Assembly (NCBI GenBank): GCA_017991315.1
Contig: JAGOQS010000001.1
Location: 310,001 to 374,000, forward strand
Direction of reading: 5' to 3'
Origin: Ferrovibrio sp.
GTDB taxonomy: Bacteria; Pseudomonadota; Alphaproteobacteria; Ferrovibrionales; Ferrovibrionaceae
Length of the DNA: 64,000 nt
Position 1 is the first letter of the stretch. Every line of letters begins with the position of its first letter. Made by a program: the position numbers and the translations under genes. Positions 1 through 64,000 of the stretch are shown here, piece by piece. The notes beneath the pieces were generated by a model that saw only the letters and a program-made list of their open reading frames with translations, had not been told where the DNA came from and did not search any database.

Positions 1-490
1 CGGCATGCAGGTAGATGCCGTTGAGGTAATAGCGCGTCTCCTCGGTGGAGATCGCGAAGCGGGTCTTGTCCACCAGGCGGCGGAGCTGGTCGGCCGGCAG
101 CGGGAAGCTGTTCGGCAGCTCGCCCGGCGCCATCACCGGGAAATCTTCCTTCGGCAGGCAGGAGAGCTTGAAGCTGGAGCGGCCGGCGCGCAGTTCAAGC
201 CGCTGGTCGCCGGCGGAGTAGGTGAGTTCCACTTCCGAGCCATCGGGCAGCTTGCGCACGATGTCGTAGAAGGTATGGGCGGCAACGGTGGTGGCGCCCG
301 GTTTGCTCACCTTGGCGGCGAGTTTCTCCACCACGGCGATGTCGAGGTCGGTGGCGGTCAGCGCCAGCTTTTCGCCCTCGGCCTCGAGCAGCACGTTGGA
401 GAGGATCGGGATGGTGTTGCGGCGCTCCACCACGCTCTGCACATGGCTCAGGGCGGTCAACAGAACGGCACGCTCGATGGTGAGTTTCAT
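1..490 (-). CDS. dnaN: DNA polymerase III beta sliding clamp, 5' part only
   Basis: The minus strand encodes the N-terminal ~163 residues of the beta clamp, beginning MKLTIERAVLLTALSHVQSV at the ATG at 490; the rest lies left of the window. The clamp is a ring that tethers replicative polymerase to DNA. The sequence shows typical domain-I features: the RRNTIPILSNVLL stretch, the LTATDLDI strand, and LPKEDFP near residue 117. It lies downstream of dnaA in the usual dnaA-dnaN order, but a terminator-like hairpin sits between the two, so dnaN probably also has its own promoter in 491-585; a TATACT-like -10 lies on the minus strand at 545-550. Identity is secure; only the 3' end is missing. Confidence 0.97.
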   Translation of the reverse strand, partial: MKLTIERAVLLTALSHVQSVVERRNTIPILSNVLLEAEGEKLALTATDLDIAVVEKLAAKVSKPGATTVAAHTFYDIVRKLPDGSEVELTYSAGDQRLELRAGRSSFKLSCLPKEDFPVMAPGELPNSFPLPADQLRRLVDKTRFAISTEETRYYLNGIYLHA

Positions 491-587
491 GGCTGAAAAC
501 CGGGAATGTTGCCTCCCCCGGCGGCGGTTCCGCCGAGTCTGGCGAGTATAGCAAACGGAGACGGCGGAAGCTATTGAAACGCAACGC

Positions 588-624
588 AAAAACGGGCCGC
601 TGGGGATAATCCGGCGGCCCGTTT
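588..624 (-). terminator. Intrinsic terminator-like hairpin after dnaA
   Basis: The 11-base arms 590-600 and 614-624 are perfectly complementary. Read on the minus strand, the hairpin is followed by five T residues (592-588). It lies 34 bases past the dnaA stop. The loop contains TTATCCCCA on the minus strand (601-609), one mismatch from the DnaA-box consensus TTATCCACA. Confidence 0.75.
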
Positions 625-657
625 AAGTGGTTGATTTCTTAAGGAAATGTTACGCCG

Positions 658-2244
658 TCAGCCTTCCAGTTTGCGGCGCAGCAAATCGATATCCTCGGCA
701 AAGGCGCTGTCGATCTCGCGCAGCTCCTCGATCTTGCGCACGGCATGCATCACCGTGGTGTGGTCGCGGCCGCCGAACTTGCGCCCGATCTCGGGCAGGC
801 TGCGCGAGGTGAGCTGCTTGGCCAGATACATCGCCACCTGGCGCGGGCGGGCCACGGCGCGGGCGCGGCGCGGCGAATGCATGTCGGCGAAGCGGATCGA
901 GAAATGCTCGGCGACGCGCTTCTGGATTTCCTCGATCGTGACCTTGCGGTCATTGGCGCGCAGCAGGTCGGACAGCACTTCCTGCGCCGACTGCACGGTG
1001 ATCGGGCGGCCGACCAGGCTGGAATAGGCCGAGATGCGGTTCAGCGCGCCTTCCAGCTCGCGGATATTGGACGTAATGCGGCGGGCGAGGAAATCCATCA
1101 CCTCCGGCGGCACGCCGCGCAGGCCGCTGCGCTCCGCCTTGGCCTGCAGGATGGAAAGCCGCAGTTCGAAATCGGTCGGGTGGATATCCACCACCAGGCC
1201 CCAGCCGAGGCGCGAGCGCATGCGCTCCTCGATGCCCTCGAGATCGGACGGCGAGCGGTCGCCCGAAACGATGATCTGGCGGTTCTGGTCGCACAGCGCA
1301 TTGAAGGTGTGGAAGAACTCTTCCTGCGTGCTTTCCTTGCCGGCGATGAACTGGATGTCGTCGATCATCAGCACATCAACCGAGCGGAACTGCTCCTTGA
1401 ACGCCATCGTGTCCTTGAAGCGCAGCGCCCGGATGAACTGGTACATGAACTTCTCGGCCGAGAGATAGACCACGCGGCGCTCCGGGAAGCGCTGGCGGAT
1501 ATGCCAGCCGATGGCATGCATCAGATGGGTCTTGCCCAAGCCCACGCCGCTGTAGAGGAACAGCGGATTGTAGGCGACCTGCGGGCTTTCGGCGACGCGG
1601 AGCGCCGCGGCGCGGGCCAGTTCATTCGACTTGCCGGTGATGAAGCTGTCGAAGGTGAAGCGCGGATCGAGCGGCGCGGAAAGCTCGCGCTCGACATCGT
1701 CCATGTCGCGCGCCGGCATCGCCACGCCGCGTTCGGCGGCCACAGCGCGCTCGGAGAGGCGGTCGGCGCCATCGAAGCTGGCAGCAGGGCGCAGCAGCGA
1801 GGCCGGCTTGGCCGGAACTGCTGCCTGGGCCTGGCCGGGAACATTCGCCTGGGCGGCTGCGGCCGAACCCTGGGCGGCCGGTGCCGTGGCGGCAACACGG
1901 ACATGGATCAGCACCCGGCGCACATCCGGGTTTTCCAGCCGCCAGATTTCGCGCAGGCGTTCGCTGTAGTGGTTCGCCACCCAGTCGCGCATGAAGCGGG
2001 TCGGCACCGAAAGATGCACGTCGCCATCGCCCAGCGTCGCCTTGGCCAGTGCCAGCGGCTTGAGCCAGGAATTGAACGCCGCCTCGCCGAAGGCGACGCG
2101 GAGCCGACTGCGCACGCGCTGCCATTGCGGCTCCAGCGCGGCAGTGGCCTCGGCGGTGGTGTCGATCTGGATCTCGCTATCCTCGGGGCTGATGAGACCC
2201 TTGGTGGAGACGGATTTGGGCTGCGGCTGCGAAGACTTCACCAT
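658..2244 (-). CDS. dnaA: Chromosomal replication initiator DnaA
   Basis: A 528-residue AAA+ initiator that binds DnaA boxes and melts the origin. Domain I is at about 40-115, followed by an Ala/Pro-rich linker (116-190). The AAA+ core has Walker A GVGLGKTH (233-240), Walker B LMIDDI (292-297) and the RMRSRLGWGL arginine-finger segment (341-350). The C-terminal helix-turn-helix ends in the signature GGRDHTTVMHA (491-501). Family proteins are usually 450-520 residues, so the linker is slightly long. The start lies 9 bases after the stop of a rhodanese-domain gene, suggesting joint transcription. Identity is certain. Confidence 0.98.
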   Translation of the reverse strand: MVKSSQPQPKSVSTKGLISPEDSEIQIDTTAEATAALEPQWQRVRSRLRVAFGEAAFNSWLKPLALAKATLGDGDVHLSVPTRFMRDWVANHYSERLREIWRLENPDVRRVLIHVRVAATAPAAQGSAAAAQANVPGQAQAAVPAKPASLLRPAASFDGADRLSERAVAAERGVAMPARDMDDVERELSAPLDPRFTFDSFITGKSNELARAAALRVAESPQVAYNPLFLYSGVGLGKTHLMHAIGWHIRQRFPERRVVYLSAEKFMYQFIRALRFKDTMAFKEQFRSVDVLMIDDIQFIAGKESTQEEFFHTFNALCDQNRQIIVSGDRSPSDLEGIEERMRSRLGWGLVVDIHPTDFELRLSILQAKAERSGLRGVPPEVMDFLARRITSNIRELEGALNRISAYSSLVGRPITVQSAQEVLSDLLRANDRKVTIEEIQKRVAEHFSIRFADMHSPRRARAVARPRQVAMYLAKQLTSRSLPEIGRKFGGRDHTTVMHAVRKIEELREIDSAFAEDIDLLRRKLEG

Positions 2245-2253
2245 GGCGCGGCC

Positions 2254-2697
2254 TCAGCTCTGCGACCAGGCGAGGCCGGCGGCCTTCCAACCATTGAGGT
2301 GGCCACGCTGCTTCTGGGCATCCATGTCGCCCTCGAAGCCGCCAGCGATATTGTAGCAGGGGCCGAAGCCCGCGGCGGTCATGGCGATAGCCGCGGCGCG
2401 CGAGCGGGCGCCGGAACGGCAGAGGAAGTAAAGCGGCTGACCCGGCGCGATATTCTTTGCGCGCAGTTCGTCAGCGAAATGCGAATTCACGGTCATCTCG
2501 GGATACACTTGCCAGGAAATCAAAAGAGGAGACTTGGACAGAGCGTTCAGGTCGGGCGTGCCGACATAGCTCCATTCCGGCTTGGTACGTACGTCTATCA
2601 GAATTGCGGCCGGATCTTCCTGCAGCTTCGACCAGGTATCGTTCGGTGTGATATCGCCTGCATAGCTATCTACCCCCGTCGTTGCCGCCGCCTGCAT
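2254..2697 (-). CDS. Rhodanese-domain protein upstream of dnaA
   Basis: A single rhodanese domain of 147 residues. An aspartate-rich start (DTWSKLQEDPAAILIDVRTKPEW) leads to the active-site loop CRSGARS with its candidate catalytic cysteine, followed by AAGFGPCYNIAGGFEGDMD. Such domains move sulfane sulfur or act as sulfur-carrier partners; no substrate can be read here. The reading frame stays open upstream to 2841. The ATG at 2697 is preferred because GAGG lies five bases before it and the domain begins soon after. It is 9 bases upstream of dnaA, an unusual partner, so it may share the dnaA transcript. Function is inferred from the domain only. Confidence 0.88.
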   Translation of the reverse strand: MQAAATTGVDSYAGDITPNDTWSKLQEDPAAILIDVRTKPEWSYVGTPDLNALSKSPLLISWQVYPEMTVNSHFADELRAKNIAPGQPLYFLCRSGARSRAAAIAMTAAGFGPCYNIAGGFEGDMDAQKQRGHLNGWKAAGLAWSQS

Positions 2698-3224
2698 CCC
2701 CAACCTCGCGCCACGTGATTTGTAACTCGTTTTTGTCGTGCGTAACGCGCTGCCTGCGTCGCCATCACTGCTTGCAAAAAACACGTTCTCAACAAAAACG
2801 CGACCACTCACCCCCGCAAACCCAATAGCTTCAGCCTTCATTCATGTCGTCTGTTGCGGTCGGCGCGGCGACCGTTTCCTTATGAGCGCGGGCTTTCGAG
2901 AAGTCGAAAACGCACAAAGAAAACTCAATCACCGTACCGCCTGTCGCGTCATGTAATGTCAGCGTCCACCGCGAGGCAGCGGTGCATTAAAGGCAAAAAC
3001 GCCGGAGCGAAGCAAGCAGACTATTCGCGACTCCGGAAAATAATTTTTCGGTGTTGCAACATTAGAACTTGTCGCGTGGTTTTGCGGCATTTGATGCGTG
3101 TTCCATTCGATGCAAGGGAATTGTTGCCGCGCGAAAGAAACAGCAGTGAACATCGCTGCGCGGAGTCGCAACGCGCCATCTCGTTCATAAGGATAAGGCG
3201 GCGCCCAAGCCACGGCAGAAGCAC
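2698..3224. other. Gene-free interval upstream of the rhodanese-dnaA pair
   Basis: About 530 bases with no convincing gene. It is less GC-rich than its flanks and contains short A/T tracts and one hairpin-like TTTCGA/TCGAAA. I looked for TTATNCACA boxes and found no cluster, so there is no sequence support for calling it the replication origin. It presumably holds the rhodanese-dnaA promoter. Confidence 0.5.
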
Positions 3225-3268
3225 AAAAAAATATCGCCACGCACTTAGGGTTAAGTGCGTGGCGATAT
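3225..3268 (-). terminator. Rho-independent terminator of rpsT
   Basis: A perfect 17-bp stem (3231-3247 with 3252-3268) with a 4-base loop is followed on the minus strand by six T residues (3230-3225). It lies 48 bases beyond the rpsT stop. Confidence 0.93.
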
Positions 3269-3315
3269 CGGAATTTTTATGCGGGCGGCGACGGCCAGGC
3301 CGGCGCCAGCGCCGA

Positions 3316-3579
3316 TCAACCCATCGTCTTGATGGCGGCGTTCAGACGCGACAGCTTGCGCGAGGCGGTGCCCTTGTGGACCACGCCCTTGTTCACGCTC
3401 TTGTCGAGAGCCGGCTGCGCCAGCTTGAAGGCGGCCTGCGCGGCGGCCTTGTCGCCGCTGGCGATAGCGGTCTCGACCTGCTTCACGGCGCTGCGCACCT
3501 TGGTGCGGCGGGCGCGGTTGACGGCAGTGCGCTTCGGGGTTTGGCGGGCGCGCTTCTCCGCGGACTTATGCTGAGCCAT
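3316..3579 (-). CDS. rpsT: 30S ribosomal protein S20
   Basis: An 87-residue, strongly basic protein that binds 16S rRNA in the small subunit. The N-terminus [20 protein letters not shown] and the C-terminal [13 protein letters not shown] are characteristic of bS20, and the length is normal for the family. The start is the ATG at 3579; the open frame continuing upstream to 3756 has no S20 similarity and is rejected. It is monocistronic, with its own strong terminator. rpsT near dnaA is common in alphaproteobacteria. Identity is certain. Confidence 0.97.
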
Positions 3580-3765
3580 GGATAGTGTATTCCAGTTGCT
3601 TGGATCGTGCCTTGCGGCGAAATCAGAGGGGCGCGTTATAGCCCCCATGCCCCCCGCCGTCAACCCCATGTGACGGCCTGTATTTTTCCGCCTTTGAGGT
3701 CCGCATCGGCGCGGGGCCTCGGGGCTGCCTTGCCGGGCTCGGCGGCGCTGGGGCATAGTGCCGCC

Positions 3766-4365
3766 ATGGGCGGATTTTCCTTTCCAGATGTGGGGCTTGT
3801 GGCCCAGGCGCTATGCCTGCTCGGCACCCTCGCCGGCTTGCTGCTGGCAGCCGGCAGTCCGCTGCCGGCGGCTTTCTTCTGGGCCATCGGCATCGGCCTG
3901 CAGGCGGCGCTGGCCGCGGCGGAACTGGCGGATCGCCTGGATCTGCCTGGAATCGCCGGCCTGTTGCCGCTGCTGCGGTTTCACAGCCTCACGCTGGGCG
4001 GCCTTGCCCTGGCACTGGGCGCCCTGCTCGGGCTGGTGCTGCCGCCGGGCAACAAACGCACCGGGCTGCTCACTGCCATCGGTATCGCGCTGCTGATCGC
4101 CGTGGCGGCGGAACGCCTGCCGCTGGGGTCGCTGCCGTTGCCGCTGATCGTGCTGGGCGTGCTGATGCTGGCGGTGCTGATCGGTCTGCGCCACCGTCCG
4201 GCCCCCGCTCGCTGGCTGCTGCTGGGCACATTATTATTGGCGCTGGCTGAACTGGCCCGCTACCGCTATCTCGGCGGCCTGCCGATCGCGCCCGAGGCGC
4301 TGGCGCGGCTCTGCCTCGGCGGCGGCTTCCTCTGTTGCGGGCTCGCGGCGCGAGCGACGCGGTAG
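3766..4365 (+). CDS. Hypothetical integral membrane protein
   Basis: A 199-residue, very hydrophobic protein with about six or seven predicted membrane helices and short polar loops, for example NKRTG near residue 105 and RHRPAPAR near 145. The ATG at 3766 is preferred because hydrophobic sequence starts there; the in-frame extension back to 3607 is Pro/Arg-rich and looks like non-coding sequence. I recognise no family. It stands alone between rpsT (divergent) and the uronate genes (convergent). It could be a small transporter or a membrane-anchored accessory protein. Confidence 0.7.
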
Positions 4366-4383
4366 TTTGAGCAACACGCTAAA

Positions 4384-5235
4384 CTAGAAGCCATATAGTT
4401 CCGCCGGGTTGTCGACGAAGATGCGCCGCCGGTCGGCTTCGTTCGGCGCCCATTCCAGCATCAGGTCGAGCAGTTTGGCCTCGTCGGGATAGCCGAACTT
4501 GTCGGCCTGGGCATGGGGGAAGTTGCTGGCCCAGATCATGCGCTCGGGCGCGTGCCGCACCAGGGCAGAGGCAAGGGCGCCGACATCCTCATAGCGCGGC
4601 TTGCCGGCCTTCGAGGTTTCATACACGCCGGCCAGCTTGACCCAGACATTGCCGGTATCCACCAGGCGCAGCAGGCATTGGAAGGAAGGATGGTCCACCG
4701 GCACCGGATCGATGAACTTGCCGACATGGTCGATGATCACCTTGCAGGGCAGGCGGCGGATCATCGCTTCATGCTCAGGCAATTCACGGCCATTCAATTG
4801 CAGCAGGATGCTCCAGCCGAACGGTGCGATGCGGTTGGCCATTTGCTCGGCCACGTCCAGCCGCAGCATGCCGCCATAGAGGTTCATGGTGCGCAGCCCG
4901 CGCGCACCACCCTTGGTCAGGCGTTCAAGTTCGGCATCATTCACGCCGGGTTTCACCACCACCACGGCGCGGGCGCGCTCCAGGCCCAGTTCGGCGGTGC
5001 AATCCATCGCCAGGCGGTTGTCATCGCCATAGGCATTGGCCTGCACCACGATCACGCGCTCGATGCCCAGCCAGTCCATCACCTGGCGATATTCGGCCAC
5101 GCTCACTGCCGGCGGCGTCGGCGTGTTCGGCAAAGCCGTGTAGCTATCGGAATAGAAATGGATATGGCTGTCGCAGGCGCCCTTGGGCATCACAAGCTTC
5201 GGCTTCGGGCCGGTGAAGACACGGGTATAGGTCAT
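4384..5235 (-). CDS. Amidohydrolase-family lactonase/isomerase, probably D-galactarolactone isomerase
   Basis: A 283-residue TIM-barrel protein of the COG3618 amidohydrolase group. It has the N-terminal DSHIHFYSD (22-30), barrel strands VIVVQANAYG and VIIDHVGKF, and C-terminal WASNFPHAQ (235-243). In the related pyrone-dicarboxylate hydrolases the last motif carries a catalytic Asp; here it is Asn238. From memory of the family, an Asn at this position is found in the Agrobacterium galactaro-lactone isomerase. It follows udh by 44 bases, and uronate dehydrogenase produces an aldaro-1,5-lactone, which this enzyme would isomerise to the 1,4-lactone. A simple lactonase is the alternative. Confidence 0.75.
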   Translation of the reverse strand: MTYTRVFTGPKPKLVMPKGACDSHIHFYSDSYTALPNTPTPPAVSVAEYRQVMDWLGIERVIVVQANAYGDDNRLAMDCTAELGLERARAVVVVKPGVNDAELERLTKGGARGLRTMNLYGGMLRLDVAEQMANRIAPFGWSILLQLNGRELPEHEAMIRRLPCKVIIDHVGKFIDPVPVDHPSFQCLLRLVDTGNVWVKLAGVYETSKAGKPRYEDVGALASALVRHAPERMIWASNFPHAQADKFGYPDEAKLLDLMLEWAPNEADRRRIFVDNPAELYGF

Positions 5236-5279
5236 GGTCGCAACCCCGATACTATGTGTGCGGCTATTTCTTCAGGCGC

Positions 5280-6095
5280 CTACTTCTTCAGACGGGCGAG
5301 ATCGCCGGAGAATTCCTGGGAGCAGAACGGGCTGCCGCCCTGGAAATAATCGCCGATGGGATCGGCGGGGAGGGCTTTCTGCGCTTCCAGCGCTTCCGCC
5401 GCGAAAGCCTCGGACTGGCCTTCCGGCCTATAGCCGAGGCTCAAGGCATGGCTGTTGTCCCACCAGGCGCGCTTGTTATCCGACATGCCATAGACGACTT
5501 CATAGACCAGGCCGGGCTTTTCCAGGCCGATGCGGATGAGCTGCACCAGGTCGGCGGGTTTCAGCCAGATCGCCAGGCGGCGCTCGTCGATCGGCTTGTC
5601 GCCGAAATTGCCGATGCGGATGCTCAGCACGCCCAGGCCATGCTTGTGGGCATAGAGCGAGCCGAGGCCCTCGCCAAACAGCTTGGACAGGCCATAGCGC
5701 GTATCAGGCAATGGCACGGCCTCGATGCCGATTTTCCGCTGGCGCGGGTGGAAGCCCATCACATGGTTGGAGGAGGCGAAGACCACGCGCTGCACACCCT
5801 GGCGCCGCGCGGCTTCAAACAGGTTGTAGCAGCCGATGATATTGGCGTTGAGGATGGTGTCCCACGGCCCTTCCACGGAAAAGCCGCCCAGATGCACGAT
5901 GCCATCCACGCCCGCGCAGGCTGTTTCCACGGCGGCGGCATCGGCCAGATCGGCGGCGATGAAGCGTTCGTCTGGCCCAAGGTCGGCCGGCGCCTTGATG
6001 TCGCTTAAGATCAGCTCGGGGTAGAGCGGCTTGAGCAACGGGCGCAGGCGGCTGCCGATGCCGCCGGCGGCGCCTGTGAGCAGAACGCGCTTCAT
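5280..6095 (-). CDS. udh: Uronate dehydrogenase (NAD-dependent)
   Basis: A 271-residue short-chain (extended-type) dehydrogenase. The NAD loop TGAAGGIG is at residues 7-14. VDGIVHLGGFSVEGPWD and ANIIGCYNLFEAAR follow, then FASSNHVMGF with the active-site region and YGLSKLFGE carrying the catalytic Tyr-x-x-x-Lys. AWWDNSHALSLGYRP near the C-terminus is typical of bacterial uronate dehydrogenases. These oxidise D-galacturonate or D-glucuronate to the aldaro-lactone, the first step of oxidative hexuronate catabolism. It lies between a FadR-type regulator upstream and the lactone enzyme downstream. A strong family match; substrate preference is not visible. Confidence 0.88.
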   Translation of the reverse strand: MKRVLLTGAAGGIGSRLRPLLKPLYPELILSDIKAPADLGPDERFIAADLADAAAVETACAGVDGIVHLGGFSVEGPWDTILNANIIGCYNLFEAARRQGVQRVVFASSNHVMGFHPRQRKIGIEAVPLPDTRYGLSKLFGEGLGSLYAHKHGLGVLSIRIGNFGDKPIDERRLAIWLKPADLVQLIRIGLEKPGLVYEVVYGMSDNKRAWWDNSHALSLGYRPEGQSEAFAAEALEAQKALPADPIGDYFQGGSPFCSQEFSGDLARLKK

Positions 6096-6210
6096 CGGTC
6101 TTCACTCCCCAGTTATTGCCGCACCATTTTTTCGATCAGGGCTTGCGGCATAGTATGTCTTCTTCCGGGCAATCCACCAGCAGCGTCAGCCTGGCTGACT
6201 TGGGCCAAGG

Positions 6211-6939
6211 CTATGGCGGACTGGCGGCACTCTGTTCCATCGCCTTGCGCAGCCGCTCGCGGCTGTTGCTCAGGTGCAGCCGCATCGCCGAGCGGGCGGC
6301 GTCGCTGTCCTGGCGCAGGATCGCCTGATAGATGTCTTCATGCTCGCGGTTGACGCGGCGGAGATATTCGCTGCGGTCGTCGGCGAAGAAGCGGAAGGTT
6401 TGCAGCCGGGTACGCGGAATCATCAGCGCGCCGAGATAGCTGAACAGATGCGTGAAATGCGCATTGCCGGTGGCTTCGGCGATGGTGCGGTGGAAATCGA
6501 GATCCGGCGCCACGGCATCCTCGGAAGCCGCGATGGCGGCCTCCATGCGGTCGAGCGCCACACGCATCGCCTCCAGATGCGCCTCGCCGCGCCTTTGTGC
6601 CGCCAGCGCGCAGGCTTCCGCCTCCAGCGCGATGCGCAGTTCCAGCACACTGATCACTTCCTTCAGCAGGTCGAGATTGGCTTCATCGATGCGGAAGGGC
6701 TGGGTGAGGGCATCGGCCTGCACGAAGGCGCCGACACCCTGCTGCGTCGTGACCATGCCGGCGGCGCGCAGCGAGGAAATCGCCTCGCGCACCACGGTTC
6801 GGCTGACGCCGAATTCTCCGATCAGTTCCTGCTCGCTCGGCAGCTTGTCGCCGGGCTTCAGCATGCCCTGGGCGATCCGCCCGGTGAGGGTGCGGGTGAG
6901 CTGCGAGGTCAGGGTTTCTCGTCGGCGCAGAGCCGTCAC
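6211..6939 (-). CDS. GntR/FadR-family transcriptional regulator of the uronate genes
   Basis: About 242 residues: an N-terminal winged helix with GDKLPSEQELIGEFGVSRTV and REAISSLRAAGMV, and a C-terminal all-helical FCD ligand domain with DLDFHRTIAEATGN, whose Asp and His are usual metal/ligand residues. The GTG at 6939 is chosen because GGAGG lies six bases upstream; the open frame reaches a TTG at 6975 without such a site. It is transcribed away from the TRAP genes and toward udh. FadR-type proteins next to udh usually respond to uronate or its products; repression of both flanking units is inferred. Confidence 0.87.
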   Translation of the reverse strand: MTALRRRETLTSQLTRTLTGRIAQGMLKPGDKLPSEQELIGEFGVSRTVVREAISSLRAAGMVTTQQGVGAFVQADALTQPFRIDEANLDLLKEVISVLELRIALEAEACALAAQRRGEAHLEAMRVALDRMEAAIAASEDAVAPDLDFHRTIAEATGNAHFTHLFSYLGALMIPRTRLQTFRFFADDRSEYLRRVNREHEDIYQAILRQDSDAARSAMRLHLSNSRERLRKAMEQSAASPP

Positions 6940-6965
6940 GATATCCTCCGAATGACCGGCTAACC

Positions 6966-7063
6966 TGTATGACAAGTGGGGGTGCGTGTAAAGTCATCGT
7001 ATACGTTTTAGTTGGTTTTACTAAATTCTTGACGGCGAGCCGGCGGTCACTTGTATGATGACA
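6966..7063. promoter_or_regulatory. Divergent promoter/operator region, FadR-type regulator and TRAP genes
   Basis: Two related motifs lie 80 bases apart. ACTTGTCATACAG is on the minus strand (6965-6977), just upstream of the regulator RBS. ACTTGTATGATGACA is on the plus strand (7049-7063). The second overlaps a TATGAT -10-like hexamer (7054-7059), with TTGACG at 7029-7034, a longish 19-base spacing. A perfect CGTATACG palindrome lies between them (6998-7005). Operator function is inferred. Confidence 0.45.
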
Positions 7064-7118
7064 CAACAATATGCCGGCGACTCAGCAGAACCAGACCGGC
7101 GTGCAACAGGAGGAAATC

Positions 7119-8084
7119 ATGCACAAGCTTATTGCCGCCGCGGTCCTCGCGGCGCTGGCTGCCACGGGTGCGACCGCCAAGGAATTCCGCTCATCCGATG
7201 TTCATCCCATGGATTACCCCACCGTTCAGGCGGTGGTGCATATGGGCAAGCTGATCAACGAGCGCACCACCGGCAAGCATAGCGTGAAGGTGTTCGGCCA
7301 GAGCGTGCTCGGTTCGGAGAAGGACACGATCGAGCAGACCAAGATCGGCGCGCTCGACATGGTGCGCGTCAACATTTCCGCCTTCAACAACATCGTGCCG
7401 GAAACCAACGTGCCGGCGCTGCCCTTCGTGTTCAAGTCGAAGGCGCATATGCGCAAGGTGCTGGATGGCGCCGTGGGCGACGACATCCTCAAGGCGCTGG
7501 AAGCCCAGGGCTTCATCGGCCTGGCCTTCTACGACAGCGGCTCGCGCAGCTTCTACACCACCAAGAAGCAGATCAAGACCGTGGAAGACATGAAGGGCAT
7601 GAAGATCCGCGTGCAGCAATCGGATATGTGGGTGGCGATGATGCAGGCGCTGGGCGCCAATGCCACGCCGCTGCCCTATGCCGAGGTCTATACCGCGCTG
7701 AAAACCGGCGTGGTGGATGGTGCAGAGAATAACTGGCCGTCCTATGAATCCTCGCGGCATTATGAAGTGGCGCAGACCTATTCGATCACCGAACATTCGA
7801 TGGCGCCGGAACTGCTGGTTTTCTCCAAGCGGGTCTGGGATGGCCTGCCGGTGAATGAGCGCGACATCATCCGTCAGGCGGCGAAGGATTCTGTGCCGGT
7901 GATGCGGAAATTGTGGGACGACCGCGAGGCGGCGGCGGAAAAGACCGTCACCGCCGGCGGCGCCAAGATACTCACCGATGTCGACAAGAAGGCTTTCGCC
8001 ACTGCCATGCAGCCGGTCTATGCCAAGTTCGCGGCGGATGCCAAGCTGCAGGATCTGGTGAAGCGCATCCAGGCCATCGACTAA
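7119..8084 (+). CDS. TRAP transporter solute-binding protein, DctP family (probably hexuronate)
   Basis: A 321-residue periplasmic binding protein. It has an N-terminal signal peptide (MHKLIAAAVLAALAATGATA) with cleavage near residue 20. The DctP core includes IRVQQSDMW and ALKTGVVDGAENNWPSY (around residue 210), which carries the Asn/Trp region typical of sugar-acid binders. The ATG at 7119 has CAGGAGG six bases upstream, so the extended frame from 7071 is rejected. It heads a dctPQM operon divergent from the uronate regulator; context points to galacturonate or glucuronate uptake. Confidence 0.9.
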   Translation: MHKLIAAAVLAALAATGATAKEFRSSDVHPMDYPTVQAVVHMGKLINERTTGKHSVKVFGQSVLGSEKDTIEQTKIGALDMVRVNISAFNNIVPETNVPALPFVFKSKAHMRKVLDGAVGDDILKALEAQGFIGLAFYDSGSRSFYTTKKQIKTVEDMKGMKIRVQQSDMWVAMMQALGANATPLPYAEVYTALKTGVVDGAENNWPSYESSRHYEVAQTYSITEHSMAPELLVFSKRVWDGLPVNERDIIRQAAKDSVPVMRKLWDDREAAAEKTVTAGGAKILTDVDKKAFATAMQPVYAKFAADAKLQDLVKRIQAID

Positions 8085-8089
8085 GCCAA

Positions 8090-8599
8090 ATGCTGGGTTT
8101 GCTGCGTTTCATCACGCCGCTTAACGCCACGATTGCGCGCCTGTGCATGATCGTGGCGGTATGCGGCCTGTTCGCCATCGTCGGCGTGGTGGCGTTGCAG
8201 GTCTTTGGCCGCTATGTGCTGAACGACACGCCGACCTGGGCGGAAAGTCTGGCGCTGGTGCTGATCCTCTATGTCACCATGCTTGGCGCGGCAGTGGGCG
8301 TGCGCGATGCGGGCCATATCGGCCTGGAATCGCTCCTCGCCATGCTGCTCCCCGAAGCGCACCGGATCTGGGTCGAAATCCTGATCCATGTCCTAGTGGC
8401 CTGTTTCGGCATCGCCATGGCCTGGCATGCTGGCGAACTGGCGGCTTCCGTGATGCCCTACAAGATTCCCAATCTCGGCCTGCCGGAAGGCATCAACCAT
8501 GTGTCGTTGAGCCTCGCCGGCGGGCTGATCGTGCTGTTCTCGATTGAACATATCCTGGCGCTCCTGGCGGGCGAGAAGGTGCGTCCGGCATGGCATTGA
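8090..8599 (+). CDS. TRAP transporter small permease, DctQ family
   Basis: 169 residues with four membrane helices, at about 15-40, 50-70, 90-110 and 135-155. The RYVLNDTPTWAESLALVLIL segment after helix one is typical of DctQ. It couples with DctM in sodium-driven solute import. The ATG at 8090 lies six bases after the dctP stop; the longer open frame from 7913 would overlap dctP out of frame and is rejected. It overlaps the next gene by ten bases, suggesting translational coupling. Confidence 0.9.
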   Translation: MLGLLRFITPLNATIARLCMIVAVCGLFAIVGVVALQVFGRYVLNDTPTWAESLALVLILYVTMLGAAVGVRDAGHIGLESLLAMLLPEAHRIWVEILIHVLVACFGIAMAWHAGELAASVMPYKIPNLGLPEGINHVSLSLAGGLIVLFSIEHILALLAGEKVRPAWH

Positions 8600-9882
8600 C
8601 CATTCTCGCTGTCAGCTTCTTCGGCTTCCTTGTCCTTGGCGTCCCGGTCGCTTTCTCCATCGGCCTCTCGGCGGTGGTGACCATTCTCTACGAGGGCCTG
8701 CCGCTGGCCGTGGTGTTCCAGCGCATGGCAGCAGGAATGAACATCTTTTCCTTCCTCGCCATTCCGTTCTTCATCTTTGCCGGCGAATTGATGCTCTATG
8801 GTGGCGTCGCTGACCGCATCGTGCGTTTCGCCAAGGATGCCATCGGCCATATCCGTGGCGGGCTGGGCATGTCGAATGTGGTTGCCTGCACGCTATTCGG
8901 CGGTGTTTCCGGCTCGCCGGTGGCCGATGTCTCGGCCATGGGCGCGGTGATGATCCCGATGATGAAGAAGGAGGGGTATGACGCCGACTATGCCGTCAAC
9001 GTCACCACCCATGCCTCGCTGGTCGGCGCGCTGATGCCTACCAGCCACAACATGATCATCTATTCGCTGGCGGCGGGTGGCAAGGTATCGATTGCGGCGC
9101 TGATCCTGGCCGGCCTTATTCCCGCAGCACTGCTAACACTCTGCATGCTGGTGGCGGCCTATCTGGTGGCGATCAAGCGCGGCTATCCAGCTGGCACATT
9201 TCCCGGCTGGCACCAGGTGGCGCGGTCGGCCGCCGCCGCCATTCCTGGCCTGTTCATCATTGTCATCATCCTGGTCGGCATCCTGCAGGGCATCTTCACC
9301 GCCACGGAAGCGGCGGCGGTGGCGGTGATCTATGCCATCCTGCTCGCCAGCCTGGTCTACCGCTCGCTCACCTGGGCGCATCTGGTGAAGGCGGCGGCCA
9401 AGGCGGTGAAAACCACCGGCATCGTGCTGCTGCTGATCGGCGTGTCGAACACCTTCGGCTACCTGATCAGCCTCTACGAAGCCGCCGAGCTTACCGGCAA
9501 GGCACTCTCCAGCATTTCCACCTCGCCCTGGGTGATCTTCCTGCTGGTGAATGTCATCCTGTTCGTGCTCGGCACTTTCCTGGATATGGCGGCGACGATC
9601 CTGATCTGCACGCCGATCTTCCTGCCGATCTGCATTCAATACGGCATGGGGCCGGTGCAGTTCGGTATGCTGATGCTGATCAACTGCGCACTCGGCCTCA
9701 ACACGCCGCCGGTCGGCACCACGCAATTCGTCGGCTGCGCCATCGGCGAGGTCAGCATCGGCCATGTCATGCGCACGATCTGGCCGTTCTACGGCGCGCT
9801 GATCGCCGCGCTGTTCCTCGTCACCTATGTGCCGGGCTTTTCGCTCTGGCTGCCAGACCTGTTCCTGGGCGGCAAGCACTAG
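8590..9882 (+). CDS. TRAP transporter large permease, DctM family
   Basis: 430 residues with about twelve membrane segments, the inner-membrane transport subunit. Family features include the N-terminal FGFLVLGVPVAFSIG, the GGVSGSPVADVSAMGAVMIP loop and the C-terminal LGLNTPPVGTTQFV. It begins inside dctQ and ends four bases from the convergent stop of the ParB-domain gene. With 7119 and 8090 it forms a complete TRAP system placed opposite the uronate oxidation genes. Confidence 0.93.
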   Translation: MALTILAVSFFGFLVLGVPVAFSIGLSAVVTILYEGLPLAVVFQRMAAGMNIFSFLAIPFFIFAGELMLYGGVADRIVRFAKDAIGHIRGGLGMSNVVACTLFGGVSGSPVADVSAMGAVMIPMMKKEGYDADYAVNVTTHASLVGALMPTSHNMIIYSLAAGGKVSIAALILAGLIPAALLTLCMLVAAYLVAIKRGYPAGTFPGWHQVARSAAAAIPGLFIIVIILVGILQGIFTATEAAAVAVIYAILLASLVYRSLTWAHLVKAAAKAVKTTGIVLLLIGVSNTFGYLISLYEAAELTGKALSSISTSPWVIFLLVNVILFVLGTFLDMAATILICTPIFLPICIQYGMGPVQFGMLMLINCALGLNTPPVGTTQFVGCAIGEVSIGHVMRTIWPFYGALIAALFLVTYVPGFSLWLPDLFLGGKH

Positions 9883-9885
9883 GTT

Positions 9886-10134
9886 CTAGAACTTGCGCGC
9901 CGCCACCACCAGGGCCGGGATCGCCGCTTCGCCAAGGAAGCGGAAGGCTTCCAGCCGGTGCAGCCCGGCCACCAGCACATAGCGGTCCTTGTCGACGCGC
10001 ACCTGGATCGGTATCTGCAGGCCGTTCTGCACGATATCGTCGGCCAGGGCTTCCATCTTGGCCGGTTCCAGCGTGCCTTTGAATTTCTGCGGCACGTAGA
10101 TTTTCGCGAGCGGGATCGGTACGGGCTTCATCAT
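9886..10134 (-). CDS. ParB/Srx-fold mini-protein
   Basis: An 82-residue protein that is essentially one ParB/sulfiredoxin-like domain: IPLAKIYVP, then [16 protein letters not shown], and [17 protein letters not shown], equivalent to the GERR-type nucleotide loop. There is no helix-turn-helix, so it is not a chromosome-partitioning ParB. Similar domains in other proteins bind or hydrolyse nucleotides. Two consecutive ATGs (10134, 10131) are possible starts. The gene overlaps the end of the yaiI-family gene in an ATGA junction, so the two are probably translated together. Role unknown. Confidence 0.8.
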
Positions 10135-10598
10135 GCGGGTAATCTCCGGTGCAGCCGCAGGATGGCCTCATGCAACGCGGAAAGGAAGGTCGAGCGGTCT
10201 TTAGCCGAGAAGGGCCGCGGGCCACGGGTGGCTTCGCCGGCCGAACGCAGGTCGGTCATCAGGTTGCGGGTGGCCAGCGCCATGCCGATGTTGTTTTCGT
10301 CGAATGCCTTTCCTGTGGGGGCCAGCACGGTGGCGCCGGTCTTGACGCAGCGCGCGGCGAGCGGAATGTCGGCGGTGATCACGATGCTGGCAGGATTGGC
10401 GCGGGCGGCGATCCAGTCATCAGCCACATCCAGGCCTTCTGCCACCTGCTCCAGGCGGATCCATGGCACGCGCGGCAGATTGATGAAGCTGTTCGCCACC
10501 ACCTGCACGCCGATGCCATGGCGTTCTGCCACCTTGAATATCTCCGCCTTCACCGGGCAGGCATCGGCATCCACCAGTATTTCGATTGCGGTCGGCAT
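10131..10598 (-). CDS. YaiI/YqxD family protein (UPF0178, PIN-like)
   Basis: 155 residues with the family signature [14 protein letters not shown] (about residues 7-20), VQVVANSF, then [14 protein letters not shown] and [13 protein letters not shown]. The aspartates in DADACP and TADIPLA form the presumed acidic site of this PIN-like fold, suggesting an RNA or nucleic acid hydrolase, but no activity is established for the family as far as I know. It is divergent from nasT across a 120-base gap containing an inverted repeat. Family assignment is firm, function not. Confidence 0.88.
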
Positions 10599-10637
10599 TA
10601 TCCCCCAAGCACCGTCAACGGGTTAGCGCAAATTAAC

Positions 10638-10663
10638 AGCGGCAATGGTGCGACTTTGCCGCT
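10638..10663. promoter_or_regulatory. Inverted repeat in the yaiI-nasT divergent gap
   Basis: AGCGGCAA (10638-10645) and TTGCCGCT (10656-10663) are perfect 8-base arms around a 10-base spacer. The right arm overlaps TTGCCG, a possible -35 for nasT. It could be an operator for one or both divergent genes; there is no T-run, so a terminator is unlikely. Confidence 0.4.
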
Positions 10664-10718
10664 TTGGTATGCGAATTGCTAGTCTGTAAGGCATAAAGCC
10701 TGACTTGGGTGAAGCATT

Positions 10719-11306
10719 GTGAGTGGTTTGCGTATTCTTCTGATCGACGAGAACCCGGAACGGGCCGCGGTATTGAACGAGGCGTTGCGGGCTCAGGGCT
10801 ATGAACTGGTGGCGCGCATGGCGCCACGCGAACTAAGTGCGCGCCGCGTCGCCGAGATTGCTCCCGATGTGGTGATCGTCGACATGGATTCGCCCAGCCG
10901 CGACACCATCGACAGCATGCGGCAGATCAACGACGACCAGCCGCGTCCAATCGTCATGTTCGTCGATCAGTCCGATGTCGGCATGATCGAACAGGCCATG
11001 CAGGCCGGCGTTTCGGCCTATATCATCGACGGTCTGAACGTGAAGCGGGTGAAGCCGATCCTCGATGTTGCCATCGCGCGCTTCCGGGAATTCCAGGCGC
11101 TGCGCGATGAACTGAAGAAGACCAAGGCGACGCTGCATGAGCGCAAGCTGATCGAGCGCGCCAAGGGCATGCTGATGCGCGAGAAGAAGCTCAGCGAGGA
11201 GGAGGCCTATGCCGCGCTCCGCAAGCTCGCCATGGACCGCCAGCAGCGCCTTGTCGATGTGGCCGAAACGCTGCTCGCTTTCGCCGATCTGCTGAAGAAG
11301 GATTGA
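10719..11306 (+). CDS. nasT: ANTAR-domain response regulator NasT (nitrate antiterminator)
   Basis: A 195-residue protein with a pseudo-receiver domain (LRILLIDENPERAAVL, DVVIVDMDSPSRDTIDSM) and a C-terminal ANTAR RNA-binding domain from about residue 135: LIERAKGMLMREKKLSEEEA ending in VDVAETLL. NasT binds paired hexaloop hairpins in nascent leaders and prevents termination. It is normally held by the nitrate sensor NasS until nitrate is present. It starts with GTG at 10719. The gene is followed directly by a leader with matching hairpins, and the presumed NasS lies further on at 13,824. Confident. Confidence 0.93.
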   Translation: MSGLRILLIDENPERAAVLNEALRAQGYELVARMAPRELSARRVAEIAPDVVIVDMDSPSRDTIDSMRQINDDQPRPIVMFVDQSDVGMIEQAMQAGVSAYIIDGLNVKRVKPILDVAIARFREFQALRDELKKTKATLHERKLIERAKGMLMREKKLSEEEAYAALRKLAMDRQQRLVDVAETLLAFADLLKKD

Positions 11307-11313
11307 GACCGTC

Positions 11314-11330
11314 TGCATAGTGCGCGTGCA
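11314..11330. promoter_or_regulatory. Candidate NtrC enhancer site
   Basis: TGCA-N9-TGCA with the nine-base spacing of the NtrC consensus, flanked by C and G to give CTGCA...TGCAG. The inner bases match the consensus poorly. It lies about 100 bases upstream of the -24/-12 promoter, a normal enhancer distance. Confidence 0.45.
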
Positions 11331-11427
11331 GGCTTCGCCTGTTTTGTGTGCAGTGCAGCAGAGTCACACCCCCTTCGACTTTCGTCGTGGTGTAGCGGAA
11401 AACCGCCAATTTAGCTAATTCTGCGAC

Positions 11428-11444
11428 TTGGCACGCTTCATGCT
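11428..11444 (+). promoter_or_regulatory. Sigma-54 (-24/-12) promoter of the nitrate operon
   Basis: TTGGCACG followed by CTTC and ATGCT. The invariant GG (11430-11431) and GC (11442-11443) are separated by exactly ten bases, and the TTGGCACG half matches the consensus fully; the -12 half has A in place of the first T. Predicted transcription start is near 11455, six bases before the first leader hairpin. Confidence 0.72.
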
Positions 11445-11460
11445 TTGTTAAACCCGACCA

Positions 11461-11513
11461 CCTGCTGCAACGGCGCAGCAGGTTCATATGATCGGACAAT
11501 GGCGTCCTGCGAT
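11461..11513 (+). ncRNA. ANTAR (NasT) target: two hexaloop hairpins in the nrtA leader
   Basis: Hairpin 1 is an 8-bp stem (11461-11468 with 11475-11482) closing the loop AACGGC. Hairpin 2 is a 4-bp stem (11494-11497 with 11504-11507), extended by ATC/GAT past a bulge, closing the loop AATGGC. Both loops have six bases with A first and G fourth, the known ANTAR recognition rule. The spacing between them is short, as in other ANTAR leaders. Confidence 0.82.
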
Positions 11514-11567
11514 GCGGCTCCGGGCCTTTTTGGCTTCGGATCACCTGCATCGGAGGGCGCCTTTTTT
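11501..11567 (+). terminator. Conditional terminator of the nitrate operon leader
   Basis: Arms 11501-11515 and 11547-11561 pair at 14 of 15 positions, counting one G-T wobble, and are followed by six T residues (11562-11567). The 5' arm begins inside the loop of ANTAR hairpin 2 and uses all of its 3' arm, so terminator and hairpin 2 cannot form together. A further 7-bp hairpin (11568-11591) lies between the terminator and the nrtA RBS. Confidence 0.82.
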
Positions 11568-11620
11568 GTTGCCGTGAGCACAAGCGGCAACGCAACGGAC
11601 AACCAGCAGGAGGCTTCGAC

Positions 11621-12931
11621 ATGCGTGGCACGATTGGCAAGAAGGGTGTGAACCGGCGTCAGGTGTTCAAGGGGGCGGCGGGCGCGGCGGCTTTGTTCGC
11701 GTCGGCGAAGCTGGCTTTGCCGGCGGGTGCTTTCGCACAGGCAGCGGGCCCGGAAGTGAAGGGCACCAAGCTCGGCTATATCGCGCTCACCGATGCCTCG
11801 CCGCTGATCATCGCCAAGGAAAAGGGCTTTTTCGCCAAGTATGGCGTGCCCGACATGGTGATCGACAAGCAGGCTTCCTGGGGCGCCACGCGTGACAATA
11901 TCGAACTCGGCGAAGCCGGCGGCGGCATCACCGGCGCGCATATCCTGACGCCGATGCCCTACCTGATCACGGTCGGCAAGATCACCAAGACCAAGATTCC
12001 GATGGCGATGCTGGCGCGGCTCAACACCAACGGTCAGTCGATCTCGGTGTCGAACACCTACGCCAATATGGGCGTCACCACCGATGCCAAGGCACTCGGC
12101 GCTGCCTTCAAGAAGGCCAAGGCGGAAGGCAAGGATATCAAGTGCGCCATGACCTTCCCCGGCGGCACCCATGACATGTGGATCCGCTATTGGCTGGCCG
12201 CCAACGGTATCGATCCGGAGAAGGATGTTTCCACCATCGTGGTGCCGCCGCCGCAGATGGTGGCGAACATGAAGGTGAACACCATGGAAGCCTTCTGTGT
12301 CGGCGAGCCGTGGAATTCGCAGCTTGTGCACCAGAAGATCGGCTTCACCGCGCTCACCACCGGCGAGTTGTGGAAGGATCACCCCGAAAAGTCGCTCAGC
12401 CTGCGCGCCGATTGGGTGGAGAAGAACCCGAAGGCCGCCAAGGCGATTTTGATGGCGGTGATGGAAGCCCAGATGTGGTCCGACAAGATGGAGAACAAGG
12501 CCGAGCTGTGCAAGATCGTCGGCGGTCGCGACTGGTTCAAGGTGCCGGTGGAAGACATCCTCAACCGTCAGACCGGTGATATCGATTACGGCGATGGCGG
12601 CCGCAAGGTAAAGGTTGGCCTGGATAGCCCGCTGGTGATGAAATTCTGGCGCGACTACGCTTCCTATCCGTTCCAGAGCCATGAACTCTGGTTCCTCACC
12701 GAGAATATGCGCTGGGGCTACTTGCCCGCCGATACCGACACCAAGGCGCTGATCGGCCAGGTGAACCGCGAGGATCTGTGGCGCGATGCGGCCAAGACGC
12801 TGGGCGTGGCGGCGGCTGATATTCCGGCCTCCACCTCGCGCGGCAAGGAAACCTTCTTTGATGGCAAGGTGTTCGATCCGGCCGATCCGGCTGCGTATCT
12901 CAAGAGCCTCGCCATTTCCCGCGTCGCCTGA
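11621..12931 (+). CDS. nrtA: Nitrate ABC transporter substrate-binding protein
   Basis: 436 residues. The N-terminus carries a twin-arginine signal (NRRQVFKG, then a hydrophobic stretch ending AGAFAQA), so it is exported folded. The core has KLGYIALTDASPLIIAKEKGFF, ILTPMPYL, FPGGTHDMWIRYWLAANGIDP and AFCVGEPWNSQ, the NrtA/CmpA family pattern of nitrate or bicarbonate binders. It is the first gene after the ANTAR leader, with AGGAGG seven bases before the ATG. The operon context (nitrate and nitrite reductases) fixes the ligand as nitrate/nitrite. Confidence 0.93.
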   Translation: MRGTIGKKGVNRRQVFKGAAGAAALFASAKLALPAGAFAQAAGPEVKGTKLGYIALTDASPLIIAKEKGFFAKYGVPDMVIDKQASWGATRDNIELGEAGGGITGAHILTPMPYLITVGKITKTKIPMAMLARLNTNGQSISVSNTYANMGVTTDAKALGAAFKKAKAEGKDIKCAMTFPGGTHDMWIRYWLAANGIDPEKDVSTIVVPPPQMVANMKVNTMEAFCVGEPWNSQLVHQKIGFTALTTGELWKDHPEKSLSLRADWVEKNPKAAKAILMAVMEAQMWSDKMENKAELCKIVGGRDWFKVPVEDILNRQTGDIDYGDGGRKVKVGLDSPLVMKFWRDYASYPFQSHELWFLTENMRWGYLPADTDTKALIGQVNREDLWRDAAKTLGVAAADIPASTSRGKETFFDGKVFDPADPAAYLKSLAISRVA

Positions 12932-12941
12932 TCAGGAAAGC

Positions 12942-13811
12942 ATGGCCATGAAAATGGAAAGCATCGACAAAGCGGCCCTCACGTATGAGGGCCGCGACTG
13001 GCGCGTCACCCTGCTGCCGAAACTGACGGCAGGCGCCAAGCATATCGCCGCACGCGTGTTGCCGCCGGTGCTGTTCCTCGCGCTGCTGCTCGGCATCTGG
13101 CAGATCGCCTGCTCCTCACCCGGCGCCACCTTGCCGCCGCCGACCAAGGTGCTGGACGAAACCTGGATGCTGATCGTCGATCCGTTCTTCGACAAGGGCA
13201 ACCTGGACAAGGGCCTGTTCTGGCATATTGCCTCCAGCCTCAAGCGCGTCGCCATCGGTTTCTCGCTGGCCGCCGTGATTGGCATCGCGCTTGGTGTGCT
13301 GATCGGCCAGTCGACCCTGGCTTTCCGCGGCCTCGATCCGATCTTCCAGGTGCTGCGCACGGTGCCGCCGCTGGCCTGGCTGCCGCTGTCGCTGGCGGCT
13401 TTCCGCCATGCCGATCCGTCGGCAATCTTCGTTATCGCCATCACCGCGATCTGGCCGATCATCCTCAACACCGCCGTCGGTATCCGCAATATTCCGCAGG
13501 ATTACCGCAATGTCGCCAAGGTGCTGCAACTCAATGGCTTCGAGTTCTTCTTCAAGGTGATGCTGCCGGCGACCGTGCCGTTCATGTTCACCGGCCTCAA
13601 GATCGGCATCGGCCTGTCCTGGCTCGCCATCGTTGCCGCTGAAATGCTCATTGGCGGCGTCGGTATCGGCTTCTTCATCTGGGATGCCTGGAACTCCTCG
13701 CTGATCAGCGAGATCATCCTGGCGCTCATCTATGTCGGTCTGGTCGGCTTCATGCTCGACCGCCTGATCGGCTTCATCGGCAGCCGCGTCGGCGGCTACT
13801 CCCAGCAGTAA
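12942..13811 (+). CDS. nrtB: Nitrate ABC transporter permease
   Basis: 289 residues with about six membrane helices and the EAA-type cytoplasmic loop around IPQDYRNVAKVLQLNGFEFFFKVMLPA. Features such as VLRTVPPLAWLPLSLAAF match NrtB and the taurine/sulfonate-type permeases. The start is ATG 12942 (MAMKMES), ten bases after nrtA; a second ATG at 12948 is possible. The frame stays open upstream to 12786, inside nrtA, which is rejected. It forms the inner-membrane channel with the ATPase at 15158. Confidence 0.93.
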   Translation: MAMKMESIDKAALTYEGRDWRVTLLPKLTAGAKHIAARVLPPVLFLALLLGIWQIACSSPGATLPPPTKVLDETWMLIVDPFFDKGNLDKGLFWHIASSLKRVAIGFSLAAVIGIALGVLIGQSTLAFRGLDPIFQVLRTVPPLAWLPLSLAAFRHADPSAIFVIAITAIWPIILNTAVGIRNIPQDYRNVAKVLQLNGFEFFFKVMLPATVPFMFTGLKIGIGLSWLAIVAAEMLIGGVGIGFFIWDAWNSSLISEIILALIYVGLVGFMLDRLIGFIGSRVGGYSQQ

Positions 13812-13823
13812 CGGGGAACACGT

Positions 13824-15143
13824 ATGGCGCCGCGTCCGAAGAAGAGCAAGCGTGCGGCAGTCGCCAATGCGGCGGCTCCCCTCACGATGCGTATCGGCTT
13901 CATTGCTCTTTCCGACAGCGCGGCGCTATTCGTTGCCCAGGAAAAAGGCTTCTTCGCCCAGCACGGCCTGAAAGTCGAACTGGTGCGGGAGCCCTCCTGG
14001 GCCAATATCCGCGACAAGGTGGCGCTCGGTGCGCTGGATGCGGCGCATATGCTGGCGCCGATGCCGCTGGCTGCCACGCTGGGTGCCGGCGGCTGGAAGA
14101 AGCCGCAGATCACCTCGTTCGTGCTGGCGCTGAACGGCAACGCCGTCACCATTTCCGCCAAGCTGTGGGATCGCCTCGTTGCCATCGAGCCGAGCCTGCA
14201 GCATAGCCGGGCCGAAAGTGCCAATGCGTTGCGCCGCCTGATCAACCAGGACCGCAAGGCCGGCAAGCCGCCGCTCACCTTCGCCACCGTGTGGCCGTAT
14301 TCTTCGCACCAGATCCAATTGCGCTACTGGCTCGCTGCCGCCGGTATCGATCCGGACCGCGATGTCAACTTGGTGGTGGTGCCGCCGCCGCAGATGACCG
14401 ACCGCCTCGGTGCCGGCGAGATCGATGGCTTCTGCGTCGGCGATCCCTGGAACACCCTGGCCGTGCTGCGTGGCGTCGGCCGCATCCTGATTTCCGGCTA
14501 CGAGATCTGGAACAACCGCATGGAAAAGGTGGTTGGCGCCAACCGCGATTGGGTTGAGCGCAATCCCAATGCGCATAAGGCCATGCTGATGGCGCTGATC
14601 GAGGCCGGCGAATGGCTGGATAAGCCGGAGAACCGGCTTGAGGGCGTCGATATCATGGCGCGCGATGCCTATGTCGGCAGCCATGCGGCGGAAGCTATCC
14701 GGCTCGGCATGCTCGGCATCGTGCGCTATGGCCTCGATACCAATCCGGAGCATATGCCGGATTTCCATGTCTTCAGCCGCTACACGGCGAATTTCCCCTG
14801 GCGCAGCCAGGCGGAATGGTATTTGAGCGAAATGCGACGCTGGAATCTGATCGATCCGGCCACCGATATCGCGGCGCTGGCCGATCAGGTCTACCGCACC
14901 GATCTCTACCGCGAAGCCGCCGCCGCGCTGGACAAACCTTTCCCGCTGATCGACCGCAAGCCGGAAGGCCTGCATGCCGGCCCCTGGCAGCTCGCTCAGG
15001 CCAGTGCCCCGATCCCGATGGGGCCGGATCTCTTCTTCGATGGCAGCTATGTCTCCTCGGCGCGTTCCCAGGCCATCGGCCTGCGCCGTGAGGCCGATGC
15101 TGCCGCCAATGCCTCTCCCCGCCGTTTGCCGGCCAACCGCTGA
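13824..15143 (+). CDS. nasS: NrtA-like cytoplasmic nitrate sensor, probably NasS
   Basis: 439 residues homologous to NrtA: MRIGFIALSDSAALFVAQEKGFF, MLAPMPLAATLG, FATVWPYSSHQIQLRYWLAAAGIDP and GFCVGDPWNTL. Unlike NrtA it has no signal peptide; the N-terminus (MAPRPKKSKRAAVANAAAP) is basic without a hydrophobic core, so the protein should stay in the cytoplasm. That is the hallmark of NasS, which holds NasT inactive until nitrate binds. Here it lies between nrtB and the ATPase gene, downstream of the leader its partner controls, rather than beside nasT. The alternative, a second transport component, is less likely given the missing signal. Confidence 0.8.
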   Translation: MAPRPKKSKRAAVANAAAPLTMRIGFIALSDSAALFVAQEKGFFAQHGLKVELVREPSWANIRDKVALGALDAAHMLAPMPLAATLGAGGWKKPQITSFVLALNGNAVTISAKLWDRLVAIEPSLQHSRAESANALRRLINQDRKAGKPPLTFATVWPYSSHQIQLRYWLAAAGIDPDRDVNLVVVPPPQMTDRLGAGEIDGFCVGDPWNTLAVLRGVGRILISGYEIWNNRMEKVVGANRDWVERNPNAHKAMLMALIEAGEWLDKPENRLEGVDIMARDAYVGSHAAEAIRLGMLGIVRYGLDTNPEHMPDFHVFSRYTANFPWRSQAEWYLSEMRRWNLIDPATDIAALADQVYRTDLYREAAAALDKPFPLIDRKPEGLHAGPWQLAQASAPIPMGPDLFFDGSYVSSARSQAIGLRREADAAANASPRRLPANR

Positions 15144-15157
15144 CAGGAGTTGCCCCC

Positions 15158-15958
15158 ATGTCCACGTATCTTGCCTTCGACGATGTCGGCATGAGCTTCA
15201 AGGGTGCCAACGGAACCTTCGTGGCATTGCGCGAGATCAACCTGCAGATCAAGCAGGGTGAATTCGTTGCGCTGATCGGCCATTCGGGCTGCGGCAAGTC
15301 GACCCTGCTCAATATCGTTGCCGGCCTGTTGCGCGCCACCACGGGCGGCGTGCTGCTGCAGGGCAAGGAAGTGAACGATCCCGGTCCGGATCGCGCCGTG
15401 GTGTTTCAGAACCATTCGCTGCTGCCCTGGCTGACGGTCTACGACAATGTCCGCCTGGCAGTGGACAAGGTGCACCGCAAGGCCAAGTCGGCGGCGGAGC
15501 GCGATGAATGGACCAAGCATAATCTCGCCCTGGTCGGCATGGATCATGCGCTGGAGAAGCGGCCGCATGAAATCTCCGGCGGCATGAAGCAGCGCGTCGG
15601 CATCGCCCGCGCGCTGGCCATGGAGCCGAAGGTGCTGCTGCTGGACGAACCCTTTGGCGCGCTTGATGCGCTCACCCGCGCGACGTTGCAAGATACGGTC
15701 ATGGAGTTGCAGGCAAAGCTGCAGAACACCGTGATCATGATCACCCATGATGTGGATGAAGCTGTGCTGCTGTCTGACCGCGTGGTGATGATGACCAACG
15801 GCCCGGCGGCAACCATCGGCGAGGTGCTGAATGTCAACCTGCCGCGCCCGCGCAATCGCCTCGCCATGGTCAGCGACCCGGAATATAACCGTTGCCGCAA
15901 GGAGATCATGAACTTCCTCTATGCCCGGCACCGTGCGCCGGCCACGCATGCGGCCTGA
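15158..15958 (+). CDS. nrtC: Nitrate ABC transporter ATPase
   Basis: 266 residues. Walker A GHSGCGKST, Q-loop VFQNHSLLPWLTV, ABC signature ISGGMKQR, Walker B VLLLDEPFGALD and switch ITHDVDEA are all present. It lacks the extra C-terminal NrtA-like domain of cyanobacterial NrtC, so it resembles NrtD/NasD-type ATPases; naming varies. It powers nitrate uptake with the permease at 12942. It is 14 bases after nasS with a CAGGAG site, and ten bases before nirB. Confidence 0.93.
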   Translation: MSTYLAFDDVGMSFKGANGTFVALREINLQIKQGEFVALIGHSGCGKSTLLNIVAGLLRATTGGVLLQGKEVNDPGPDRAVVFQNHSLLPWLTVYDNVRLAVDKVHRKAKSAAERDEWTKHNLALVGMDHALEKRPHEISGGMKQRVGIARALAMEPKVLLLDEPFGALDALTRATLQDTVMELQAKLQNTVIMITHDVDEAVLLSDRVVMMTNGPAATIGEVLNVNLPRPRNRLAMVSDPEYNRCRKEIMNFLYARHRAPATHAA

Positions 15959-15968
15959 GGCCAGGGCG

Positions 15969-18428
15969 ATGACGGGGAATTCAAAACCGGAGCGGCTGGT
16001 CATCATCGGCAACGGCATGGCGCCGGGCCGCATGCTGGAGAATCTGTTCGAGAAGGCGCCGGGCCGCTACGCGGTCACCATTTTCAACGCCGAACCGCGC
16101 GTGAATTACGACCGCATCATGCTGTCGCCGGTGCTCTCGGGCGAGAAGACCTACGAGCAGATCGTGATTCATGGCGATGGCTGGTATATCCAGAACGGCG
16201 TCACCCTGCACAAGGGCACGCGCGTTACCAGTATTGATCCGGTGGCCAAGACGATCACCACCGATAACGGCCTGGTCGAATCCTATGACAAGCTGGTGAT
16301 CGCCACCGGTTCGGTGCCGTTCATCATTCCGGTGCCGGGCCACAAGCTGCCCGGCGTGCTGAGCTACCGCGATCTCGACGATGTCGATGCCATGATCCTG
16401 GCTGCCAAGGCGCGCGGCAAGGCCGTGGTGATCGGCGGCGGCCTGCTGGGCCTGGAAGCTGCGGCGGGTCTCGCCGAGCAGGGCATGCAGGTCAGCGTGG
16501 TGCATCTGATGCCGACGCTGATGGAGCGGCAACTCGATCAATCCGCCGGCTACCTGCTGAAGAAAGCCATCGAGGCGCGCGGCATCACCGTGCATACCGG
16601 CGCCAATACCAAGGCCATTCTCGGCGAAAAGAAGGTCGAGGGCGTGGAACTGGAAGACGGCACGGTGTTGCCGGCCGATCTGGTGGTGATGGCGGTGGGC
16701 ATCCGACCGAATGGCACCCTGGCCAAGGAAGCCGGGCTGACGGTCAATCGCGGCATCGTGGTGGACGACCAGATGCGCACGTCGGATCCGCATATCTTTG
16801 CGCTTGGCGAATGCGTCGAGCATCGCGGCGCCACCTATGGCCTGGTCGCGCCGCTCTATGAGATGGCCGGCGTGCTGGCCCGCACGCTGATCGGCGAGGA
16901 AGCCGCCTATACCGGCTCGGTCACCGCCACCAAGCTGAAAGTCACCGGCATCAGCCTCTATTCCGCCGGCGATTTCGCCGAGGCCAAGGACCGCGAGGAA
17001 ATCGTGCTGCGCGATGCCAGCCGTGGCGTCTACAAGCGGCTGGTGCTGAAGGACAGCCGCATCATCGGCGCCGTGCTCTACGGCGATACCGAGGATGGCG
17101 CCTGGTTCTTCCAGTTGCTGCGCGAGGGCAAGGATATTGCCGATCTGCGCGAGACGTTGATCTTCGGCCAGGGCTATGCGGGAGGCAGCCCGCTGGACCC
17201 TATGGCGGCCGTTGCAGTCTTGCCGGATGAGGCAGAGATCTGCGGCTGTAACGGCGTATGCAAGGGCAAGATCGTCGCAGCGATCACGGAAAAGAACCTG
17301 ACCAGCCTGGATCAGGTGCGGGCCCATACCAAGGCATCGGCCTCCTGCGGCTCCTGCACCGGTCTGGTGGAAAAGCTGATCGGCTTCACGCTCGGCGATG
17401 GCTACCAGCCCGCCACCGTGAAGGCGATGTGCGGCTGCACCGATCTGGGCCATGACGATGTGCGCCGCCTGATCGTCGCCAAGGGCCTCAAGTCGATGCC
17501 GGCGGTGATGCAGGAACTGGAATGGAAAACCTCCTGCGGCTGCTCGAAATGCCGTCCTGCGCTGAATTTCTACCTGCTCGCCACCTGGCCCGGCGAATAT
17601 GCCGATGACAGCCAGTCGCGTTTCATCAACGAACGCGCCCATGCCAATATCCAGAAGGATGGCACCTATTCGGTGGTGCCGCGCATGTGGGGCGGCGTCA
17701 CCTCGGCCAAGGAACTCCGCGCCATTGCCGATGTCGCCGAGAAGTACAATATCCCGACGGTGAAGGTGACGGGCGGCCAGCGTATCGACCTGCTCGGCGT
17801 GAAGAAGCAGGACCTGCCTGGTGTGTGGGCCGATCTCAATGCCGCCGGCATGGTTTCCGGCCATGCCTATGCCAAGGGCCTGCGCACGGTGAAAACCTGC
17901 GTCGGCACCGAGTGGTGCCGCTTCGGCACCCAGGATTCCACCGGCCTTGGCATCAAGCTGGAGAAATACACCTGGGGCTCCTGGACCCCGCATAAGGTGA
18001 AGATGGGTGTCTCCGGCTGCCCGCGCAATTGCTCGGAAGCGACGGTTAAGGATATCGGCATCATCTGCGTCGATTCCGGCTACGAGCTGCACATTGCCGG
18101 TGCCGCCGGCCTGGAAGTGAAGCAGACCATCCTGTTCTGCAAGCTGGAGAGCGAGGCGGAGGTGCTGGAATATACCGGCGCCCTGATGCAGCTCTATCGC
18201 GAGCAGGCGCATTATCTCGACCGTATCCATAAATGGGTGCATCGCGTCGGGCTGGAGAGCATCAAGCAGCAGATCATCGAGGATGCGGCGCGGCGGCGCG
18301 AACTGAATGCCCGTTTTGTGTACTCCCAGACCTTCGCGCAGATCGATCCCTGGGCCGAGCGCGTTGCCGGCGCCCAGGCCCATGAATTCAAGCCGATGGC
18401 CGATCTCACCGTGCGCGAGGTGGCGTGA
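15969..18428 (+). CDS. nirB: Assimilatory nitrite reductase [NAD(P)H], large subunit
   Basis: An 819-residue flavo-sirohaem enzyme reducing nitrite to ammonium. The N-terminal FAD/NAD(P)H oxidoreductase (LVIIGNGMAPGRML; VVIGGGLLGLEAA) is followed by two BFD-like Cys clusters (CGCNGVCKGK...CGSCTG near residues 420-465; CGCTD...CGCSKC near 490-535), then the ferredoxin-like and sirohaem domains with TCVGTEWCRFG and SGCPRNCSEA, the [4Fe-4S]-sirohaem cysteines. The start MTGNSKPERL at 15969 is preferred to the in-frame upstream frame that overlaps nrtC. Length is normal. It works with nirD and needs the product of cysG. Confidence 0.95.
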   Translation: MTGNSKPERLVIIGNGMAPGRMLENLFEKAPGRYAVTIFNAEPRVNYDRIMLSPVLSGEKTYEQIVIHGDGWYIQNGVTLHKGTRVTSIDPVAKTITTDNGLVESYDKLVIATGSVPFIIPVPGHKLPGVLSYRDLDDVDAMILAAKARGKAVVIGGGLLGLEAAAGLAEQGMQVSVVHLMPTLMERQLDQSAGYLLKKAIEARGITVHTGANTKAILGEKKVEGVELEDGTVLPADLVVMAVGIRPNGTLAKEAGLTVNRGIVVDDQMRTSDPHIFALGECVEHRGATYGLVAPLYEMAGVLARTLIGEEAAYTGSVTATKLKVTGISLYSAGDFAEAKDREEIVLRDASRGVYKRLVLKDSRIIGAVLYGDTEDGAWFFQLLREGKDIADLRETLIFGQGYAGGSPLDPMAAVAVLPDEAEICGCNGVCKGKIVAAITEKNLTSLDQVRAHTKASASCGSCTGLVEKLIGFTLGDGYQPATVKAMCGCTDLGHDDVRRLIVAKGLKSMPAVMQELEWKTSCGCSKCRPALNFYLLATWPGEYADDSQSRFINERAHANIQKDGTYSVVPRMWGGVTSAKELRAIADVAEKYNIPTVKVTGGQRIDLLGVKKQDLPGVWADLNAAGMVSGHAYAKGLRTVKTCVGTEWCRFGTQDSTGLGIKLEKYTWGSWTPHKVKMGVSGCPRNCSEATVKDIGIICVDSGYELHIAGAAGLEVKQTILFCKLESEAEVLEYTGALMQLYREQAHYLDRIHKWVHRVGLESIKQQIIEDAARRRELNARFVYSQTFAQIDPWAERVAGAQAHEFKPMADLTVREVA

Positions 18429-18772
18429 TGACGATGATGCAGGATGAATGGGTTGAAATCGGCGGCATCGAGGAAATTCCGCGCCGCGGCGCTCGCGTGG
18501 TCAAATCGCCGGTGGGCGATATCGCGGTGTTCCGCGCCATGGATGACAGCATCTTCGCGCTGGAGGACCGCTGCCCGCATAAGGGCGGCCCGCTGAGCCA
18601 GGGCATTGTGCAGGGCCATGCGGTTAACTGCCCGCTGCACAATTGGCTGATCAGCCTGGAAACCGGCAAGGCCCAGGGTGCCGATGAGGGCTGTGCCCGC
18701 ACCGTGCCGGTGAAGCTGCAGGGTGGCCGTATCCTGCTTGGCCTTTCCGCGCTTATCTCCCGCGCCGCCTGA
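18428..18772 (+). CDS. nirD: Nitrite reductase small subunit, Rieske-type
   Basis: 114 residues with a Rieske [2Fe-2S] fold. Cys49 and His51 (CPHKGGPLSQG) and Cys68 and His71 (CPLHNW) are all present. Many small NirD proteins, such as that of E. coli, have lost these ligands, so here the subunit probably carries a real cluster. The start is the ATG at 18428 overlapping the nirB stop by one base (TGATG), indicating coupled translation; a GTG three bases earlier is also possible. Confidence 0.92.
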   Translation: MTMMQDEWVEIGGIEEIPRRGARVVKSPVGDIAVFRAMDDSIFALEDRCPHKGGPLSQGIVQGHAVNCPLHNWLISLETGKAQGADEGCARTVPVKLQGGRILLGLSALISRAA

Positions 18773-18773
18773 G

Positions 18774-21410
18774 ATGACGGAAACCCGCACCACCTGCCCC
18801 TATTGCGGCGTCGGGTGCGGCGTCATCGCCACGCGGGACGACACAAACGGCGCGGTGTCGCTGCGTGGCGACCTGCAGCATCCGGCCAATTTCGGTCGCC
18901 TCTGCTCCAAAGGCTCGGCGCTGGCCGAAACGCTCAGCCTGGATGACCGGCTACTGTATCCGGAACTGCATGGCGAACGCATCGGCTGGGATGCGGCCCT
19001 GGATCATGCTGCCGCGCGCTTCACCCAGGTGATCGATGAACATGGCCCGGAGGCGGTGGCCTTCTATGTTTCGGGCCAGTTGCTCACCGAAGACTATTAC
19101 GTCGCCAACAAGCTGATGAAGGGCTATATCGGCTCAGCCAACATCGACACCAATTCGCGGCTCTGCATGGCGTCCGCCGTGGTTGGCCACAAGCGCGCCT
19201 TTGGCAGCGACACCGTGCCGGTGAATTACGAGGATCTCGAGCTTGCCGATCTGGTGGTGCTGGTCGGCTCCAATCTCGCCTGGTGCCATCCGGTGCTGTT
19301 CCAGCGCCTGGCGGCGGCCAAGGCGGAACGGCCGCAGTTGCGCGTGGTGGTGATCGACCCGCGCCGCACCATGACGGCGCAATTCGCCGACCTGCATTTG
19401 CCGCTGGCGCCGGGTTCGGATGTCGCGCTGTTCAATGGCCTGCTGGCCTATCTGGAAGCCGATAGCCGGGCCGATGCCGGCTTTCTTGGCGATCATACCA
19501 GCGGCGCCGAGGCGGCCCTGAAAGTCGCGCGCGAGGCCGGCATTGATGCGGCGGTCAGCGCCACGGGCTTGAGCCGCGCCACGTTGCTGGATTTCTATGC
19601 GCTGTTCGCGCGCACCGAAAAGGTGGTCACTGGCTTCAGCCAGGGCGTCAACCAGTCCAGCCATGGCGTCGACAAGGTCAATGCGATCCTGAATTGCCAT
19701 CTCTATACCGGCCGCATCGGCAAGCCGGGGCAGGGGCCATTCTCGATCACCGGCCAGCCCAATGCCATGGGCGGGCGCGAGGTCGGCGGTCTCGCCAACC
19801 AGCTTGCCGCGCATATGGATATAGACAACCCGGCGCATCGCGCGCTGGTGCAGGGTTTCTGGCAGTCGCCGGCGATTGCCGCGAAACAGGGCTTGAAGGC
19901 AGTCGATCTGTTCCAGGCGGTGCGCGAGGGCAAGGTGCGGGCGGTATGGATCGCCGGCACCAATCCGGTCGATTCCATGCCGGATGCCGATGCGGTGCGC
20001 GATGCCCTTAAAGCTTGCGATTTCGTCGTGGTCTCCGATGTCACGCGGCACACCGACACGGCGGCGCTGGCGCATCTGCTGCTGCCGGCCGCCGCCTGGG
20101 GCGAAAAGGACGGCACTGTCACCAATTCCGAACGCCGGGTTTCGCGCCAGCGCGGCTTCCTGCCGCTGCCGGGAGAGGCGAAGCCGGACTGGTGGATCTT
20201 CGCCGAGGTGGCACGCCGCATGGGCTGGGGCGCGGCTTTCGCCTATGAGAATACCGCCAGCATCTTCGCCGAACATGCCGCGCTCTCTGGCCATAATAAT
20301 GCCGGCAGCCGCGATTTCGACCTGTCGCATTTAAGCGGCATCACGCCGGAAGCCTATGACGCCCTGGCGCCGCTGCAATGGGGGCCGGCGCGGTTTTTCG
20401 GCGATGGCCGCTTCTACACGCCGGATGGCCGCGCGCGGCTGCTGCCCACGGTCTATGTGCCGCCGGCCAGCCAGCCGGACGACCGCTATCCGCTGATCCT
20501 CAATACTGGCCGGGTGCGCGACCAGTGGCATACCATGACCCGCACCGCCAAGACGGCGCGGCTGATGAGCCACATCGCCGAGCCATTTGTCGAGCTGCAT
20601 CCTGACGACGCGGCGGCGCGCGGCATCGCCCCGGCTTCGCTGGTGCGGCTGGAAAGCGAACGCGGCCATGTCATCGCCCGTGCCCTGGTGACGCCGGAGC
20701 AGCAGCGCGGCTCGGTCTTCGTGCCGCTGCACTGGACCGATCAGTTGGCGTCGCGCGGCCGCGTCGATGCCCTGATCGCGCCGCATCGCGATGCGCTGTC
20801 CGGCCAGCCGGAACTGAAATACACCATCGCCGAAGCCAAGCCTTATGGCGCCGCCTGGTATGGCTTCGCCGTGCTGGCCGAACGGCCTGCGGTGCTGGAG
20901 GCAGAATACTGGGCGCTGGCGCCGGCCAAGGCCGGCTGGCGCGTCGAACTCGCCGATGCCGCCCTGCCGGATGATTGGGATGCCTATGTGCGTCGCCTGT
21001 TTGGTGCCGGCGATGATGTTGAAATGCTGGCCTATCGCGATGTTGCCGGTGGCCGGCATCGTTTCGCGGCCTTCCAGGCTGGAAAGTTGCTTGGTGCGCT
21101 GTTCGTGGCGCCGGAACCGGTGGCGGTATCGCGCGCCTGGGCCGCTGAAAGGCTGGAAGAGGAAGCGCAGGACGCCGCCGCGCGGCTGCGCCTGCTGGCT
21201 GGCCGCGCCGGTGTCGACCGGCCAGAGCGTGGCGCCATCGTCTGCGCCTGTTTTGAAATCGGCGTCAACCAGATCGTCGCGGCTATCGGGCAAGGCTGTG
21301 CCGATGTCGAGGCGGTCGGCGCCGCGCTCAAGGCCGGCACCAATTGCGGTTCCTGCCGCAGCGAAATCCGGAGGCTGATCGATGGCACCCGTATCCAGAA
21401 AGCCGGCTGA
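18774..21410 (+). CDS. nasA: Assimilatory nitrate reductase, molybdopterin catalytic subunit
   Basis: 878 residues. The N-terminal [4Fe-4S] site is Cys8-x2-Cys11-x3-Cys15 and Cys44. The bis-MGD core includes NSRLCMASA, with Cys131 as likely Mo ligand, TGQPNAMGGREVGGLANQ, and a C-terminal dinucleotide-binding domain (LNTGRVRDQWHTMTRT). It ends in a BFD-like [2Fe-2S] domain (VCACFEIG...NCGSCRSEI, last ~55 residues) that receives electrons. No separate NAD(P)H subunit (nasB/nasC type) is in the operon, so the donor must come from elsewhere. It is cytoplasmic. The start at 18774 is immediately before the first cluster motif. Confidence 0.95.
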   Translation: MTETRTTCPYCGVGCGVIATRDDTNGAVSLRGDLQHPANFGRLCSKGSALAETLSLDDRLLYPELHGERIGWDAALDHAAARFTQVIDEHGPEAVAFYVSGQLLTEDYYVANKLMKGYIGSANIDTNSRLCMASAVVGHKRAFGSDTVPVNYEDLELADLVVLVGSNLAWCHPVLFQRLAAAKAERPQLRVVVIDPRRTMTAQFADLHLPLAPGSDVALFNGLLAYLEADSRADAGFLGDHTSGAEAALKVAREAGIDAAVSATGLSRATLLDFYALFARTEKVVTGFSQGVNQSSHGVDKVNAILNCHLYTGRIGKPGQGPFSITGQPNAMGGREVGGLANQLAAHMDIDNPAHRALVQGFWQSPAIAAKQGLKAVDLFQAVREGKVRAVWIAGTNPVDSMPDADAVRDALKACDFVVVSDVTRHTDTAALAHLLLPAAAWGEKDGTVTNSERRVSRQRGFLPLPGEAKPDWWIFAEVARRMGWGAAFAYENTASIFAEHAALSGHNNAGSRDFDLSHLSGITPEAYDALAPLQWGPARFFGDGRFYTPDGRARLLPTVYVPPASQPDDRYPLILNTGRVRDQWHTMTRTAKTARLMSHIAEPFVELHPDDAAARGIAPASLVRLESERGHVIARALVTPEQQRGSVFVPLHWTDQLASRGRVDALIAPHRDALSGQPELKYTIAEAKPYGAAWYGFAVLAERPAVLEAEYWALAPAKAGWRVELADAALPDDWDAYVRRLFGAGDDVEMLAYRDVAGGRHRFAAFQAGKLLGALFVAPEPVAVSRAWAAERLEEEAQDAAARLRLLAGRAGVDRPERGAIVCACFEIGVNQIVAAIGQGCADVEAVGAALKAGTNCGSCRSEIRRLIDGTRIQKAG

Positions 21411-22788
21411 GGCCGAACCGGCGCGTATCGCGCCGCTGGCCCGCCTGCCGCTGTTCTTCGACCTGCGAGACCGCCGTGCCGTGGTGGTGGGGATGAGCGA
21501 GGCGGCGGACTGGAAAGCGGAATTGCTGCAGGCCGCCGGTGCCGACCTGCTGCGACTGGAGAGCTGGCACGCAGCGGATTTCGCCAATGCCGTTCTCGTG
21601 GTCGCGGATATCGATGATCTCGACGAAGCCGCCGCCCTGCAAGCTGCCTGCCGCGCGGCTGGCGCGCTTTGCTGCATCATCGACAAGCCAGCTTTCTGCG
21701 ATGTGCAGTTCGGCGCCATCGTCAACCGTTCGCCGGTGGTGATCGGCATTTCCACCGATGGCGCCGCGCCGGTGCTGGCGCAGGCGATCCGCCGCCGTAT
21801 CGAAACCGCCTTGCCGCTGGCGCTCGGCGCTTGGGCAGCGGCGGCCAAGGCGATCCGAGGCCGGCTGGCGGCGCTGCTGCCCGACAAGGCGGCGCGGCGC
21901 GGCTTCTGGGAACGCTTCGCCGATCACGCCTTCACGCGCCCCGCCGAGGAAGCGCGGGCGGAAAGCCTGCTGGCCTTGGCCGATCCGGCTGGCGGCGTCA
22001 TGGGCGAGGTCGCCCTGGTTGGTGCCGGGCCGGGCGATGCCGAATTGCTCACGCTCAAGGCAATGCGCGCGCTGCAATCCGCCGATGTGATCCTGTTCGA
22101 CGATCTGGTTTCCGACGATGTGCTGGAGCTGGCGCGGCGCGAAGCGAAGCGGATGATGGTGGGAAAGCGCGGCAAGCGGGCCTCCTGCAAGCAGGACGAT
22201 ATCAACGCGCTGATGATCAAGCTGGCCCGCCAGGGCAAACGCGTGGTGCGGCTGAAATCCGGCGACCCGATGATTTTCGGCCGCGCCGGCGAGGAGATCG
22301 AGGCATTGCAGGCTGCCGGCATCAGCGTGCGCGTGGTGCCGGGCATCACCACGGCACTGGCGGCGGCGTCCGAGCTTGGCGTGTCGCTGACCCATCGGCA
22401 GGCGGCGCATTCGGTGCGTTTCGTCACCGGCCATTCGCGCCAGGGCAGCCTGCCTGAAGGCCTCGACTGGCGCGGCCTCGCCGACCCGGAAACCACGCTG
22501 ATCTTCTACATGGGCGGTCGCACCGCACCGGAGATCGCGGCAAAGCTGATCGCCGAAGGTATGCCGACGGACCTGCCGGTGGTGGCGCTCAGCAATGTGT
22601 CGCGCCCCAATGCGCGCCGCTGGTGCGGCCGCCTGGACGATCTGCATCAGGGCTTGGACATGAACGATGGCGCGCCGCTGCTGCTCGGCATTGGCGCGGT
22701 ATTCAAGAGGGCGCGAACCAGCGCGTTACCTGCCGATCCGGCAGCACAGCCAGCAGCTTCGCCAGCGCAGCCACGATCAGCAGCGTAA
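21382..22788 (+). CDS. cysG: Sirohaem synthase CysG-type fusion
   Basis: 468 residues. The N-terminal part (about 20-165) resembles the precorrin-2 dehydrogenase/ferrochelatase (CysG-B) with FCDVQFGAIVNRSPVVIGISTDG. The C-terminal part (about 208-455) is uroporphyrinogen-III methyltransferase: VALVGAGPGDAELLTLKA, LKSGDPMIFGRAGEE, VVPGITTALAAAS. It makes the sirohaem needed by NirB. The NAD loop expected as GGGxVAxRK reads GMSEAADWK (37-45), so the dehydrogenase step may be weakened. It begins 29 bases inside nasA and its last 86 bases overlap the convergent Gate-domain gene. Confidence 0.9.
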   Translation: MAPVSRKPAEAEPARIAPLARLPLFFDLRDRRAVVVGMSEAADWKAELLQAAGADLLRLESWHAADFANAVLVVADIDDLDEAAALQAACRAAGALCCIIDKPAFCDVQFGAIVNRSPVVIGISTDGAAPVLAQAIRRRIETALPLALGAWAAAAKAIRGRLAALLPDKAARRGFWERFADHAFTRPAEEARAESLLALADPAGGVMGEVALVGAGPGDAELLTLKAMRALQSADVILFDDLVSDDVLELARREAKRMMVGKRGKRASCKQDDINALMIKLARQGKRVVRLKSGDPMIFGRAGEEIEALQAAGISVRVVPGITTALAAASELGVSLTHRQAAHSVRFVTGHSRQGSLPEGLDWRGLADPETTLIFYMGGRTAPEIAAKLIAEGMPTDLPVVALSNVSRPNARRWCGRLDDLHQGLDMNDGAPLLLGIGAVFKRARTSALPADPAAQPAASPAQPRSAA

Positions 22789-23659
22789 GCAGCAGGCGGC
22801 CGACCAGGATCACCATCAGGTCGCCGCCCATCGCCAGCATCAGCAACGTGTCCTCGATCAGGCCATGGCTCAGCGACAGCCAGGCCAATGCCAGGAAGCG
22901 CGGGCGCGGCGGAATATTCTGCTCGCGCGCCTGTTCGATGATCAGGCCGCCGCCATAGGTTAGGCCCAGCAGCACGCCGACGGTGGTGACCGGCGCCACC
23001 TGGGCATCGAGGCCGGAGACGCGCAGCAGCGGCTCCAGCATGCGGGTGATGCGTTGGGTAATACCGCTACGGTCGAGCAGGTCGAGCAGCAGCAGCAACA
23101 GCAGGATGATGGCGAAGATCAGCGCGAAGCTCTGCAATGTGCCCCAGGTCCAGGCGAGCCAGCCGGCCTCTCCATCGCCGCCGCTGCTGGCGATGCGCGA
23201 GAGATCGGCGGGCTCGGCGAGCCAGCCGGTGGCGTTTGAGACCGCGACAATCGCCCAGCCATAGGCGAGGCCCGTGCCGATCCGCAGCAACGTCGTGAGC
23301 CAGAAGCTGGCACCAGCGCGGCGCACGATGGCCTGCTCGACGGGCAGCGAATGGGCGAACAGCATCATGGCGGCGAGGGCGGAGAGCTGCGCCACGCTTA
23401 CCTGCATATGACCGGCAAGGCCGACCAGGGCACCGACACCGCCATACATGCCGACCAGCGCGGTTGTCACCCAGACGATGCCGGCTTCCACCGGCAGGCC
23501 GACCGCGCGGGTGATCGGGTCCAGGCTCTGCGCCGCGCGCTCGATCAGGCCCAGTTCCTCGGCGACTTTGACGGCCAGCATCACCGGCAGCATCACCTTC
23601 ACCAGATCGAGGAACAGCCGGCGGCTGCGCCGCAGCATGGTCAGCGTGTAATCAAGCAT
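22703..23659 (-). CDS. Gate-domain (nucleoside-recognition/spore-maturation-like) membrane protein
   Basis: 318 residues with about eight to nine membrane helices and two related halves. The first includes PVMLAVKVAEELGLIERAAQSLDPITRAVGLP; the second includes RITRMLEPLLRVSGLD and TTVGVLLGLTYGGGLIIEQA. This paired pattern belongs to the Gate domain of nucleoside transporters and SpmA/SpmB-like proteins. The substrate is unknown. It starts six bases after the histidine kinase stop, so the two probably form one operon. Its 3' end overlaps cysG by 86 bases in convergent orientation, which may cause transcript interference. Confidence 0.78.
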   Translation of the reverse strand: MLDYTLTMLRRSRRLFLDLVKVMLPVMLAVKVAEELGLIERAAQSLDPITRAVGLPVEAGIVWVTTALVGMYGGVGALVGLAGHMQVSVAQLSALAAMMLFAHSLPVEQAIVRRAGASFWLTTLLRIGTGLAYGWAIVAVSNATGWLAEPADLSRIASSGGDGEAGWLAWTWGTLQSFALIFAIILLLLLLLDLLDRSGITQRITRMLEPLLRVSGLDAQVAPVTTVGVLLGLTYGGGLIIEQAREQNIPPRPRFLALAWLSLSHGLIEDTLLMLAMGGDLMVILVGRLLLTLLIVAALAKLLAVLPDRQVTRWFAPS

Positions 23660-23664
23660 GGCCG

Positions 23665-25362
23665 TCAGCGCACCGTAGCCATGGGGAAAACCAGTGTGGC
23701 GGTGGTGCCCTCGCCCTTGCGGCTTTCGATTTCGAGCCGCCCGCCATGCAGTTCGATCAGCGATTTCACCAGCGGCAGGCCAAGCCCGGTGCCGGCCTGG
23801 CCACGGCTGAGCGGGCCGCTGCGAGCACCGTCATATACTTGGCCGAAAGGTTCGAGCGCGATCTTGATATCGCCCGGCGCCATGCCGATGCCGCTATCGG
23901 CAACACTGATGCGGATCTGTCCCGGCTGCGCCTGGGCGGCGAGATGGATGCGGCCGCCGGAGGGGGTGAATTTCACCGCGTTGCTCAGCAGGTTGAGCAG
24001 CATCTGGCGCAGCATGCGCTCATCCGCCAGCAGCAGCGGCAGGGTCTGCGGCACTTCCGAACTCAAGGTAACGCCGGCCTTGGCTGCATCAGGACGGATC
24101 AGATCAAGGCAATCGGCCACGGCATTGTCGATTTCGAGCGGCGAGGGATGCGGCTCCATCTTGCCGGCTTCGATCTTGGCGAGGTCGAGCACATCGTTGA
24201 TGAGTTGCAGCAGATGCCGGCCGGATTTGTGGATATCCTCGACATAGGATTGCTGCTTCTCGTTCAGCTCGCCGAAATAGCGCGCCGCCAGCATTTCGGA
24301 AAAGCCGATGATGGCATTCAGCGGCGTGCGGAATTCGTGGCTCATATTGGCCAGGAAGGTACTCTTGGCGCGGTTCGCCACTTCCGCCATTTCCTTGGCG
24401 CGACGCAGTTCGCGCTCGGCGCGGCGGCGCTCGTCCACTTCGCGGGTCAAGGCTTCGGTGCGCTCGCCCACGCGGCGCTCCAGGCTTTCCGCCACATCGC
24501 GCAACTGGTCCTGGGCGCGGCGCAGTTCGGTGATATCGGAATAGGTGGTGACGAAGCCGATGCCCGGTACCGGCGTGCCGATTACCTCGACGACGCGGCC
24601 ATCGGGCCGCACGCGCTGCAGCCGATGCGCCTCGAAACGCTGTGCCAGTTGCATCCGCTGCGCCACAAGTTCATCGATATCGCCGGGGCCGTATTCGCCG
24701 CGCTCGGCATTGAAGCGGTATTGCGCCGCGATCGGCGTGCCGGGGCGCATCAGATCTTCCGGCAGATCGAGAATGTCCATCATCCGCTTGTTGCACAGCA
24801 CCAGATCCAGGTTCTGGTCGAACAGGGAGATACCGTGGCTCATATTGCTGACGATGACGTCCAGCATGCGGTTCTTGCGCAGCAATTCGGCCTCGCGCAA
24901 CGCCAGATCCTGGGTGCGGCGGACGACCGTGTTTTCCAGTTCGTCGCGGGCCTGGCGCAGCGCATCCTCGGCGCGGCGGCGCTCGGTAATGTCGGTATAG
25001 GTGGTAACCCAGCCGCCGCCGGGCAGCGGCGTGCCGCGGATATCCAGCACGGTGCCGTTGGTGCGCGCGCGTTCCAGCCGGTGCGGCAGGAAACGCAACG
25101 CCAGTGCGACACGCTCCTGAACCATCTGTTCCACATCGCCGGGGCCATATTCGCCGCGTTCGGCATTGAAGCGGTAGATCGCATCTACGGGTGTACCGGG
25201 GCGGCAGAGTTCATCCGGGAAGTCGTAGAGTTCGGCATAGCGTCGGTTGCAGGCGACCAGCCGCAGGTCGCGGTCGAAAACGCTAATCCCCTGGTTCAGG
25301 TAATCCAGGCCCTGCAACAATAGGTCGGCGTGCCCCACCGGCATCCTCCCGAGACGATTCAC
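23665..25362 (-). CDS. Hybrid-free sensor histidine kinase with two tandem PAS domains
   Basis: 565 residues with no membrane segment. Two closely similar PAS domains (about 15-130 and 165-280) both contain the block YRFNAERGEYGPGD, evidence of internal duplication. A coiled coil (280-330) leads to HisKA with FLANMSHEFRTPLNAIIGFSEM, phospho-acceptor His342. The HATPase has an N-box (LSNAVKFTPSGG), DSGIGM and GTGLGLPLV. No receiver domain or response regulator gene is adjacent. The start is GTG at 25362 or ATG at 25344, unresolved. The Gate-domain membrane protein directly downstream may be its partner or target; the signal is unknown. Confidence 0.88.
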   Translation of the reverse strand: MNRLGRMPVGHADLLLQGLDYLNQGISVFDRDLRLVACNRRYAELYDFPDELCRPGTPVDAIYRFNAERGEYGPGDVEQMVQERVALALRFLPHRLERARTNGTVLDIRGTPLPGGGWVTTYTDITERRRAEDALRQARDELENTVVRRTQDLALREAELLRKNRMLDVIVSNMSHGISLFDQNLDLVLCNKRMMDILDLPEDLMRPGTPIAAQYRFNAERGEYGPGDIDELVAQRMQLAQRFEAHRLQRVRPDGRVVEVIGTPVPGIGFVTTYSDITELRRAQDQLRDVAESLERRVGERTEALTREVDERRRAERELRRAKEMAEVANRAKSTFLANMSHEFRTPLNAIIGFSEMLAARYFGELNEKQQSYVEDIHKSGRHLLQLINDVLDLAKIEAGKMEPHPSPLEIDNAVADCLDLIRPDAAKAGVTLSSEVPQTLPLLLADERMLRQMLLNLLSNAVKFTPSGGRIHLAAQAQPGQIRISVADSGIGMAPGDIKIALEPFGQVYDGARSGPLSRGQAGTGLGLPLVKSLIELHGGRLEIESRKGEGTTATLVFPMATVR

Positions 25363-25383
25363 CAGAGTCTATGCCAGCGCCGT

Positions 25384-26121
25384 TCAGGGCGCCAGTATTC
25401 CCCACAGCAGCGGTACGAGCAAAGCGGTGAGCAGGCCGGTGAGGCCGAGCGCAATGCCGGCGAAACTGCCGGCGGCGTCGCTGTGCTGGAAGGCGCGTGC
25501 GGTGCCGATGCCATGGGCGGAAAGCCCCAGCGCCAGACCGAAGGCGGCATCGTTGCCACGTGCGATTCGGCGCAGCAGCAGCGGTCCGAGCAGGGCGCCG
25601 CACAGCCCGGTGAGGATTACCATGGCGGCGGTCAGCGATGGCAGGCCGCCCAGGCTTTCGGCGATGCCCATGGCAATCGGCGCGGTGGCCGATTTCGGCG
25701 CCAGCGCGGCGAGCAGGCCCGCATCCAGCCCGAAGGCACGGCCGATCAGGATCGCCGAGCCGGCGGCAACCACGGCACCGACCAGCAATGCCGCCGCCAT
25801 CGGTGCGGCGGCGCGGCGCACCATGTCGCGATGGCGATAGAGCGGCACGGCCAGGGCCACCGTGGTTGGCCCGAGCAGGAAATGCACGAACTGCGCGCCT
25901 TCGAAATAGCGGCTGTAAGGCGTGCCGGTGAGCAGCAGCACCGGGATCAGCAGCGCCACGCTCAAGCCCACCGGGTTGGCCAGCGGCGCATGGTTGCAGC
26001 GTTCGGCGAACCGGCTTGCGAAGGCATAGGCGGCGAGCGTCAGGGTTAGCCACAGCAGCGGCTGGGCCGAGAGATAGACCCAGATATCGCCGACGCGGCT
26101 CATCGACCCAACACTGCTCAT
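25384..26121 (-). CDS. lrgB: LrgB/CidB-family membrane protein
   Basis: 245 residues with many hydrophobic helices and the family core ALLAALAPKSATAPIAMGIAESLGG and LSAHGIGTARAFQ. LrgB proteins act with LrgA; the family has been linked to murein hydrolase control in Staphylococcus and to pyruvate or glycolate transport elsewhere. The start is the ATG at 26121, which overlaps the lrgA stop in an ATGA junction; a second ATG at 26103 is possible. The longer frame to 26469 lies inside lrgA and is rejected. Confidence 0.88.
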   Translation of the reverse strand: MSSVGSMSRVGDIWVYLSAQPLLWLTLTLAAYAFASRFAERCNHAPLANPVGLSVALLIPVLLLTGTPYSRYFEGAQFVHFLLGPTTVALAVPLYRHRDMVRRAAAPMAAALLVGAVVAAGSAILIGRAFGLDAGLLAALAPKSATAPIAMGIAESLGGLPSLTAAMVILTGLCGALLGPLLLRRIARGNDAAFGLALGLSAHGIGTARAFQHSDAAGSFAGIALGLTGLLTALLVPLLWGILAP

Positions 26122-26462
26122 TTGCGTAGCCAGCGCTGCACCAGCACGAACGCACCGGCGGCGGCGAGTATGGCGAGCAGGGTGGAAGCCACCAGGGTCA
26201 CGGCCAGCGGCAGCAGCCGGGCCTGCAACAATTCCCAATGCTGCACCACGCCGACGCCGGCCGGCACGAACAGCAGCGAAAGATGCTTGAGCAGGAAATC
26301 CGCTGCCTGACCGAGCGGTGCCCAGATAGTGCCGCGCCACAGCAGCAGGGCGAACAGCAGCGCCATGCCGAGCACCGGCCCCGGTATCGGCAGGCCGAGG
26401 GCGCGCACGATGAGTTCGCCGACAAGCTGGCAACCGAGCAACAGGGTAAGGGCAGGAACCAT
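26118..26462 (-). CDS. lrgA: LrgA/CidA-family membrane protein
   Basis: 114 residues with four membrane helices and the holin-like family pattern: LGLPIPGPVLGMALLFALL, then HLSLLFVPAGVGVV. It forms a two-gene unit with lrgB by a four-base overlap. Its ATG at 26462 lies just beyond the rpsU terminator, so it probably has its own promoter in or around that narrow gap, or depends on readthrough from rpsU. Confidence 0.87.
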   Translation of the reverse strand: MVPALTLLLGCQLVGELIVRALGLPIPGPVLGMALLFALLLWRGTIWAPLGQAADFLLKHLSLLFVPAGVGVVQHWELLQARLLPLAVTLVASTLLAILAAAGAFVLVQRWLRK

Positions 26463-26478
26463 GCGGCAAGCTTAAACG

Positions 26479-26506
26479 AAAAAAGCCGCCCGGTTGGGCG
26501 GCTTTT
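26479..26506 (-). terminator. Intrinsic terminator of rpsU
   Basis: AAAAGCCGCCC (26481-26491) and its exact complement (26496-26506) enclose the loop GGTT. The minus strand continues into six T residues (26484-26479). It lies 50 bases past the rpsU stop. Confidence 0.9.
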
Positions 26507-26555
26507 CCTGCAGCGCAGCTATGCGCGCAATACTGATGTACTAGGAGCGGCTGCC

Positions 26556-26765
26556 TTAGGCAGCGGTGCCTTCGCGCTGGGCGCGCTTGCGGGCCAGCTT
26601 GCGGGCGCGGCGGATCGCCTCGGCCTTCTCGCGAGCGCGGCGCTCCGAGGGCTTCTCGTAATGGCCGCGCAGCTTCATCTCACGGAAAATACCTTCGCGC
26701 TGCATCTTCTTCTTCAGCGCCTTCAGAGCCTGGTCGACATTGTTGTCACGAACGAGCACTTGCAC
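26556..26765 (-). CDS. rpsU: 30S ribosomal protein S21
   Basis: 69 residues, highly basic. [20 protein letters not shown] at the N-terminus and [20 protein letters not shown] in the middle are diagnostic of bS21, which acts in initiation on the small subunit. The length is typical of alphaproteobacteria. It appears monocistronic, with a terminator at 26479-26506. The 248-base gap upstream, toward def, holds no gene that I can see. Confidence 0.97.
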
Positions 26766-27013
26766 GTCTGGTATTTCCTTTCAGTCGTTTTCCGCCGTCC
26801 AAGGCAGAAACTGTAGCTATCAAATTCCGTGGCCGGGGCCGGGGGCACGCCAGCGAGGTTGGGCTTGTACCATGCCCGATTTGCCTTGTGAAGCGGGTTT
26901 TACCCCCGGATAGTCGCTTTTTTATGAGGTTTTTTCGCGGTTTACCGGCTAATGCCGGCTTCTGCGGCAGCCTGTCCCTCGCTCCTTGGCCGGCTTTGCC
27001 CTAGATTCCGGCC

Positions 27014-27547
27014 ATGGCCATCCTGAAAATCGCCCGCATGGGGCATCCGATTCTGGCCCAGCCGGCCGCCGAGGTTCCCGATCCCCGGGCGCCCGAGGTG
27101 CTGCAACTGGTGGACGACATGGTGGAAACCATGTTCGACGCGCCAGGACAGGGCCTGGCGGCGCCGCAGGTGCATGTCGGGCTGCGCGTGGCGGTGTTCA
27201 TCACCCCGCCCGATGCTGCGGGCAAGCGCGAACTGGTGCGGCTGATCAACCCGACCTGGGAGAAGCTGGGCGACGCGCAGGACATGGCCTGGGAAGGCTG
27301 CCTCTCGGTGCCAGGCCTGCGCGGTCTGGTACCGCGTTACACCCGCATCCGCTATGCCGGCATCCTGCCCGATGGCGGGCGGCTGGAGCGCGAAGTGGAG
27401 GGCTGGCACGCCCGTGTCGTGCAGCATGAATTTGACCATCTCGATGGCATACTCTATCCGCAGCGCATGCAGGATCTGCGCGATCTGGTATTCGAGAGCG
27501 AATTGCGCCACCGTCAGGCGCTGAAGCCCGAGGAGCAAGAGGAATGA
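27014..27547 (+). CDS. def: Peptide deformylase
   Basis: A 177-residue metalloprotease removing the N-terminal formyl group from nascent proteins. All three family motifs are present: GQGLAAPQVH (motif 1), EGCLSVPG with the metal-ligand Cys (motif 2), and QHEFDHLDG with the two His ligands and catalytic Glu (motif 3). It overlaps the next gene by four bases (ATGA). There is no fmt next to it; instead the partner is a COQ9-family gene. It may be the second deformylase of the genome, since many alphaproteobacteria carry more than one. Confidence 0.94.
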   Translation: MAILKIARMGHPILAQPAAEVPDPRAPEVLQLVDDMVETMFDAPGQGLAAPQVHVGLRVAVFITPPDAAGKRELVRLINPTWEKLGDAQDMAWEGCLSVPGLRGLVPRYTRIRYAGILPDGGRLEREVEGWHARVVQHEFDHLDGILYPQRMQDLRDLVFESELRHRQALKPEEQEE

Positions 27548-28176
27548 GCGAGCATCTGGAAACCGAGAAGCGAGCCCTGCTCGACGCGATGCTGCCCAAT
27601 GTCGCCTTCGATGGCTGGAGCATGGCAGCGCTGAAGGCCGGCGCCGATGCCATCGGCATGGATGCCGGCCTGGTCAGCCGTGCCTTTCCCGGCGGCGCGC
27701 TGGAAGCCCTGGATTTCTGGGTGCGCGAAACCGACCGCGCCATGATCGAAGCCTACGAGGCGCGCGAGGGCGGCGCGCTCAAGATCCGCGAGCGCGTGGC
27801 GCTGGCGGTGATGCTGCGTTTCGAGCTGGTGGCGCCGCATCGCGAGGCGGTGCGCCGCGCCATGACGCTGGCGATGCAGCCGCATCTGGCGCCGCGTTTT
27901 TTAGGCCAGCTTTACCGCACCGTGGATGCGATCTGGTATGCCGCTGGCGACAGGTCGACGGATTTCAACTTCTACACCAAGCGCGCCTTGCTGGCGGGCG
28001 TGTATTCCTCGACGCTGCTGGTATGGCTCGACGACAAGAGCGAGGATTTCAGCGTCACGCGCGCCTTCCTGCTGCGCCGCATCGACAACGTGATGCAGAT
28101 CCAGAAGGCACGCGGCAAGCTCGAAACCCTGGCCGAGCGCCTGCCGAATCCATTGCGCCTGTTCAAGCGGGCGTAA
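27544..28176 (+). CDS. COQ9-family protein (ubiquinone biosynthesis accessory)
   Basis: 210 residues. The N-terminal part resembles a TetR-like fold (LLDAMLPNVAFDGWSMAALKAGADAIGMD). The family-typical C-terminal region has AIWYAAGDRSTDFNFYTKRALLAGVYSSTLLVWLDD and DNVMQIQKARG. COQ9 binds lipids and supports the hydroxylation steps of ubiquinone synthesis in mitochondria and alphaproteobacteria. It is translationally coupled to def and followed by palindromic repeats. Confidence 0.88.
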   Translation: MSEHLETEKRALLDAMLPNVAFDGWSMAALKAGADAIGMDAGLVSRAFPGGALEALDFWVRETDRAMIEAYEAREGGALKIRERVALAVMLRFELVAPHREAVRRAMTLAMQPHLAPRFLGQLYRTVDAIWYAAGDRSTDFNFYTKRALLAGVYSSTLLVWLDDKSEDFSVTRAFLLRRIDNVMQIQKARGKLETLAERLPNPLRLFKRA

Positions 28177-28195
28177 AGCACGCCTGCATAAAGAG

Positions 28196-28267
28196 ATGCC
28201 CGGCTCAAGGCCGGGCATGACGATCTTAGATTAGGTATTGCGTCACCCCCGGGCTCGACCCGGGGGT
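28196..28267. repeat. Palindromic repeat pair (cluster A)
   Basis: Two palindromes with 9-base perfect arms and 5-base loops: 28196-28218 (ATGCCCGGC arms, loop TCAAG) and 28245-28267 (ACCCCCGGG arms, loop CTCGA). They sit between the convergent ends of the COQ9-family gene and the next minus-strand gene. They belong to the same family as the clusters near 58.9 and 62.2 kb. Confidence 0.85.
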
Positions 28268-28276
28268 CTCAGGCAA

Positions 28277-28741
28277 TCACACCGAAAGGCTCAGCCGTTG
28301 ACCGGCCTGGTTCGGGTTGCTCGACGTGTTCACCGCGCCATTGGCGCTGAAGCTGAACGGCACGCCATTCTGATTCTGCTCTTCCTGGGCGCGGCCACCG
28401 GCCGGCTGCTGGCGATCATTTGCGGCGCCCTGTGCCGCCTGGTTACCCTGGGGCGAACGGATGTCGAGGCGGAAGGCCTGATCGAAGCCGCCGTTTTCCT
28501 GCTGCACCCGGTTGTCGCGGGTATCGCCGCCGCGTTCCTGCTGTCGGGTCTGGTCGACAATGGTCGGACGCTGCGCCGCTTCAGTGGCGGCATTCACCGA
28601 ACCCTGATTGACGGCAGAGCCGGTCTGCGCGCCAACCGTGCGGTTGTCGCTGCCCGAGGATTGCTCAGCGGCAGGCTGGGAACGCTGCAGCAGCGATTGC
28701 TGCAGCGTGGTGGTCGAAGACGAAGTATCAATGGTTGCCAT
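28277..28741 (-). CDS. Low-complexity Q/N/S-rich hypothetical protein
   Basis: 154 residues, rich in Gln, Asn, Ser, Ala and Arg, with no Cys or Trp and no predicted helix-rich domain; probably disordered. It starts MATIDTSSSTTTLQQSLLQR and ends SSNPNQAGQRLSLSV. No signal peptide or membrane segment is seen. I recognise no family. Some flagellar or secreted accessory proteins have similar composition, but no such genes are nearby. The ORF has a normal start and GC-rich third positions, so it is probably real. Confidence 0.6.
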   Translation of the reverse strand: MATIDTSSSTTTLQQSLLQRSQPAAEQSSGSDNRTVGAQTGSAVNQGSVNAATEAAQRPTIVDQTRQQERGGDTRDNRVQQENGGFDQAFRLDIRSPQGNQAAQGAANDRQQPAGGRAQEEQNQNGVPFSFSANGAVNTSSNPNQAGQRLSLSV

Positions 28742-28899
28742 GGTGGGCCCTAATGGCGCGCTGCCTCCATGCCTTCTGGCGGGAGGGCGCTGCCGGCAAC
28801 CATTCTGGGTCGCCTAACGTGTAATTTCGCCAGAATTATAGCGCGTTGAACGGGAAGAGTCCAAGCCAAGCCGAACTGGCTGCTAAAGCCTTGATTCGC

Positions 28900-29994
28900 T
28901 TAATTCTCTGAGGCCGGCGGCCGCTGGCCGAGGGGGTAGAGGCGGTTGACATGGCCCATCTTGCGGCCGGGTCGGGCTTCGGCCTTGCCGTAGAGATGCA
29001 GCTTGGCCATCGGCTCTTTCAGCAGGTCCGGCCAGGCATGTACTTCGTCGCCGATCAGGTTCTGCATCACCGCATCGCAGAGCCGCGCCGGATTGCCCAG
29101 CGGCAGCCCGGCGACCGCGCGCACATGCTGCTCGAATTGCGATGTGACGGCGGCATCCATGGTCCAATGGCCGGAATTATGCACGCGCGGCGCCATCTCG
29201 TTGACCACCACGCGGCCGCCAACCACGAACATCTCAACCGCCAGCACGCCGACATAATCGAGGCCGACGGCCAGACGGCGCGCCATGGCTTCAGCCTCGG
29301 CGGCGAGTGCCGCATCGATGCCGGCCGGCGCATAGCTGCGCCACAGGATGTGATGGCGGTGAATATTCTCCACCGGGCCGAAGCTTGCGACGGCGCCATC
29401 CAGGCCGCGCGCCAGCACCATCGAGATTTCCTTCTCGAACGGCACGAAGCCTTCGGCGATCAGCATATCCGAGCGCAGGTCGTTATAGGCGGCTGCGGCC
29501 TGTTCGCGCGTATCAATGCGGCGCTGGCCTTTGCCGTCATAGCCCATGCGGCGGGTTTTCAGGATCAGCGGCAGGCCCAGCGCGTCAATCGCGGCATTGA
29601 GGTCGGCAAGGCTGCTGACGGCGTGAAAGGGCGCGGTGGGCGCACCATGCTTGTTGGAGAAATCCTTCTCGAACAGGCGGTCCTGGGTGATGCGCAGGGC
29701 GGCAACGCCGGGGCGCACCGGCACCAGATCGGCCAGCATCGCCACCGGCTCCACCGGGATATTCTCGAATTCATAGGTCACGACATCGACGGCGCCGGCG
29801 AAGCGTTCCAGCGCGGTGCTGTCGGTATAGTCGGCGCGGGTGACTTGCGCCGCCACCTGGGCCGCCGGCAGATCGGCTTCCGGGGCAAGGATATGGCAGC
29901 GGTAGCCCAGCGGTGCGGCAGCGAGCGCGATCATGCGGCCAAGCTGGCCACCGCCCAGGATGCCGATGGTGCTGCCGGGCGGTAGCGCCGTCAC
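28900..29994 (-). CDS. purK: 5-(carboxyamino)imidazole ribonucleotide synthase
   Basis: A 364-residue ATP-grasp enzyme of purine synthesis, converting AIR, bicarbonate and ATP to N5-CAIR. It has the N-terminal TIGILGGGQLGRMIALAA, ATP-grasp elements TRRMGYDGKGQ and VNEMAPRVHNSGHWTMDA, and QNLIGDE near the end. The GTG at 29994 is chosen as start because it lies two bases after the purE stop and the fold begins at once; the frame continuing to 30150 lies within purE. It is paired with purE as usual. Confidence 0.95.
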   Translation of the reverse strand: MTALPPGSTIGILGGGQLGRMIALAAAPLGYRCHILAPEADLPAAQVAAQVTRADYTDSTALERFAGAVDVVTYEFENIPVEPVAMLADLVPVRPGVAALRITQDRLFEKDFSNKHGAPTAPFHAVSSLADLNAAIDALGLPLILKTRRMGYDGKGQRRIDTREQAAAAYNDLRSDMLIAEGFVPFEKEISMVLARGLDGAVASFGPVENIHRHHILWRSYAPAGIDAALAAEAEAMARRLAVGLDYVGVLAVEMFVVGGRVVVNEMAPRVHNSGHWTMDAAVTSQFEQHVRAVAGLPLGNPARLCDAVMQNLIGDEVHAWPDLLKEPMAKLHLYGKAEARPGRKMGHVNRLYPLGQRPPASEN

Positions 29995-29996
29995 GC

Positions 29997-30545
29997 TCAG
30001 GCCTCGTCGCGCGGTTGCAGCTTCACCGCCTTGGTCTGCTTGGCCCGCCAGGCCTTGAGGCGGGCGGCGAGGGCCTCGTCCTGCAGGCTGAGGATCGCCG
30101 CCGCCATCAGGCCGGCATTGATCGAGCCGGCGCGGCCGATGGCCAGGCAACCGACCGGAATGCCGGCCGGCATCTGCTGGATCGAGAGCAGGCTGTCCAG
30201 ACCCTTCAGCGTCTTGCTTTCCACCGGCACGCCCAGCACCGGCAGATGCGTCATCGCCGCGGCCATGCCGGGCAGATGGGCGGCGCCGCCGGCGCCGGCG
30301 ATGATCACCTGCAGGCCGCGTTCCGCCGCCGAGGCGGCATAGGCATAGAGGCGGTCCGGCGTGCGATGCGCGGAAACGATGCGGTGTTCGGCGGGAACCT
30401 TGAGCTCGCGCAGGATATCGGCGGCATGCACCATGGTGGCCCAGTCAGACTGGCTGCCCATGATGATGCCGACCAGCGGCGCGCGGGTTGCGGCGGTTGT
30501 GCTGGTGCGGGTCTTGGTTACAGAAGTCTTACGCGGGCTCGCCAT
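29997..30545 (-). CDS. purE: N5-carboxyaminoimidazole ribonucleotide mutase
   Basis: 182 residues. After a polar N-terminal tail of about 22 residues comes [16 protein letters not shown], then [17 protein letters not shown] with the catalytic His, [17 protein letters not shown] and [27 protein letters not shown], all class I PurE motifs. It converts N5-CAIR to CAIR. It is upstream of and nearly contiguous with purK. Confidence 0.95.
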
Positions 30546-30703
30546 GCCGGTTCCTTCCGGGCGGGTGCTGGAAAGCGGGGGATTATAGGGATGGGGGAAC
30601 GCCTGTAAAGCTCGGCATCGCTAGGCTTTATTAACAAACTCGGATGCTATAGTGCGGATTGTTCTAAACTAGGCCAGGACCTTCTGCGCATGGTGGCGCG
30701 CGC

Positions 30704-31483
30704 ATGACCAGGATCGACGACCGCAGGCCGCTGGGGCCGGCGCCCACAGGGACACCGCAAATTGGCGCGGTGGGCTCGGGTGCGGCTGCGTCGCGGCCCG
30801 CTCCCTCGGCGGCGGCCAGCGCCTATGGCGCGGCTGCGGGCGGCAATGTCAATCCGGCGGCCACCGCCACGGTGATGGGTATTCCGGAAACCGAGCTGAC
30901 GCCCCGGGTGCGCGATGCGGTGATGGCGCTGATGCGCGAGGTCGATCACCTGCGCAATGAACTCAACCGCACCAAGCTGCGGCTGGCCGACCTGGAGCGT
31001 CTGGCCGACCGCGACACGCTGACGCCGCTCTACAACCGCCGCGCCTTCGTGCGCGAGCTGAGCCGCGCCATGGCGCATGTCGAACGCTACAACCGGCCTT
31101 CCTGCCTGATCTACTTCGACCTCAACGGCCTGAAGGAGATCAACGACAAATACGGCCATGCCGCCGGCGACGCGGCGCTGATCCAGGTCGGCCAGATCCT
31201 GATCGACGCCACCCGGGATACCGATGTGGTGGCGCGGCTGGGTGGCGATGAATACGGCGTCATCCTGGCCGAGACCGATGCGCAGCAGGGGCGCGAGAAG
31301 GCGGATCAGTTGGCGGCCGCGATCCAGCGCCGGCCATTGCATTGGGAAGGCAAGGTGCTGCCGCTGGATGCCGCCTATGGCGTCTATCCGCTGAAAGCCG
31401 GCGAGGATCCTGGCAGCGCCCTGGCCGCCGCCGACCAGATGATGTACAGCCATAAACTCGCACGGCGCGCAGCGCGCGCTTGA
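30704..31483 (+). CDS. Diguanylate cyclase (GGDEF domain)
   Basis: 259 residues. The first ~60 residues are Ala/Gly/Pro-rich and probably disordered. A short coiled coil (about 65-100) precedes a GGDEF domain with LTPLYNRRAFVREL, FDLNGLKEINDKYGHAAGD and the active-site loop ARLGGDEYG. The last residue of the motif is Tyr rather than Phe, which is tolerated. RDTD five residues before it is an intact inhibitory RxxD site. No transmembrane or sensor domain is present, so input must come through the N-terminal tail or a partner. It should make cyclic-di-GMP. Confidence 0.88.
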   Translation: MTRIDDRRPLGPAPTGTPQIGAVGSGAAASRPAPSAAASAYGAAAGGNVNPAATATVMGIPETELTPRVRDAVMALMREVDHLRNELNRTKLRLADLERLADRDTLTPLYNRRAFVRELSRAMAHVERYNRPSCLIYFDLNGLKEINDKYGHAAGDAALIQVGQILIDATRDTDVVARLGGDEYGVILAETDAQQGREKADQLAAAIQRRPLHWEGKVLPLDAAYGVYPLKAGEDPGSALAAADQMMYSHKLARRAARA

Positions 31484-31508
31484 AGCACCAGTCCGGGAGC
31501 CGGGAAGC

Positions 31509-32723
31509 ATGAGTAACGAGGCCGCATCCTTGCCGCTCGCCGGCCTGCGTGTCGTGGAATTCTCCCACATGGTGATGGGGCCGACCTGCGGCCTGGTGCT
31601 GGCCGATCTCGGCGCCGAGGTGATCAAGATTGAGCCGGTGCCGGAAGGCGATGGCACCCGCCGCCTGGTTGGCGCTGGCGCCGGTTTCTTCGTCATGTTC
31701 AACCGCAACAAGCGCAGCTTCGCCATCGACAGCAAAAGCGAGCAGGGCCGCGCCGCCTTGCTCAAGCTGACCGACAGCGCCGATGTGGTGACGGAGAATT
31801 TCCGCCCCGGCGCGCTGGAAGCTCAAGGCTTCGGCTACGAGGCGCTGCGGCTGCGCAATCCACGGCTGATCTATTGTTCGCTGAAAGGCTTCCTCGCCGG
31901 GCCGTATGAACACCGCACGGCGCTTGATGAAGTGGTGCAGATGATGGGTGGCCTGGCCTATATGACCGGCCCGCCCGGGCGGCCGTTGCGCGCCGGCTCG
32001 TCGGTGAACGACATCATGGGCGGCATGTTCGCGGCCATCGCGATTCTGGCCGCCCTGCGCCAGCGCGATGCCACCGGCTTGGGCCAGTATGTGAAAAGCG
32101 GCCTGTTCGAGAACAACATCTTCCTGGTGGCGCAGCACATGGCGCAGTTCGCTGTCACCGGCAAGGCGCCGGCGCCGATGCCGAACCGCATCTCGGCCTG
32201 GGGCATCTATGATCTCTTCACCGTGAAGAATGATGAACAGGTTTTCGTCGCGGTGGTGTCTGATACGCAGTGGAAGATTTTCTGCGACGCCTTCGATCTG
32301 CCGGATCTCTTTGCCGACAAGACGCTTGCCACCAACAGCCAGCGCGTGGCCGGGCGCGACCGCCTGATTCCGCGCCTGGCGGAAACCTTCGCCGCCTACA
32401 GCAAGGCTGAGCTATCCGCCAAGCTGGAGCGCCATGGCCTGCCTTTCGCGCCGGTGACGCGGCCGGAGGAATTGTTCGACGACCCGCATCTCAACCAGTC
32501 CGGTGGCCTGCTGGAGATGACATTGCCCGATGGCCGCACCACCAAACTGCCGGGGCTACCCATAGAATTTGGTAATGGGGAGATGGGCAGCGGGCGCCTG
32601 CCTTTGCGCCGGTCGCCGCCGCAGATCGGCGAGGATGGGGCGGCGCTGCTTGCCGAACTCGGTTATAGCCGCGAGGAGATCGCGGCGCTGGCGGCGCAGG
32701 GCGTGGTGCGGCTGGCGGATTAG
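31509..32723 (+). CDS. CaiB/BaiF-family (type III) CoA transferase
   Basis: 404 residues. Family motifs: LAGLRVVEFSHMVMGPTCG at the N-terminus, ADLGAEVIKIEPV, FFVMFNRNKRSFAID, then VVTENFRPGALEAQGFGYE. The Asp169-type catalytic residue probably falls in the RAGSSVNDIMGGMFAAIAIL segment. It transfers CoA between carboxylic acids; the substrate cannot be read. It follows the diguanylate cyclase by 25 bases but probably has an unrelated role. It overlaps the convergent regulator by four bases. Confidence 0.9.
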   Translation: MSNEAASLPLAGLRVVEFSHMVMGPTCGLVLADLGAEVIKIEPVPEGDGTRRLVGAGAGFFVMFNRNKRSFAIDSKSEQGRAALLKLTDSADVVTENFRPGALEAQGFGYEALRLRNPRLIYCSLKGFLAGPYEHRTALDEVVQMMGGLAYMTGPPGRPLRAGSSVNDIMGGMFAAIAILAALRQRDATGLGQYVKSGLFENNIFLVAQHMAQFAVTGKAPAPMPNRISAWGIYDLFTVKNDEQVFVAVVSDTQWKIFCDAFDLPDLFADKTLATNSQRVAGRDRLIPRLAETFAAYSKAELSAKLERHGLPFAPVTRPEELFDDPHLNQSGGLLEMTLPDGRTTKLPGLPIEFGNGEMGSGRLPLRRSPPQIGEDGAALLAELGYSREEIAALAAQGVVRLAD

Positions 32724-33379
32724 TCGAGCACCAGCTCGCTCTTGGCGTTGATATCGAACGGGATCGAGATCACGAAGCGGCCGTTCACCGGCACGGTGAG
32801 GCGGCGATAGGTGGTGATGGCGGAGCTGATCCGGTGCAGCATCGGGCGGTCGCGCTGCAGCAGTTCGCGCGCCTGGCGATGCAGCAGCGCGCCATAGGCC
32901 TGATCGCTCAGATGCCGCACATCGCGGCCGAACACATCCGGCCCCAGCCGCATCGGCAGCTTGGCGCCGACATGCACCGGCATCACCGCATCATCGGCGC
33001 GCAGCAGGATGCTGCAGTTTTCCAGCAGGCCCTGCGCGGCCAGCAGCACCGCCGGCTGGCGTATTTCGGCCCGCAGGGCCTGGGCGATCTCGGTGTATTG
33101 CGCCGGCAGCGATTGCAGCGGCAATTCTTCCGCCTGCCAGGCGGCGCTGCTGGAATCCGTGCGCATCTCATCCAGCAGGCCGGGCAGGCCCTGGCGGGCG
33201 AAGAAACTGTCCAGGATCACCGCATCCTCAAGCGTGACGCGGTTCACCCCGCGCAGCCAGGCACGCACGGTTGTAGGGTCACGGTTGATGGATTGGGCCA
33301 GGTTGGCGAGTGACAGGCTCAAGAGGTTACAACGCCCCTGAACTCCTGTTCGCAGTTTCTCTGCGACGATTTTGCGCAT
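32720..33379 (-). CDS. Putative regulator: N-terminal HTH plus C-terminal PAS-like domain
   Basis: 219 residues. Residues about 20-55 (LSLANLAQSINRDPTTVRAWLRG) look like a helix-turn-helix. The rest contains a possible PAS-like core, and its end (YRRLTVPVNGRFVISIPF) resembles the last strands of the PAS_5/DUF1457 proteins common in Rhodospirillales. I am not certain of this match. The ATG at 33379 is preceded by direct repeats that could be an operator. It shares the minus strand with the XRE regulator upstream. Target genes unknown. Confidence 0.65.
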   Translation of the reverse strand: MRKIVAEKLRTGVQGRCNLLSLSLANLAQSINRDPTTVRAWLRGVNRVTLEDAVILDSFFARQGLPGLLDEMRTDSSSAAWQAEELPLQSLPAQYTEIAQALRAEIRQPAVLLAAQGLLENCSILLRADDAVMPVHVGAKLPMRLGPDVFGRDVRHLSDQAYGALLHRQARELLQRDRPMLHRISSAITTYRRLTVPVNGRFVISIPFDINAKSELVLD

Positions 33380-33390
33380 GCTTGTCGGCC

Positions 33391-33416
33391 CATTCTGTCT
33401 CGGGGAGCATTCTGTC
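33391..33416. repeat. Direct repeat before the HTH-PAS regulator
   Basis: CATTCTGTC occurs at 33391-33399 and again at 33408-33416, a 17-base period, 12 to 37 bases upstream of the regulator start on the minus strand. Position and spacing (under two helical turns) suggest a binding site, perhaps for autoregulation. Confidence 0.45.
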
Positions 33417-33485
33417 CCCCTTCAGCGTTTTATAGTTAACCGCAATCTGGGGGTGTATGCCAGCAGGTAGTTATCTCGCCATCAA

Positions 33486-33517
33486 TTTTTTTTCTGCCAA
33501 CGACTGGCAGAAAAAAA
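33486..33517. other. Long A/T-based hairpin between two regulator genes
   Basis: Eight T residues, then CTGCCA, a 5-base loop, TGGCAG and seven A residues give a 13-bp stem. On both strands the T-run precedes the hairpin, so it is not a standard intrinsic terminator. It lies 12 bases past the XRE gene stop. Confidence 0.6.
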
Positions 33518-33528
33518 TTTCCCCAATC

Positions 33529-34032
33529 CTATCCAGGGATGTTGTTGCAGGCGCTGGCTGCGGTTCTGACGAGATGCAGGATGCTGGCGCGGAGCGCGCC
33601 ATCCCGGATGCGGCCGAAATGCTGCAGCAGTTCCACCGCCTGGCGGTGGCTGTTGCCGGCATCATCCTGACGGCCATCCAGCATCGCCGCCACTTCGGCG
33701 AAGCCGGGCACGCTGGTCGGCGCCAGCGGTTCGGGCGTCCGCAGCGGGAAAGCCGCGCCATTGCTGCCAAGTACGGCATTGGCGGCCTGGCCGTCATTCA
33801 ACTGCTCGAAGAAATAGCCCGGCGGTACATTCAGCAGTTGGGCGAATTGCTGCAACCGGCTGGCACCGATGCGGTTCATGCCCTTCTCGTATTTCTGGAT
33901 CTGCTGGAAGGTGAGGCCGACATGGTTGCCGAGCCGGCTCTGACTGAAACCGGCGAGCAGCCGGGCGGCGCGCAGACGTTTGCCAACATGGACATCCATC
34001 GGGTGCGGCACGCCAGAAGACTTACGTTTCAT
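33529..34032 (-). CDS. XRE-family helix-turn-helix regulator
   Basis: 167 residues. The HTH domain at about 15-72 reads VGKRLRAARLLAGFSQSRLGNHVGLTFQQIQKYEKGMNRI, a standard XRE/Cro-type fold. The C-terminal ~90 residues have no recognised domain. Similar single-HTH proteins are frequent in Rhodospirillales and Rhizobiales chromosomes. It is preceded by a 360-base AT-rich interval with inverted repeats that could be its operator, and followed by a second putative regulator on the same strand. Regulon unknown. Confidence 0.85.
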   Translation of the reverse strand: MKRKSSGVPHPMDVHVGKRLRAARLLAGFSQSRLGNHVGLTFQQIQKYEKGMNRIGASRLQQFAQLLNVPPGYFFEQLNDGQAANAVLGSNGAAFPLRTPEPLAPTSVPGFAEVAAMLDGRQDDAGNSHRQAVELLQHFGRIRDGALRASILHLVRTAASACNNIPG

Positions 34033-34394
34033 GCGGGCTTCTTCCTTGTCCGACTGGCCCGGCTGGCAAGCCGCGCGGGCATACGACGCTAATCATCGCG
34101 ACCTTCACGGAACTTTCCCACGAAGTGTGGGGCACATTTGGGGAAACTTCCTCTCCCGGTGATAGTTGAGTGTCGCGATATACTTACTATTGATAAGTAT
34201 TAATCACGTTTATCTCGGTTTGCTTAGAATGCAAGTCGTATTGCTCAACTAGAACAAACTTTTCCAGGCTAATATTTCCTTAAAATACATATTAAATACT
34301 TATATATCCTTTTTGGATATGTTGCCGTAAGGGTATGATTTAACATGCCCTGTGGCTTTTGCCGGGCACTGAACGAGCAAAAAACCGAGACGAA
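34033..34394. other. AT-rich gene-free interval upstream of the XRE regulator
   Basis: No gene seen. The part from about 34160 to 34350 is markedly richer in A and T than its surroundings. It contains an inverted repeat ATACTTA-N7-TAAGTAT (34180-34200), a further near-copy of ATACTTAT around 34297-34304, and a hairpin ATATCC-TTTTT-GGATAT (34304-34320). It could hold the XRE promoter and operator or a small RNA; the sequence does not decide. Confidence 0.5.
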
Positions 34395-35786
34395 TCAGCG
34401 GTAGCGGTGTTCCAGTATGTGCAACAAGGCACGCAGCCCCATGGCCTCGCCACCAACCGGCCGGCCAGGGCGCGGACGCGCTGTCCAGGCATAGACGTCG
34501 AGATGCGCCCAGGCCTTGGTGTTGCTGATGAAATCCCGCAGGAATAGCGCGGCGGTGATCGAGCCGGCGAAGGGCGTGTCGCCGGCATTGTTGATGTCGG
34601 CCACCTTGCTGTCGAGATAGTCGCGATACGGGCTGTGCAATGGCAGACGCCAGAACGGATCATTGGTGACGCGGCCTGCCGCCAGCAGCGCATCGGCCAG
34701 CGCGTCATCGGGGCTGAACAGGGCCGGCAGGTCGGGGCCCAGCGCCACACGTGCGGCACCGGTAAGCGTCGCCGCATCCAGCAGCAAGGCCGGCTTCTCG
34801 CTGTCGGCTTCGGCCAGGGCATCGGCCAGGATCAGGCGGCCTTCGGCATCGGTGTTGCCGATCTCGACAGTGAGGCCCTTGCGGCTCTTGCAGACATCGC
34901 CGGGGCGGAAGGCATCGGCGGAAATCGCATTCTCCACCGCCGGGATCAGCAGCCGCAGCCGGATCGGCAGTTTCAACGCCATGATCGCCTGGGCGAGGCC
35001 AAGCATGATCGCGGCGCCGCCCATATCCTTCTTCATCATCAGCATGCCCGATGGCGGCTTGATATCCAGGCCACCGCTATCGAAGCACACGCCCTTGCCG
35101 ACCAGAGTCACCTTCGGCGCCTTCGGATTGCCCCAGGTGATGTCGATCAGCCGCGGCTGGCGATGCGCGGCTGCGGCACGGCCCACCATATGCACCAGTG
35201 GATAATTCTGCTTCAGCAACTGCTCGCCGACGATGACGCGGCATTGCGCCTTGAAGCGCTTGGCCACGGCCTGCGCGGCGGCGGCGAGTTCAGCGGGCCC
35301 GAGATCGTTGCTCGGCGTAGTGATCAGGTCGCGCGCCAGCGCGATGGCTTCATAGATCGCCTGCACCCGGGCCTTGTTCGCGGCCCTGGGCAAGGCCAGC
35401 CGCGCCAGCGGCTTGGCTGAAGGCTTGCGGTAGCGGTCGAAGCGGTAGCCGGCCAATGCCCAGCCGAGCGCCGCATCGTTGGCATCGTGGGGCTGGAAAT
35501 CCAGGCGGTAATCGCCTTCCGGCAGGGCGGCTGCAAGGGCGGCATAGCTCCACAGGTCCGGCTGCTCCGGCAGGCCGGCGAGCACGGCGCGCGGCTGGCC
35601 GGCGGCATCGGGCAGCAGCAGCACCTGGCCGGGCTTGGCGGCAAAGCCCTGGGCTTCGGCCCAGCTTCGGGTGGCAGCGGGTTCGCGGCGGCTGTCCTTG
35701 CTCCAGGCGGCGGCGGTGAAGCCACGGATCGGCAGCGCTTTGGCGCTGGTCTCGGCAAAGGGCAGCTTCAAGGCGGACAGCTTCAC
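34395..35786 (-). CDS. M17-family leucyl aminopeptidase
   Basis: 463 residues, a cytosolic di-zinc exopeptidase. The C-terminal catalytic domain has VGKGVCFDSGGLDIKPPSGM, MKKDMGGAA and the signature NTDAEGRLILADALA, which contains metal-binding Asp and Glu and the catalytic Arg. The N-terminal domain (1-165) is more divergent, as usual. It starts with GTG at 35786. Family proteins are 450-500 residues. Divergent from the GST gene; no operon partner. Confidence 0.93.
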   Translation of the reverse strand: MKLSALKLPFAETSAKALPIRGFTAAAWSKDSRREPAATRSWAEAQGFAAKPGQVLLLPDAAGQPRAVLAGLPEQPDLWSYAALAAALPEGDYRLDFQPHDANDAALGWALAGYRFDRYRKPSAKPLARLALPRAANKARVQAIYEAIALARDLITTPSNDLGPAELAAAAQAVAKRFKAQCRVIVGEQLLKQNYPLVHMVGRAAAAHRQPRLIDITWGNPKAPKVTLVGKGVCFDSGGLDIKPPSGMLMMKKDMGGAAIMLGLAQAIMALKLPIRLRLLIPAVENAISADAFRPGDVCKSRKGLTVEIGNTDAEGRLILADALAEADSEKPALLLDAATLTGAARVALGPDLPALFSPDDALADALLAAGRVTNDPFWRLPLHSPYRDYLDSKVADINNAGDTPFAGSITAALFLRDFISNTKAWAHLDVYAWTARPRPGRPVGGEAMGLRALLHILEHRYR

Positions 35787-35867
35787 GGCAGGCTCCAGGT
35801 TGGCAGCGGGGGTACAAGCGTTTTATAAGCCGGGCGGGAACGCGGCAAAAGGCGGAGACGCAGCACA

Positions 35868-36515
35868 ATGACCAGCCTCATCCTGGTGATCGGCAACAAG
35901 AACCACTCTTCCTGGAGCCTGCGGCCCTGGCTCGCGCTGAAGGCGGCCGGCCTGGCCTTCGAGGAACGCCTGATCGGCCTGCGCCGGCCGGAAACCAAGG
36001 CGGAGATCCTGCGCTATTCGCCGTCAGGCAAGCTGCCGCTGCTGATTGACGGCGCCTTGAGCGTCTGGGACTCGCTGGCGATCTGCGAATATGTCGCCGA
36101 GCGCGCGCCGCAGGCCGGGCTGTGGCCAGAGGCCGCCGATGCCCGCGCCGTGGCCCGCGCGGTGGCGGCGGAAATGCATTCCGGCTTCATGCCGCTGCGG
36201 CGCGATTACAGCATGGATATATCGCGCCGCTTTCCCGACCAGGGTTCGCCGGAAGCCAAGGCCGATGCGCAGCGGGTGCAGGAAATCTGGCGCGACTGCC
36301 GCGCCCGCTTCGGCCAGAGCCGGGGCGACTTCCTGTTCGGCGGCTTCGGCATCGCCGATTGCATGTATGCGCCGGTGGTGACGCGGTTCCGCACCTATGG
36401 CCTCGCGCTCGATCCGGTGAGCCAGGCCTATTGCGATGCGGTGATGGCGCATCCGGCGATGCGCGAATGGTGCCAGGCGGCGGAACAGGAAACGCCGCTC
36501 GAGAATACGAACTAA
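35868..36515 (+). CDS. Glutathione S-transferase family protein
   Basis: 215 residues. The thioredoxin-like N-domain begins LILVIGNKNHSSWSLRPWLALKAAGL, with Ser/Trp in the active-site region, and has YSPSGKLPLLID and VWDSLAICEYVAE with the cis-Pro and Ser contacts for glutathione. The C-terminal helical domain ends with the GFGIADCMYAPVVTRF motif. Substrate unknown. It is convergent with the orphan TAXI gene at 36517, with one base between stop codons. Confidence 0.9.
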   Translation: MTSLILVIGNKNHSSWSLRPWLALKAAGLAFEERLIGLRRPETKAEILRYSPSGKLPLLIDGALSVWDSLAICEYVAERAPQAGLWPEAADARAVARAVAAEMHSGFMPLRRDYSMDISRRFPDQGSPEAKADAQRVQEIWRDCRARFGQSRGDFLFGGFGIADCMYAPVVTRFRTYGLALDPVSQAYCDAVMAHPAMREWCQAAEQETPLENTN

Positions 36516-36516
36516 T

Positions 36517-37539
36517 CTAACTGAGCAGGCCGGCTTCGCGGTAATACCGCTCGGCGCCGAAATGGAGCGGTGTCGAGAGGCCGCTTAACGCGCTGTCGCG
36601 GCGGATCTGCTGCGCCTTCACATGGCCGCCATCCAGGATCTTGCGGCTGGCCGGTTGCCACAATGCCGAGACGATATCGTAGACCAGCCCGGCATCGGCG
36701 GATTCCGCCACCACCCATTGCATGCCGATGCTCAGCGTTTCGGTTTCCGGCACGCCGGCATAGGAATTGGCCGGGATCACCTCGCGGCTGAAAAAGCGGT
36801 GCCGTTTCAATGCCGCCTCGATGGCGCGGGCGGCCAGCGGGACCACGGTGGCGCCCTGCTTCTCGGTGAGATCGGCGACAATTTGCGCCGGATAGGCGGC
36901 GATGACGAAGAAGGCGTCGATCTCGCCGCGCGTCAGCCGGTCGCTGGCTTCGCCAGGATCGAGTTCGGCGACCTTGATCTGGCTCAGCCGCACGCCATAG
37001 GCATTGAGGATGATCTCGGCGTTGAACCGCGTGCCGGAGCCGGCGCGGTCGATGGAAACCGTCTTGCCCACCAGGTCGCGGATATCCTGGATGCCGCTGC
37101 CGCGCCGCGCCACCAGATGCACGGTCTCAGGGTAGAGGTTGGCGATCACCCGCAGGTTGGGGAAACGGGTGCGGCGGAAATAGAAGCCTTCGCCATTATA
37201 GGCGGAATAGACCAAGTCGGCCTGGGCGAAGCCGCTTTCGATCGTTTCATTGGCGATGGCTGCAAGGTTGGCCACCGAGCCGGCGCTGGTCAGCGCCACG
37301 GCGATCAGGCCGGGCACGCCGCAGGAACCGCCCCGGTCGCAGGGCCGGCTGCCAGCCGGATTGGAAATCGCCGAGGCGACCAGGGTGCCGATGGGAAACG
37401 CTGTCGCGGCGGCCGAGCCGGTGAGGATGCGGAAAAAGCGCAGGTCGTCGGCAGCCGTGCGCGCGGTTGCCGGGCCAGCCAGGGATAGACTGGAAGCGGC
37501 AAGGGCAAGCGGGGAAAGCAGCAGGTCGCGGCGGCGCAT
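36517..37539 (-). CDS. Orphan TAXI-family TRAP solute-binding protein
   Basis: 340 residues with a twin-arginine-like N-terminus (MRRRDLLLSPLALAASSLSL) and signal cleavage around residue 26. The body shows TAXI features: RILTGSAAATAFPIGTLVASAI, VANLAAIANETIESGFAQADLVY and LVGKTVSIDRAGSGTRFNAE. TAXI proteins feed fused TRAP permeases, but no permease gene is adjacent; the next gene is SemiSWEET-like. The CDRGGSC segment near residue 68 is an insertion that could form a disulfide in the periplasm. It may use the permease at 50,709 or another elsewhere. Confidence 0.88.
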   Translation of the reverse strand: MRRRDLLLSPLALAASSLSLAGPATARTAADDLRFFRILTGSAAATAFPIGTLVASAISNPAGSRPCDRGGSCGVPGLIAVALTSAGSVANLAAIANETIESGFAQADLVYSAYNGEGFYFRRTRFPNLRVIANLYPETVHLVARRGSGIQDIRDLVGKTVSIDRAGSGTRFNAEIILNAYGVRLSQIKVAELDPGEASDRLTRGEIDAFFVIAAYPAQIVADLTEKQGATVVPLAARAIEAALKRHRFFSREVIPANSYAGVPETETLSIGMQWVVAESADAGLVYDIVSALWQPASRKILDGGHVKAQQIRRDSALSGLSTPLHFGAERYYREAGLLS

Positions 37540-37556
37540 GCCCCTTTATAGCCGGA

Positions 37557-37859
37557 TCAGGCGGCGCGGTCGAAACGCAATTTGCCGATCAGGATCAATG
37601 CGGCCAGAACCAGTGTGACGGTGTTGGAGAGGATCAGCGCCAGCGAGCCGATCAGCAGGCCATAGGCGAGCCAGAGAAGGAGACCGACCACCATCAGGCT
37701 GAACATGCCGAGCGAGACATCGCGGGCGGAGCGGCTGCGCCACACTTTCAGCACCTGTGGCAGATAGGCGGCCGTGGTGAGAAACCCCGCCACCAGGCCA
37801 ATGATTTCGACCCAGTTGGTAATTTCAACCCACGCGGCGGCAGCCTCGGCAGATGGCAT
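37557..37859 (-). CDS. SemiSWEET/PQ-loop small transporter
   Basis: 100 residues with three membrane helices. The PQ motif is in AAYLPQVLKVWRSRSARDVSLGMF, followed by LLLWLAYGLLIGSLALILSN, the usual SemiSWEET arrangement of a half-transporter that works as a dimer, generally for sugars. It starts ten bases after the HIT gene stop. The sugar is not known. Confidence 0.87.
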   Translation of the reverse strand: MPSAEAAAAWVEITNWVEIIGLVAGFLTTAAYLPQVLKVWRSRSARDVSLGMFSLMVVGLLLWLAYGLLIGSLALILSNTVTLVLAALILIGKLRFDRAA

Positions 37860-37868
37860 GAAAAGAGG

Positions 37869-38279
37869 TCAGATGCGGGAGATGAAGGCGTTCTGCAGTT
37901 TGGCGATGATACCGCGCAAAGCGGCCGGGTCATAGGCCTTTGGCGCCACCTTGCCCCAGATCGGCTGCGGCCAGGCCGGGTCGTTGTGGAAGCGGCCGAT
38001 AACATGCACGTGCAACTGAGAGACCTGATTGCCGAGCGCGCCGACATTCATCTTCTGTGGCTCGAACACGCTTTTCAGCACCCGCTGTGCCTGGGCGATC
38101 TCGTTGATCAGCAGCTTGCGCTGTTTCTCATTCAGATCGGCGATCTCGATCATGTTTTCCACTGCGGGGACCAGCACCAGCCAGGGATACTGATTGTCGT
38201 TCATTAGCTGGACCAGACAGAGCTTCATGCGACAAATCGGCAATGTGTCGCGGCGAAGCTGGTCATGCAGTTGGAACAT
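37869..38279 (-). CDS. HIT-family protein
   Basis: 136 residues. The histidine-triad region reads QVSQLHVHVIGRFHNDPAWP; His-Val-His is clear, while the first position of the classic triad is Gln, a variant seen in this alphaproteobacterial subgroup. Upstream are LCLVQLMNDNQYPWLVLVPAVENMIEI and FEPQKMNVGALGNQ. HIT proteins hydrolyse or transfer nucleotides. The start at the ATG 38279 (MFQLHDQL) fits the family length; the open frame to 38420 is rejected. Probably co-transcribed with the SemiSWEET gene. Confidence 0.88.
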   Translation of the reverse strand: MFQLHDQLRRDTLPICRMKLCLVQLMNDNQYPWLVLVPAVENMIEIADLNEKQRKLLINEIAQAQRVLKSVFEPQKMNVGALGNQVSQLHVHVIGRFHNDPAWPQPIWGKVAPKAYDPAALRGIIAKLQNAFISRI

Positions 38280-38351
38280 CAAACTTCTCGCTTTATCGTT
38301 GTTTATCGAGTATCGCCTGGGCTGGATAACGCATTTGCGGGGGAAATGTCC

Positions 38352-39557
38352 ATGCCTGTATCGAGTATGCCCGTCCTGCGCGTGCAACCACGCGAAGATC
38401 GCCGCATTCGTAGCGGCCATCCTTGGATCTACTCGAACGAACTTGTTCTCGACGCTGCAGCCAAAACGCTACCGCCGGGCGAGATGGTGCGCGTCTACGA
38501 CGCTCACGGCGGCGGTTTGGGTATCGGTAGTTTCAACCTGCATTCCCTAATTGCCGTGCGATTGTTCGTTAGGCATATGGAGACGCGCATTGACGCGCGT
38601 TTCCTGTCCGACAAGTTGGCTGCGGCGGAAGCGCGCCGCCGGCCTTTCTTTTCGCAGCCGTTTCACAGGCTGATACATGCCGAAGGCGACGGACTGCCTG
38701 GAATCATCATTGATCGCTTCGCCGATTCGTTTGTCGTGCAGGCGAACACTGCCGGTGCCGAGCTGCTCACGCCGCTGCTGCTTGAGGCGCTGCAGGCGAC
38801 CTTCAAGCCGCGCGCCGTGGTGTTGCGCAACGACAGTCCGGTGCGCCGCCTTGAAGGCCTTGGCGAGACCATCGCGCTTGCCTATGGCAGTCTCGATCCG
38901 GCACCTCAGGTGGAGGAGGGCGGCGTGCGTTTCTCGCTCGATCTGCTGGAGGGGCAGAAGACCGGCTGGTATTTCGATCTGCGTTTCGCCCGCGACCTGA
39001 TCGCCCAACTCGCCGCCGGCGCCCGGGTGCTCGACTGCTACTGCCATACCGGTGCCTTCGCGCTCCGTGCGGCCAAGGGCCTGAACGGTGCCGGGGCGGC
39101 CAGCGTGCTTGGCGTCGACCGCTCCGAGCTTGCGATCCAGCTTGCCGGCCAGGCGGCGGCGGCGAACGGCCTCGCCGCCACCTGCCGCTTCGAGAAGGCG
39201 GATGCCTTTGAAAAACTCGAGAGCCTGAATGCTGCCGGCGAGCGCTTCGACCTTGTTGTCACCGATCCGCCCAACTTCGTCAAAAGCCGCAAGGATCTCG
39301 GGCCAGGCAGCCGGGCCTACCGGAAGTTGGCACGGCTGGCGGCTCCACTCGTGACACCAGGTGGCTTCTGGTTCGTTGCCTGCTGTGCCCATCTGCTGCC
39401 GGGCGAGCTGTTCGCCAAGGAGGTCGCGGCAGGGCTAACTGCTTCCGGACGCGAGGGCAGGCTGCTGGCCCAGGGCGGCGCCGGCCCGGATCATCCGGTG
39501 CACCCGCATCTGCCCGAGAGCGCGTATCTCAAGTGGTTGCTCTATCAGGTCGACTAA
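38352..39557 (+). CDS. RlmI-like class I rRNA (cytosine-5) methyltransferase
   Basis: 401 residues. An N-terminal PUA-like domain (VLRVQPREDRRIRSGHPWIYSNEL) is followed by the RlmI-type middle region with LIHAEGDGLPGIIIDRFAD and a SAM-binding Rossmann domain: ARVLDCYCHTGAFALRAA, LGVDRSELAI and the catalytic VTDPPNFVKS. It probably methylates 23S rRNA. The ATG at 38352 is favoured by a GGGGG tract eight bases upstream; 38346 is possible. It is divergent from the HIT gene. Confidence 0.88.
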   Translation: MPVSSMPVLRVQPREDRRIRSGHPWIYSNELVLDAAAKTLPPGEMVRVYDAHGGGLGIGSFNLHSLIAVRLFVRHMETRIDARFLSDKLAAAEARRRPFFSQPFHRLIHAEGDGLPGIIIDRFADSFVVQANTAGAELLTPLLLEALQATFKPRAVVLRNDSPVRRLEGLGETIALAYGSLDPAPQVEEGGVRFSLDLLEGQKTGWYFDLRFARDLIAQLAAGARVLDCYCHTGAFALRAAKGLNGAGAASVLGVDRSELAIQLAGQAAAANGLAATCRFEKADAFEKLESLNAAGERFDLVVTDPPNFVKSRKDLGPGSRAYRKLARLAAPLVTPGGFWFVACCAHLLPGELFAKEVAAGLTASGREGRLLAQGGAGPDHPVHPHLPESAYLKWLLYQVD

Positions 39558-39762
39558 GTAACCGAAAAATATGCGTAACCGGTTTTTGAAACGCCCGCAA
39601 AACAGGCAGTGACGCGGATGTCACAATTTGACATTAATGCCTGTGAAACATAGATAATTCGCGTATTGACCGCGCTGACCATATAGTTGATAAGCACAAG
39701 GTCACCTAGAATTGAGTTGCGTTGATTTTCTCGTGAACCGGATCGCCACCCCGCAGAATGCG

Positions 39763-40926
39763 ATGACCAAGAAACCCCGCAAAACCTCTCGCAAGGCAAT
39801 GTCACCGCTGCTGGAAAAGATCCTCTCGGATCGTTCCAACGTGGTTTTCAATGTGCCGAAGAAGGTGAAGAAGATCGGGCGTGACTTCTTCGACAATCCG
39901 CGTCTGAACAAAGCGATCATCTTCAAGTATCCGAATTTCGAAACCGATATCGATGAATTCATCGATGGCGGCGGCAGCAAGAAAGAGCGCCCGGTCGAGA
40001 CCTGCCTGTATTTCCCCTATGACACCAACGTGCCGCAGGATGGCGGCCATGGCGTCTATCTGCGCGAACAGGATTTCTCGGCCAAGCTGAAATACTTCAT
40101 CGGCATCGACCTCGATGTGATCTCGCCGGAGAATGCGCGCGATCTCGAATTGCTGTCGCTGCTGGACGATATCCCGTCGCTCGATCCGTTCCTGATGCGC
40201 GTGAAGTTCGATGAGGCGCGGGTCGGCATCGATGCGGAATTCCTCGGGCTGGACAAGGTCGAGGAGCTGAATATCAAGAGCATCGTCACCCGCGATGTCT
40301 ATCCGATCATCACCAAGGCGTTTCCGCCGGGCTATATCGAGAAGCGCTCGCGCTCGCTTTCCGACTTCATCAATTCGCTGTGGAAGGCACAGTCGGCGGA
40401 AGCCGAACTGTTCATCGAGTCGTTCAAGATCGACAAGTCGCTCTCGAACCGCATCCTCACCGCCTGGAAGGGCGTGGCATATTACGAATACAAGTATTCG
40501 GAAAATATCCGCCGCTCCACCGAGATCATCAAATGGCTCGCCTCGCCGGATTCCGATCCGTATGACCTGGCGATGGTCGGCCATATGAAAGAGCTCTACA
40601 GCATGCACAAGCGCACCACGATCGAGCAGATCCGTGGGCTGACGCGGAGCACGATCAATATCTTCAAGAGCTACCGCGAGTGCCACACGCTGTTCATGGA
40701 GCGCAACGATCCGGGGCCGTTCCGCGACTTCCTGAGCAAGGCGAATGAGCGGTTCTGGGCGCTGGGCTTCTGCGTCAACGCGCTCGACCACTGCAACTAC
40801 ATCTTCGAGACCGATGTGATGGACAAGCCGGGCATGAAGCTGCGCTCGGACCAGTTCGAGGTGTTCCTGAACAAGCTGAACGCCACCATCGAGGCGAATT
40901 CCAACCCGGAACAGCAACTCAATTAG
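39763..40926 (+). CDS. Uncharacterised ~390-residue protein
   Basis: 387 residues, mixed helical, no signal peptide or membrane segment, with a basic N-terminus (MTKKPRKTSRKAMSPLLEKI). Notable stretches are ETCLYFPYDTNVPQDGGHG, KYFIGIDLDVISPENARDLE and the helical C-terminal part with RALTRS-like and NERFWALGFCVNALDHCNYIF segments. I recognise no family or catalytic motif. The ATG at 39763 is preferred; an in-frame TTG at 39712 is weaker. It is followed by a good terminator and is convergent with another uncharacterised gene. Confidence 0.75.
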   Translation: MTKKPRKTSRKAMSPLLEKILSDRSNVVFNVPKKVKKIGRDFFDNPRLNKAIIFKYPNFETDIDEFIDGGGSKKERPVETCLYFPYDTNVPQDGGHGVYLREQDFSAKLKYFIGIDLDVISPENARDLELLSLLDDIPSLDPFLMRVKFDEARVGIDAEFLGLDKVEELNIKSIVTRDVYPIITKAFPPGYIEKRSRSLSDFINSLWKAQSAEAELFIESFKIDKSLSNRILTAWKGVAYYEYKYSENIRRSTEIIKWLASPDSDPYDLAMVGHMKELYSMHKRTTIEQIRGLTRSTINIFKSYRECHTLFMERNDPGPFRDFLSKANERFWALGFCVNALDHCNYIFETDVMDKPGMKLRSDQFEVFLNKLNATIEANSNPEQQLN

Positions 40927-40970
40927 GGCAGCCGCTCAACTGATTGTTCTGAATTTTGGAACGAACATCA

Positions 40971-41008
40971 CGCCCAGGCCCAGGACCAAATCCTGCCCTG
41001 GGCGTTTT
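40971..41008 (+). terminator. Terminator between the two uncharacterised genes
   Basis: CGCCCAGG (40971-40978) pairs with CCTGGGCG (40997-41004), with an inner AGGA/TCCT stem, followed by TTTT (41005-41008) and another T-rich stretch. It serves the plus-strand gene ending at 40926. Confidence 0.7.
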
Positions 41009-41028
41009 GCGTTTCAGCCGACAATAAT

Positions 41029-41526
41029 TCAGTCGGTCTTTTCGCCGACCTTGTCGACGGCGCGGTTCAGCATCGACAGCATCGCCTTCTCGCTGGCGCC
41101 GCCGACACCGGTAACATGCTGTCCCAGCATCACATACATGGCGTCGACATGGATGCGGATGACCTCGAACTGGGCATCGGTGGGCATACCCAGCGCGCCG
41201 ATGAAATCGTTCAGCGACTTCGCCAGCATGGTGAGCAGCGGATAGCCGAAGGTGCCGCCCATGCCCTTGATGTCGAGCGCCATCTCGGCCACCGAGGGCA
41301 GCATCAGCATGCGCGCGATGCTGTCCGGCCCGACGCCGTTGATGGTGGCGCGCATGGTCTTGAGTTTCTCCATCACCTCGATCGCGAAGGCGTCGCCGTT
41401 GGCGGAGATGGTGGCTTCCAGTTTTTCGGTGATCTCATCGGTCAAATTGACCGAGAAGCCAGTCTTGTAGTTGACGGCTTTGCGCTTCAGCTCTTGCGGC
41501 GGATTAATGAATTGCGGCTTAGCCAT
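41029..41526 (-). CDS. Hpt-like helical protein lacking the phospho-acceptor His
   Basis: 165 residues, mostly helical. The segment AEMALDIKGMGGTFGYPLLTMLAKSLNDFI (80-109) resembles the core of histidine phosphotransfer domains (HxLKGxxxxxG...L). However, the position expected to be His is Leu84. It could be a pseudo-Hpt scaffold or inhibitor, or a different four-helix protein. The start MAKPQFINPP at 41526 is preferred over the extension to 41556. No kinase gene is adjacent. The similarity is by eye. Confidence 0.6.
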   Translation of the reverse strand: MAKPQFINPPQELKRKAVNYKTGFSVNLTDEITEKLEATISANGDAFAIEVMEKLKTMRATINGVGPDSIARMLMLPSVAEMALDIKGMGGTFGYPLLTMLAKSLNDFIGALGMPTDAQFEVIRIHVDAMYVMLGQHVTGVGGASEKAMLSMLNRAVDKVGEKTD

Positions 41527-41650
41527 GAACACCGTTGCGACAAAAGCGCCACCCAAAACCCGGCAGCTTGCGGTGAATCATAACAAATCGCCCCACAGAC
41601 GCAATATTACGTCAGCGGATGGGAATTAGAGATTGCTGTAGTGGCCAGTA

Positions 41651-42841
41651 TTAACGGCGGTTTTGCCGCGGCAACCACTCAGAGAGTCTGTTGATGGCTT
41701 GGTCTACAACTTCTGGCTCAACGCAGAATGAGAATCTGACAAAATGTGATCCATTTGCGGTGTCAAAGTCGGCGCCGGGCGCGGCCACCACGCCGGTTTC
41801 ATCCAGCATGCGACGGCAGAAGCCTTCGGCATCGTCCGTGAAGGCGCTGACATCGCAGAACAGGTAGAAGGCGCCATCGGCCGGAGCGATGCGATCCAGC
41901 CCGAGGCGCGGCAGGGCTTCGAGCAGGCGGGCACGGTTGCGGGCATAGACCGCGACGCGCTCGCTCATCTCGTCATCGGAATCGAGTGCCGCCTCGGCGG
42001 CGATCTGCGACAGTGTCGGGGCTGAAATCTGCAGACTGCCGGACAGCGCCTCGACGCGCGGCACCAGGCGCTCGGGCAGCACCAGCCAGCCAATGCGCCA
42101 GCCGGTCATGCCCCAGTATTTCGAGAAGCCGTTCACCACGATGGCTTCCGGGCCCTGGCTCAGCACAGTCTCGGCGGCCTCGCCGTAAGTCACGCCGTGA
42201 TACAGCTCATCCACGATCAGCCACAGGCCCCGGCGGCGGCAGGCGGCATAGAGCGCGGCCAGGTCGTCGCGGCGCAGCATGGTGCCGGTGGGATTGGCCG
42301 GGCTGGCCAGCACCACGCCGGCGATATCGGCCGGCAGCGCCTCGATCATCGCGGCATTGGGCCGGAAGCCGGAAGCGGCATCGGTGCCGAGGCGGTAAGG
42401 CTCCAGGTTCACCGCGCGCAACGCGCCGCGATAGGCCGGGTAGCTCGGCTCCACCACAGCAACGCGCTGGCCGGCCTCGAAGGCGGCGAGGAAGCTGAGC
42501 ATGAAGCCCGACGACGAACCAACCGTGACGGCGATGCGCTCGGGCGCAATGTCGAGGCCGTAGCGGCGGCCGTAATAGCGCGCGATGGCCTGGCGCAGGC
42601 GGCGCAGGCCAAGGGCTTCGGTGTAGGGGATCGGGCCGGCGCGCAAAGCCGCTTCAGCAGCGGCGATGGCGCGGCGCGGCGGCGGGAAATACGGCTCGCC
42701 GACCAGCAGGTTCACCACCTCGTCGCCGCGCCGCTTGCGTTCCAGCAGCGCATTATAGATGCGCCACATGCGGTAAATCTCGATTTCGCTGCGCCCGGAA
42801 AGCTGCGGCAGTTTCACGTCATCCAGCAAGTCGGCATCCAT
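41651..42841 (-). CDS. Class I/II PLP-dependent aminotransferase
   Basis: 396 residues. Fold type I motifs: NLLVGEPYFPPP, VGSSSGFMLSFLAAFE, SPANPTGTMLRRDDL, WLIVDELYHGVTY and the PLP-lysine loop NGFSKYWGMTGWRIGWLV, with Lys in SKYWGM. The ATG at 42841 overlaps the EamA stop by one base (TGATG); the longer open frame to 43504 lies in the EamA gene and is rejected. With EamA and the divergent Lrp regulator it probably handles an amino acid and its export. The donor is unknown. Confidence 0.92.
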   Translation of the reverse strand: MDADLLDDVKLPQLSGRSEIEIYRMWRIYNALLERKRRGDEVVNLLVGEPYFPPPRRAIAAAEAALRAGPIPYTEALGLRRLRQAIARYYGRRYGLDIAPERIAVTVGSSSGFMLSFLAAFEAGQRVAVVEPSYPAYRGALRAVNLEPYRLGTDAASGFRPNAAMIEALPADIAGVVLASPANPTGTMLRRDDLAALYAACRRRGLWLIVDELYHGVTYGEAAETVLSQGPEAIVVNGFSKYWGMTGWRIGWLVLPERLVPRVEALSGSLQISAPTLSQIAAEAALDSDDEMSERVAVYARNRARLLEALPRLGLDRIAPADGAFYLFCDVSAFTDDAEGFCRRMLDETGVVAAPGADFDTANGSHFVRFSFCVEPEVVDQAINRLSEWLPRQNRR

Positions 42842-43764
42842 CACTGAAATCTCCGTAAGGCAACCGCACCGGAGGCGAGCGCCACACCGGTACCGATCAG
42901 GGCGATGCCGCCCCAGGTCACCGGCTCCGGCCATTCGCCGAGCAGCGGGATCGCCAGCAGGGCGGCCAGCGCCGGCACCAGGGCGGCGAAGGCGGCGGCG
43001 CGGCCAGGCCCTAAACTGCGCACCGCATAGCCATAGGTATACATGCTGACCAGGCCGGAAAAGATCGACTGCGTCACCTGGAGCCAGACCTCGAAGGCCG
43101 GCACCTGCAGCAGCCTTGGCTCCAGGGCGAGGAAATAGATCGGCAGATAGAGCAGCCAGGAATAGACGTAGATCACTGCCGCGCCATGCCAGGGGCTGAG
43201 GCCGCTCTGCCGCACCGCCAGCGTGTAGGTCGCCCATAGCGAGCCGCCGAGCAGGAACAGCAGATGGCCGCGCCACAGGCCCGGCTCGCCGGCAAACAGG
43301 TGATAGCCACCCAGCGCGATCACGCCGACGAGGATGCAGGCAAAGCCGATCAGGCGGGTGCGGCCCACCATTTCGCGCAACACCAGCCAGGCCAGCAGGG
43401 CGGTGAACAGCGGCATGGTGCCGGGCATCATCGCGCCGGCATGGGCCGCCGGGGCAAACAGCGTGCCGGCGCTGCTGACGCAGACGAAGGGCAGGCCGGC
43501 GCACAGCACCACCAGGCTGACCGAGCCATAGCGGCCGCGCGCGAAGCCGGGGCCGAGCTTGAACAAGACCGGGATCAGCAGCAGCGCCGGGGCGGTAAGG
43601 CGCAGGAAGATCACGTCCCAGAGGCTGAGCGCGTGGGTGACGCCGAAGCGGGTGATAGCGAGGCCGGCGGCCCAGAGCAGCATGGTGGTGAGCGCCGCCG
43701 CCACGCCCAGGACGGGGAGGGCAGCGGCATCAGGCTTGGTCAGGGCGGCGGTTGGGCTGGTCAT
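42841..43764 (-). CDS. EamA-family (DMT) transporter
   Basis: 307 residues with ten membrane helices in two EamA repeats; the second starts near residue 165 (LWRGHLLFLLGGSLWATYTLAVRQ). Signature pieces include FLRLTAPALLLIPVLF, MPLFTALLAWLVLRE and VPALAALLAIPLLGE. Such proteins often export amino acids or metabolites. It is the first gene of the pair with the aminotransferase and faces lrp across a 107-base gap with a palindrome. Confidence 0.9.
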   Translation of the reverse strand: MTSPTAALTKPDAAALPVLGVAAALTTMLLWAAGLAITRFGVTHALSLWDVIFLRLTAPALLLIPVLFKLGPGFARGRYGSVSLVVLCAGLPFVCVSSAGTLFAPAAHAGAMMPGTMPLFTALLAWLVLREMVGRTRLIGFACILVGVIALGGYHLFAGEPGLWRGHLLFLLGGSLWATYTLAVRQSGLSPWHGAAVIYVYSWLLYLPIYFLALEPRLLQVPAFEVWLQVTQSIFSGLVSMYTYGYAVRSLGPGRAAAFAALVPALAALLAIPLLGEWPEPVTWGGIALIGTGVALASGAVALRRFQ

Positions 43765-43830
43765 GGCCGGAAGTGTCGCCGAAAACCGCCCGGCATGTCC
43801 TTGCGAATTTCATCCTCCTATCCGGGATTT

Positions 43831-43847
43831 TTGGCATATCATGCCAA
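43831..43847. promoter_or_regulatory. Probable Lrp-family operator
   Basis: TTGGCAT-ATC-ATGCCAA is a perfect 17-base palindrome centred in the gap between EamA and the Lrp-family gene. Further half-sites (GGCAT at 43852 and ATGCC at the lrp start codon) follow. Length and position suit a divergent autoregulated Lrp/AsnC operator. Confidence 0.68.
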
Positions 43848-43871
43848 TGTAGGCATATTAAGGGATAAAAC

Positions 43872-44354
43872 ATGCCAAGTGACGCCCTCGACCGCTTCGA
43901 TCATGCCATTCTGGCCGCTTTGCAGGCAGATGGCCGCCTGAGCAATGTCGAACTCGCCGAGCGGGTTGGCCTGTCGCCATCGCCCTGCCTCAGGCGGGTC
44001 AAGCGGCTGGAGGCGGAGGGCTATATTGCCGGCTACCGCGCGGTGCTGGACCGCGACAAGACCGGGCTCGGCCTCACTGTGTTCGTCGAGATCAAGGCGG
44101 CGCGCCACCGCATCGACGATTCCCAGGCCTTGCAGGCCCATCTCGCCGCGATCCCGGAAGTGGTGGCGGCGCATATGGTATCGGGCGAGGCGGATTTCCT
44201 GGTCGAGGTGGTGGTGCCTGACCTCAAGGCCTATGAGCGGGTGCTGAACGAGCGCCTGCTGGTGCTCGACATGGTGAAGGATATCCGCTCCAACTTTGCC
44301 ATTCGCATCATCAAGACCGCCGCACCGCTGCCGCTGGCGGCCGCTACTGCCTAA
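43872..44354 (+). CDS. Lrp/AsnC-family transcriptional regulator
   Basis: 160 residues. The N-terminal HTH reads LDRFDHAILAALQADGRLSNVELAERVGLSPSPCLRRVKRLEAEGYI. The C-terminal RAM effector domain has VVAAHMVSGEADFLVEVVVPDLKAYERVL. Such proteins are octameric sensors of amino acids. Divergent from the EamA/aminotransferase pair with a palindrome in the gap, so it probably controls them and itself. Confidence 0.93.
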   Translation: MPSDALDRFDHAILAALQADGRLSNVELAERVGLSPSPCLRRVKRLEAEGYIAGYRAVLDRDKTGLGLTVFVEIKAARHRIDDSQALQAHLAAIPEVVAAHMVSGEADFLVEVVVPDLKAYERVLNERLLVLDMVKDIRSNFAIRIIKTAAPLPLAAATA

Positions 44355-44459
44355 ATGCCGTGAATTCGCCGCAATGCCGCCGTGCTGGCGGCACGATGGC
44401 AGCATAAACCTGCTGTCCCAAGGGGGCTGACACAGGCGCCGCTCCCTTCGGAGGCGGAC

Positions 44460-44840
44460 ATGACCAGGGTCGGGGGATGGGTATTGGGCGGGCTGCTGCT
44501 GGCCTTGGGCGGCTGTGCCGAGGTGAGCTGCATGACGGCCCCGGACCGCAACGCCTGCTATGCCGCCTATGACACCTACGAGGGCTGCAAGACCGCCCAT
44601 GCGCCACTGATCCGGCGGATTGGCGAACAGCCGGTCACCACCTGCCGCCGCGATCCGATCCAGCATTGCTCGCGCGGCCGCGACGGCAAGCGGCGCTGCT
44701 ACACCGCCACCTATACCGAAACCTGCGCCACCCGCTGGGAACCCATCTATGACTTCAGCCAGTACAATATCGGCGTCCGCTCCTGCATGGCCCTGGCCGG
44801 GCAGGGGGGCTATACCGGGCGTTTCACCGCCTGGGATTAA
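44460..44840 (+). CDS. Cysteine-rich putative lipoprotein
   Basis: 126 residues. The signal ends in a lipobox LALGGC, giving a likely lipidated Cys20. The mature part has eight or more Cys residues in CMTAPDRNACYAAYDTYEGC, TCRRDP, HCSRGRDGKRRC and ETC, suggesting several disulfides. No family recognised. The ATG at 44460 follows an AGGCGG site; the open frame from 44382 is rejected. It lies alone between lrp and the glucan genes. Confidence 0.65.
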   Translation: MTRVGGWVLGGLLLALGGCAEVSCMTAPDRNACYAAYDTYEGCKTAHAPLIRRIGEQPVTTCRRDPIQHCSRGRDGKRRCYTATYTETCATRWEPIYDFSQYNIGVRSCMALAGQGGYTGRFTAWD

Positions 44841-45068
44841 TCGCCGGAAACCAGCTCTGCCCTCGACTCTTGGGCGGGGCCGGCGGTATAGTCCGCCAGC
44901 GCCGTAAAGCCGCCATATTCCACAGCTATTTCCCAATGCCACGCGGCGGATCGCGTGGCGGGAAAAGCGTGGCGGGCGGAGCCGGCGCAGACAGCAACGG
45001 CCCGTCTCATCACCAGCCTGTCTCATCACCAGTATCAGGCCCCATCAGTATCAGCTTCGCAGGCATCC
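44841..45068. other. Upstream region of the glucan genes
   Basis: No gene. It contains an inverted repeat CCACGCG-N6-CGCGTGG (44939-44958) and a tandem 13-base direct repeat GTCTCATCACCAG with period 16 (45004-45016 and 45020-45032). Either could be a regulatory site; function unknown. Confidence 0.4.
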
Positions 45069-47732
45069 ATGCGCTATTCGGGACTGTTCGTCCTTCTTCT
45101 CGTCATCGCCGCCAATATCGCCGGGTGGATTTATCTCAATCCACCGGTCGAGCCGCGTCCCTGGGGTGAGCTGATCAACGGCGTCGACTATTCGCCGTTC
45201 CAGGCCGACCAGGGGCCGCAGCAGAAAAAGTATCCGAGCGCCGACGAGATCGACCGCGATCTGCAATTGCTCTCGAGCAAGGTGAAGTATCTGCGCACCT
45301 ACTCGGCGCTGGATGGCCAGGGCGAGATCGCGCCGATTGCCAGCCGCTATGGCATGGAAGTGCTGCAGGGCATCTGGCTCGATGGCCGGCTGGAGCGCAA
45401 CGAGGAAGAGATCGCCAACCTCGTGCGCATCGTCAAGCAGAACAAGAATGTGCGTCGCGTGCTGGTCGGCAACGAAACCATGTTGCGGCTCGACATGCCG
45501 ATTTCCGACCTGATCCAGTATATCCGCCGCGTGCGCACCGAACTTGCCGGCACTGGCGTCGAAATCTCCACCGCCGAGACCTGGGATATCTGGCTGCGCT
45601 ATCCGCAGCTGGGCCGCGAGGTCGATTTCATCGCCATCCATCTGCTGCCCTATTGGGAAGGGCAGGCGCCGGACAAGGCGGTGGAATATGCGCTCGGCCG
45701 CTATCAGCAGGTGAAGGACGCGCATCCGACCAAGAAGGTGGTGATCACCGAGATCGGCTGGCCATCGGAAGGCCGCACGCGCCGCGAAGCCGTGCCGAGC
45801 CCGACTTCGCAGGCCACCTTCCTGCGCCACTTCCTCAATATCGCCAATACCCGTGGCCTCGATTACTTCATCATGGAAGCCTTCGATCAGCCCTGGAAAC
45901 GCAATATCGAAGGCTCTGTCGGCGCCTATTGGGGCATCTACAACGCCGACCGCACGCCAAAATTCCCGATGATCGGCCCGGTGGAGGATCGCCCGCACTG
46001 GCCGCAGCTTGCCGCCGGCTCGATCCTGATCGCGCTGCCGCTGATGGTCTGGTTCCTGGCGCGCTGGAGCGACCTGCGTTTTTCCGGGCGGCTGTTCTTC
46101 GGTGCGCTGATCCAGGTGGTTGCCGCCGCCATCGTCTGGGTCGTCGATACCGGATTCCGCACCTACATGAGTCCCGGCGTGGCGCTGATGTGGGCGATGC
46201 TGCTGCCGCTCTTGGTGATGCTGTTCATCATGGTGCTGGCGGAAGGCCTCGAAATGTCGGAAGTGATCTGGTCGAACCGGCGCAAGCGCCTGTTCCTGCC
46301 GCACAAGGCGGACCTGTCGCGCCAGCACTGGCCGAAAGTCTCGATCCATGTGCCGGCCTATAACGAGCCGCCGGAAATGCTGAAGCAGACGCTGGATGCG
46401 CTGGCGGCGATGGATTACCCGAATTTCGAAGTGCTGGTGATCGACAACAACACCAAGGACGAGGCGGTGTGGCGCCCGGTGGAGGCGCATTGCGCCAAGC
46501 TGGGGCCGCGTTTCCGCTTCTTCCACGTCTCGCCGCTGAAGGGCTTCAAGGCCGGCGCGCTGAATTTCGCGCTGCGCAACATGGCGCCCGATACCGAGGT
46601 GGTGGGCGTGATCGACGCCGACTATCTGGTGGAGCCGGATTGGCTCAGCGCGCTGGTGCCGCATTTCGACCAGCCGGAAGTGGGCTTCGTGCAGGCGCCG
46701 CAGGACCACTACGACTGGAAGGAAGATGCGTTCAAGGAATACATCAACTGGGAATATGCCGGTTTCTTCCAGATCGGCATGGTGCAGCGGAACGAACGCG
46801 ACGCCATCATCCAGCATGGCACCATGACCCTGGTGCGCCGCGCCGCCATCGACCATGTCGGTCCCTGGGCGGAATGGTGCATCTGCGAGGATAGCGAGAT
46901 GGGCCTGCGGCTGCTGGCCGGCGGCTGGAAGTCGATCTACACCGACCGCCGCTTCGGCTATGGCCTGACGCCGGACAGCTTTGGCGCCTACAAGACCCAG
47001 CGCTATCGCTGGGCCTATGGCGCGGTGCAGATCCTCAAGCGCCACTGGCGCGACATGCTGCCCGGCGACACGCGCAAGCTCGATCCGATGCAGCGCTATC
47101 ATTTCGTCGCCGGCTGGCTGCCCTGGTTCGCCGATGCGCTCGGCCTGGTCTTCGCCATCTCGTCGCTGGCCTGGACCGTCGGCGTGCTGGTGATGCCGAA
47201 ATATTTCGAATTGCCGCTCGGCCTGTTCCTGCTGCCGGTGGTGGCGGTGTTCATCGCCAAGGTGGCGCAGTTCCTGTGGCTCTATAAGATCCGCGTGCAA
47301 TGCAGCTTCCGCCAGCGCCTTGGCGCCGGCCTTGCCGGCCTGGCGCTCACCTACACTATCGCCAAGGCGATGCTGGCCGGCCTGTTCACCTCGAAACTGC
47401 CCTTCATCCGCACGCCGAAGCATGAGAACCAACCCGCCCTGGTGCAGGCGATGATCATTGCCCGCGAGGAATCGCTGCTCGGTGCGCTGCTCACCGCCGC
47501 CGGCATCGCGATGTGGAATTTCCAGGGCGGCCAGGACCCCGAAGCCCGGCTCTGGGGCGTGGTGATGCTGGCGCAGGCTTTGCCTTATTATGCCACGCTG
47601 GCGCTGGCGATGATCTCGACCGCCAAGGGCCGCTTCCGCAAGCCCGGCGACGTGGCGAAGAATGCCCCGGTGCCCAGCCTGTTCGCGCTGCCGAAAGCCG
47701 GCTCCCCCAACCCCAGCGCCGGTGCCGACTAG
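45069..47732 (+). CDS. GH17-GT2 fusion, beta-glucan synthase (NdvB-like)
   Basis: 887 residues. After an N-terminal membrane helix (5-23) comes a GH17-type barrel (about 33-300) with the acid/base Glu136 in VGNE and nucleophile Glu228 in ITEIGWPSEG. Membrane helices (about 315-395) lead to a GT2 domain with VSIHVPAYNEPPEML, VIDNN, Asp516/Asp518 of IDADYL, CEDSE (607-608) and QRYRW (644-648), then more helices. Such fusions make beta-1,3-linked glucans and remodel or cyclise them, as NdvB in Pseudomonas and Bradyrhizobium. The ATG at 45069 is chosen as the hydrophobic helix starts there. The closest specificity cannot be read. Confidence 0.85.
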   Translation: MRYSGLFVLLLVIAANIAGWIYLNPPVEPRPWGELINGVDYSPFQADQGPQQKKYPSADEIDRDLQLLSSKVKYLRTYSALDGQGEIAPIASRYGMEVLQGIWLDGRLERNEEEIANLVRIVKQNKNVRRVLVGNETMLRLDMPISDLIQYIRRVRTELAGTGVEISTAETWDIWLRYPQLGREVDFIAIHLLPYWEGQAPDKAVEYALGRYQQVKDAHPTKKVVITEIGWPSEGRTRREAVPSPTSQATFLRHFLNIANTRGLDYFIMEAFDQPWKRNIEGSVGAYWGIYNADRTPKFPMIGPVEDRPHWPQLAAGSILIALPLMVWFLARWSDLRFSGRLFFGALIQVVAAAIVWVVDTGFRTYMSPGVALMWAMLLPLLVMLFIMVLAEGLEMSEVIWSNRRKRLFLPHKADLSRQHWPKVSIHVPAYNEPPEMLKQTLDALAAMDYPNFEVLVIDNNTKDEAVWRPVEAHCAKLGPRFRFFHVSPLKGFKAGALNFALRNMAPDTEVVGVIDADYLVEPDWLSALVPHFDQPEVGFVQAPQDHYDWKEDAFKEYINWEYAGFFQIGMVQRNERDAIIQHGTMTLVRRAAIDHVGPWAEWCICEDSEMGLRLLAGGWKSIYTDRRFGYGLTPDSFGAYKTQRYRWAYGAVQILKRHWRDMLPGDTRKLDPMQRYHFVAGWLPWFADALGLVFAISSLAWTVGVLVMPKYFELPLGLFLLPVVAVFIAKVAQFLWLYKIRVQCSFRQRLGAGLAGLALTYTIAKAMLAGLFTSKLPFIRTPKHENQPALVQAMIIAREESLLGALLTAAGIAMWNFQGGQDPEARLWGVVMLAQALPYYATLALAMISTAKGRFRKPGDVAKNAPVPSLFALPKAGSPNPSAGAD

Positions 47733-47767
47733 GCGCCGCCGCATAACGATCCGAGTAGAGACCGACG

Positions 47768-49546
47768 ATGACCGCGCCGGCCCGCCGCTTCCTGTATCTG
47801 CTGTGCTTCCTGGCCCTGGCGGCTTTGCTCAACGCCGCCGCCTGGTGGTATCCGAACCGGCCGCTGCCCTATGGCAACACCGCCGTCGGCCAACCCATCG
47901 GACAGGTGAAAAGCGTGTCCTTCGCGCCGTTCAAGCGCGGCCAGAGTCCGCTCACCAAGGTCTATCCGACACGCGAGGAAATCGCCGAGGACCTCAATGC
48001 CGTGCGTGCCGTGGCGCGCGGCGTGCGCACCTACACCTCGCGCGAAGGCCTGGAGGCGGTGCCTGAACTGGCCGGCCGCTACGGCCTCGAGGTGACGCAT
48101 TCGGCCTGGCTCGGCCAACTGCCGAATGTCAACGAGGAAGAGGTTGAGGCGCTGATCGATCAGGCCAACCGCTATCCCGATACTATCAAGCGCGTCATCG
48201 TCGGCAACGAGGTCCTGCTGCGCAAGGACCTCACGGTCGACCAGCTCATCAGCTATATCCGCCGCGTCAAGGCGGCGGTGAAGCAGCCGGTTTCCTATGC
48301 CGATGTGTGGGAATTCTGGCTGCGCAATCCGCAACTGCTCGACGAGGTCGATTTCGTCACGGTGCATTTCCTGCCCTATTGGGAGGATGTGCCGATCGCG
48401 GTCGATCACTCGATGCCGCATATCCTGGATGTCTACAACATCGTGCAGGCCAAGCTGCCGGGCAAGCCGATCCTGATCGGCGAAGTGGGCTGGCCATCGC
48501 TTGGCCGCTCGCGCCGTGAAGCCGTGCCGACGCGCCATGAGGCCGCCAGCTTCATCAGCGATTTCATCCGCCTCGCCGAAGAGAAGAAGCTCGACTACAA
48601 CCTGGTCGAAGCGTTCGATCAGCCCTGGAAGGTGGCGCTGGAAGGCACCGTCGGCGGTGCCTGGGGCCTGCTCGATGAATTGCGCCATCCGAAATACGAC
48701 GCCGATGGCCGGCTGTCCGAATTGCCGAACTGGTCGATCTATGCAGCCCTCGCCAGCCTGATCGGCCTGATTCTGGCGGTGCTGCAGGTCTCGCGCCTGA
48801 TCAGCCTGCAGCCCTGGCGCATGCTCGGTGCCGTGCTGTTGATCCAGGTCGCCGGTGCAGCGCTGGCCGCCTGCGTCGAGCACGGCGTCAGCTACAATTT
48901 CAGCACGCTGCGTTTCAGCGAATTCCTCATCATGCTGGGGCTGCAATCGATCTTCGCGCTGCTGCTGTTCTCGGAAGTGCTCGACCGCCTCTCCGGCAAG
49001 GAGGCGCCGCGTGCCGCTTTCATCGGCCTGGGCCAGCGGCTGCGCGAACTGAAATCCTTCGCGCCGCTCTATCTGCCGCTCGGCAATCACACCGTCAGCG
49101 AAGCCAAGCTGGCGGAATACCGCCGGCTTTATCGCGTGCGGCTCGGCGAGTGGCTGTTCGCTGCCTTCGCGCTCTATGCGCTGTACCAGAATCTGATGCT
49201 CGCCATCGCCGGCCGCTATCGCGATTTTCCCATCGATTACGCTTTGCTGCCGATTGCCGGATTCCTGCTGCTGGCGGTTTTCGGTGCCGCCTCGCGCGGC
49301 AGTTCTCTCGCCACCGGCTTTGCTTTGCCCGATAAAACGGCAGAATCGCCGATCACCTTGCGCTGCGAAGCGATTCTCGCCTGGCTGCTGCTCTGTTCGG
49401 CGGTGATGGTGGTGCTGATCGAGCGCCCGAGCAATCGCGAAGGCCTCGCCTGGGCGCTGATTTCCGCGGCGTATGCGCTGCCGCTGCTGGGCAATCTGCG
49501 GCTTCTGGCCCGGGATGGCATTGCCCGGTTGGCAGCGGCGCGCTGA
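47768..49546 (+). CDS. Membrane-anchored GH17-family protein (NdvC-like)
   Basis: 592 residues. An N-terminal membrane helix (8-28) is followed by a GH17 domain with Glu148 in VGNEVLLR and Glu239 in IGEVGWPSLG, then at least seven membrane helices in the C-terminal half but no GT2 motifs. GH17 proteins act as beta-1,3-glucanases or glucanosyltransferases. Placed 35 bases after the GH17-GT2 fusion, it probably branches, trims or transfers the same glucan in the periplasm. The second half has no recognised domain. The two GH17 domains share the pattern of motifs and may be paralogous. Confidence 0.82.
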   Translation: MTAPARRFLYLLCFLALAALLNAAAWWYPNRPLPYGNTAVGQPIGQVKSVSFAPFKRGQSPLTKVYPTREEIAEDLNAVRAVARGVRTYTSREGLEAVPELAGRYGLEVTHSAWLGQLPNVNEEEVEALIDQANRYPDTIKRVIVGNEVLLRKDLTVDQLISYIRRVKAAVKQPVSYADVWEFWLRNPQLLDEVDFVTVHFLPYWEDVPIAVDHSMPHILDVYNIVQAKLPGKPILIGEVGWPSLGRSRREAVPTRHEAASFISDFIRLAEEKKLDYNLVEAFDQPWKVALEGTVGGAWGLLDELRHPKYDADGRLSELPNWSIYAALASLIGLILAVLQVSRLISLQPWRMLGAVLLIQVAGAALAACVEHGVSYNFSTLRFSEFLIMLGLQSIFALLLFSEVLDRLSGKEAPRAAFIGLGQRLRELKSFAPLYLPLGNHTVSEAKLAEYRRLYRVRLGEWLFAAFALYALYQNLMLAIAGRYRDFPIDYALLPIAGFLLLAVFGAASRGSSLATGFALPDKTAESPITLRCEAILAWLLLCSAVMVVLIERPSNREGLAWALISAAYALPLLGNLRLLARDGIARLAAAR

Positions 49547-49614
49547 CCACTTATAGTTGGGGCGAGGGACAGCCAATAGTTCCCGTCAAGATCCCATAAA
49601 CGGAGGAACGAACG

Positions 49615-50577
49615 ATGAAGCGGATTCTGTTTAGCATGGCGCTGATCGGCGCGGTTGCGATGGCGGGCAGCGCCGAGGCGCAGTCGCGCAACCTGTCGAT
49701 CGCCACCGGCGGTACCGGCGGCGTCTATTATCCGATGGGCGGCGGCCTCGCCAATCTGCTCACCAAGTATGTGCCGGGCTGGCAGGCGACTGCCGAAGTC
49801 ACCGGCGGTTCGGTCGACAATCTGAAGCTGGTTGGCGCCAAGAAGGCGGATATCGGCTTCTCGATGGCCGATGCCTCGCTCGATGCCTCGCGCGGCGAGG
49901 ACAAGTTCAAGGGCGCCCCGGTGGCGCATAAGGCGCTGGCCGTGCTGTATCCAAACATCATGCATGTGGTGTCGGTGGATGGCTCGGGCGTCAACAGCAT
50001 GGCGGACCTCAAGGGCAAGCGCGTCTCCACCGGCTCGCCGGGTTCGGCCACCGAAGTGATGGCCTTCCGCGTGCTCGAAGCCGCCGGCATCGACAAGGAC
50101 AAGGACCTCAAGCGCGAGCGCCTGGGTGCGGCCGAGTCCACCAACGCGATGAAGGACAAGAAGATCGACGCCTATTTCTGGGTTGGCGGCCTGCCGACCG
50201 CGGCGGTGACCGATCTCGGCGCCACGCCGGGCACCAAGCTGAAGCTGATCGATCATTCCGATCTGGTGGCGAAGATGAACGCCAAGTACGGCCCGCTCTA
50301 TGCCGCCGGCACCATCCCGGCCGGCACCTATCCGGGCCAGGACAAGCCGAACGCCATTTCCAGCGTGTGGAACATCCTGCTGGCGCATGACTCGATGCCG
50401 GACGACGTTGCCTACAACATCGTCAAGACCATCTTCGAGAAGCGCGATGAATTGGCCCAGGTGCATGCCGAGGCCAAGAACATCAAGGCCGAGACCCAGA
50501 AGAAGACCAACACGCCAGTGGCCTTCCATCCCGGCGCGCTGAAGTACTTCAACGAAAAGGGCATCAAGACCGAGTAA
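49615..50577 (+). CDS. TAXI-family TRAP solute-binding protein
   Basis: 320 residues with a signal peptide (MKRILFSMALIGAVAMAGSAEA). TAXI core: LSIATGGTGGVYYPMGGGLANLL, TGGSVDNLKLV, KGKRVSTGSPGSATEVMAFRVLEAAG and IDAYFWVGGLPTAAV. Probably binds a small carboxylate or amino acid. It precedes its fused permease at 50,709, separated by a hairpin. The gene follows the glucan genes by 68 bases, but a functional link is not evident. Confidence 0.92.
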   Translation: MKRILFSMALIGAVAMAGSAEAQSRNLSIATGGTGGVYYPMGGGLANLLTKYVPGWQATAEVTGGSVDNLKLVGAKKADIGFSMADASLDASRGEDKFKGAPVAHKALAVLYPNIMHVVSVDGSGVNSMADLKGKRVSTGSPGSATEVMAFRVLEAAGIDKDKDLKRERLGAAESTNAMKDKKIDAYFWVGGLPTAAVTDLGATPGTKLKLIDHSDLVAKMNAKYGPLYAAGTIPAGTYPGQDKPNAISSVWNILLAHDSMPDDVAYNIVKTIFEKRDELAQVHAEAKNIKAETQKKTNTPVAFHPGALKYFNEKGIKTE

Positions 50578-50601
50578 GCCTGAGCGTCAGCGTTCAGGCC
50601 G

Positions 50602-50637
50602 AACCCTGCTCCAGCGGAGGCTGGAGCAGGGTTTGTT
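50602..50637 (+). terminator. Hairpin between TAXI binding protein and permease
   Basis: A perfect 13-bp stem (50602-50614 with 50621-50633), loop CGGAGG, followed by TGTTTT. It lies between two co-oriented genes of one transport system, so it probably reduces permease expression relative to the binding protein or stabilises the upstream mRNA end. Confidence 0.72.
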
Positions 50638-50708
50638 TTAAGTGGGGTGCGTAAACTCTACATAAGATAAGCAGGGATTCAGATAAACGTAGCGTAAGGG
50701 GGAGTGGG

Positions 50709-52715
50709 ATGAGCGACGACAGCGGCAAGATCACGCAGGGCCTGGACGCTGACACTCAGCGCAAGGTCGAGGAATATATCGAGCAGGAAGAGGGCGCGGC
50801 CAACCGGCTTTCTGGCTGGAGCGGCCATCTGATCACGGCTTTGGCGGTGATCATGACGCTGTTCCATCTCTATGCCGCCTACGACATCGTGCCGACCCAG
50901 GAATTGCGCCCGATCCATGTCGGCTTCGTGCTGCTGCTCACCTTCCTGCTGTTTCCCATCGCCGCCCGTTTCCGCGACCGTATCCGTTGGTGGGATGTGC
51001 TCACCGCGCTGATCGGCATCGGCACCATCTGGTATCTGCTCCAGGGCGGAGAGGACCTCACCGACCGCGCCACCTTGCCGAACCAGACCGACATGATGGT
51101 CGGCGCCGTGTTTATCCTGCTGGTGCTGGAGGCAACGCGCCGCACCACCGGCTGGATCATGCCGGTGGTGGCGATCCTTTTCATCCTGTATGCGCTGTTC
51201 GGGCCCTACCTGCCGGCGCCCTGGACTCACAAGGGCTATGATCTCGACCGGCTGGTCGGTCATCTCTACATGACGCTGGAAGGCATCTTCGGCACCGCGG
51301 TCGATGTGTCCTCCAGCCTGATCATCCTGTTCACCATCTTCGGTGCCGTGCTGCAATTCTCCGGCGCCGGCAAATTCTTCATCGATTTCTCTTTCTCGGC
51401 GCTAGGCGGCAAGACCAACTCGACTGGCCGCGCCATCGTGCTGTCCTCCTTCCTGCTCGGCGGTCCCTCGGGCTCCGGCGTCGCCACCACCGTCACCATC
51501 GGTTCGGTGGCCTGGCCGATGCTGAAGCGCGCCGGCTATCTGCCGGCAGCCGCAGGCGGCTTGCTGGCGGCGGGCGGCCTCGGCGCCATCATCTCACCGC
51601 CGGTGCTGGGCGCGGCGGCCTTCCTGATCGCCGAGTTCCTCAAGATTTCCTATCTCGACGTCATCCGCATGGCGGCGATCCCGACGCTGCTCTACTACTT
51701 CAGCCTGCTGGTGATGGTGGAGCTGGATACCGGCAAATACGCCATCGCCAATGTCGATATGGGCGAGCGCCAGAGCCTGTGGGCGCTGACCAAGCAGTAT
51801 GGCTATCACTTCACCTCGCTGATCTCGATCGTGGTGCTGATGCTGCTCGGCTTCTCGCCGGTGTTGAGCGTGTTCTGGGCCACTATCCTGGCTGTCGCCG
51901 TGAGCTATTGCCGCCGCGATACCGCCCTGGTGCCAAAGAAGCTGATCGAGGCGCTGGCATCGGGCTCGGTCGGCGTGCTTGGCACGGCGGCGACCTGCGC
52001 CGCCGCTGGCATCATCGTCGGCGTCGTCACGCTCACGGGTCTGGGCTTGAAGTTCAGTTCCATCGCCATCGCCTATGCCGGCGGCAGCCTGGTGCTGACA
52101 GCGGTCTACACCGCGCTGATCGTGTGGATCGTCGGCCTCGCCGTGCCGGTCACGGCGTCCTACATCATCTGCGCGGTGATCGCGGCGCCGGCGCTGATCC
52201 AGCTTGGCGTGAAGGATTACGCCGCGCATATGTTCATCTTCTACTACGCGGTGCTCTCCGAAGTGTCGCCGCCGACCGCCTTGTCGCCTTTCGCAGCGGC
52301 AGCGATCACTGGCGCCAGCCCCTACACCACGACGCTGCAAAGCTGGAAATACACCATGCCGGCCTTCCTGGTGCCGTTCGTGTTCGTGCTCGATCCGCTC
52401 GGCATCGGCCTGCTGCTGGAAATGCCCAAGGATGGCTCATGGCTGCACATCGTCTGGGTCAGCTTCTCCACCTGCGTCGGCATCTTCGCCTATGGCATCG
52501 CCACGCAAGGCTTCTTCATGAAGCGCACCGGCCTGGCGCTGCAGCTTGCCTTCATCCTGGCCGGCACGATGCTGCTGTTCCCCTCGATCATGGATGCCCT
52601 GTTCGGCTTCATCGAGGTGCAGCATATCGAGCCGATCAAGATCGCCGGCATCCTGCTCACCGCCGTGCTGTGCGGCGTGCAATGGATGGGAAGAAGTAAG
52701 TCGGCGGCGGCTTAA
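50709..52715 (+). CDS. TRAP transporter fused permease (4TM/12TM)
   Basis: 668 residues with some 17-19 membrane helices. The N-terminal quarter corresponds to the small subunit and the rest to DctM, including LLGGPSGSGVATTVTIGSVAWPMLKRAGY, GAIISPPVLGAAAFLIAEFL and the C-terminal EVSPPTALSPFAAAAITGA. It starts with a charged ~35-residue cytoplasmic stretch. It pairs with the TAXI protein at 49615. Its stop TAA overlaps the stop of the convergent oxidoreductase at the palindrome TTAA (52712-52715). Confidence 0.93.
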   Translation: MSDDSGKITQGLDADTQRKVEEYIEQEEGAANRLSGWSGHLITALAVIMTLFHLYAAYDIVPTQELRPIHVGFVLLLTFLLFPIAARFRDRIRWWDVLTALIGIGTIWYLLQGGEDLTDRATLPNQTDMMVGAVFILLVLEATRRTTGWIMPVVAILFILYALFGPYLPAPWTHKGYDLDRLVGHLYMTLEGIFGTAVDVSSSLIILFTIFGAVLQFSGAGKFFIDFSFSALGGKTNSTGRAIVLSSFLLGGPSGSGVATTVTIGSVAWPMLKRAGYLPAAAGGLLAAGGLGAIISPPVLGAAAFLIAEFLKISYLDVIRMAAIPTLLYYFSLLVMVELDTGKYAIANVDMGERQSLWALTKQYGYHFTSLISIVVLMLLGFSPVLSVFWATILAVAVSYCRRDTALVPKKLIEALASGSVGVLGTAATCAAAGIIVGVVTLTGLGLKFSSIAIAYAGGSLVLTAVYTALIVWIVGLAVPVTASYIICAVIAAPALIQLGVKDYAAHMFIFYYAVLSEVSPPTALSPFAAAAITGASPYTTTLQSWKYTMPAFLVPFVFVLDPLGIGLLLEMPKDGSWLHIVWVSFSTCVGIFAYGIATQGFFMKRTGLALQLAFILAGTMLLFPSIMDALFGFIEVQHIEPIKIAGILLTAVLCGVQWMGRSKSAAA

Positions 52716-54958
52716 GCCATCTGCCTAAGGATCGGCAGGCGGGTCAGGCGTGGCCCGCCGGCACGCTGGATGGCGTTGGCTAAAGCCGGCGCCAGCGGCG
52801 GCACGCCAGGCTCGCCGGCACCGCCGGGGGGCGCGCTGCTGGCGATGAAATGCACCGCAATCGGCGGCGTGTCGGCCAGGCGCGGCATCTGGTAGCTGTC
52901 GAAATTCTCTTCCACCACGCCACCGTTCTTCAGCGTCACTTCGCCATGCAGCGCGGCGGCCAGCGCGAAGACCACGGCGCCGGAGAATTGCGCCTCGGCG
53001 ATATTCGGGTTCAGCACGCGACCGATATCGGCGGCCACCGTGATGCGGCTCAGGCGCGGCTGACCCTTATCGAGTTCCAGTTCCACGACTTGCGCGACGA
53101 TAGCGCCGAAGGAGGTGTGCAACGCCAGGCCACGGCCCTGGCCGGGCAGCAAAGGCGCGTCCCAGCCGGCCTTGGCGGCCACCAGTTCCAGCACAGCCTG
53201 ATGGCGTGGCGCATTGGCCAGCAGCTTCATGCGGTAGGCCAGCGGATCGATGCCGGCCTGCAACGCCGCCTGGTCGATCATGGTTTCCTTCACAAAGGCG
53301 GTATGCGAATGGCCAACCGAGCGCCAGAAACCGACCGGCACCGGGGTTTCCACCGGCAGCCAGTCCAATCGCAGGTCCGGTATCGCATAGGCCGCTTCAT
53401 GGGCGCCCTCGAAGGCGGTTTCGTCCGGCCCGAGGAAGCGCGAGGGCGGAAACACCCGGCGCATGATCGAGGGGCAGGCGATGACCTGTTTCCAGGCGGT
53501 GATGCTGCCCTGTGCATCCAGGCCTACACGCAGGCGATGCAGGCTGGCCGGGCGGTAGAAATCGTTGCGCATATCCTCTTCGCGCGGCCACAGCACCTGG
53601 ATCGGCAGGCCGGGTACCGCCTTGGCGACGCGCGCCGCTACCGCCACGAAATCGCCTTCCGCGCGGCGCCCGAAACCGCCACCAAGGAAGGTGGTATGCA
53701 CCCGCACCTTGTCGGCATCAATGCCGGTGCCATCGGCGGCGGCCTTGCGCGCGAGGTCCTGGCCCTGGGTCGGCGCCCAGACATCGACAAAGCCATCGCG
53801 GCCGAGCCGTACCGTGGCATTCATCGGCTCGAGTGCAGCATGGGCCAGCAGCGGCAGGCGGTATTCGGCATCAAGGGTTGTCGCGGCGGAAGCCAGTGCC
53901 TTGTCGGCATCGCCATGGCTCACCGCCTTGTCCGGCTTGCCGGTGACGAAGCTTTGCTCATACATGCGCCATAGCGTGGCGCTATCCAGCAGGTCCTGCG
54001 CGCCCGGGCCCCATTGAGCGTTTACGGCGTCGCGCGCGCTCAGCGCCCGCCAAGTGCTGTCGGCGACCACAGCGAAGCCATTGTCCAGCGCCACCACGGC
54101 CTTCACGCCGGGCAGCGCCAATGCCTTGGTGCCATCCAGGCTTTTCAGCTTGGCGCCCAGTTGCGGCGCGAAGCGCACCACGGCGAAAAGCTGCCCCGGT
54201 TCGCGCACATCAATGCCGAAGCGCGCTGAGCCGTCGATCTTGGTCGGCGTATCGAGGCGCTGCTGCGGCCTGCCGAGCAGGGTCCATTGCTCAGGATCTT
54301 TCAGCACCACATCGGCGGGCGCGGGCAGTGATGCTGCGGCTTCCGCCAGTTCGCCATAGCCGAGGCTGCGGCCTGAAGCCGGATGCAGCACACGGCCGGC
54401 CTCGGCGCGGCATTCCTGCACGGCCACGCCCCAGGCCGAGGCTGCGGCCTGCACCAGTTGCAGCCGCGCCACGGCGCCGGCGCGGCGCAAGGGCTGGAAC
54501 AGCCAGCGCACCGAACTGGAGCCGCCGGTGATCTGCTGCCCGGCGATACGGCCCATGCGTTCCAGCAGCCAGTCGGCGGTGGATCCGAGCTTCTCAGGGC
54601 TGCCGCCGGCCAGCATCGCCTTCACCAGATAGGTATTGCGGTAGATCGCATCCGCCGGGGCATTGCGCACGTCGATGCGCTCCAGCGGCATGTCCAGTTC
54701 CTCGGCCACCAGGGTCGGCAGCACGGTATGCACGCCCTGGCCCATCTCCGACTGGCACAGCAGCACGGTGGCGCGGTCGTCGGCGCCGATATGCAGCCAG
54801 ATGCCAAGCTGGAAGCTCTGCACGCTGCGCACGCGTTGCTGTCCCTGGGCTTGAGCCTCGAAGGGAAGCGGCATGCCCACCAGCAAACCTGTCGCCGCGA
54901 TGCCTTTCAGCAGGTCGCGGCGGCTTACTGACCGAGTTTCATCGTGGAGGGAAGCCAT
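52712..54958 (-). CDS. Xanthine-dehydrogenase-family molybdopterin subunit (IorB-like)
   Basis: 748 residues. The twin-arginine motif SVSRRDLLKG at residues 10-19 implies export. Molybdopterin contacts are EMGQGVHT and FLGGGFGRRAEGDFV; the presumed catalytic Glu lies in GEPGVPPLAPALANA near the C-terminus. This is the pattern of isoquinoline 1-oxidoreductase beta-type and aldehyde dehydrogenase-type large subunits, which need a small [2Fe-2S] subunit; none is adjacent. The start at 54958 overlaps the dctM stop by 34 bases, making it the last gene of a TRAP operon. Substrate unknown, perhaps that of the transporter. Confidence 0.88.
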   Translation of the reverse strand: MASLHDETRSVSRRDLLKGIAATGLLVGMPLPFEAQAQGQQRVRSVQSFQLGIWLHIGADDRATVLLCQSEMGQGVHTVLPTLVAEELDMPLERIDVRNAPADAIYRNTYLVKAMLAGGSPEKLGSTADWLLERMGRIAGQQITGGSSSVRWLFQPLRRAGAVARLQLVQAAASAWGVAVQECRAEAGRVLHPASGRSLGYGELAEAAASLPAPADVVLKDPEQWTLLGRPQQRLDTPTKIDGSARFGIDVREPGQLFAVVRFAPQLGAKLKSLDGTKALALPGVKAVVALDNGFAVVADSTWRALSARDAVNAQWGPGAQDLLDSATLWRMYEQSFVTGKPDKAVSHGDADKALASAATTLDAEYRLPLLAHAALEPMNATVRLGRDGFVDVWAPTQGQDLARKAAADGTGIDADKVRVHTTFLGGGFGRRAEGDFVAVAARVAKAVPGLPIQVLWPREEDMRNDFYRPASLHRLRVGLDAQGSITAWKQVIACPSIMRRVFPPSRFLGPDETAFEGAHEAAYAIPDLRLDWLPVETPVPVGFWRSVGHSHTAFVKETMIDQAALQAGIDPLAYRMKLLANAPRHQAVLELVAAKAGWDAPLLPGQGRGLALHTSFGAIVAQVVELELDKGQPRLSRITVAADIGRVLNPNIAEAQFSGAVVFALAAALHGEVTLKNGGVVEENFDSYQMPRLADTPPIAVHFIASSAPPGGAGEPGVPPLAPALANAIQRAGGPRLTRLPILRQMA

Positions 54959-56232
54959 AGCGCCACTTCCGGAAACAGCATGATCAGGGCAATACCCAAC
55001 CCGAGCATCAGCATATAGGGGATGGCGGCCTTGTCCACCTCGACCAGCGGCGCGCCGGTGATGGAACGGATGACAATCAGGTTCATGCCGACCGGCGGCG
55101 AGATCAGCGCCAGTTCCAGGTTGATGGTGAGCAGCACGCCATACCATACCTTGTCGATGCCGAGCGCCGCCATCACCGGCAGGATCACCGGCGTGGTGAT
55201 CAGGATGATCGAGAAGCTTTCCAGGATCAGGCCCAGGATGAAGATCACCACCATTAGAATGGCGAGGAACTGGTACTTGGTCAGGTTATTCTCGACCACG
55301 ATGGCAACGAGCTGGTCCGGGATATGCAGCTTGGTCAGCATATGGCCGAACAGGCCGGCGGAGACAATGATCAGGAACAGCACCGCCGAGGTGCGTGCCG
55401 CTTCCTGGCCGCCCTGCCAGAGATCCTTGAGGCCGAATTTGCGGTAGATGAAGGTGGCGATGAACAAGGCCCAGAGCGCGCCGGTGGCGGCGGCCTCGGT
55501 GGCGGTGAAGATGCCGAGATACATGCCGCCGAGCACGAAGGGCGGCAGCGTGAAGGCCCAGAAGGAACGCTTCAGCGCGGCGCCCATCTCGGCCGGCGAG
55601 GCGCGGGCCGGGCGGATATAGCCGCCGGCATTGATGCGCTTCTGCTCCATGCGGCCTTCGGTGAACCAGCAATAGGCGGCGAAGATCACCGCCATCAGGA
55701 TGCCGGGGAACACGCCGGCCATGAACAGCGCGCCGACCGAGGTATCGGACGCGACGCCGTAAAGCACCATCGGCGCCGAGGGCGGAATCAGGATGCCGAG
55801 GGTGCCGCCGCCGGCCACCACGCCATAGGCGCCGCGCGGCGTGTAGCCGTATTTCAGCATCTGCGGAATGGCGACGGCGCCGATGGTCAGCGCGGTGGCC
55901 ACCGAGGAGCCGGAAATCGCGGCAAAGACCGCGCAGGCGAACACGGTGGCGATGCCGAGGCCGCCGGGGATATGGCGCATGAAGGTATAGGCGGCGCCGT
56001 AGAGGTCATCCACCACTTTGCCGCGCACCATGAAATGCGACATCAGCATGAATAGCGGGATCGCCACCAGCAGGTAGCCATCCAGTTGCCCGATGATGAA
56101 TTCGCCCAGCGTCGGGATGCTGCCCTCGACGTAGAACAGCACGGCGGCAGAGAACAGGAACATGCCGGCGAACATCGGCAGGCCGGTATAGAGCAGGGCG
56201 ATCAGCAGCGTGAGGATGATGATGAAGGACAT
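54925..56232 (-). CDS. TRAP transporter large permease, DctM family (third system)
   Basis: 435 residues with about twelve membrane segments and DctM motifs: AISGSSVATALTIGAVAIPQMLKYGYTP, GTLGILIPPSAPMVLYGV and ISPPVGMNLIVI. Together with dctQ and dctP upstream it forms a DctP-type TRAP system transcribed on the minus strand, ending with the molybdopterin gene, which starts inside it. Confidence 0.93.
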   Translation of the reverse strand: MSFIIILTLLIALLYTGLPMFAGMFLFSAAVLFYVEGSIPTLGEFIIGQLDGYLLVAIPLFMLMSHFMVRGKVVDDLYGAAYTFMRHIPGGLGIATVFACAVFAAISGSSVATALTIGAVAIPQMLKYGYTPRGAYGVVAGGGTLGILIPPSAPMVLYGVASDTSVGALFMAGVFPGILMAVIFAAYCWFTEGRMEQKRINAGGYIRPARASPAEMGAALKRSFWAFTLPPFVLGGMYLGIFTATEAAATGALWALFIATFIYRKFGLKDLWQGGQEAARTSAVLFLIIVSAGLFGHMLTKLHIPDQLVAIVVENNLTKYQFLAILMVVIFILGLILESFSIILITTPVILPVMAALGIDKVWYGVLLTINLELALISPPVGMNLIVIRSITGAPLVEVDKAAIPYMLMLGLGIALIMLFPEVALWLPSTMKLGQ

Positions 56233-56241
56233 GGCGCTGCG

Positions 56242-56775
56242 TTACTCGTGGCTGCGGGTGCCGTGGATCGGATCATCGGCGACCGGCGGTTGCCATTGCC
56301 GGCTCAGGGCTTCGGCCAACTGCACCAGGGCGACCAGCAGCAGCAAGGTGCCGCCGATGGGCAGGAAAATATGAATCCACCACATCGGCACCCAGGCCAG
56401 CGTGTTGGCCTTCACGCCGATCATCTGCGAGAAGCTGACGGTATCGATGCCGGCCCACAGCATCAGGCCGCCGACCACCGCCACGGATGCGGCGGAAAAC
56501 ACCGCCAGCAGGCGCTGGCCGGTGCGGTTGAACTTCGTCACCAGGGCATCGACGCCGATATTGGCGTTCAGCCGTTGTGCTTCCGGCATCGCCAGCAGCA
56601 CCATGATGATCACCAGCCAGGTGGCGCTTTCATCGATCCAGCTTTGCGCCGCATGGAAGAAATAGCGCGCCACCACGCCGGCACCCACCAGCGCCAGGCA
56701 GACCAAAGCCGCGAGCCCCGCCACTTGCGCGGCGAGGCCCGACAGCAACGCGATGAAGCGTGTGATCAAAGCCAT
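56242..56775 (-). CDS. TRAP transporter small permease, DctQ family (third system)
   Basis: 177 residues with four membrane helices and the DctQ segment ARYFFHAAQSWIDESATWLVIIMVLLA. It lies one base after dctP and nine bases before dctM. Family membership is clear from helix pattern and position. Confidence 0.9.
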   Translation of the reverse strand: MALITRFIALLSGLAAQVAGLAALVCLALVGAGVVARYFFHAAQSWIDESATWLVIIMVLLAMPEAQRLNANIGVDALVTKFNRTGQRLLAVFSAASVAVVGGLMLWAGIDTVSFSQMIGVKANTLAWVPMWWIHIFLPIGGTLLLLVALVQLAEALSRQWQPPVADDPIHGTRSHE

Positions 56776-56776
56776 C

Positions 56777-57775
56777 TCAGAGCTTGTTGAGCGCGTCGAT
56801 CAGCTTCGGGCCGTTTTCCGGCACCGCCTTCACGAAGGCATCGATCACCGGCTTCTGCAGCGCCGCCTTCCAGGTGGCGGCCTCGGCCGGGGTCTGCATG
56901 TGGATGGTCATGCCCTTCTGCGGCAGTTCCTTGATCGCGGCTTCGGCGGTCGCTTCGGTCAGGCCGATCATGTCGGCCTCGGCCTTCTTGGCGGCGGCCG
57001 CCAGCGCGTCCTTCTCGCCCGTGGTGAGGCGGTTATACCAGGCCGGGTTGGCGAACATGTGGAAGTAGACCGAGAAATACGGCGCCACGGTGCCGAACTT
57101 CTGCACTTCATAGAAGCGGCGGCTGACGGCGGCCGACACGTCGGTGAGGCCGGCATCGAGCACGCCAGATTGCAGCGCCTGATAGACTTCCGGTGCCGGC
57201 GTCGGGGTCGGCGAGGCGCCGATGGCGGCCAGGCCGGTATCGGAAAGCGCCGAGAGGCCGCGGATCTTCAGGCCCTTGAGGTCTTCAAGCTGCACCAGCG
57301 GCTTCTTCGCCGAGGTGAAGATCGATTGCCGCGTGGTGTAGAACCAGGTGATGTTGCGCACGCCCTTGGCCAGCAAGGCCTGCTCCAGGATCAGCGCCGC
57401 CGGCGAGCCCGGAAACTTCTTGATCTTCTCCAGGTCGGTCAGCAGGTAGGGGATGGTCAGCACGTTCATCTCAGGGACGGTGTTGCCCCAGGTGAAGTTG
57501 GTCAGCACGCCGGCTTCGAAGGCGCCGCGCGCCACGCTGGCATGGGTCTCGCTCTGCTTGGCGAGCTGTTCGGCGGGGAAGATTTCCACCCGCATGGTGC
57601 CCTTGGTGCGGGCTTCGAGATCGGCCTTGAAGGCTTCCACGGCCTTGTGCACGTGGTGCGCGGTCGGCACCGGATGGCTGATGCGCATCACGGTCTGGGC
57701 CTGGGCGGCGCCGGCCATCAACGAGCCGGCGGCGAGGGCGGCAATAGCGGTAACACTGAGCGCGACGAGACGCAT
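56777..57775 (-). CDS. TRAP transporter solute-binding protein, DctP family (third system)
   Basis: 332 residues with a signal peptide (MRLVALSVTAIAALAAGSLMAGAAQA, cleavage around 26). The core shows RISHPVPTAHHVHKAVEAF, VEIFPAEQLAKQSETHASVARGAFE, LKIRGLSAL and YQALQSGVLDAGL. The DctP-type Arg for carboxylate binding is in KIRG. The ligand is unknown; the downstream molybdenum enzyme suggests an aromatic or aldehyde-yielding acid. First gene of the operon, divergent from an EamA gene. Confidence 0.92.
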   Translation of the reverse strand: MRLVALSVTAIAALAAGSLMAGAAQAQTVMRISHPVPTAHHVHKAVEAFKADLEARTKGTMRVEIFPAEQLAKQSETHASVARGAFEAGVLTNFTWGNTVPEMNVLTIPYLLTDLEKIKKFPGSPAALILEQALLAKGVRNITWFYTTRQSIFTSAKKPLVQLEDLKGLKIRGLSALSDTGLAAIGASPTPTPAPEVYQALQSGVLDAGLTDVSAAVSRRFYEVQKFGTVAPYFSVYFHMFANPAWYNRLTTGEKDALAAAAKKAEADMIGLTEATAEAAIKELPQKGMTIHMQTPAEAATWKAALQKPVIDAFVKAVPENGPKLIDALNKL

Positions 57776-57911
57776 GGTTGTTGTTCCTCCCGAAAATTCG
57801 ATCCGGTGTATTTATCAGAACCCTAAGTTTAAGGTAACTGCCCGGTTGGGGCGAACAAATTTATCTCCCGCGTGGCTTGAGCGTGGCTCCGTCCGGGCGT
57901 AACGATCCGGC

Positions 57912-58826
57912 ATGGAAACGCCCGCCGAGACCCCGAACCCGGCCACACCCCCACTTGCGCATAAGCCCCAGAACTGGGCCCTGGCGGCCTTGATCATCGG
58001 CGCGCTGGCCATCGCCTTCTCACCGATCTTCGTGCGGCTGTCCGAGGTCGGCCCCACCGCCACCGGCTTCTACCGCACTGCACTCGCGATCCCGCCGCTA
58101 TGGCTGTGGTGGATGGTGCGCGCGCCGGCACCAGAGCGCGCCACCCTGCCGCCGCTCAGCCTGATCCTGCTGCCCGGCCTGCTGTTCGCCGGCGACCTGT
58201 TCTTCTGGCATCTGGCGATCAAATACACGTCGGTCGCGAATGCCACCTTGCTCAGCAACTTCGCCCCCGTCATCGTCACGCTCGGCGCCTGGCTGATACT
58301 GCGCGAGCGCATCAACAGGCTGTTCATGCTGGCGATGGCGGTGTCGATCTGCGGCGCCCTGATGCTGGTCGGTTCCAGCTTCCAGCTTGGCGGCACCAAT
58401 GTGTTCGGCGACATGCTGGCCTTCGCCACCGCCGGCTTCTATGGCCTCTACATGATCGCCGTGGCCAAGCTGCGCGGCCGCCATGGCACGCAGTCGCTGA
58501 TGCTGTGGTCCAGCCTGGTGACGGCGCTGGCCTTGCTGCCGGCGACCTTGCTGATGGGCGAGGGGCTGCTGCCGGCGACGGGGCAGGGCTGGCTGACGCT
58601 GTTCGGCCTCGCCTGGGTCAGCCATGCGCTGGGCCAGGGATTGATCGCCTATGCGCTCGGCCATTTGCCGGCGTCATTTTCCTCGCTGGTGGTGCTGCTG
58701 CAGCCGGTGGCGGCCGCCTTCTTCGGCTGGCTGTGGCTCGGCGAAAGCCTGAGCGGCCTGCAGATCGGCGGCGGCCTGGTGGTGCTGTTCGGCATCTACC
58801 TGGCCCGCAGGGCACAGCTTAAGTGA
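57912..58826 (+). CDS. EamA-family (DMT) transporter
   Basis: 304 residues with ten membrane helices in two repeats. Repeat one ends LSNFAPVIVTLGAWLILRERINR; repeat two ends LVVLLQPVAAAFFGWLWLGESLSG, both with the family Pro and Glu. A short Pro/Thr-rich tail precedes the first helix. Substrate unknown; not obviously linked to neighbours. It is followed by a cluster of palindromic repeats. Confidence 0.9.
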   Translation: METPAETPNPATPPLAHKPQNWALAALIIGALAIAFSPIFVRLSEVGPTATGFYRTALAIPPLWLWWMVRAPAPERATLPPLSLILLPGLLFAGDLFFWHLAIKYTSVANATLLSNFAPVIVTLGAWLILRERINRLFMLAMAVSICGALMLVGSSFQLGGTNVFGDMLAFATAGFYGLYMIAVAKLRGRHGTQSLMLWSSLVTALALLPATLLMGEGLLPATGQGWLTLFGLAWVSHALGQGLIAYALGHLPASFSSLVVLLQPVAAAFFGWLWLGESLSGLQIGGGLVVLFGIYLARRAQLK

Positions 58827-58878
58827 AACCTGCGTCGGCCATGCCCGAGGATGACGGCTGAAACAAAAACAAGTCGTC

Positions 58879-59076
58879 ATGCGCGGACTGGATCCGCGCA
58901 TCTCTCTCAGCGCGGCCTGAGATCCTCGGGTCAAGCCCGAGGATGACGAGTAAACAACAACAGGTCGTCATGCCGGCGAAAGCCGGCATCCCATTTTTAC
59001 CATTGAAATGGGACTCTCGCTTCCGCGAGAGTGACAAACAAAAACAGGTCATCATGCGCGGACTTGATCCGCGCAT
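58879..59076. repeat. Palindromic repeat cluster B
   Basis: Simple palindromes with 9-base arms and 5-base loops at 58879-58901, 58922-58944 and 59054-59076. Between the last two is a three-hairpin module at 58970-59032: ATGCCGGC arms, a CCCATTT...AAATGGG stem, and ACTCTCGC arms. The spacers are A-rich (ACAAACAAAAACAGG). The cluster fills most of the gap between the EamA gene and the convergent acetoacetyl-CoA synthetase gene. Confidence 0.88.
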
Positions 59077-59098
59077 CTCAGGCCGGATCAGGAAAACC

Positions 59099-61069
59099 CT
59101 ACGGGTTCAGCTTGCGGGCGTAATCCGCGTACCATTTCAGGCTGTGCGGATTGCTCATGGCGCCGGGATTGGCGACCTTCTCCATCGGTTGGCCGAGCAG
59201 GATTTTCTTCACCGGCACTTCCAGCTTCTTGCCGGAAAGCGTGCGCGGCACTTCCGCCACCTGCACCATGTCGTTGGGGATGAACCGCGCCGACACCGCC
59301 TGGCGGATAGCGCCATTGATCTTCTGCTTCAGCGCGTCGTCCAGCACCAGGCCCTCGCGCAGCACCACGAAGAGCGGCATGAAGCTCTCGCGGCCGAGGT
59401 ATTCCAGGTCGATCACCAGGCTATCCAGCACTTCCGGCAATTCCTCGACGGCGCGGTAGATTTCCGCCGTGCCGAGGCGCAGGCCATGGCGGTTGATGGT
59501 GGCATCCGAACGGCCATAGATGATCGAGCCGCCGCGTGGCGTGATGCGGATCCAGTCGCCATGGCGCCAGATGCCGGGGTAGACATCGAAATAGCTGCCC
59601 TTGTAGCGCGCACCATCGGGATCGTTCCAGAGATAGAGCGGCATCGAAGGCAGCGGCTTGACGCAGACCAGTTCGCCCACTTGGTCGATCACCGGATTGC
59701 CGCCTTCATCGAAGGCCTGAATGTCGGCGCCGAGGCAACGCACCTGCATCTCGCCGGCATGGACCGGCAGCATGACGCAGCCGCCGACAAAGGCGCCGGC
59801 GAAATCGGTGCCGCCGGAAATCGAGGTCAGCCACACCTCGTCGCCCAGTTCGCGATAGATCCAGGCATAGGCATCTTCCGAAAGCGGCGAGCCGGTGGAA
59901 CCGACCGAGCGCAGGGCGGAAAGATCGGCGATCTGGCGTGGCTTGATCTCGGCTTTCAGGCAGGAAGCGAAAAACGCCGCGCCGGCACCGAAGAAGGTCG
60001 CCTTGGCCTCGCCGATGAAGCGCCACAGCCGGCCCCAATCCGGCCAGGCCGGGCTGCCGTCGTAAATCGCAATCGTCGCGCCGGTACACAGGCCGGCGAC
60101 CTGCGCGTTCCACATGATCCAGCCGGTGCTGGAATACCAGTGGAACACATCATCGGGGCCGAGGTCGTTATGCAACTGCATCATCTTCATCAATTCGAGA
60201 ATGATGCCGCCATGGCCATGCACGATGGGCTTGGGCAGACCGGTCGTGCCCGAGGAATACACCACCCAGATCGGATGGTCGTAAGGCACCGGCAGCACTT
60301 CAAGTTCCGCCGGCTGGAAGGCGATATCGGCCCAGCGCGCCACGGCGATGCGTTCGGGCAGGCTCACCGCCTCGGCCTGGCTCGGCTGCAGGATCACGTC
60401 GCGCAAGCTCGGCAAGGCGGCGACGATCTCGCCCACCATGTCGCGCCGGTCGATGGCCTTGCCATTGTAATGCACGCCTTCCACGGCGAACAAAGCCACC
60501 GGCTCGATCTGCTTGAAGCGGTCGAGCACGGCCTGCAGGCCCATATCGGGGGCGCAGACCGACCACACGGCGCCGATGGAGACGGTAGCGAGGAAGGCGA
60601 TCAGGGTTTCCGGCGTGTTCGGCGCATAGGCCACCACGCGGTCGCCCGGCTTGATGCCGCGCTGGCGCAGATGGGCGGCAACGGCAGCGACGCGGTCGCG
60701 CAGTTCATGCCAGCCCATCGCCTTGAGCGGTTCGGTCTCGGAGGCATAGAGGATCGCCGGGCGGCTGTCGGTGACATGGCGCATCACCTGATCGACATAA
60801 TTCACCTCGGCGCCGGTGAACCACTTGGCGCCGGGCATCGACGCATCGGCCAGCACCTTGGTGTAGGGCTTGTGCGTCTTGATATCGTAGAAATGCCACA
60901 GGCTGTCCCAGAACGGCTCGGTCTCGGTCACCGACCAGCGATAGAGCGAGTCATAGTCCTTGAAATCGAGGCCGCGCTTTTCCTTCAGCCAGGTCATGTA
61001 GCGGTAGAGCTGGCTGCGGCGGATGCGGTCGGGCGTCGGGGTCCAGAGCGGCTTTTCGCTCACGGTCAT
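59099..61069 (-). CDS. aacS: Acetoacetyl-CoA synthetase
   Basis: 656 residues of the ANL adenylating superfamily. The P-loop-like motif YSSGTTGLPKPIVHG, GGTDFAG, YGRSDATINRHGLRLGTAEIYR and the C-terminal catalytic Lys in PRTLSGKKLEVPVKKIL are visible. The N-terminal ACAS-like part begins YDSLYRWSVTETEPFWDSLW. It activates acetoacetate with ATP and CoA, in ketone-body or PHB metabolism. The ATG at 61069 with an upstream GGAGG is the start; the frame extending to 61216 is rejected. Divergent from the FAH gene. Confidence 0.93.
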   Translation of the reverse strand: MTVSEKPLWTPTPDRIRRSQLYRYMTWLKEKRGLDFKDYDSLYRWSVTETEPFWDSLWHFYDIKTHKPYTKVLADASMPGAKWFTGAEVNYVDQVMRHVTDSRPAILYASETEPLKAMGWHELRDRVAAVAAHLRQRGIKPGDRVVAYAPNTPETLIAFLATVSIGAVWSVCAPDMGLQAVLDRFKQIEPVALFAVEGVHYNGKAIDRRDMVGEIVAALPSLRDVILQPSQAEAVSLPERIAVARWADIAFQPAELEVLPVPYDHPIWVVYSSGTTGLPKPIVHGHGGIILELMKMMQLHNDLGPDDVFHWYSSTGWIMWNAQVAGLCTGATIAIYDGSPAWPDWGRLWRFIGEAKATFFGAGAAFFASCLKAEIKPRQIADLSALRSVGSTGSPLSEDAYAWIYRELGDEVWLTSISGGTDFAGAFVGGCVMLPVHAGEMQVRCLGADIQAFDEGGNPVIDQVGELVCVKPLPSMPLYLWNDPDGARYKGSYFDVYPGIWRHGDWIRITPRGGSIIYGRSDATINRHGLRLGTAEIYRAVEELPEVLDSLVIDLEYLGRESFMPLFVVLREGLVLDDALKQKINGAIRQAVSARFIPNDMVQVAEVPRTLSGKKLEVPVKKILLGQPMEKVANPGAMSNPHSLKWYADYARKLNP

Positions 61070-61202
61070 TGCGATTCCTCCGGGGAAGCTTTCGGCCCTT
61101 TTACCCCGGCCGGCGCCGGGGCAGCAACTGGGCTTGGCGCCCAGGGAGTAGTAAACTGCAGCATGAGCCTCTGGCGTGGCGATCACAGGGAACGGGCAAT
61201 CG

Positions 61203-62138
61203 ATGAAGCTTTGCACTTACAGCCATCCCGGCACCGGCAGGATGCGGCCCGGCGCCTTGACCTCGGACGGCGCCATGATCGTCGATCTTTCGGCGCGGTT
61301 TCCGGATATTCTGGCGCTGATCAAGGCCGGCGATGAAGGCTTGGCGGCGGCCCGCAGCCATCTCGATGACGGCGAAATACGCGTGCCGGCACTGGATGCG
61401 ACGCTACATGCGCCGCTGCCGGTGCCGGAGCAGATCCGCGACTGCATGCTGTTCGAGAAGCATGTGCGCCAGGCGATGCAGCGCATCGCGGTGATGCGCA
61501 AGCCGATCCTCGGGCCCTGGCTGGTCAAGGCTGGCTTCGTGAAAGTGCCGGCAAGCTGGTACGCGATGCCGGTCTACTACAAGGCAAACCGCTTTTCCGT
61601 GATTGGCACCGGCGAGGATGTGCTCTGGCCGCGCTACAGCCAGGTTATGGATTTCGAACTCGAAATGGGCTTCGTGCTTGGCAAGGGCGGCAAGAATATC
61701 AAGGCCAAGGATGCCCGCCGGCATATCTTCGGCTACACCATCTTCAACGATTTCTCCGCCCGCGATGCGCAAAGCGCCGAGATGCAGTCGATGCTCGGCC
61801 CCTGCAAGGGCAAGGATTTCGATACCGGCAACGCGATGGGGCCGTATCTGGTCACCGCCGACGAGATCGACGACCCCTACGCGCTGCGCATGCAGGCCCG
61901 CGTCAACGGCAAGACCTGGTGCGACAGCAATTCCTCCACCATCCACCATACCTTCGAGGCGTTGCTCGAACGCATCTCGGCTGACGAGACGCTGCACCCG
62001 GGCGAGTTCTTCGGCTCTGGCACGGTCGGCGACGGAAGCGGCCTGGAACATGGCCGCTTCCTCAAACATGGCGATGTGGTGGAGCTGGAAATCGAGAAGA
62101 TCGGTGTGCTGCGCAACCGCGTACTGCGCCAGGGGTGA
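61203..62138 (+). CDS. Fumarylacetoacetate hydrolase (FAH) family protein
   Basis: 311 residues. The metal-binding Glu pair in DFELEMGFVLGKGGKNI, then GYTIFNDFSARDAQ with the metal Asp and KDFDTGNAMGPYLVT, are typical of the C-terminal FAH fold. Substrates of the family include acylpyruvates and 2-oxo-diene acids. The start is the ATG at 61203; the in-frame GTG-type extension to 61176 is not supported. Divergent from acetoacetyl-CoA synthetase, hinting that the two might process the products of one aromatic or keto-acid route; this is weak inference. Confidence 0.9.
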   Translation: MKLCTYSHPGTGRMRPGALTSDGAMIVDLSARFPDILALIKAGDEGLAAARSHLDDGEIRVPALDATLHAPLPVPEQIRDCMLFEKHVRQAMQRIAVMRKPILGPWLVKAGFVKVPASWYAMPVYYKANRFSVIGTGEDVLWPRYSQVMDFELEMGFVLGKGGKNIKAKDARRHIFGYTIFNDFSARDAQSAEMQSMLGPCKGKDFDTGNAMGPYLVTADEIDDPYALRMQARVNGKTWCDSNSSTIHHTFEALLERISADETLHPGEFFGSGTVGDGSGLEHGRFLKHGDVVELEIEKIGVLRNRVLRQG

Positions 62139-62162
62139 TGGCCTTTGTGATTACCAGCCGTC

Positions 62163-62400
62163 ATGCCCGGCCTTGAGCCGGGCATCTTGTGCCACCTGAT
62201 AAAAATGCCCGGGTCGAGCCCGGGCATGACGAGTGCTTTTTCTTTGTCATGCTCGCATAGGCGAGCATCCCATTTCCCGTCAGTAATAATGGGACCCTCG
62301 CTTTCGCGAGGGAGACGGATAAAAAACAAGCGACATGCCCGGCCTTGAGCCGGGCATCTCACGCAATTCGGGAAAAGACCGCCGGGTCAAGCCCGGCGGT
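62163..62400. repeat. Palindromic repeat cluster C
   Basis: Simple palindromes with 9-base arms and 5-base loops at 62163-62185, 62205-62227, 62335-62357 and 62378-62400, flanking a three-hairpin module at 62249-62312 (ATGCTCGC arms; CCCATT...AATGGG; CCCTCGC arms). The module matches that at 58970-59032 in order and spacing, but with different paired bases. The cluster occupies the gap between the FAH gene and pirin. Confidence 0.88.
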
Positions 62401-62421
62401 GACGATGTGTTTTAGTAGAAG

Positions 62422-63165
62422 CTAGTTCTGCTTCTGCGGCGGCACCGGCAGGTCGAACAGCAGCACCTCGGCGCCTTCCGGCGCGGTGATCTCCACCGAC
62501 TTGGCTTCGAACACCGCCATGCCGTCGCGGGTCGAGAGCTTGTTGCCGTTGACGATGGCGGTGCCATCGGCCACCACCACATAGGCGATGCGCTGGGCCT
62601 TGTCGTCCCAGGGCAGCGTATGGGTGACGCTGTCGCCCTTGCCCAGCAGCGCGCCGTAGAGCGTGGCGTCCTGGTGGATCAGCAGGGTTTCCGGGTTGGC
62701 CGCGCGCACAGCTTCCTCACCCGAGGCGAGGGGCACAAGCTTGCCGGCGCGGTCATCCTTGGGGAACTGCGCCTGCGCCCAGCGGGGCTTGAGGCCGCGC
62801 TGGCGCGGCTCAACCCAGATCTGGAACAGATGCGTCGCCTCGTTCTCCTCGTTCCACTCGGCATGCATGATGCCGGTGCCCGCAGACATCACCTGCACGT
62901 CGCCGGCCGGCGTCCGGCCGCGATTGCCGAGCGAGTCTTCATGGGTGATGGCGCCGCGCCGCACATAGGTGATGATCTCCATGTCGCGGTGGCCATGCAT
63001 CGGGAAGCCGGAATGCGGCTTGATATGATCGTCGTTCCACACCCGCAGCGGGCCGAAGCCGAAACCCATCGGCGCGGCAACGCCCGAGAAGTTGAAGTGG
63101 AAGCGGCTGTCGAGCCAGTCATTGCCGAAGCGGCCAAGACGGTCGAAGGGAATGGCAACGGTCAT
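62422..63165 (-). CDS. Pirin-family protein
   Basis: A 247-residue bicupin. The N-terminal cupin contains FPMHGHRDMEIITYVRRGAITHEDSLG with the pirin metal-binding His pair, then SAGTGIMHAEWNE with a further His and Glu. The C-terminal cupin lacks such residues, as usual. Some pirins have quercetinase activity; others regulate metabolism. It lies on the minus strand downstream of wrbA, with a palindrome between them, possibly co-transcribed. Confidence 0.93.
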   Translation of the reverse strand: MTVAIPFDRLGRFGNDWLDSRFHFNFSGVAAPMGFGFGPLRVWNDDHIKPHSGFPMHGHRDMEIITYVRRGAITHEDSLGNRGRTPAGDVQVMSAGTGIMHAEWNEENEATHLFQIWVEPRQRGLKPRWAQAQFPKDDRAGKLVPLASGEEAVRAANPETLLIHQDATLYGALLGKGDSVTHTLPWDDKAQRIAYVVVADGTAIVNGNKLSTRDGMAVFEAKSVEITAPEGAEVLLFDLPVPPQKQN

Positions 63166-63186
63166 GATACGTCTCCTTGCCTCGTT

Positions 63187-63211
63187 GGTCCCGGGCGCCT
63201 GGCCCGGGACC
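63187..63211. repeat. Isolated palindrome between pirin and wrbA
   Basis: GGTCCCGGG (63187-63195), a seven-base spacer and CCCGGGACC (63203-63211). It resembles the repeats of clusters A to C but with a longer loop. It could act as a processing or stability element between wrbA and the pirin gene. Confidence 0.65.
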
Positions 63212-63250
63212 GTCGCTGAGGCGGCGTGTTGGTTACTCTATGGCTGCTCG

Positions 63251-63847
63251 TTACTTGGCGAGCTTGGCGGCGATACCCGCCACATGCTTGCCCTGGAAGC
63301 GGGCGATCTTCAGTTCGGTCTCGCTCGGCTGGCGCGAACCATCCGGGCCGGCGATGGTGCCGGCGCCATAGGGCGAGCCGCCGCGCGGGGCCGACACATC
63401 CATGGTCTCCGGGATGGCGTAGGGCACGCCCACCACCACCATGCCATGATGCTGCAGCGTCACCTGGAAGCTGGTGATCGTGGTCTCGTTGCCGCCGCCG
63501 GTGCCCGTCGAGGTGAACACGCTGCCGACCTTGCCGACCAGGGCGCCCTTCATCCACAGGCCGCCGGTCTGATCCAGGAAGGTGCGCATCTGGCCGCTCA
63601 TCATGCCGAAGCGGGTCGGCGTGCCGAAGATGATGGCGTCATAGTTCGGCAGTTCGTCGATGGTGGCGACCGGCGCGGCCTGGTCCCACTTGCCATGGGC
63701 GGCCTTGAAGGCGGCTTCCGGCATGGTTTCCGGCACGCGCTTCACCACCACCTCGGCGCCGGCCTCGCGGGCGCCCTCGGCGACGGCCTGGGCCATGCTC
63801 TCGATATGGCCGTACATCGAATGATAGAGAACCAGAACCTTGGTCAT
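63251..63847 (-). CDS. wrbA: NAD(P)H:quinone oxidoreductase, WrbA type
   Basis: A 198-residue flavodoxin-like protein. The FMN phosphate loop is in [42 protein letters not shown] and [17 protein letters not shown] contact the flavin; the last part carries the WrbA-specific [24 protein letters not shown]. It reduces quinones by two electrons to avoid semiquinone stress. Divergent from a LysR-type gene, a frequent arrangement for regulated quinone reductases. Confidence 0.94.
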
Positions 63848-63918
63848 CGAAGTCTCTCCTTAAATCCTGCCGCCGCCCCAGCGGCGTCGGATGAGAGCAA
63901 TCTAAGCTTCCTATTTAT

Positions 63919-63953
63919 GGAAACAATATTATATTTGGAACATGATTGTTTCC
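63919..63953. promoter_or_regulatory. Inverted repeat between wrbA and the LysR gene
   Basis: GGAAACAAT (63919-63927) and ATTGTTTCC (63945-63953) are perfect 9-base arms separated by 17 mostly A/T bases. The position in a divergent gap suits a LysR-type binding region, and an A/T core could contain a promoter. Confidence 0.6.
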
Positions 63954-63970
63954 TGTAGAGGATAATCCCC

Positions 63971-64000
63971 ATGGACTATCTATCCGACCTGGCGGTTTTC
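63971..64000 (+). CDS. LysR-family regulator, first ten codons only
   Basis: Only MDYLSDLAVF is in the window, the usual N-terminal pattern of LysR-type regulators (helix one of the winged HTH). Being divergent from wrbA with an inverted repeat between them supports it. The call rests on a very short piece and the context. Confidence 0.55.
   Translation, partial: MDYLSDLAVF

Follow-up and report, generated by a model that had tools for sequence, protein, structure and literature searches.

Dual control of nitrate-assimilation genes, by Ntr and by an ANTAR leader, is already known from Klebsiella nasF (with NasR), Pseudomonas NalA (P11 in Rfam) and Paracoccus nasA. The nasAB genes of Azotobacter follow the same dual-control design. 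As the combination is a textbook arrangement, exemplified by Klebsiella nasF and Pseudomonas NalA, the leader from Ferrovibrio described here is not a new design.

In Pseudomonas NalA a sigma-54/NtrC promoter feeds a leader with hexaloop hairpins, and the terminator of this leader is relieved by NasT (PMC12830290, PMC3973561). In Paracoccus denitrificans nitrate dissociates NasS from NasT (PMC3795266); NasT binds the nasA leader, and a mutation in hairpin I abolishes expression (PMC3795266, PMC5424462). For NasR and EutV, SELEX and binding experiments established that the loops require A at the first and G at the fourth position and that the stems must end in C:G (PMC7496416, PMC3369931), the C:G pair closing the loop being a requirement seen in the NasR SELEX (PMC7496416). 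In the Enterococcus faecalis eut system the linker between the two hairpins is 5-12 nt long (PMC3369931).

We analysed a window of Ferrovibrio DNA, i.e. the whole stretch of 64 kb whose positions are used below. We read the nitrate-assimilation operon in this window as being transcribed from a sigma-54 promoter through a NasT/ANTAR antitermination leader, with feedback through nasS; the probability that we assign to this reading as a whole is roughly 0.87.

Gene content of the locus

All genes of the locus are on the + strand, in the order nasT, a gap of 314 nt carrying the leader, and then nrtA-nrtB-nasS-nrtD-nirB-nirD-nasA-cysG-like. The nasT gene (10719..11306, GTG start) codes for a protein of 195 aa with a receiver domain (PF00072, E=2.9e-11) and an ANTAR RNA-binding domain (PF03861, E=4.7e-19); a NasT with both domains thus adjoins its target, as is characteristic of NasT-NasS systems. 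Proteins close to this NasT are found in Ferrovibrio species (96-80% identity), which places the window in that genus. This NasT is the sole ANTAR protein that we found in the genome bin, which is 72.6% complete.

The first gene after the leader, nrtA (11621..12931, ATG at 11621), encodes the binding protein of a nitrate ABC transporter (PF13379, E=1.1e-102) with a twin-arginine-like signal (NRRQVFKG...), and is preceded by the ribosome-binding site AGGAGG (11608..11613). It is followed by nrtB for the permease (12942..13811; PF00528, E=1.6e-27; start codon picked by eye), nasS (13824..15143; PF13379, E=4.3e-85), nrtD for the ATP-binding subunit (15158..15958; TIGR01184, 357 bits at a cut-off of 291.8) and nirB for the large subunit of assimilatory nitrite reductase (15963..18428; TIGR02374, 931.9 bits). 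The genes nirD (18425-18772), nasA (about 18771-21410) and the cysG-like gene (21382-22788) were recognized by Pfam matches to Rieske, Molybdopterin and TP_methylase, respectively. For NasT, NrtA and NasS no NCBIfam family scored above its cut-off.

The product of nasS, a cytoplasmic nitrate sensor, shares the NMT1_2 fold with NrtA, and no signal peptide was seen at its N-terminus. In a tree of 126 proteins of the NrtA/NasS type the protein starting at 11621 falls into one NrtA clade (29 rows, support 100), while the protein starting at 13824 is placed outside both NrtA clades, among proteins that neighbour nasT elsewhere. The deep branches of this tree are weakly supported, and NasS is therefore to be seen as a grade rather than a proven clade.

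Predicted promoters of the leader and of nasT

The sigma-54 promoter predicted for the leader, TTGGCACGCTTCATGCT (11428..11444, + strand), has the form TTGGCACG-N5-TGCT, with the -24 GG at 11430-31, the -12 GC at 11442-43 and ten bases between them. It has the context TGGCAC-N5-TTGC expected of such sites and is conserved in relatives; transcription is predicted to start at ~11455. With up to one mismatch allowed, the 64 kb contain no other match; as ~0.5 matches are expected by chance in a window, however, the site taken alone is weak evidence. The distance from the promoter GG to the loop of the first leader hairpin (P1) is 36-40 nt in every relative with both elements called. Thus, the GG-N10-GC promoter put forward in the original prediction was found, at a spacing from the hairpin that is fixed among relatives. 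RpoN is encoded in the same genome bin. So is an NtrC that scores above its family cut-off and keeps the GAFTGA loop, a feature that matters because the loop is needed for action on sigma-54 and is absent from NtrC of Caulobacter and Rhodobacterales (PMC10274813). A PII-type gene of the same genome is preceded by a similar sigma-54 site.

The activator-binding site is less certain. A TGCA-N9-TGCA sequence, taken in the original prediction for an upstream site, is indeed present at 11314-11330; as evidence of an NtrC site it had to be given up, as 2.1 copies are expected by chance in the 64-kb window and the sequence is kept only within the same species. A better conserved element, TTTTGTGTGCAGTGCAGCA (11342..11360, + strand; TTTTGTGCA-N-TGCA in relatives), recurs after nasT in most relatives and is a candidate activator site. 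It is near-palindromic in Inquilinus and Desertibaculum (TTGTGCANTGCACAA) and becomes a perfect palindrome, TTGTGCACTGCACAA, in some lineages. In the genome it is rare, with four matches at up to one mismatch (none for the reversed control); the other copies precede unrelated genes that lack a sigma-54 site (L147, L151, L153), and the element was absent from the promoters of PII-type genes where we searched for it in these genomes. Its identification as an NtrC box thus found no support, and it may have no part in nitrogen control. Between this element and the promoter the window also has a hairpin, ACACCCCCTTCGACTTTCGTCGTGGTGT (11366-11393; -8.4 kcal/mol, z = -2.2), which is not kept in other species.

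The alternative that survives best concerns this activator: the leader would work through NasT as proposed, while the promoter would respond to a protein other than NtrC, or to NtrC placed elsewhere, acting through TTTTGTGCA-N-TGCA. The recurrence of a near-palindrome in relatives, where TGCA-N9-TGCA with its chance copies fails to recur, speaks for this possibility; the distribution of the element in the genome, away from PII-type genes and sigma-54 sites, speaks against it. We consider the alternative a serious one, falling a little short of an even chance.

The nasT gene appears to have a sigma-54 promoter of its own, TTGGTATGCGAATTGCT (10664..10680, + strand; predicted start ~10691), and in most of the Ferrovibrionales loci compared a similar site is located 51-75 nt before the start of nasT. 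In Paracoccus nasT is under NtrC control (PMC5424462), and sigma-54 promoters have been predicted widely for genes of the NasT type (PMC12316311). Given this predicted promoter, nitrogen limitation would raise the antiterminator and its target alike. Transcripts from the nasT promoter could likewise enter the nrtA leader. A possible weak terminator of nasT, GCAGGC-TTC-GCCTGT followed by a T-rich stretch (11328..11345, + strand), came from a pattern scan in which such sites were no commoner than in shuffles.

One could argue that the GG-N10-GC site arose by chance, that the nasT transcript extends into the operon through a weak or absent nasT terminator and that the ANTAR switch alone regulates it. 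The weak terminator candidate of nasT would allow this, and about half of the shuffled windows contain an equally good promoter match. Nevertheless, the spacing of the site from P1 is constant even as the intergenic DNA around it diverges, and RpoN and an NtrC with GAFTGA are both present; we regard transcription independent of sigma-54 as improbable and retain the sigma-54 promoter in our reading.

Leader hairpins and the terminator

Downstream of the predicted start the leader forms a hairpin P1 of 9 bp (11460..11483; arms 11460-11468 and 11475-11483) with the hexaloop AACGGC (11469-11474) closed by C11468-G11475. After a linker of 10 nt (11484-11493) there is a hairpin P2 of 4 bp, GGAC-AATGGC-GTCC (11494..11507; arms 11494-11497 and 11504-11507, loop 11498-11503, closing pair C11497-G11504), which would be half of the antiterminator. 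Both loops carry A1 and G4, kept in relatives, and both are closed by a C:G pair; the linker in the window is short, as in the eut system of E. faecalis. The intrinsic terminator (11501..11567) has arms at 11501-11515 and 11547-11561, with 14 of 15 positions paired (one G.U; the remaining position is a G.G mismatch), and T6 at 11562-11567. The 5′ arm of the terminator includes the final three bases of the P2 loop and the entire P2 3′ arm, so P2 and the terminator are mutually exclusive, the second hairpin overlapping the terminator as is expected of an ANTAR target. An extra hairpin of 7 bp, GTTGCCG/CGGCAAC (11568..11591), stands ahead of the ribosome-binding site of nrtA. In these respects (two hexaloop hairpins, a 15-bp terminator with six T whose 5′ arm consumes the loop and 3′ arm of the second hairpin, and an extra hairpin and ribosome-binding site after it) the leader is as originally predicted. 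Its description as complete had overlooked the sigma-54 promoter of nasT and the position of nasS downstream of the terminator.

The leader of 121 nt folds at -63.7 kcal/mol versus -42.4 for shuffles (z = -5.9, 0/200), and the terminator alone is also more stable than shuffles (z = -5.85). P2 folded alone is thermodynamically weak, no better than shuffles, which fits expectation, because a hairpin of this kind needs a protein to hold it.

Comparison with relatives was based on NasT loci from 12 other genomes of the order and on a scan of species genomes that gave 80 loci. While the intergenic DNA diverges fast, the promoter, both loops, the P2 stem and the T-tract are retained. Covariation was counted on 14 distinct leaders. 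In P1 changes on both sides are seen in 8 of the 9 pairs, and 92.9% of cells are paired, against 32-53% after sliding; the closing pair is C-G in 12 of 14 leaders and U-G in two. In P2 all four pairs are kept in 14/14 leaders (with one G.U; closing C-G in 14/14), and this retention supports P2 despite its weak folding. In the terminator, compensation is seen at 7 of 14 pairs. Shuffle counts cannot be taken as probabilities here, given that the leaders are relatives of one another and that one of them supplied the structure; how many pairs are compensated carries more weight. The anatomy of the leader, its mutually exclusive folds, covariation and conservation can be read directly from the sequence, as can the gene content.

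The set of leaders is a clean one, with fixed spacing from promoter to P1 and a variable linker from P1 to P2: the distance from loop to loop ranges from 24 to 81 nt across relatives. Long linkers fold into a hairpin of their own; in the leaders of Ferrovibrio species with a long linker (L006-L011) the inner part of this hairpin, GCCTCCCCAGG, is conserved in most. Such a hairpin would hold P1 and P2 close together, matching the need of EutV for a short linker (PMC3369931).

Some relatives have variant leaders. In eight loci from Acetobacteraceae and some Rhodospirillales (L047, L052, L053, L054, L080, L087, L095, L096) the leader is situated in the nasT-nasS gap; the sigma-54-type site (unclear in L054) and two hexaloops are retained, P2 has a T.T or T.C mismatch and the T-tract is absent. 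A translational leader in Acetobacteraceae, in which P2 would pair with the ribosome-binding site, was considered and dropped: such pairing is no better than in shuffles (combined p = 0.43). In the leaders of L013/L040 and L014/L050 an additional loop of six bases, the third, stands between P1 and P2; the final loop of L013/L040 has G rather than A as its first base (GATGGC). A record titled Mycobacterium sp. KBS0706 (L036, NZ_VCCH02000064.1) has a NasT locus whose layout and leader are nearly identical with those of Inquilinus limosus, and is probably misnamed.

A covariance model, R1, was built from the 14 leaders and so contains the window by design; its score there is 79 bits. It finds one leader in the genome of the window and one in the sister genome, each at the place of the nrtA leader; among the 150 first-look candidates scored per genome no further NasT target rose above noise. 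The search against Rfam, proposed as a check of the original prediction, gave no match in the window at the gathering threshold, and the 12 related loci gave only a tRNA. Below threshold, two models aligned on exactly this stretch: RF03032 narK RNA (11430-11508; 36.6 bits, gathering cut-off 43.2), which spans GGCAC...TGC, a hairpin with the hexaloop AACGGC and GACAAAG-CGUC, and RF00625 P11 (25.2 bits, cut-off 70). Both families appear to be ANTAR/NasT leaders. Since both models begin with sigma-54 promoter DNA (GGCAC...TGC), they include bases that are probably not transcribed.

It might still be said that these hairpins are a mere terminator of nasT with no part in antitermination, as an intrinsic terminator does follow nasT, yet two conserved A1/G4 hexaloops, covariation in P1, invariance of P2, its overlap with the terminator and the adjoining ANTAR gene make this very improbable.

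The sigma-54 and NasT/ANTAR core of the original prediction is well supported by its conservation and covariation, by the nasT and nasS genes alongside and by RpoN and an NtrC with GAFTGA in the same genome; an NtrC site at TGCA-N9-TGCA is not. On our reading, nitrogen limitation would activate sigma-54 polymerase, with NtrC as the most likely activator, and transcription would start at ~11455; nasT would likewise be transcribed from its sigma-54 promoter. The nascent RNA would form P1. With no free NasT the 3′ half of P2 would be drawn into the terminator and transcription would stop at 11562-11567. By analogy with homologues, nitrate or nitrite would free NasT from NasS, and free NasT would bind the hexaloops of P1 and P2 and keep P2 closed, so that polymerase could read into nrtA-nrtB-nasS-nrtD-nirBD-nasA-cysG. 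NasS made by read-through would then restrain NasT, a negative feedback suggested by the layout. The predicted AND of nitrogen starvation and nitrate at the nrtA operon is well supported at the level of sequence.

Position of nasS and comparison with described systems

The less usual feature of the locus is that the gene of the nitrate sensor is inside the operon controlled by the switch. With leaders placed by the covariance model, the order nasT - leader - ... - nasS was observed in 27 of 81 loci including the window (26 of the 80 others), and the order nasT - nasS - leader - nrtA in 13 of 81; the true shares are uncertain, since in the remaining loci the leader was undetected within the stretch or nasS was not found. 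Loci with nasS downstream of the leader include L029, L031, L033, L036, L037, L038, L040 and L050, and nasS is sometimes the first gene. In two gammaproteobacterial loci nasS and nrtA are each preceded by a leader (L032:5891-5970/7636-7714 and L035:6605-6690/8423-8518).

The gap before nasS is twelve bases long and leaves no room for an intergenic promoter. A nasS promoter inside nrtB is conceivable; a search for sigma-70-like sites in 10600-15200 found none. With NasR, read-through in vitro rose from 5% to 52% in the presence of nitrate (PMC7496416), and a leak as large as this 5% would supply NasS. If NasS, the inhibitor of NasT, is made solely by read-through, as the gene order suggests for many lineages, the switch is expected to restrain itself; the gene order thus implies a feedback expected to match NasS to NasT. 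More tentatively, the switch may be autogenous and self-balancing, with leaky read-through setting NasS equal to NasT in the absence of nitrate, and nasT - leader - downstream nasS may be an evolutionarily stable alternative to the textbook order nasTS - leader across Ferrovibrionales, Rhodospirillales and their relatives; this broader proposal is one that we hold as possible and somewhat less than probable. Our literature search, which covered subscription literature poorly, found no paper describing nasS downstream of its own leader.

Compared with Klebsiella oxytoca nasF, the Ferrovibrio locus has the same combination of Ntr control and a nitrate-responsive ANTAR leader with two hairpins (PMC7496416, PMC5424462); NasR senses nitrate through its NIT domain, whereas in Ferrovibrio sensing should be by a separate NasS. 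In Pseudomonas the P11 model of NalA aligns to the Ferrovibrio promoter and hairpins, below its cut-off, but NalA controls nirBD, while the Ferrovibrio leader precedes genes for an ABC transporter, nasS and the reductases. RF03032 narK RNA, as seen above, is similar in its elements and differs by a score under the gathering threshold. The nasTS-nasABGHC locus of Paracoccus denitrificans shares the NasT-NasS pair and a leader with hairpin I; in that species both nasT and nasS precede the leader and share a transcript, while in Ferrovibrio nasT alone is upstream and nasS is in the operon. The amidase operon of Pseudomonas aeruginosa, with AmiC-AmiR, also has an antiterminator of the ANTAR type released by ligand. 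The sensor gene of AmiC-AmiR too lies downstream of the controlled terminator. That system differs in sensing amide and in having amiR within the operon as well. The Ferrovibrio locus extends a known two-input nitrate switch, with strong comparative support, to a lineage of iron oxidisers, and the presence of nasS inside the switched operon leads to a testable prediction of feedback that is absent from the models studied so far, in which nasTS or nasST lies upstream of the leader.
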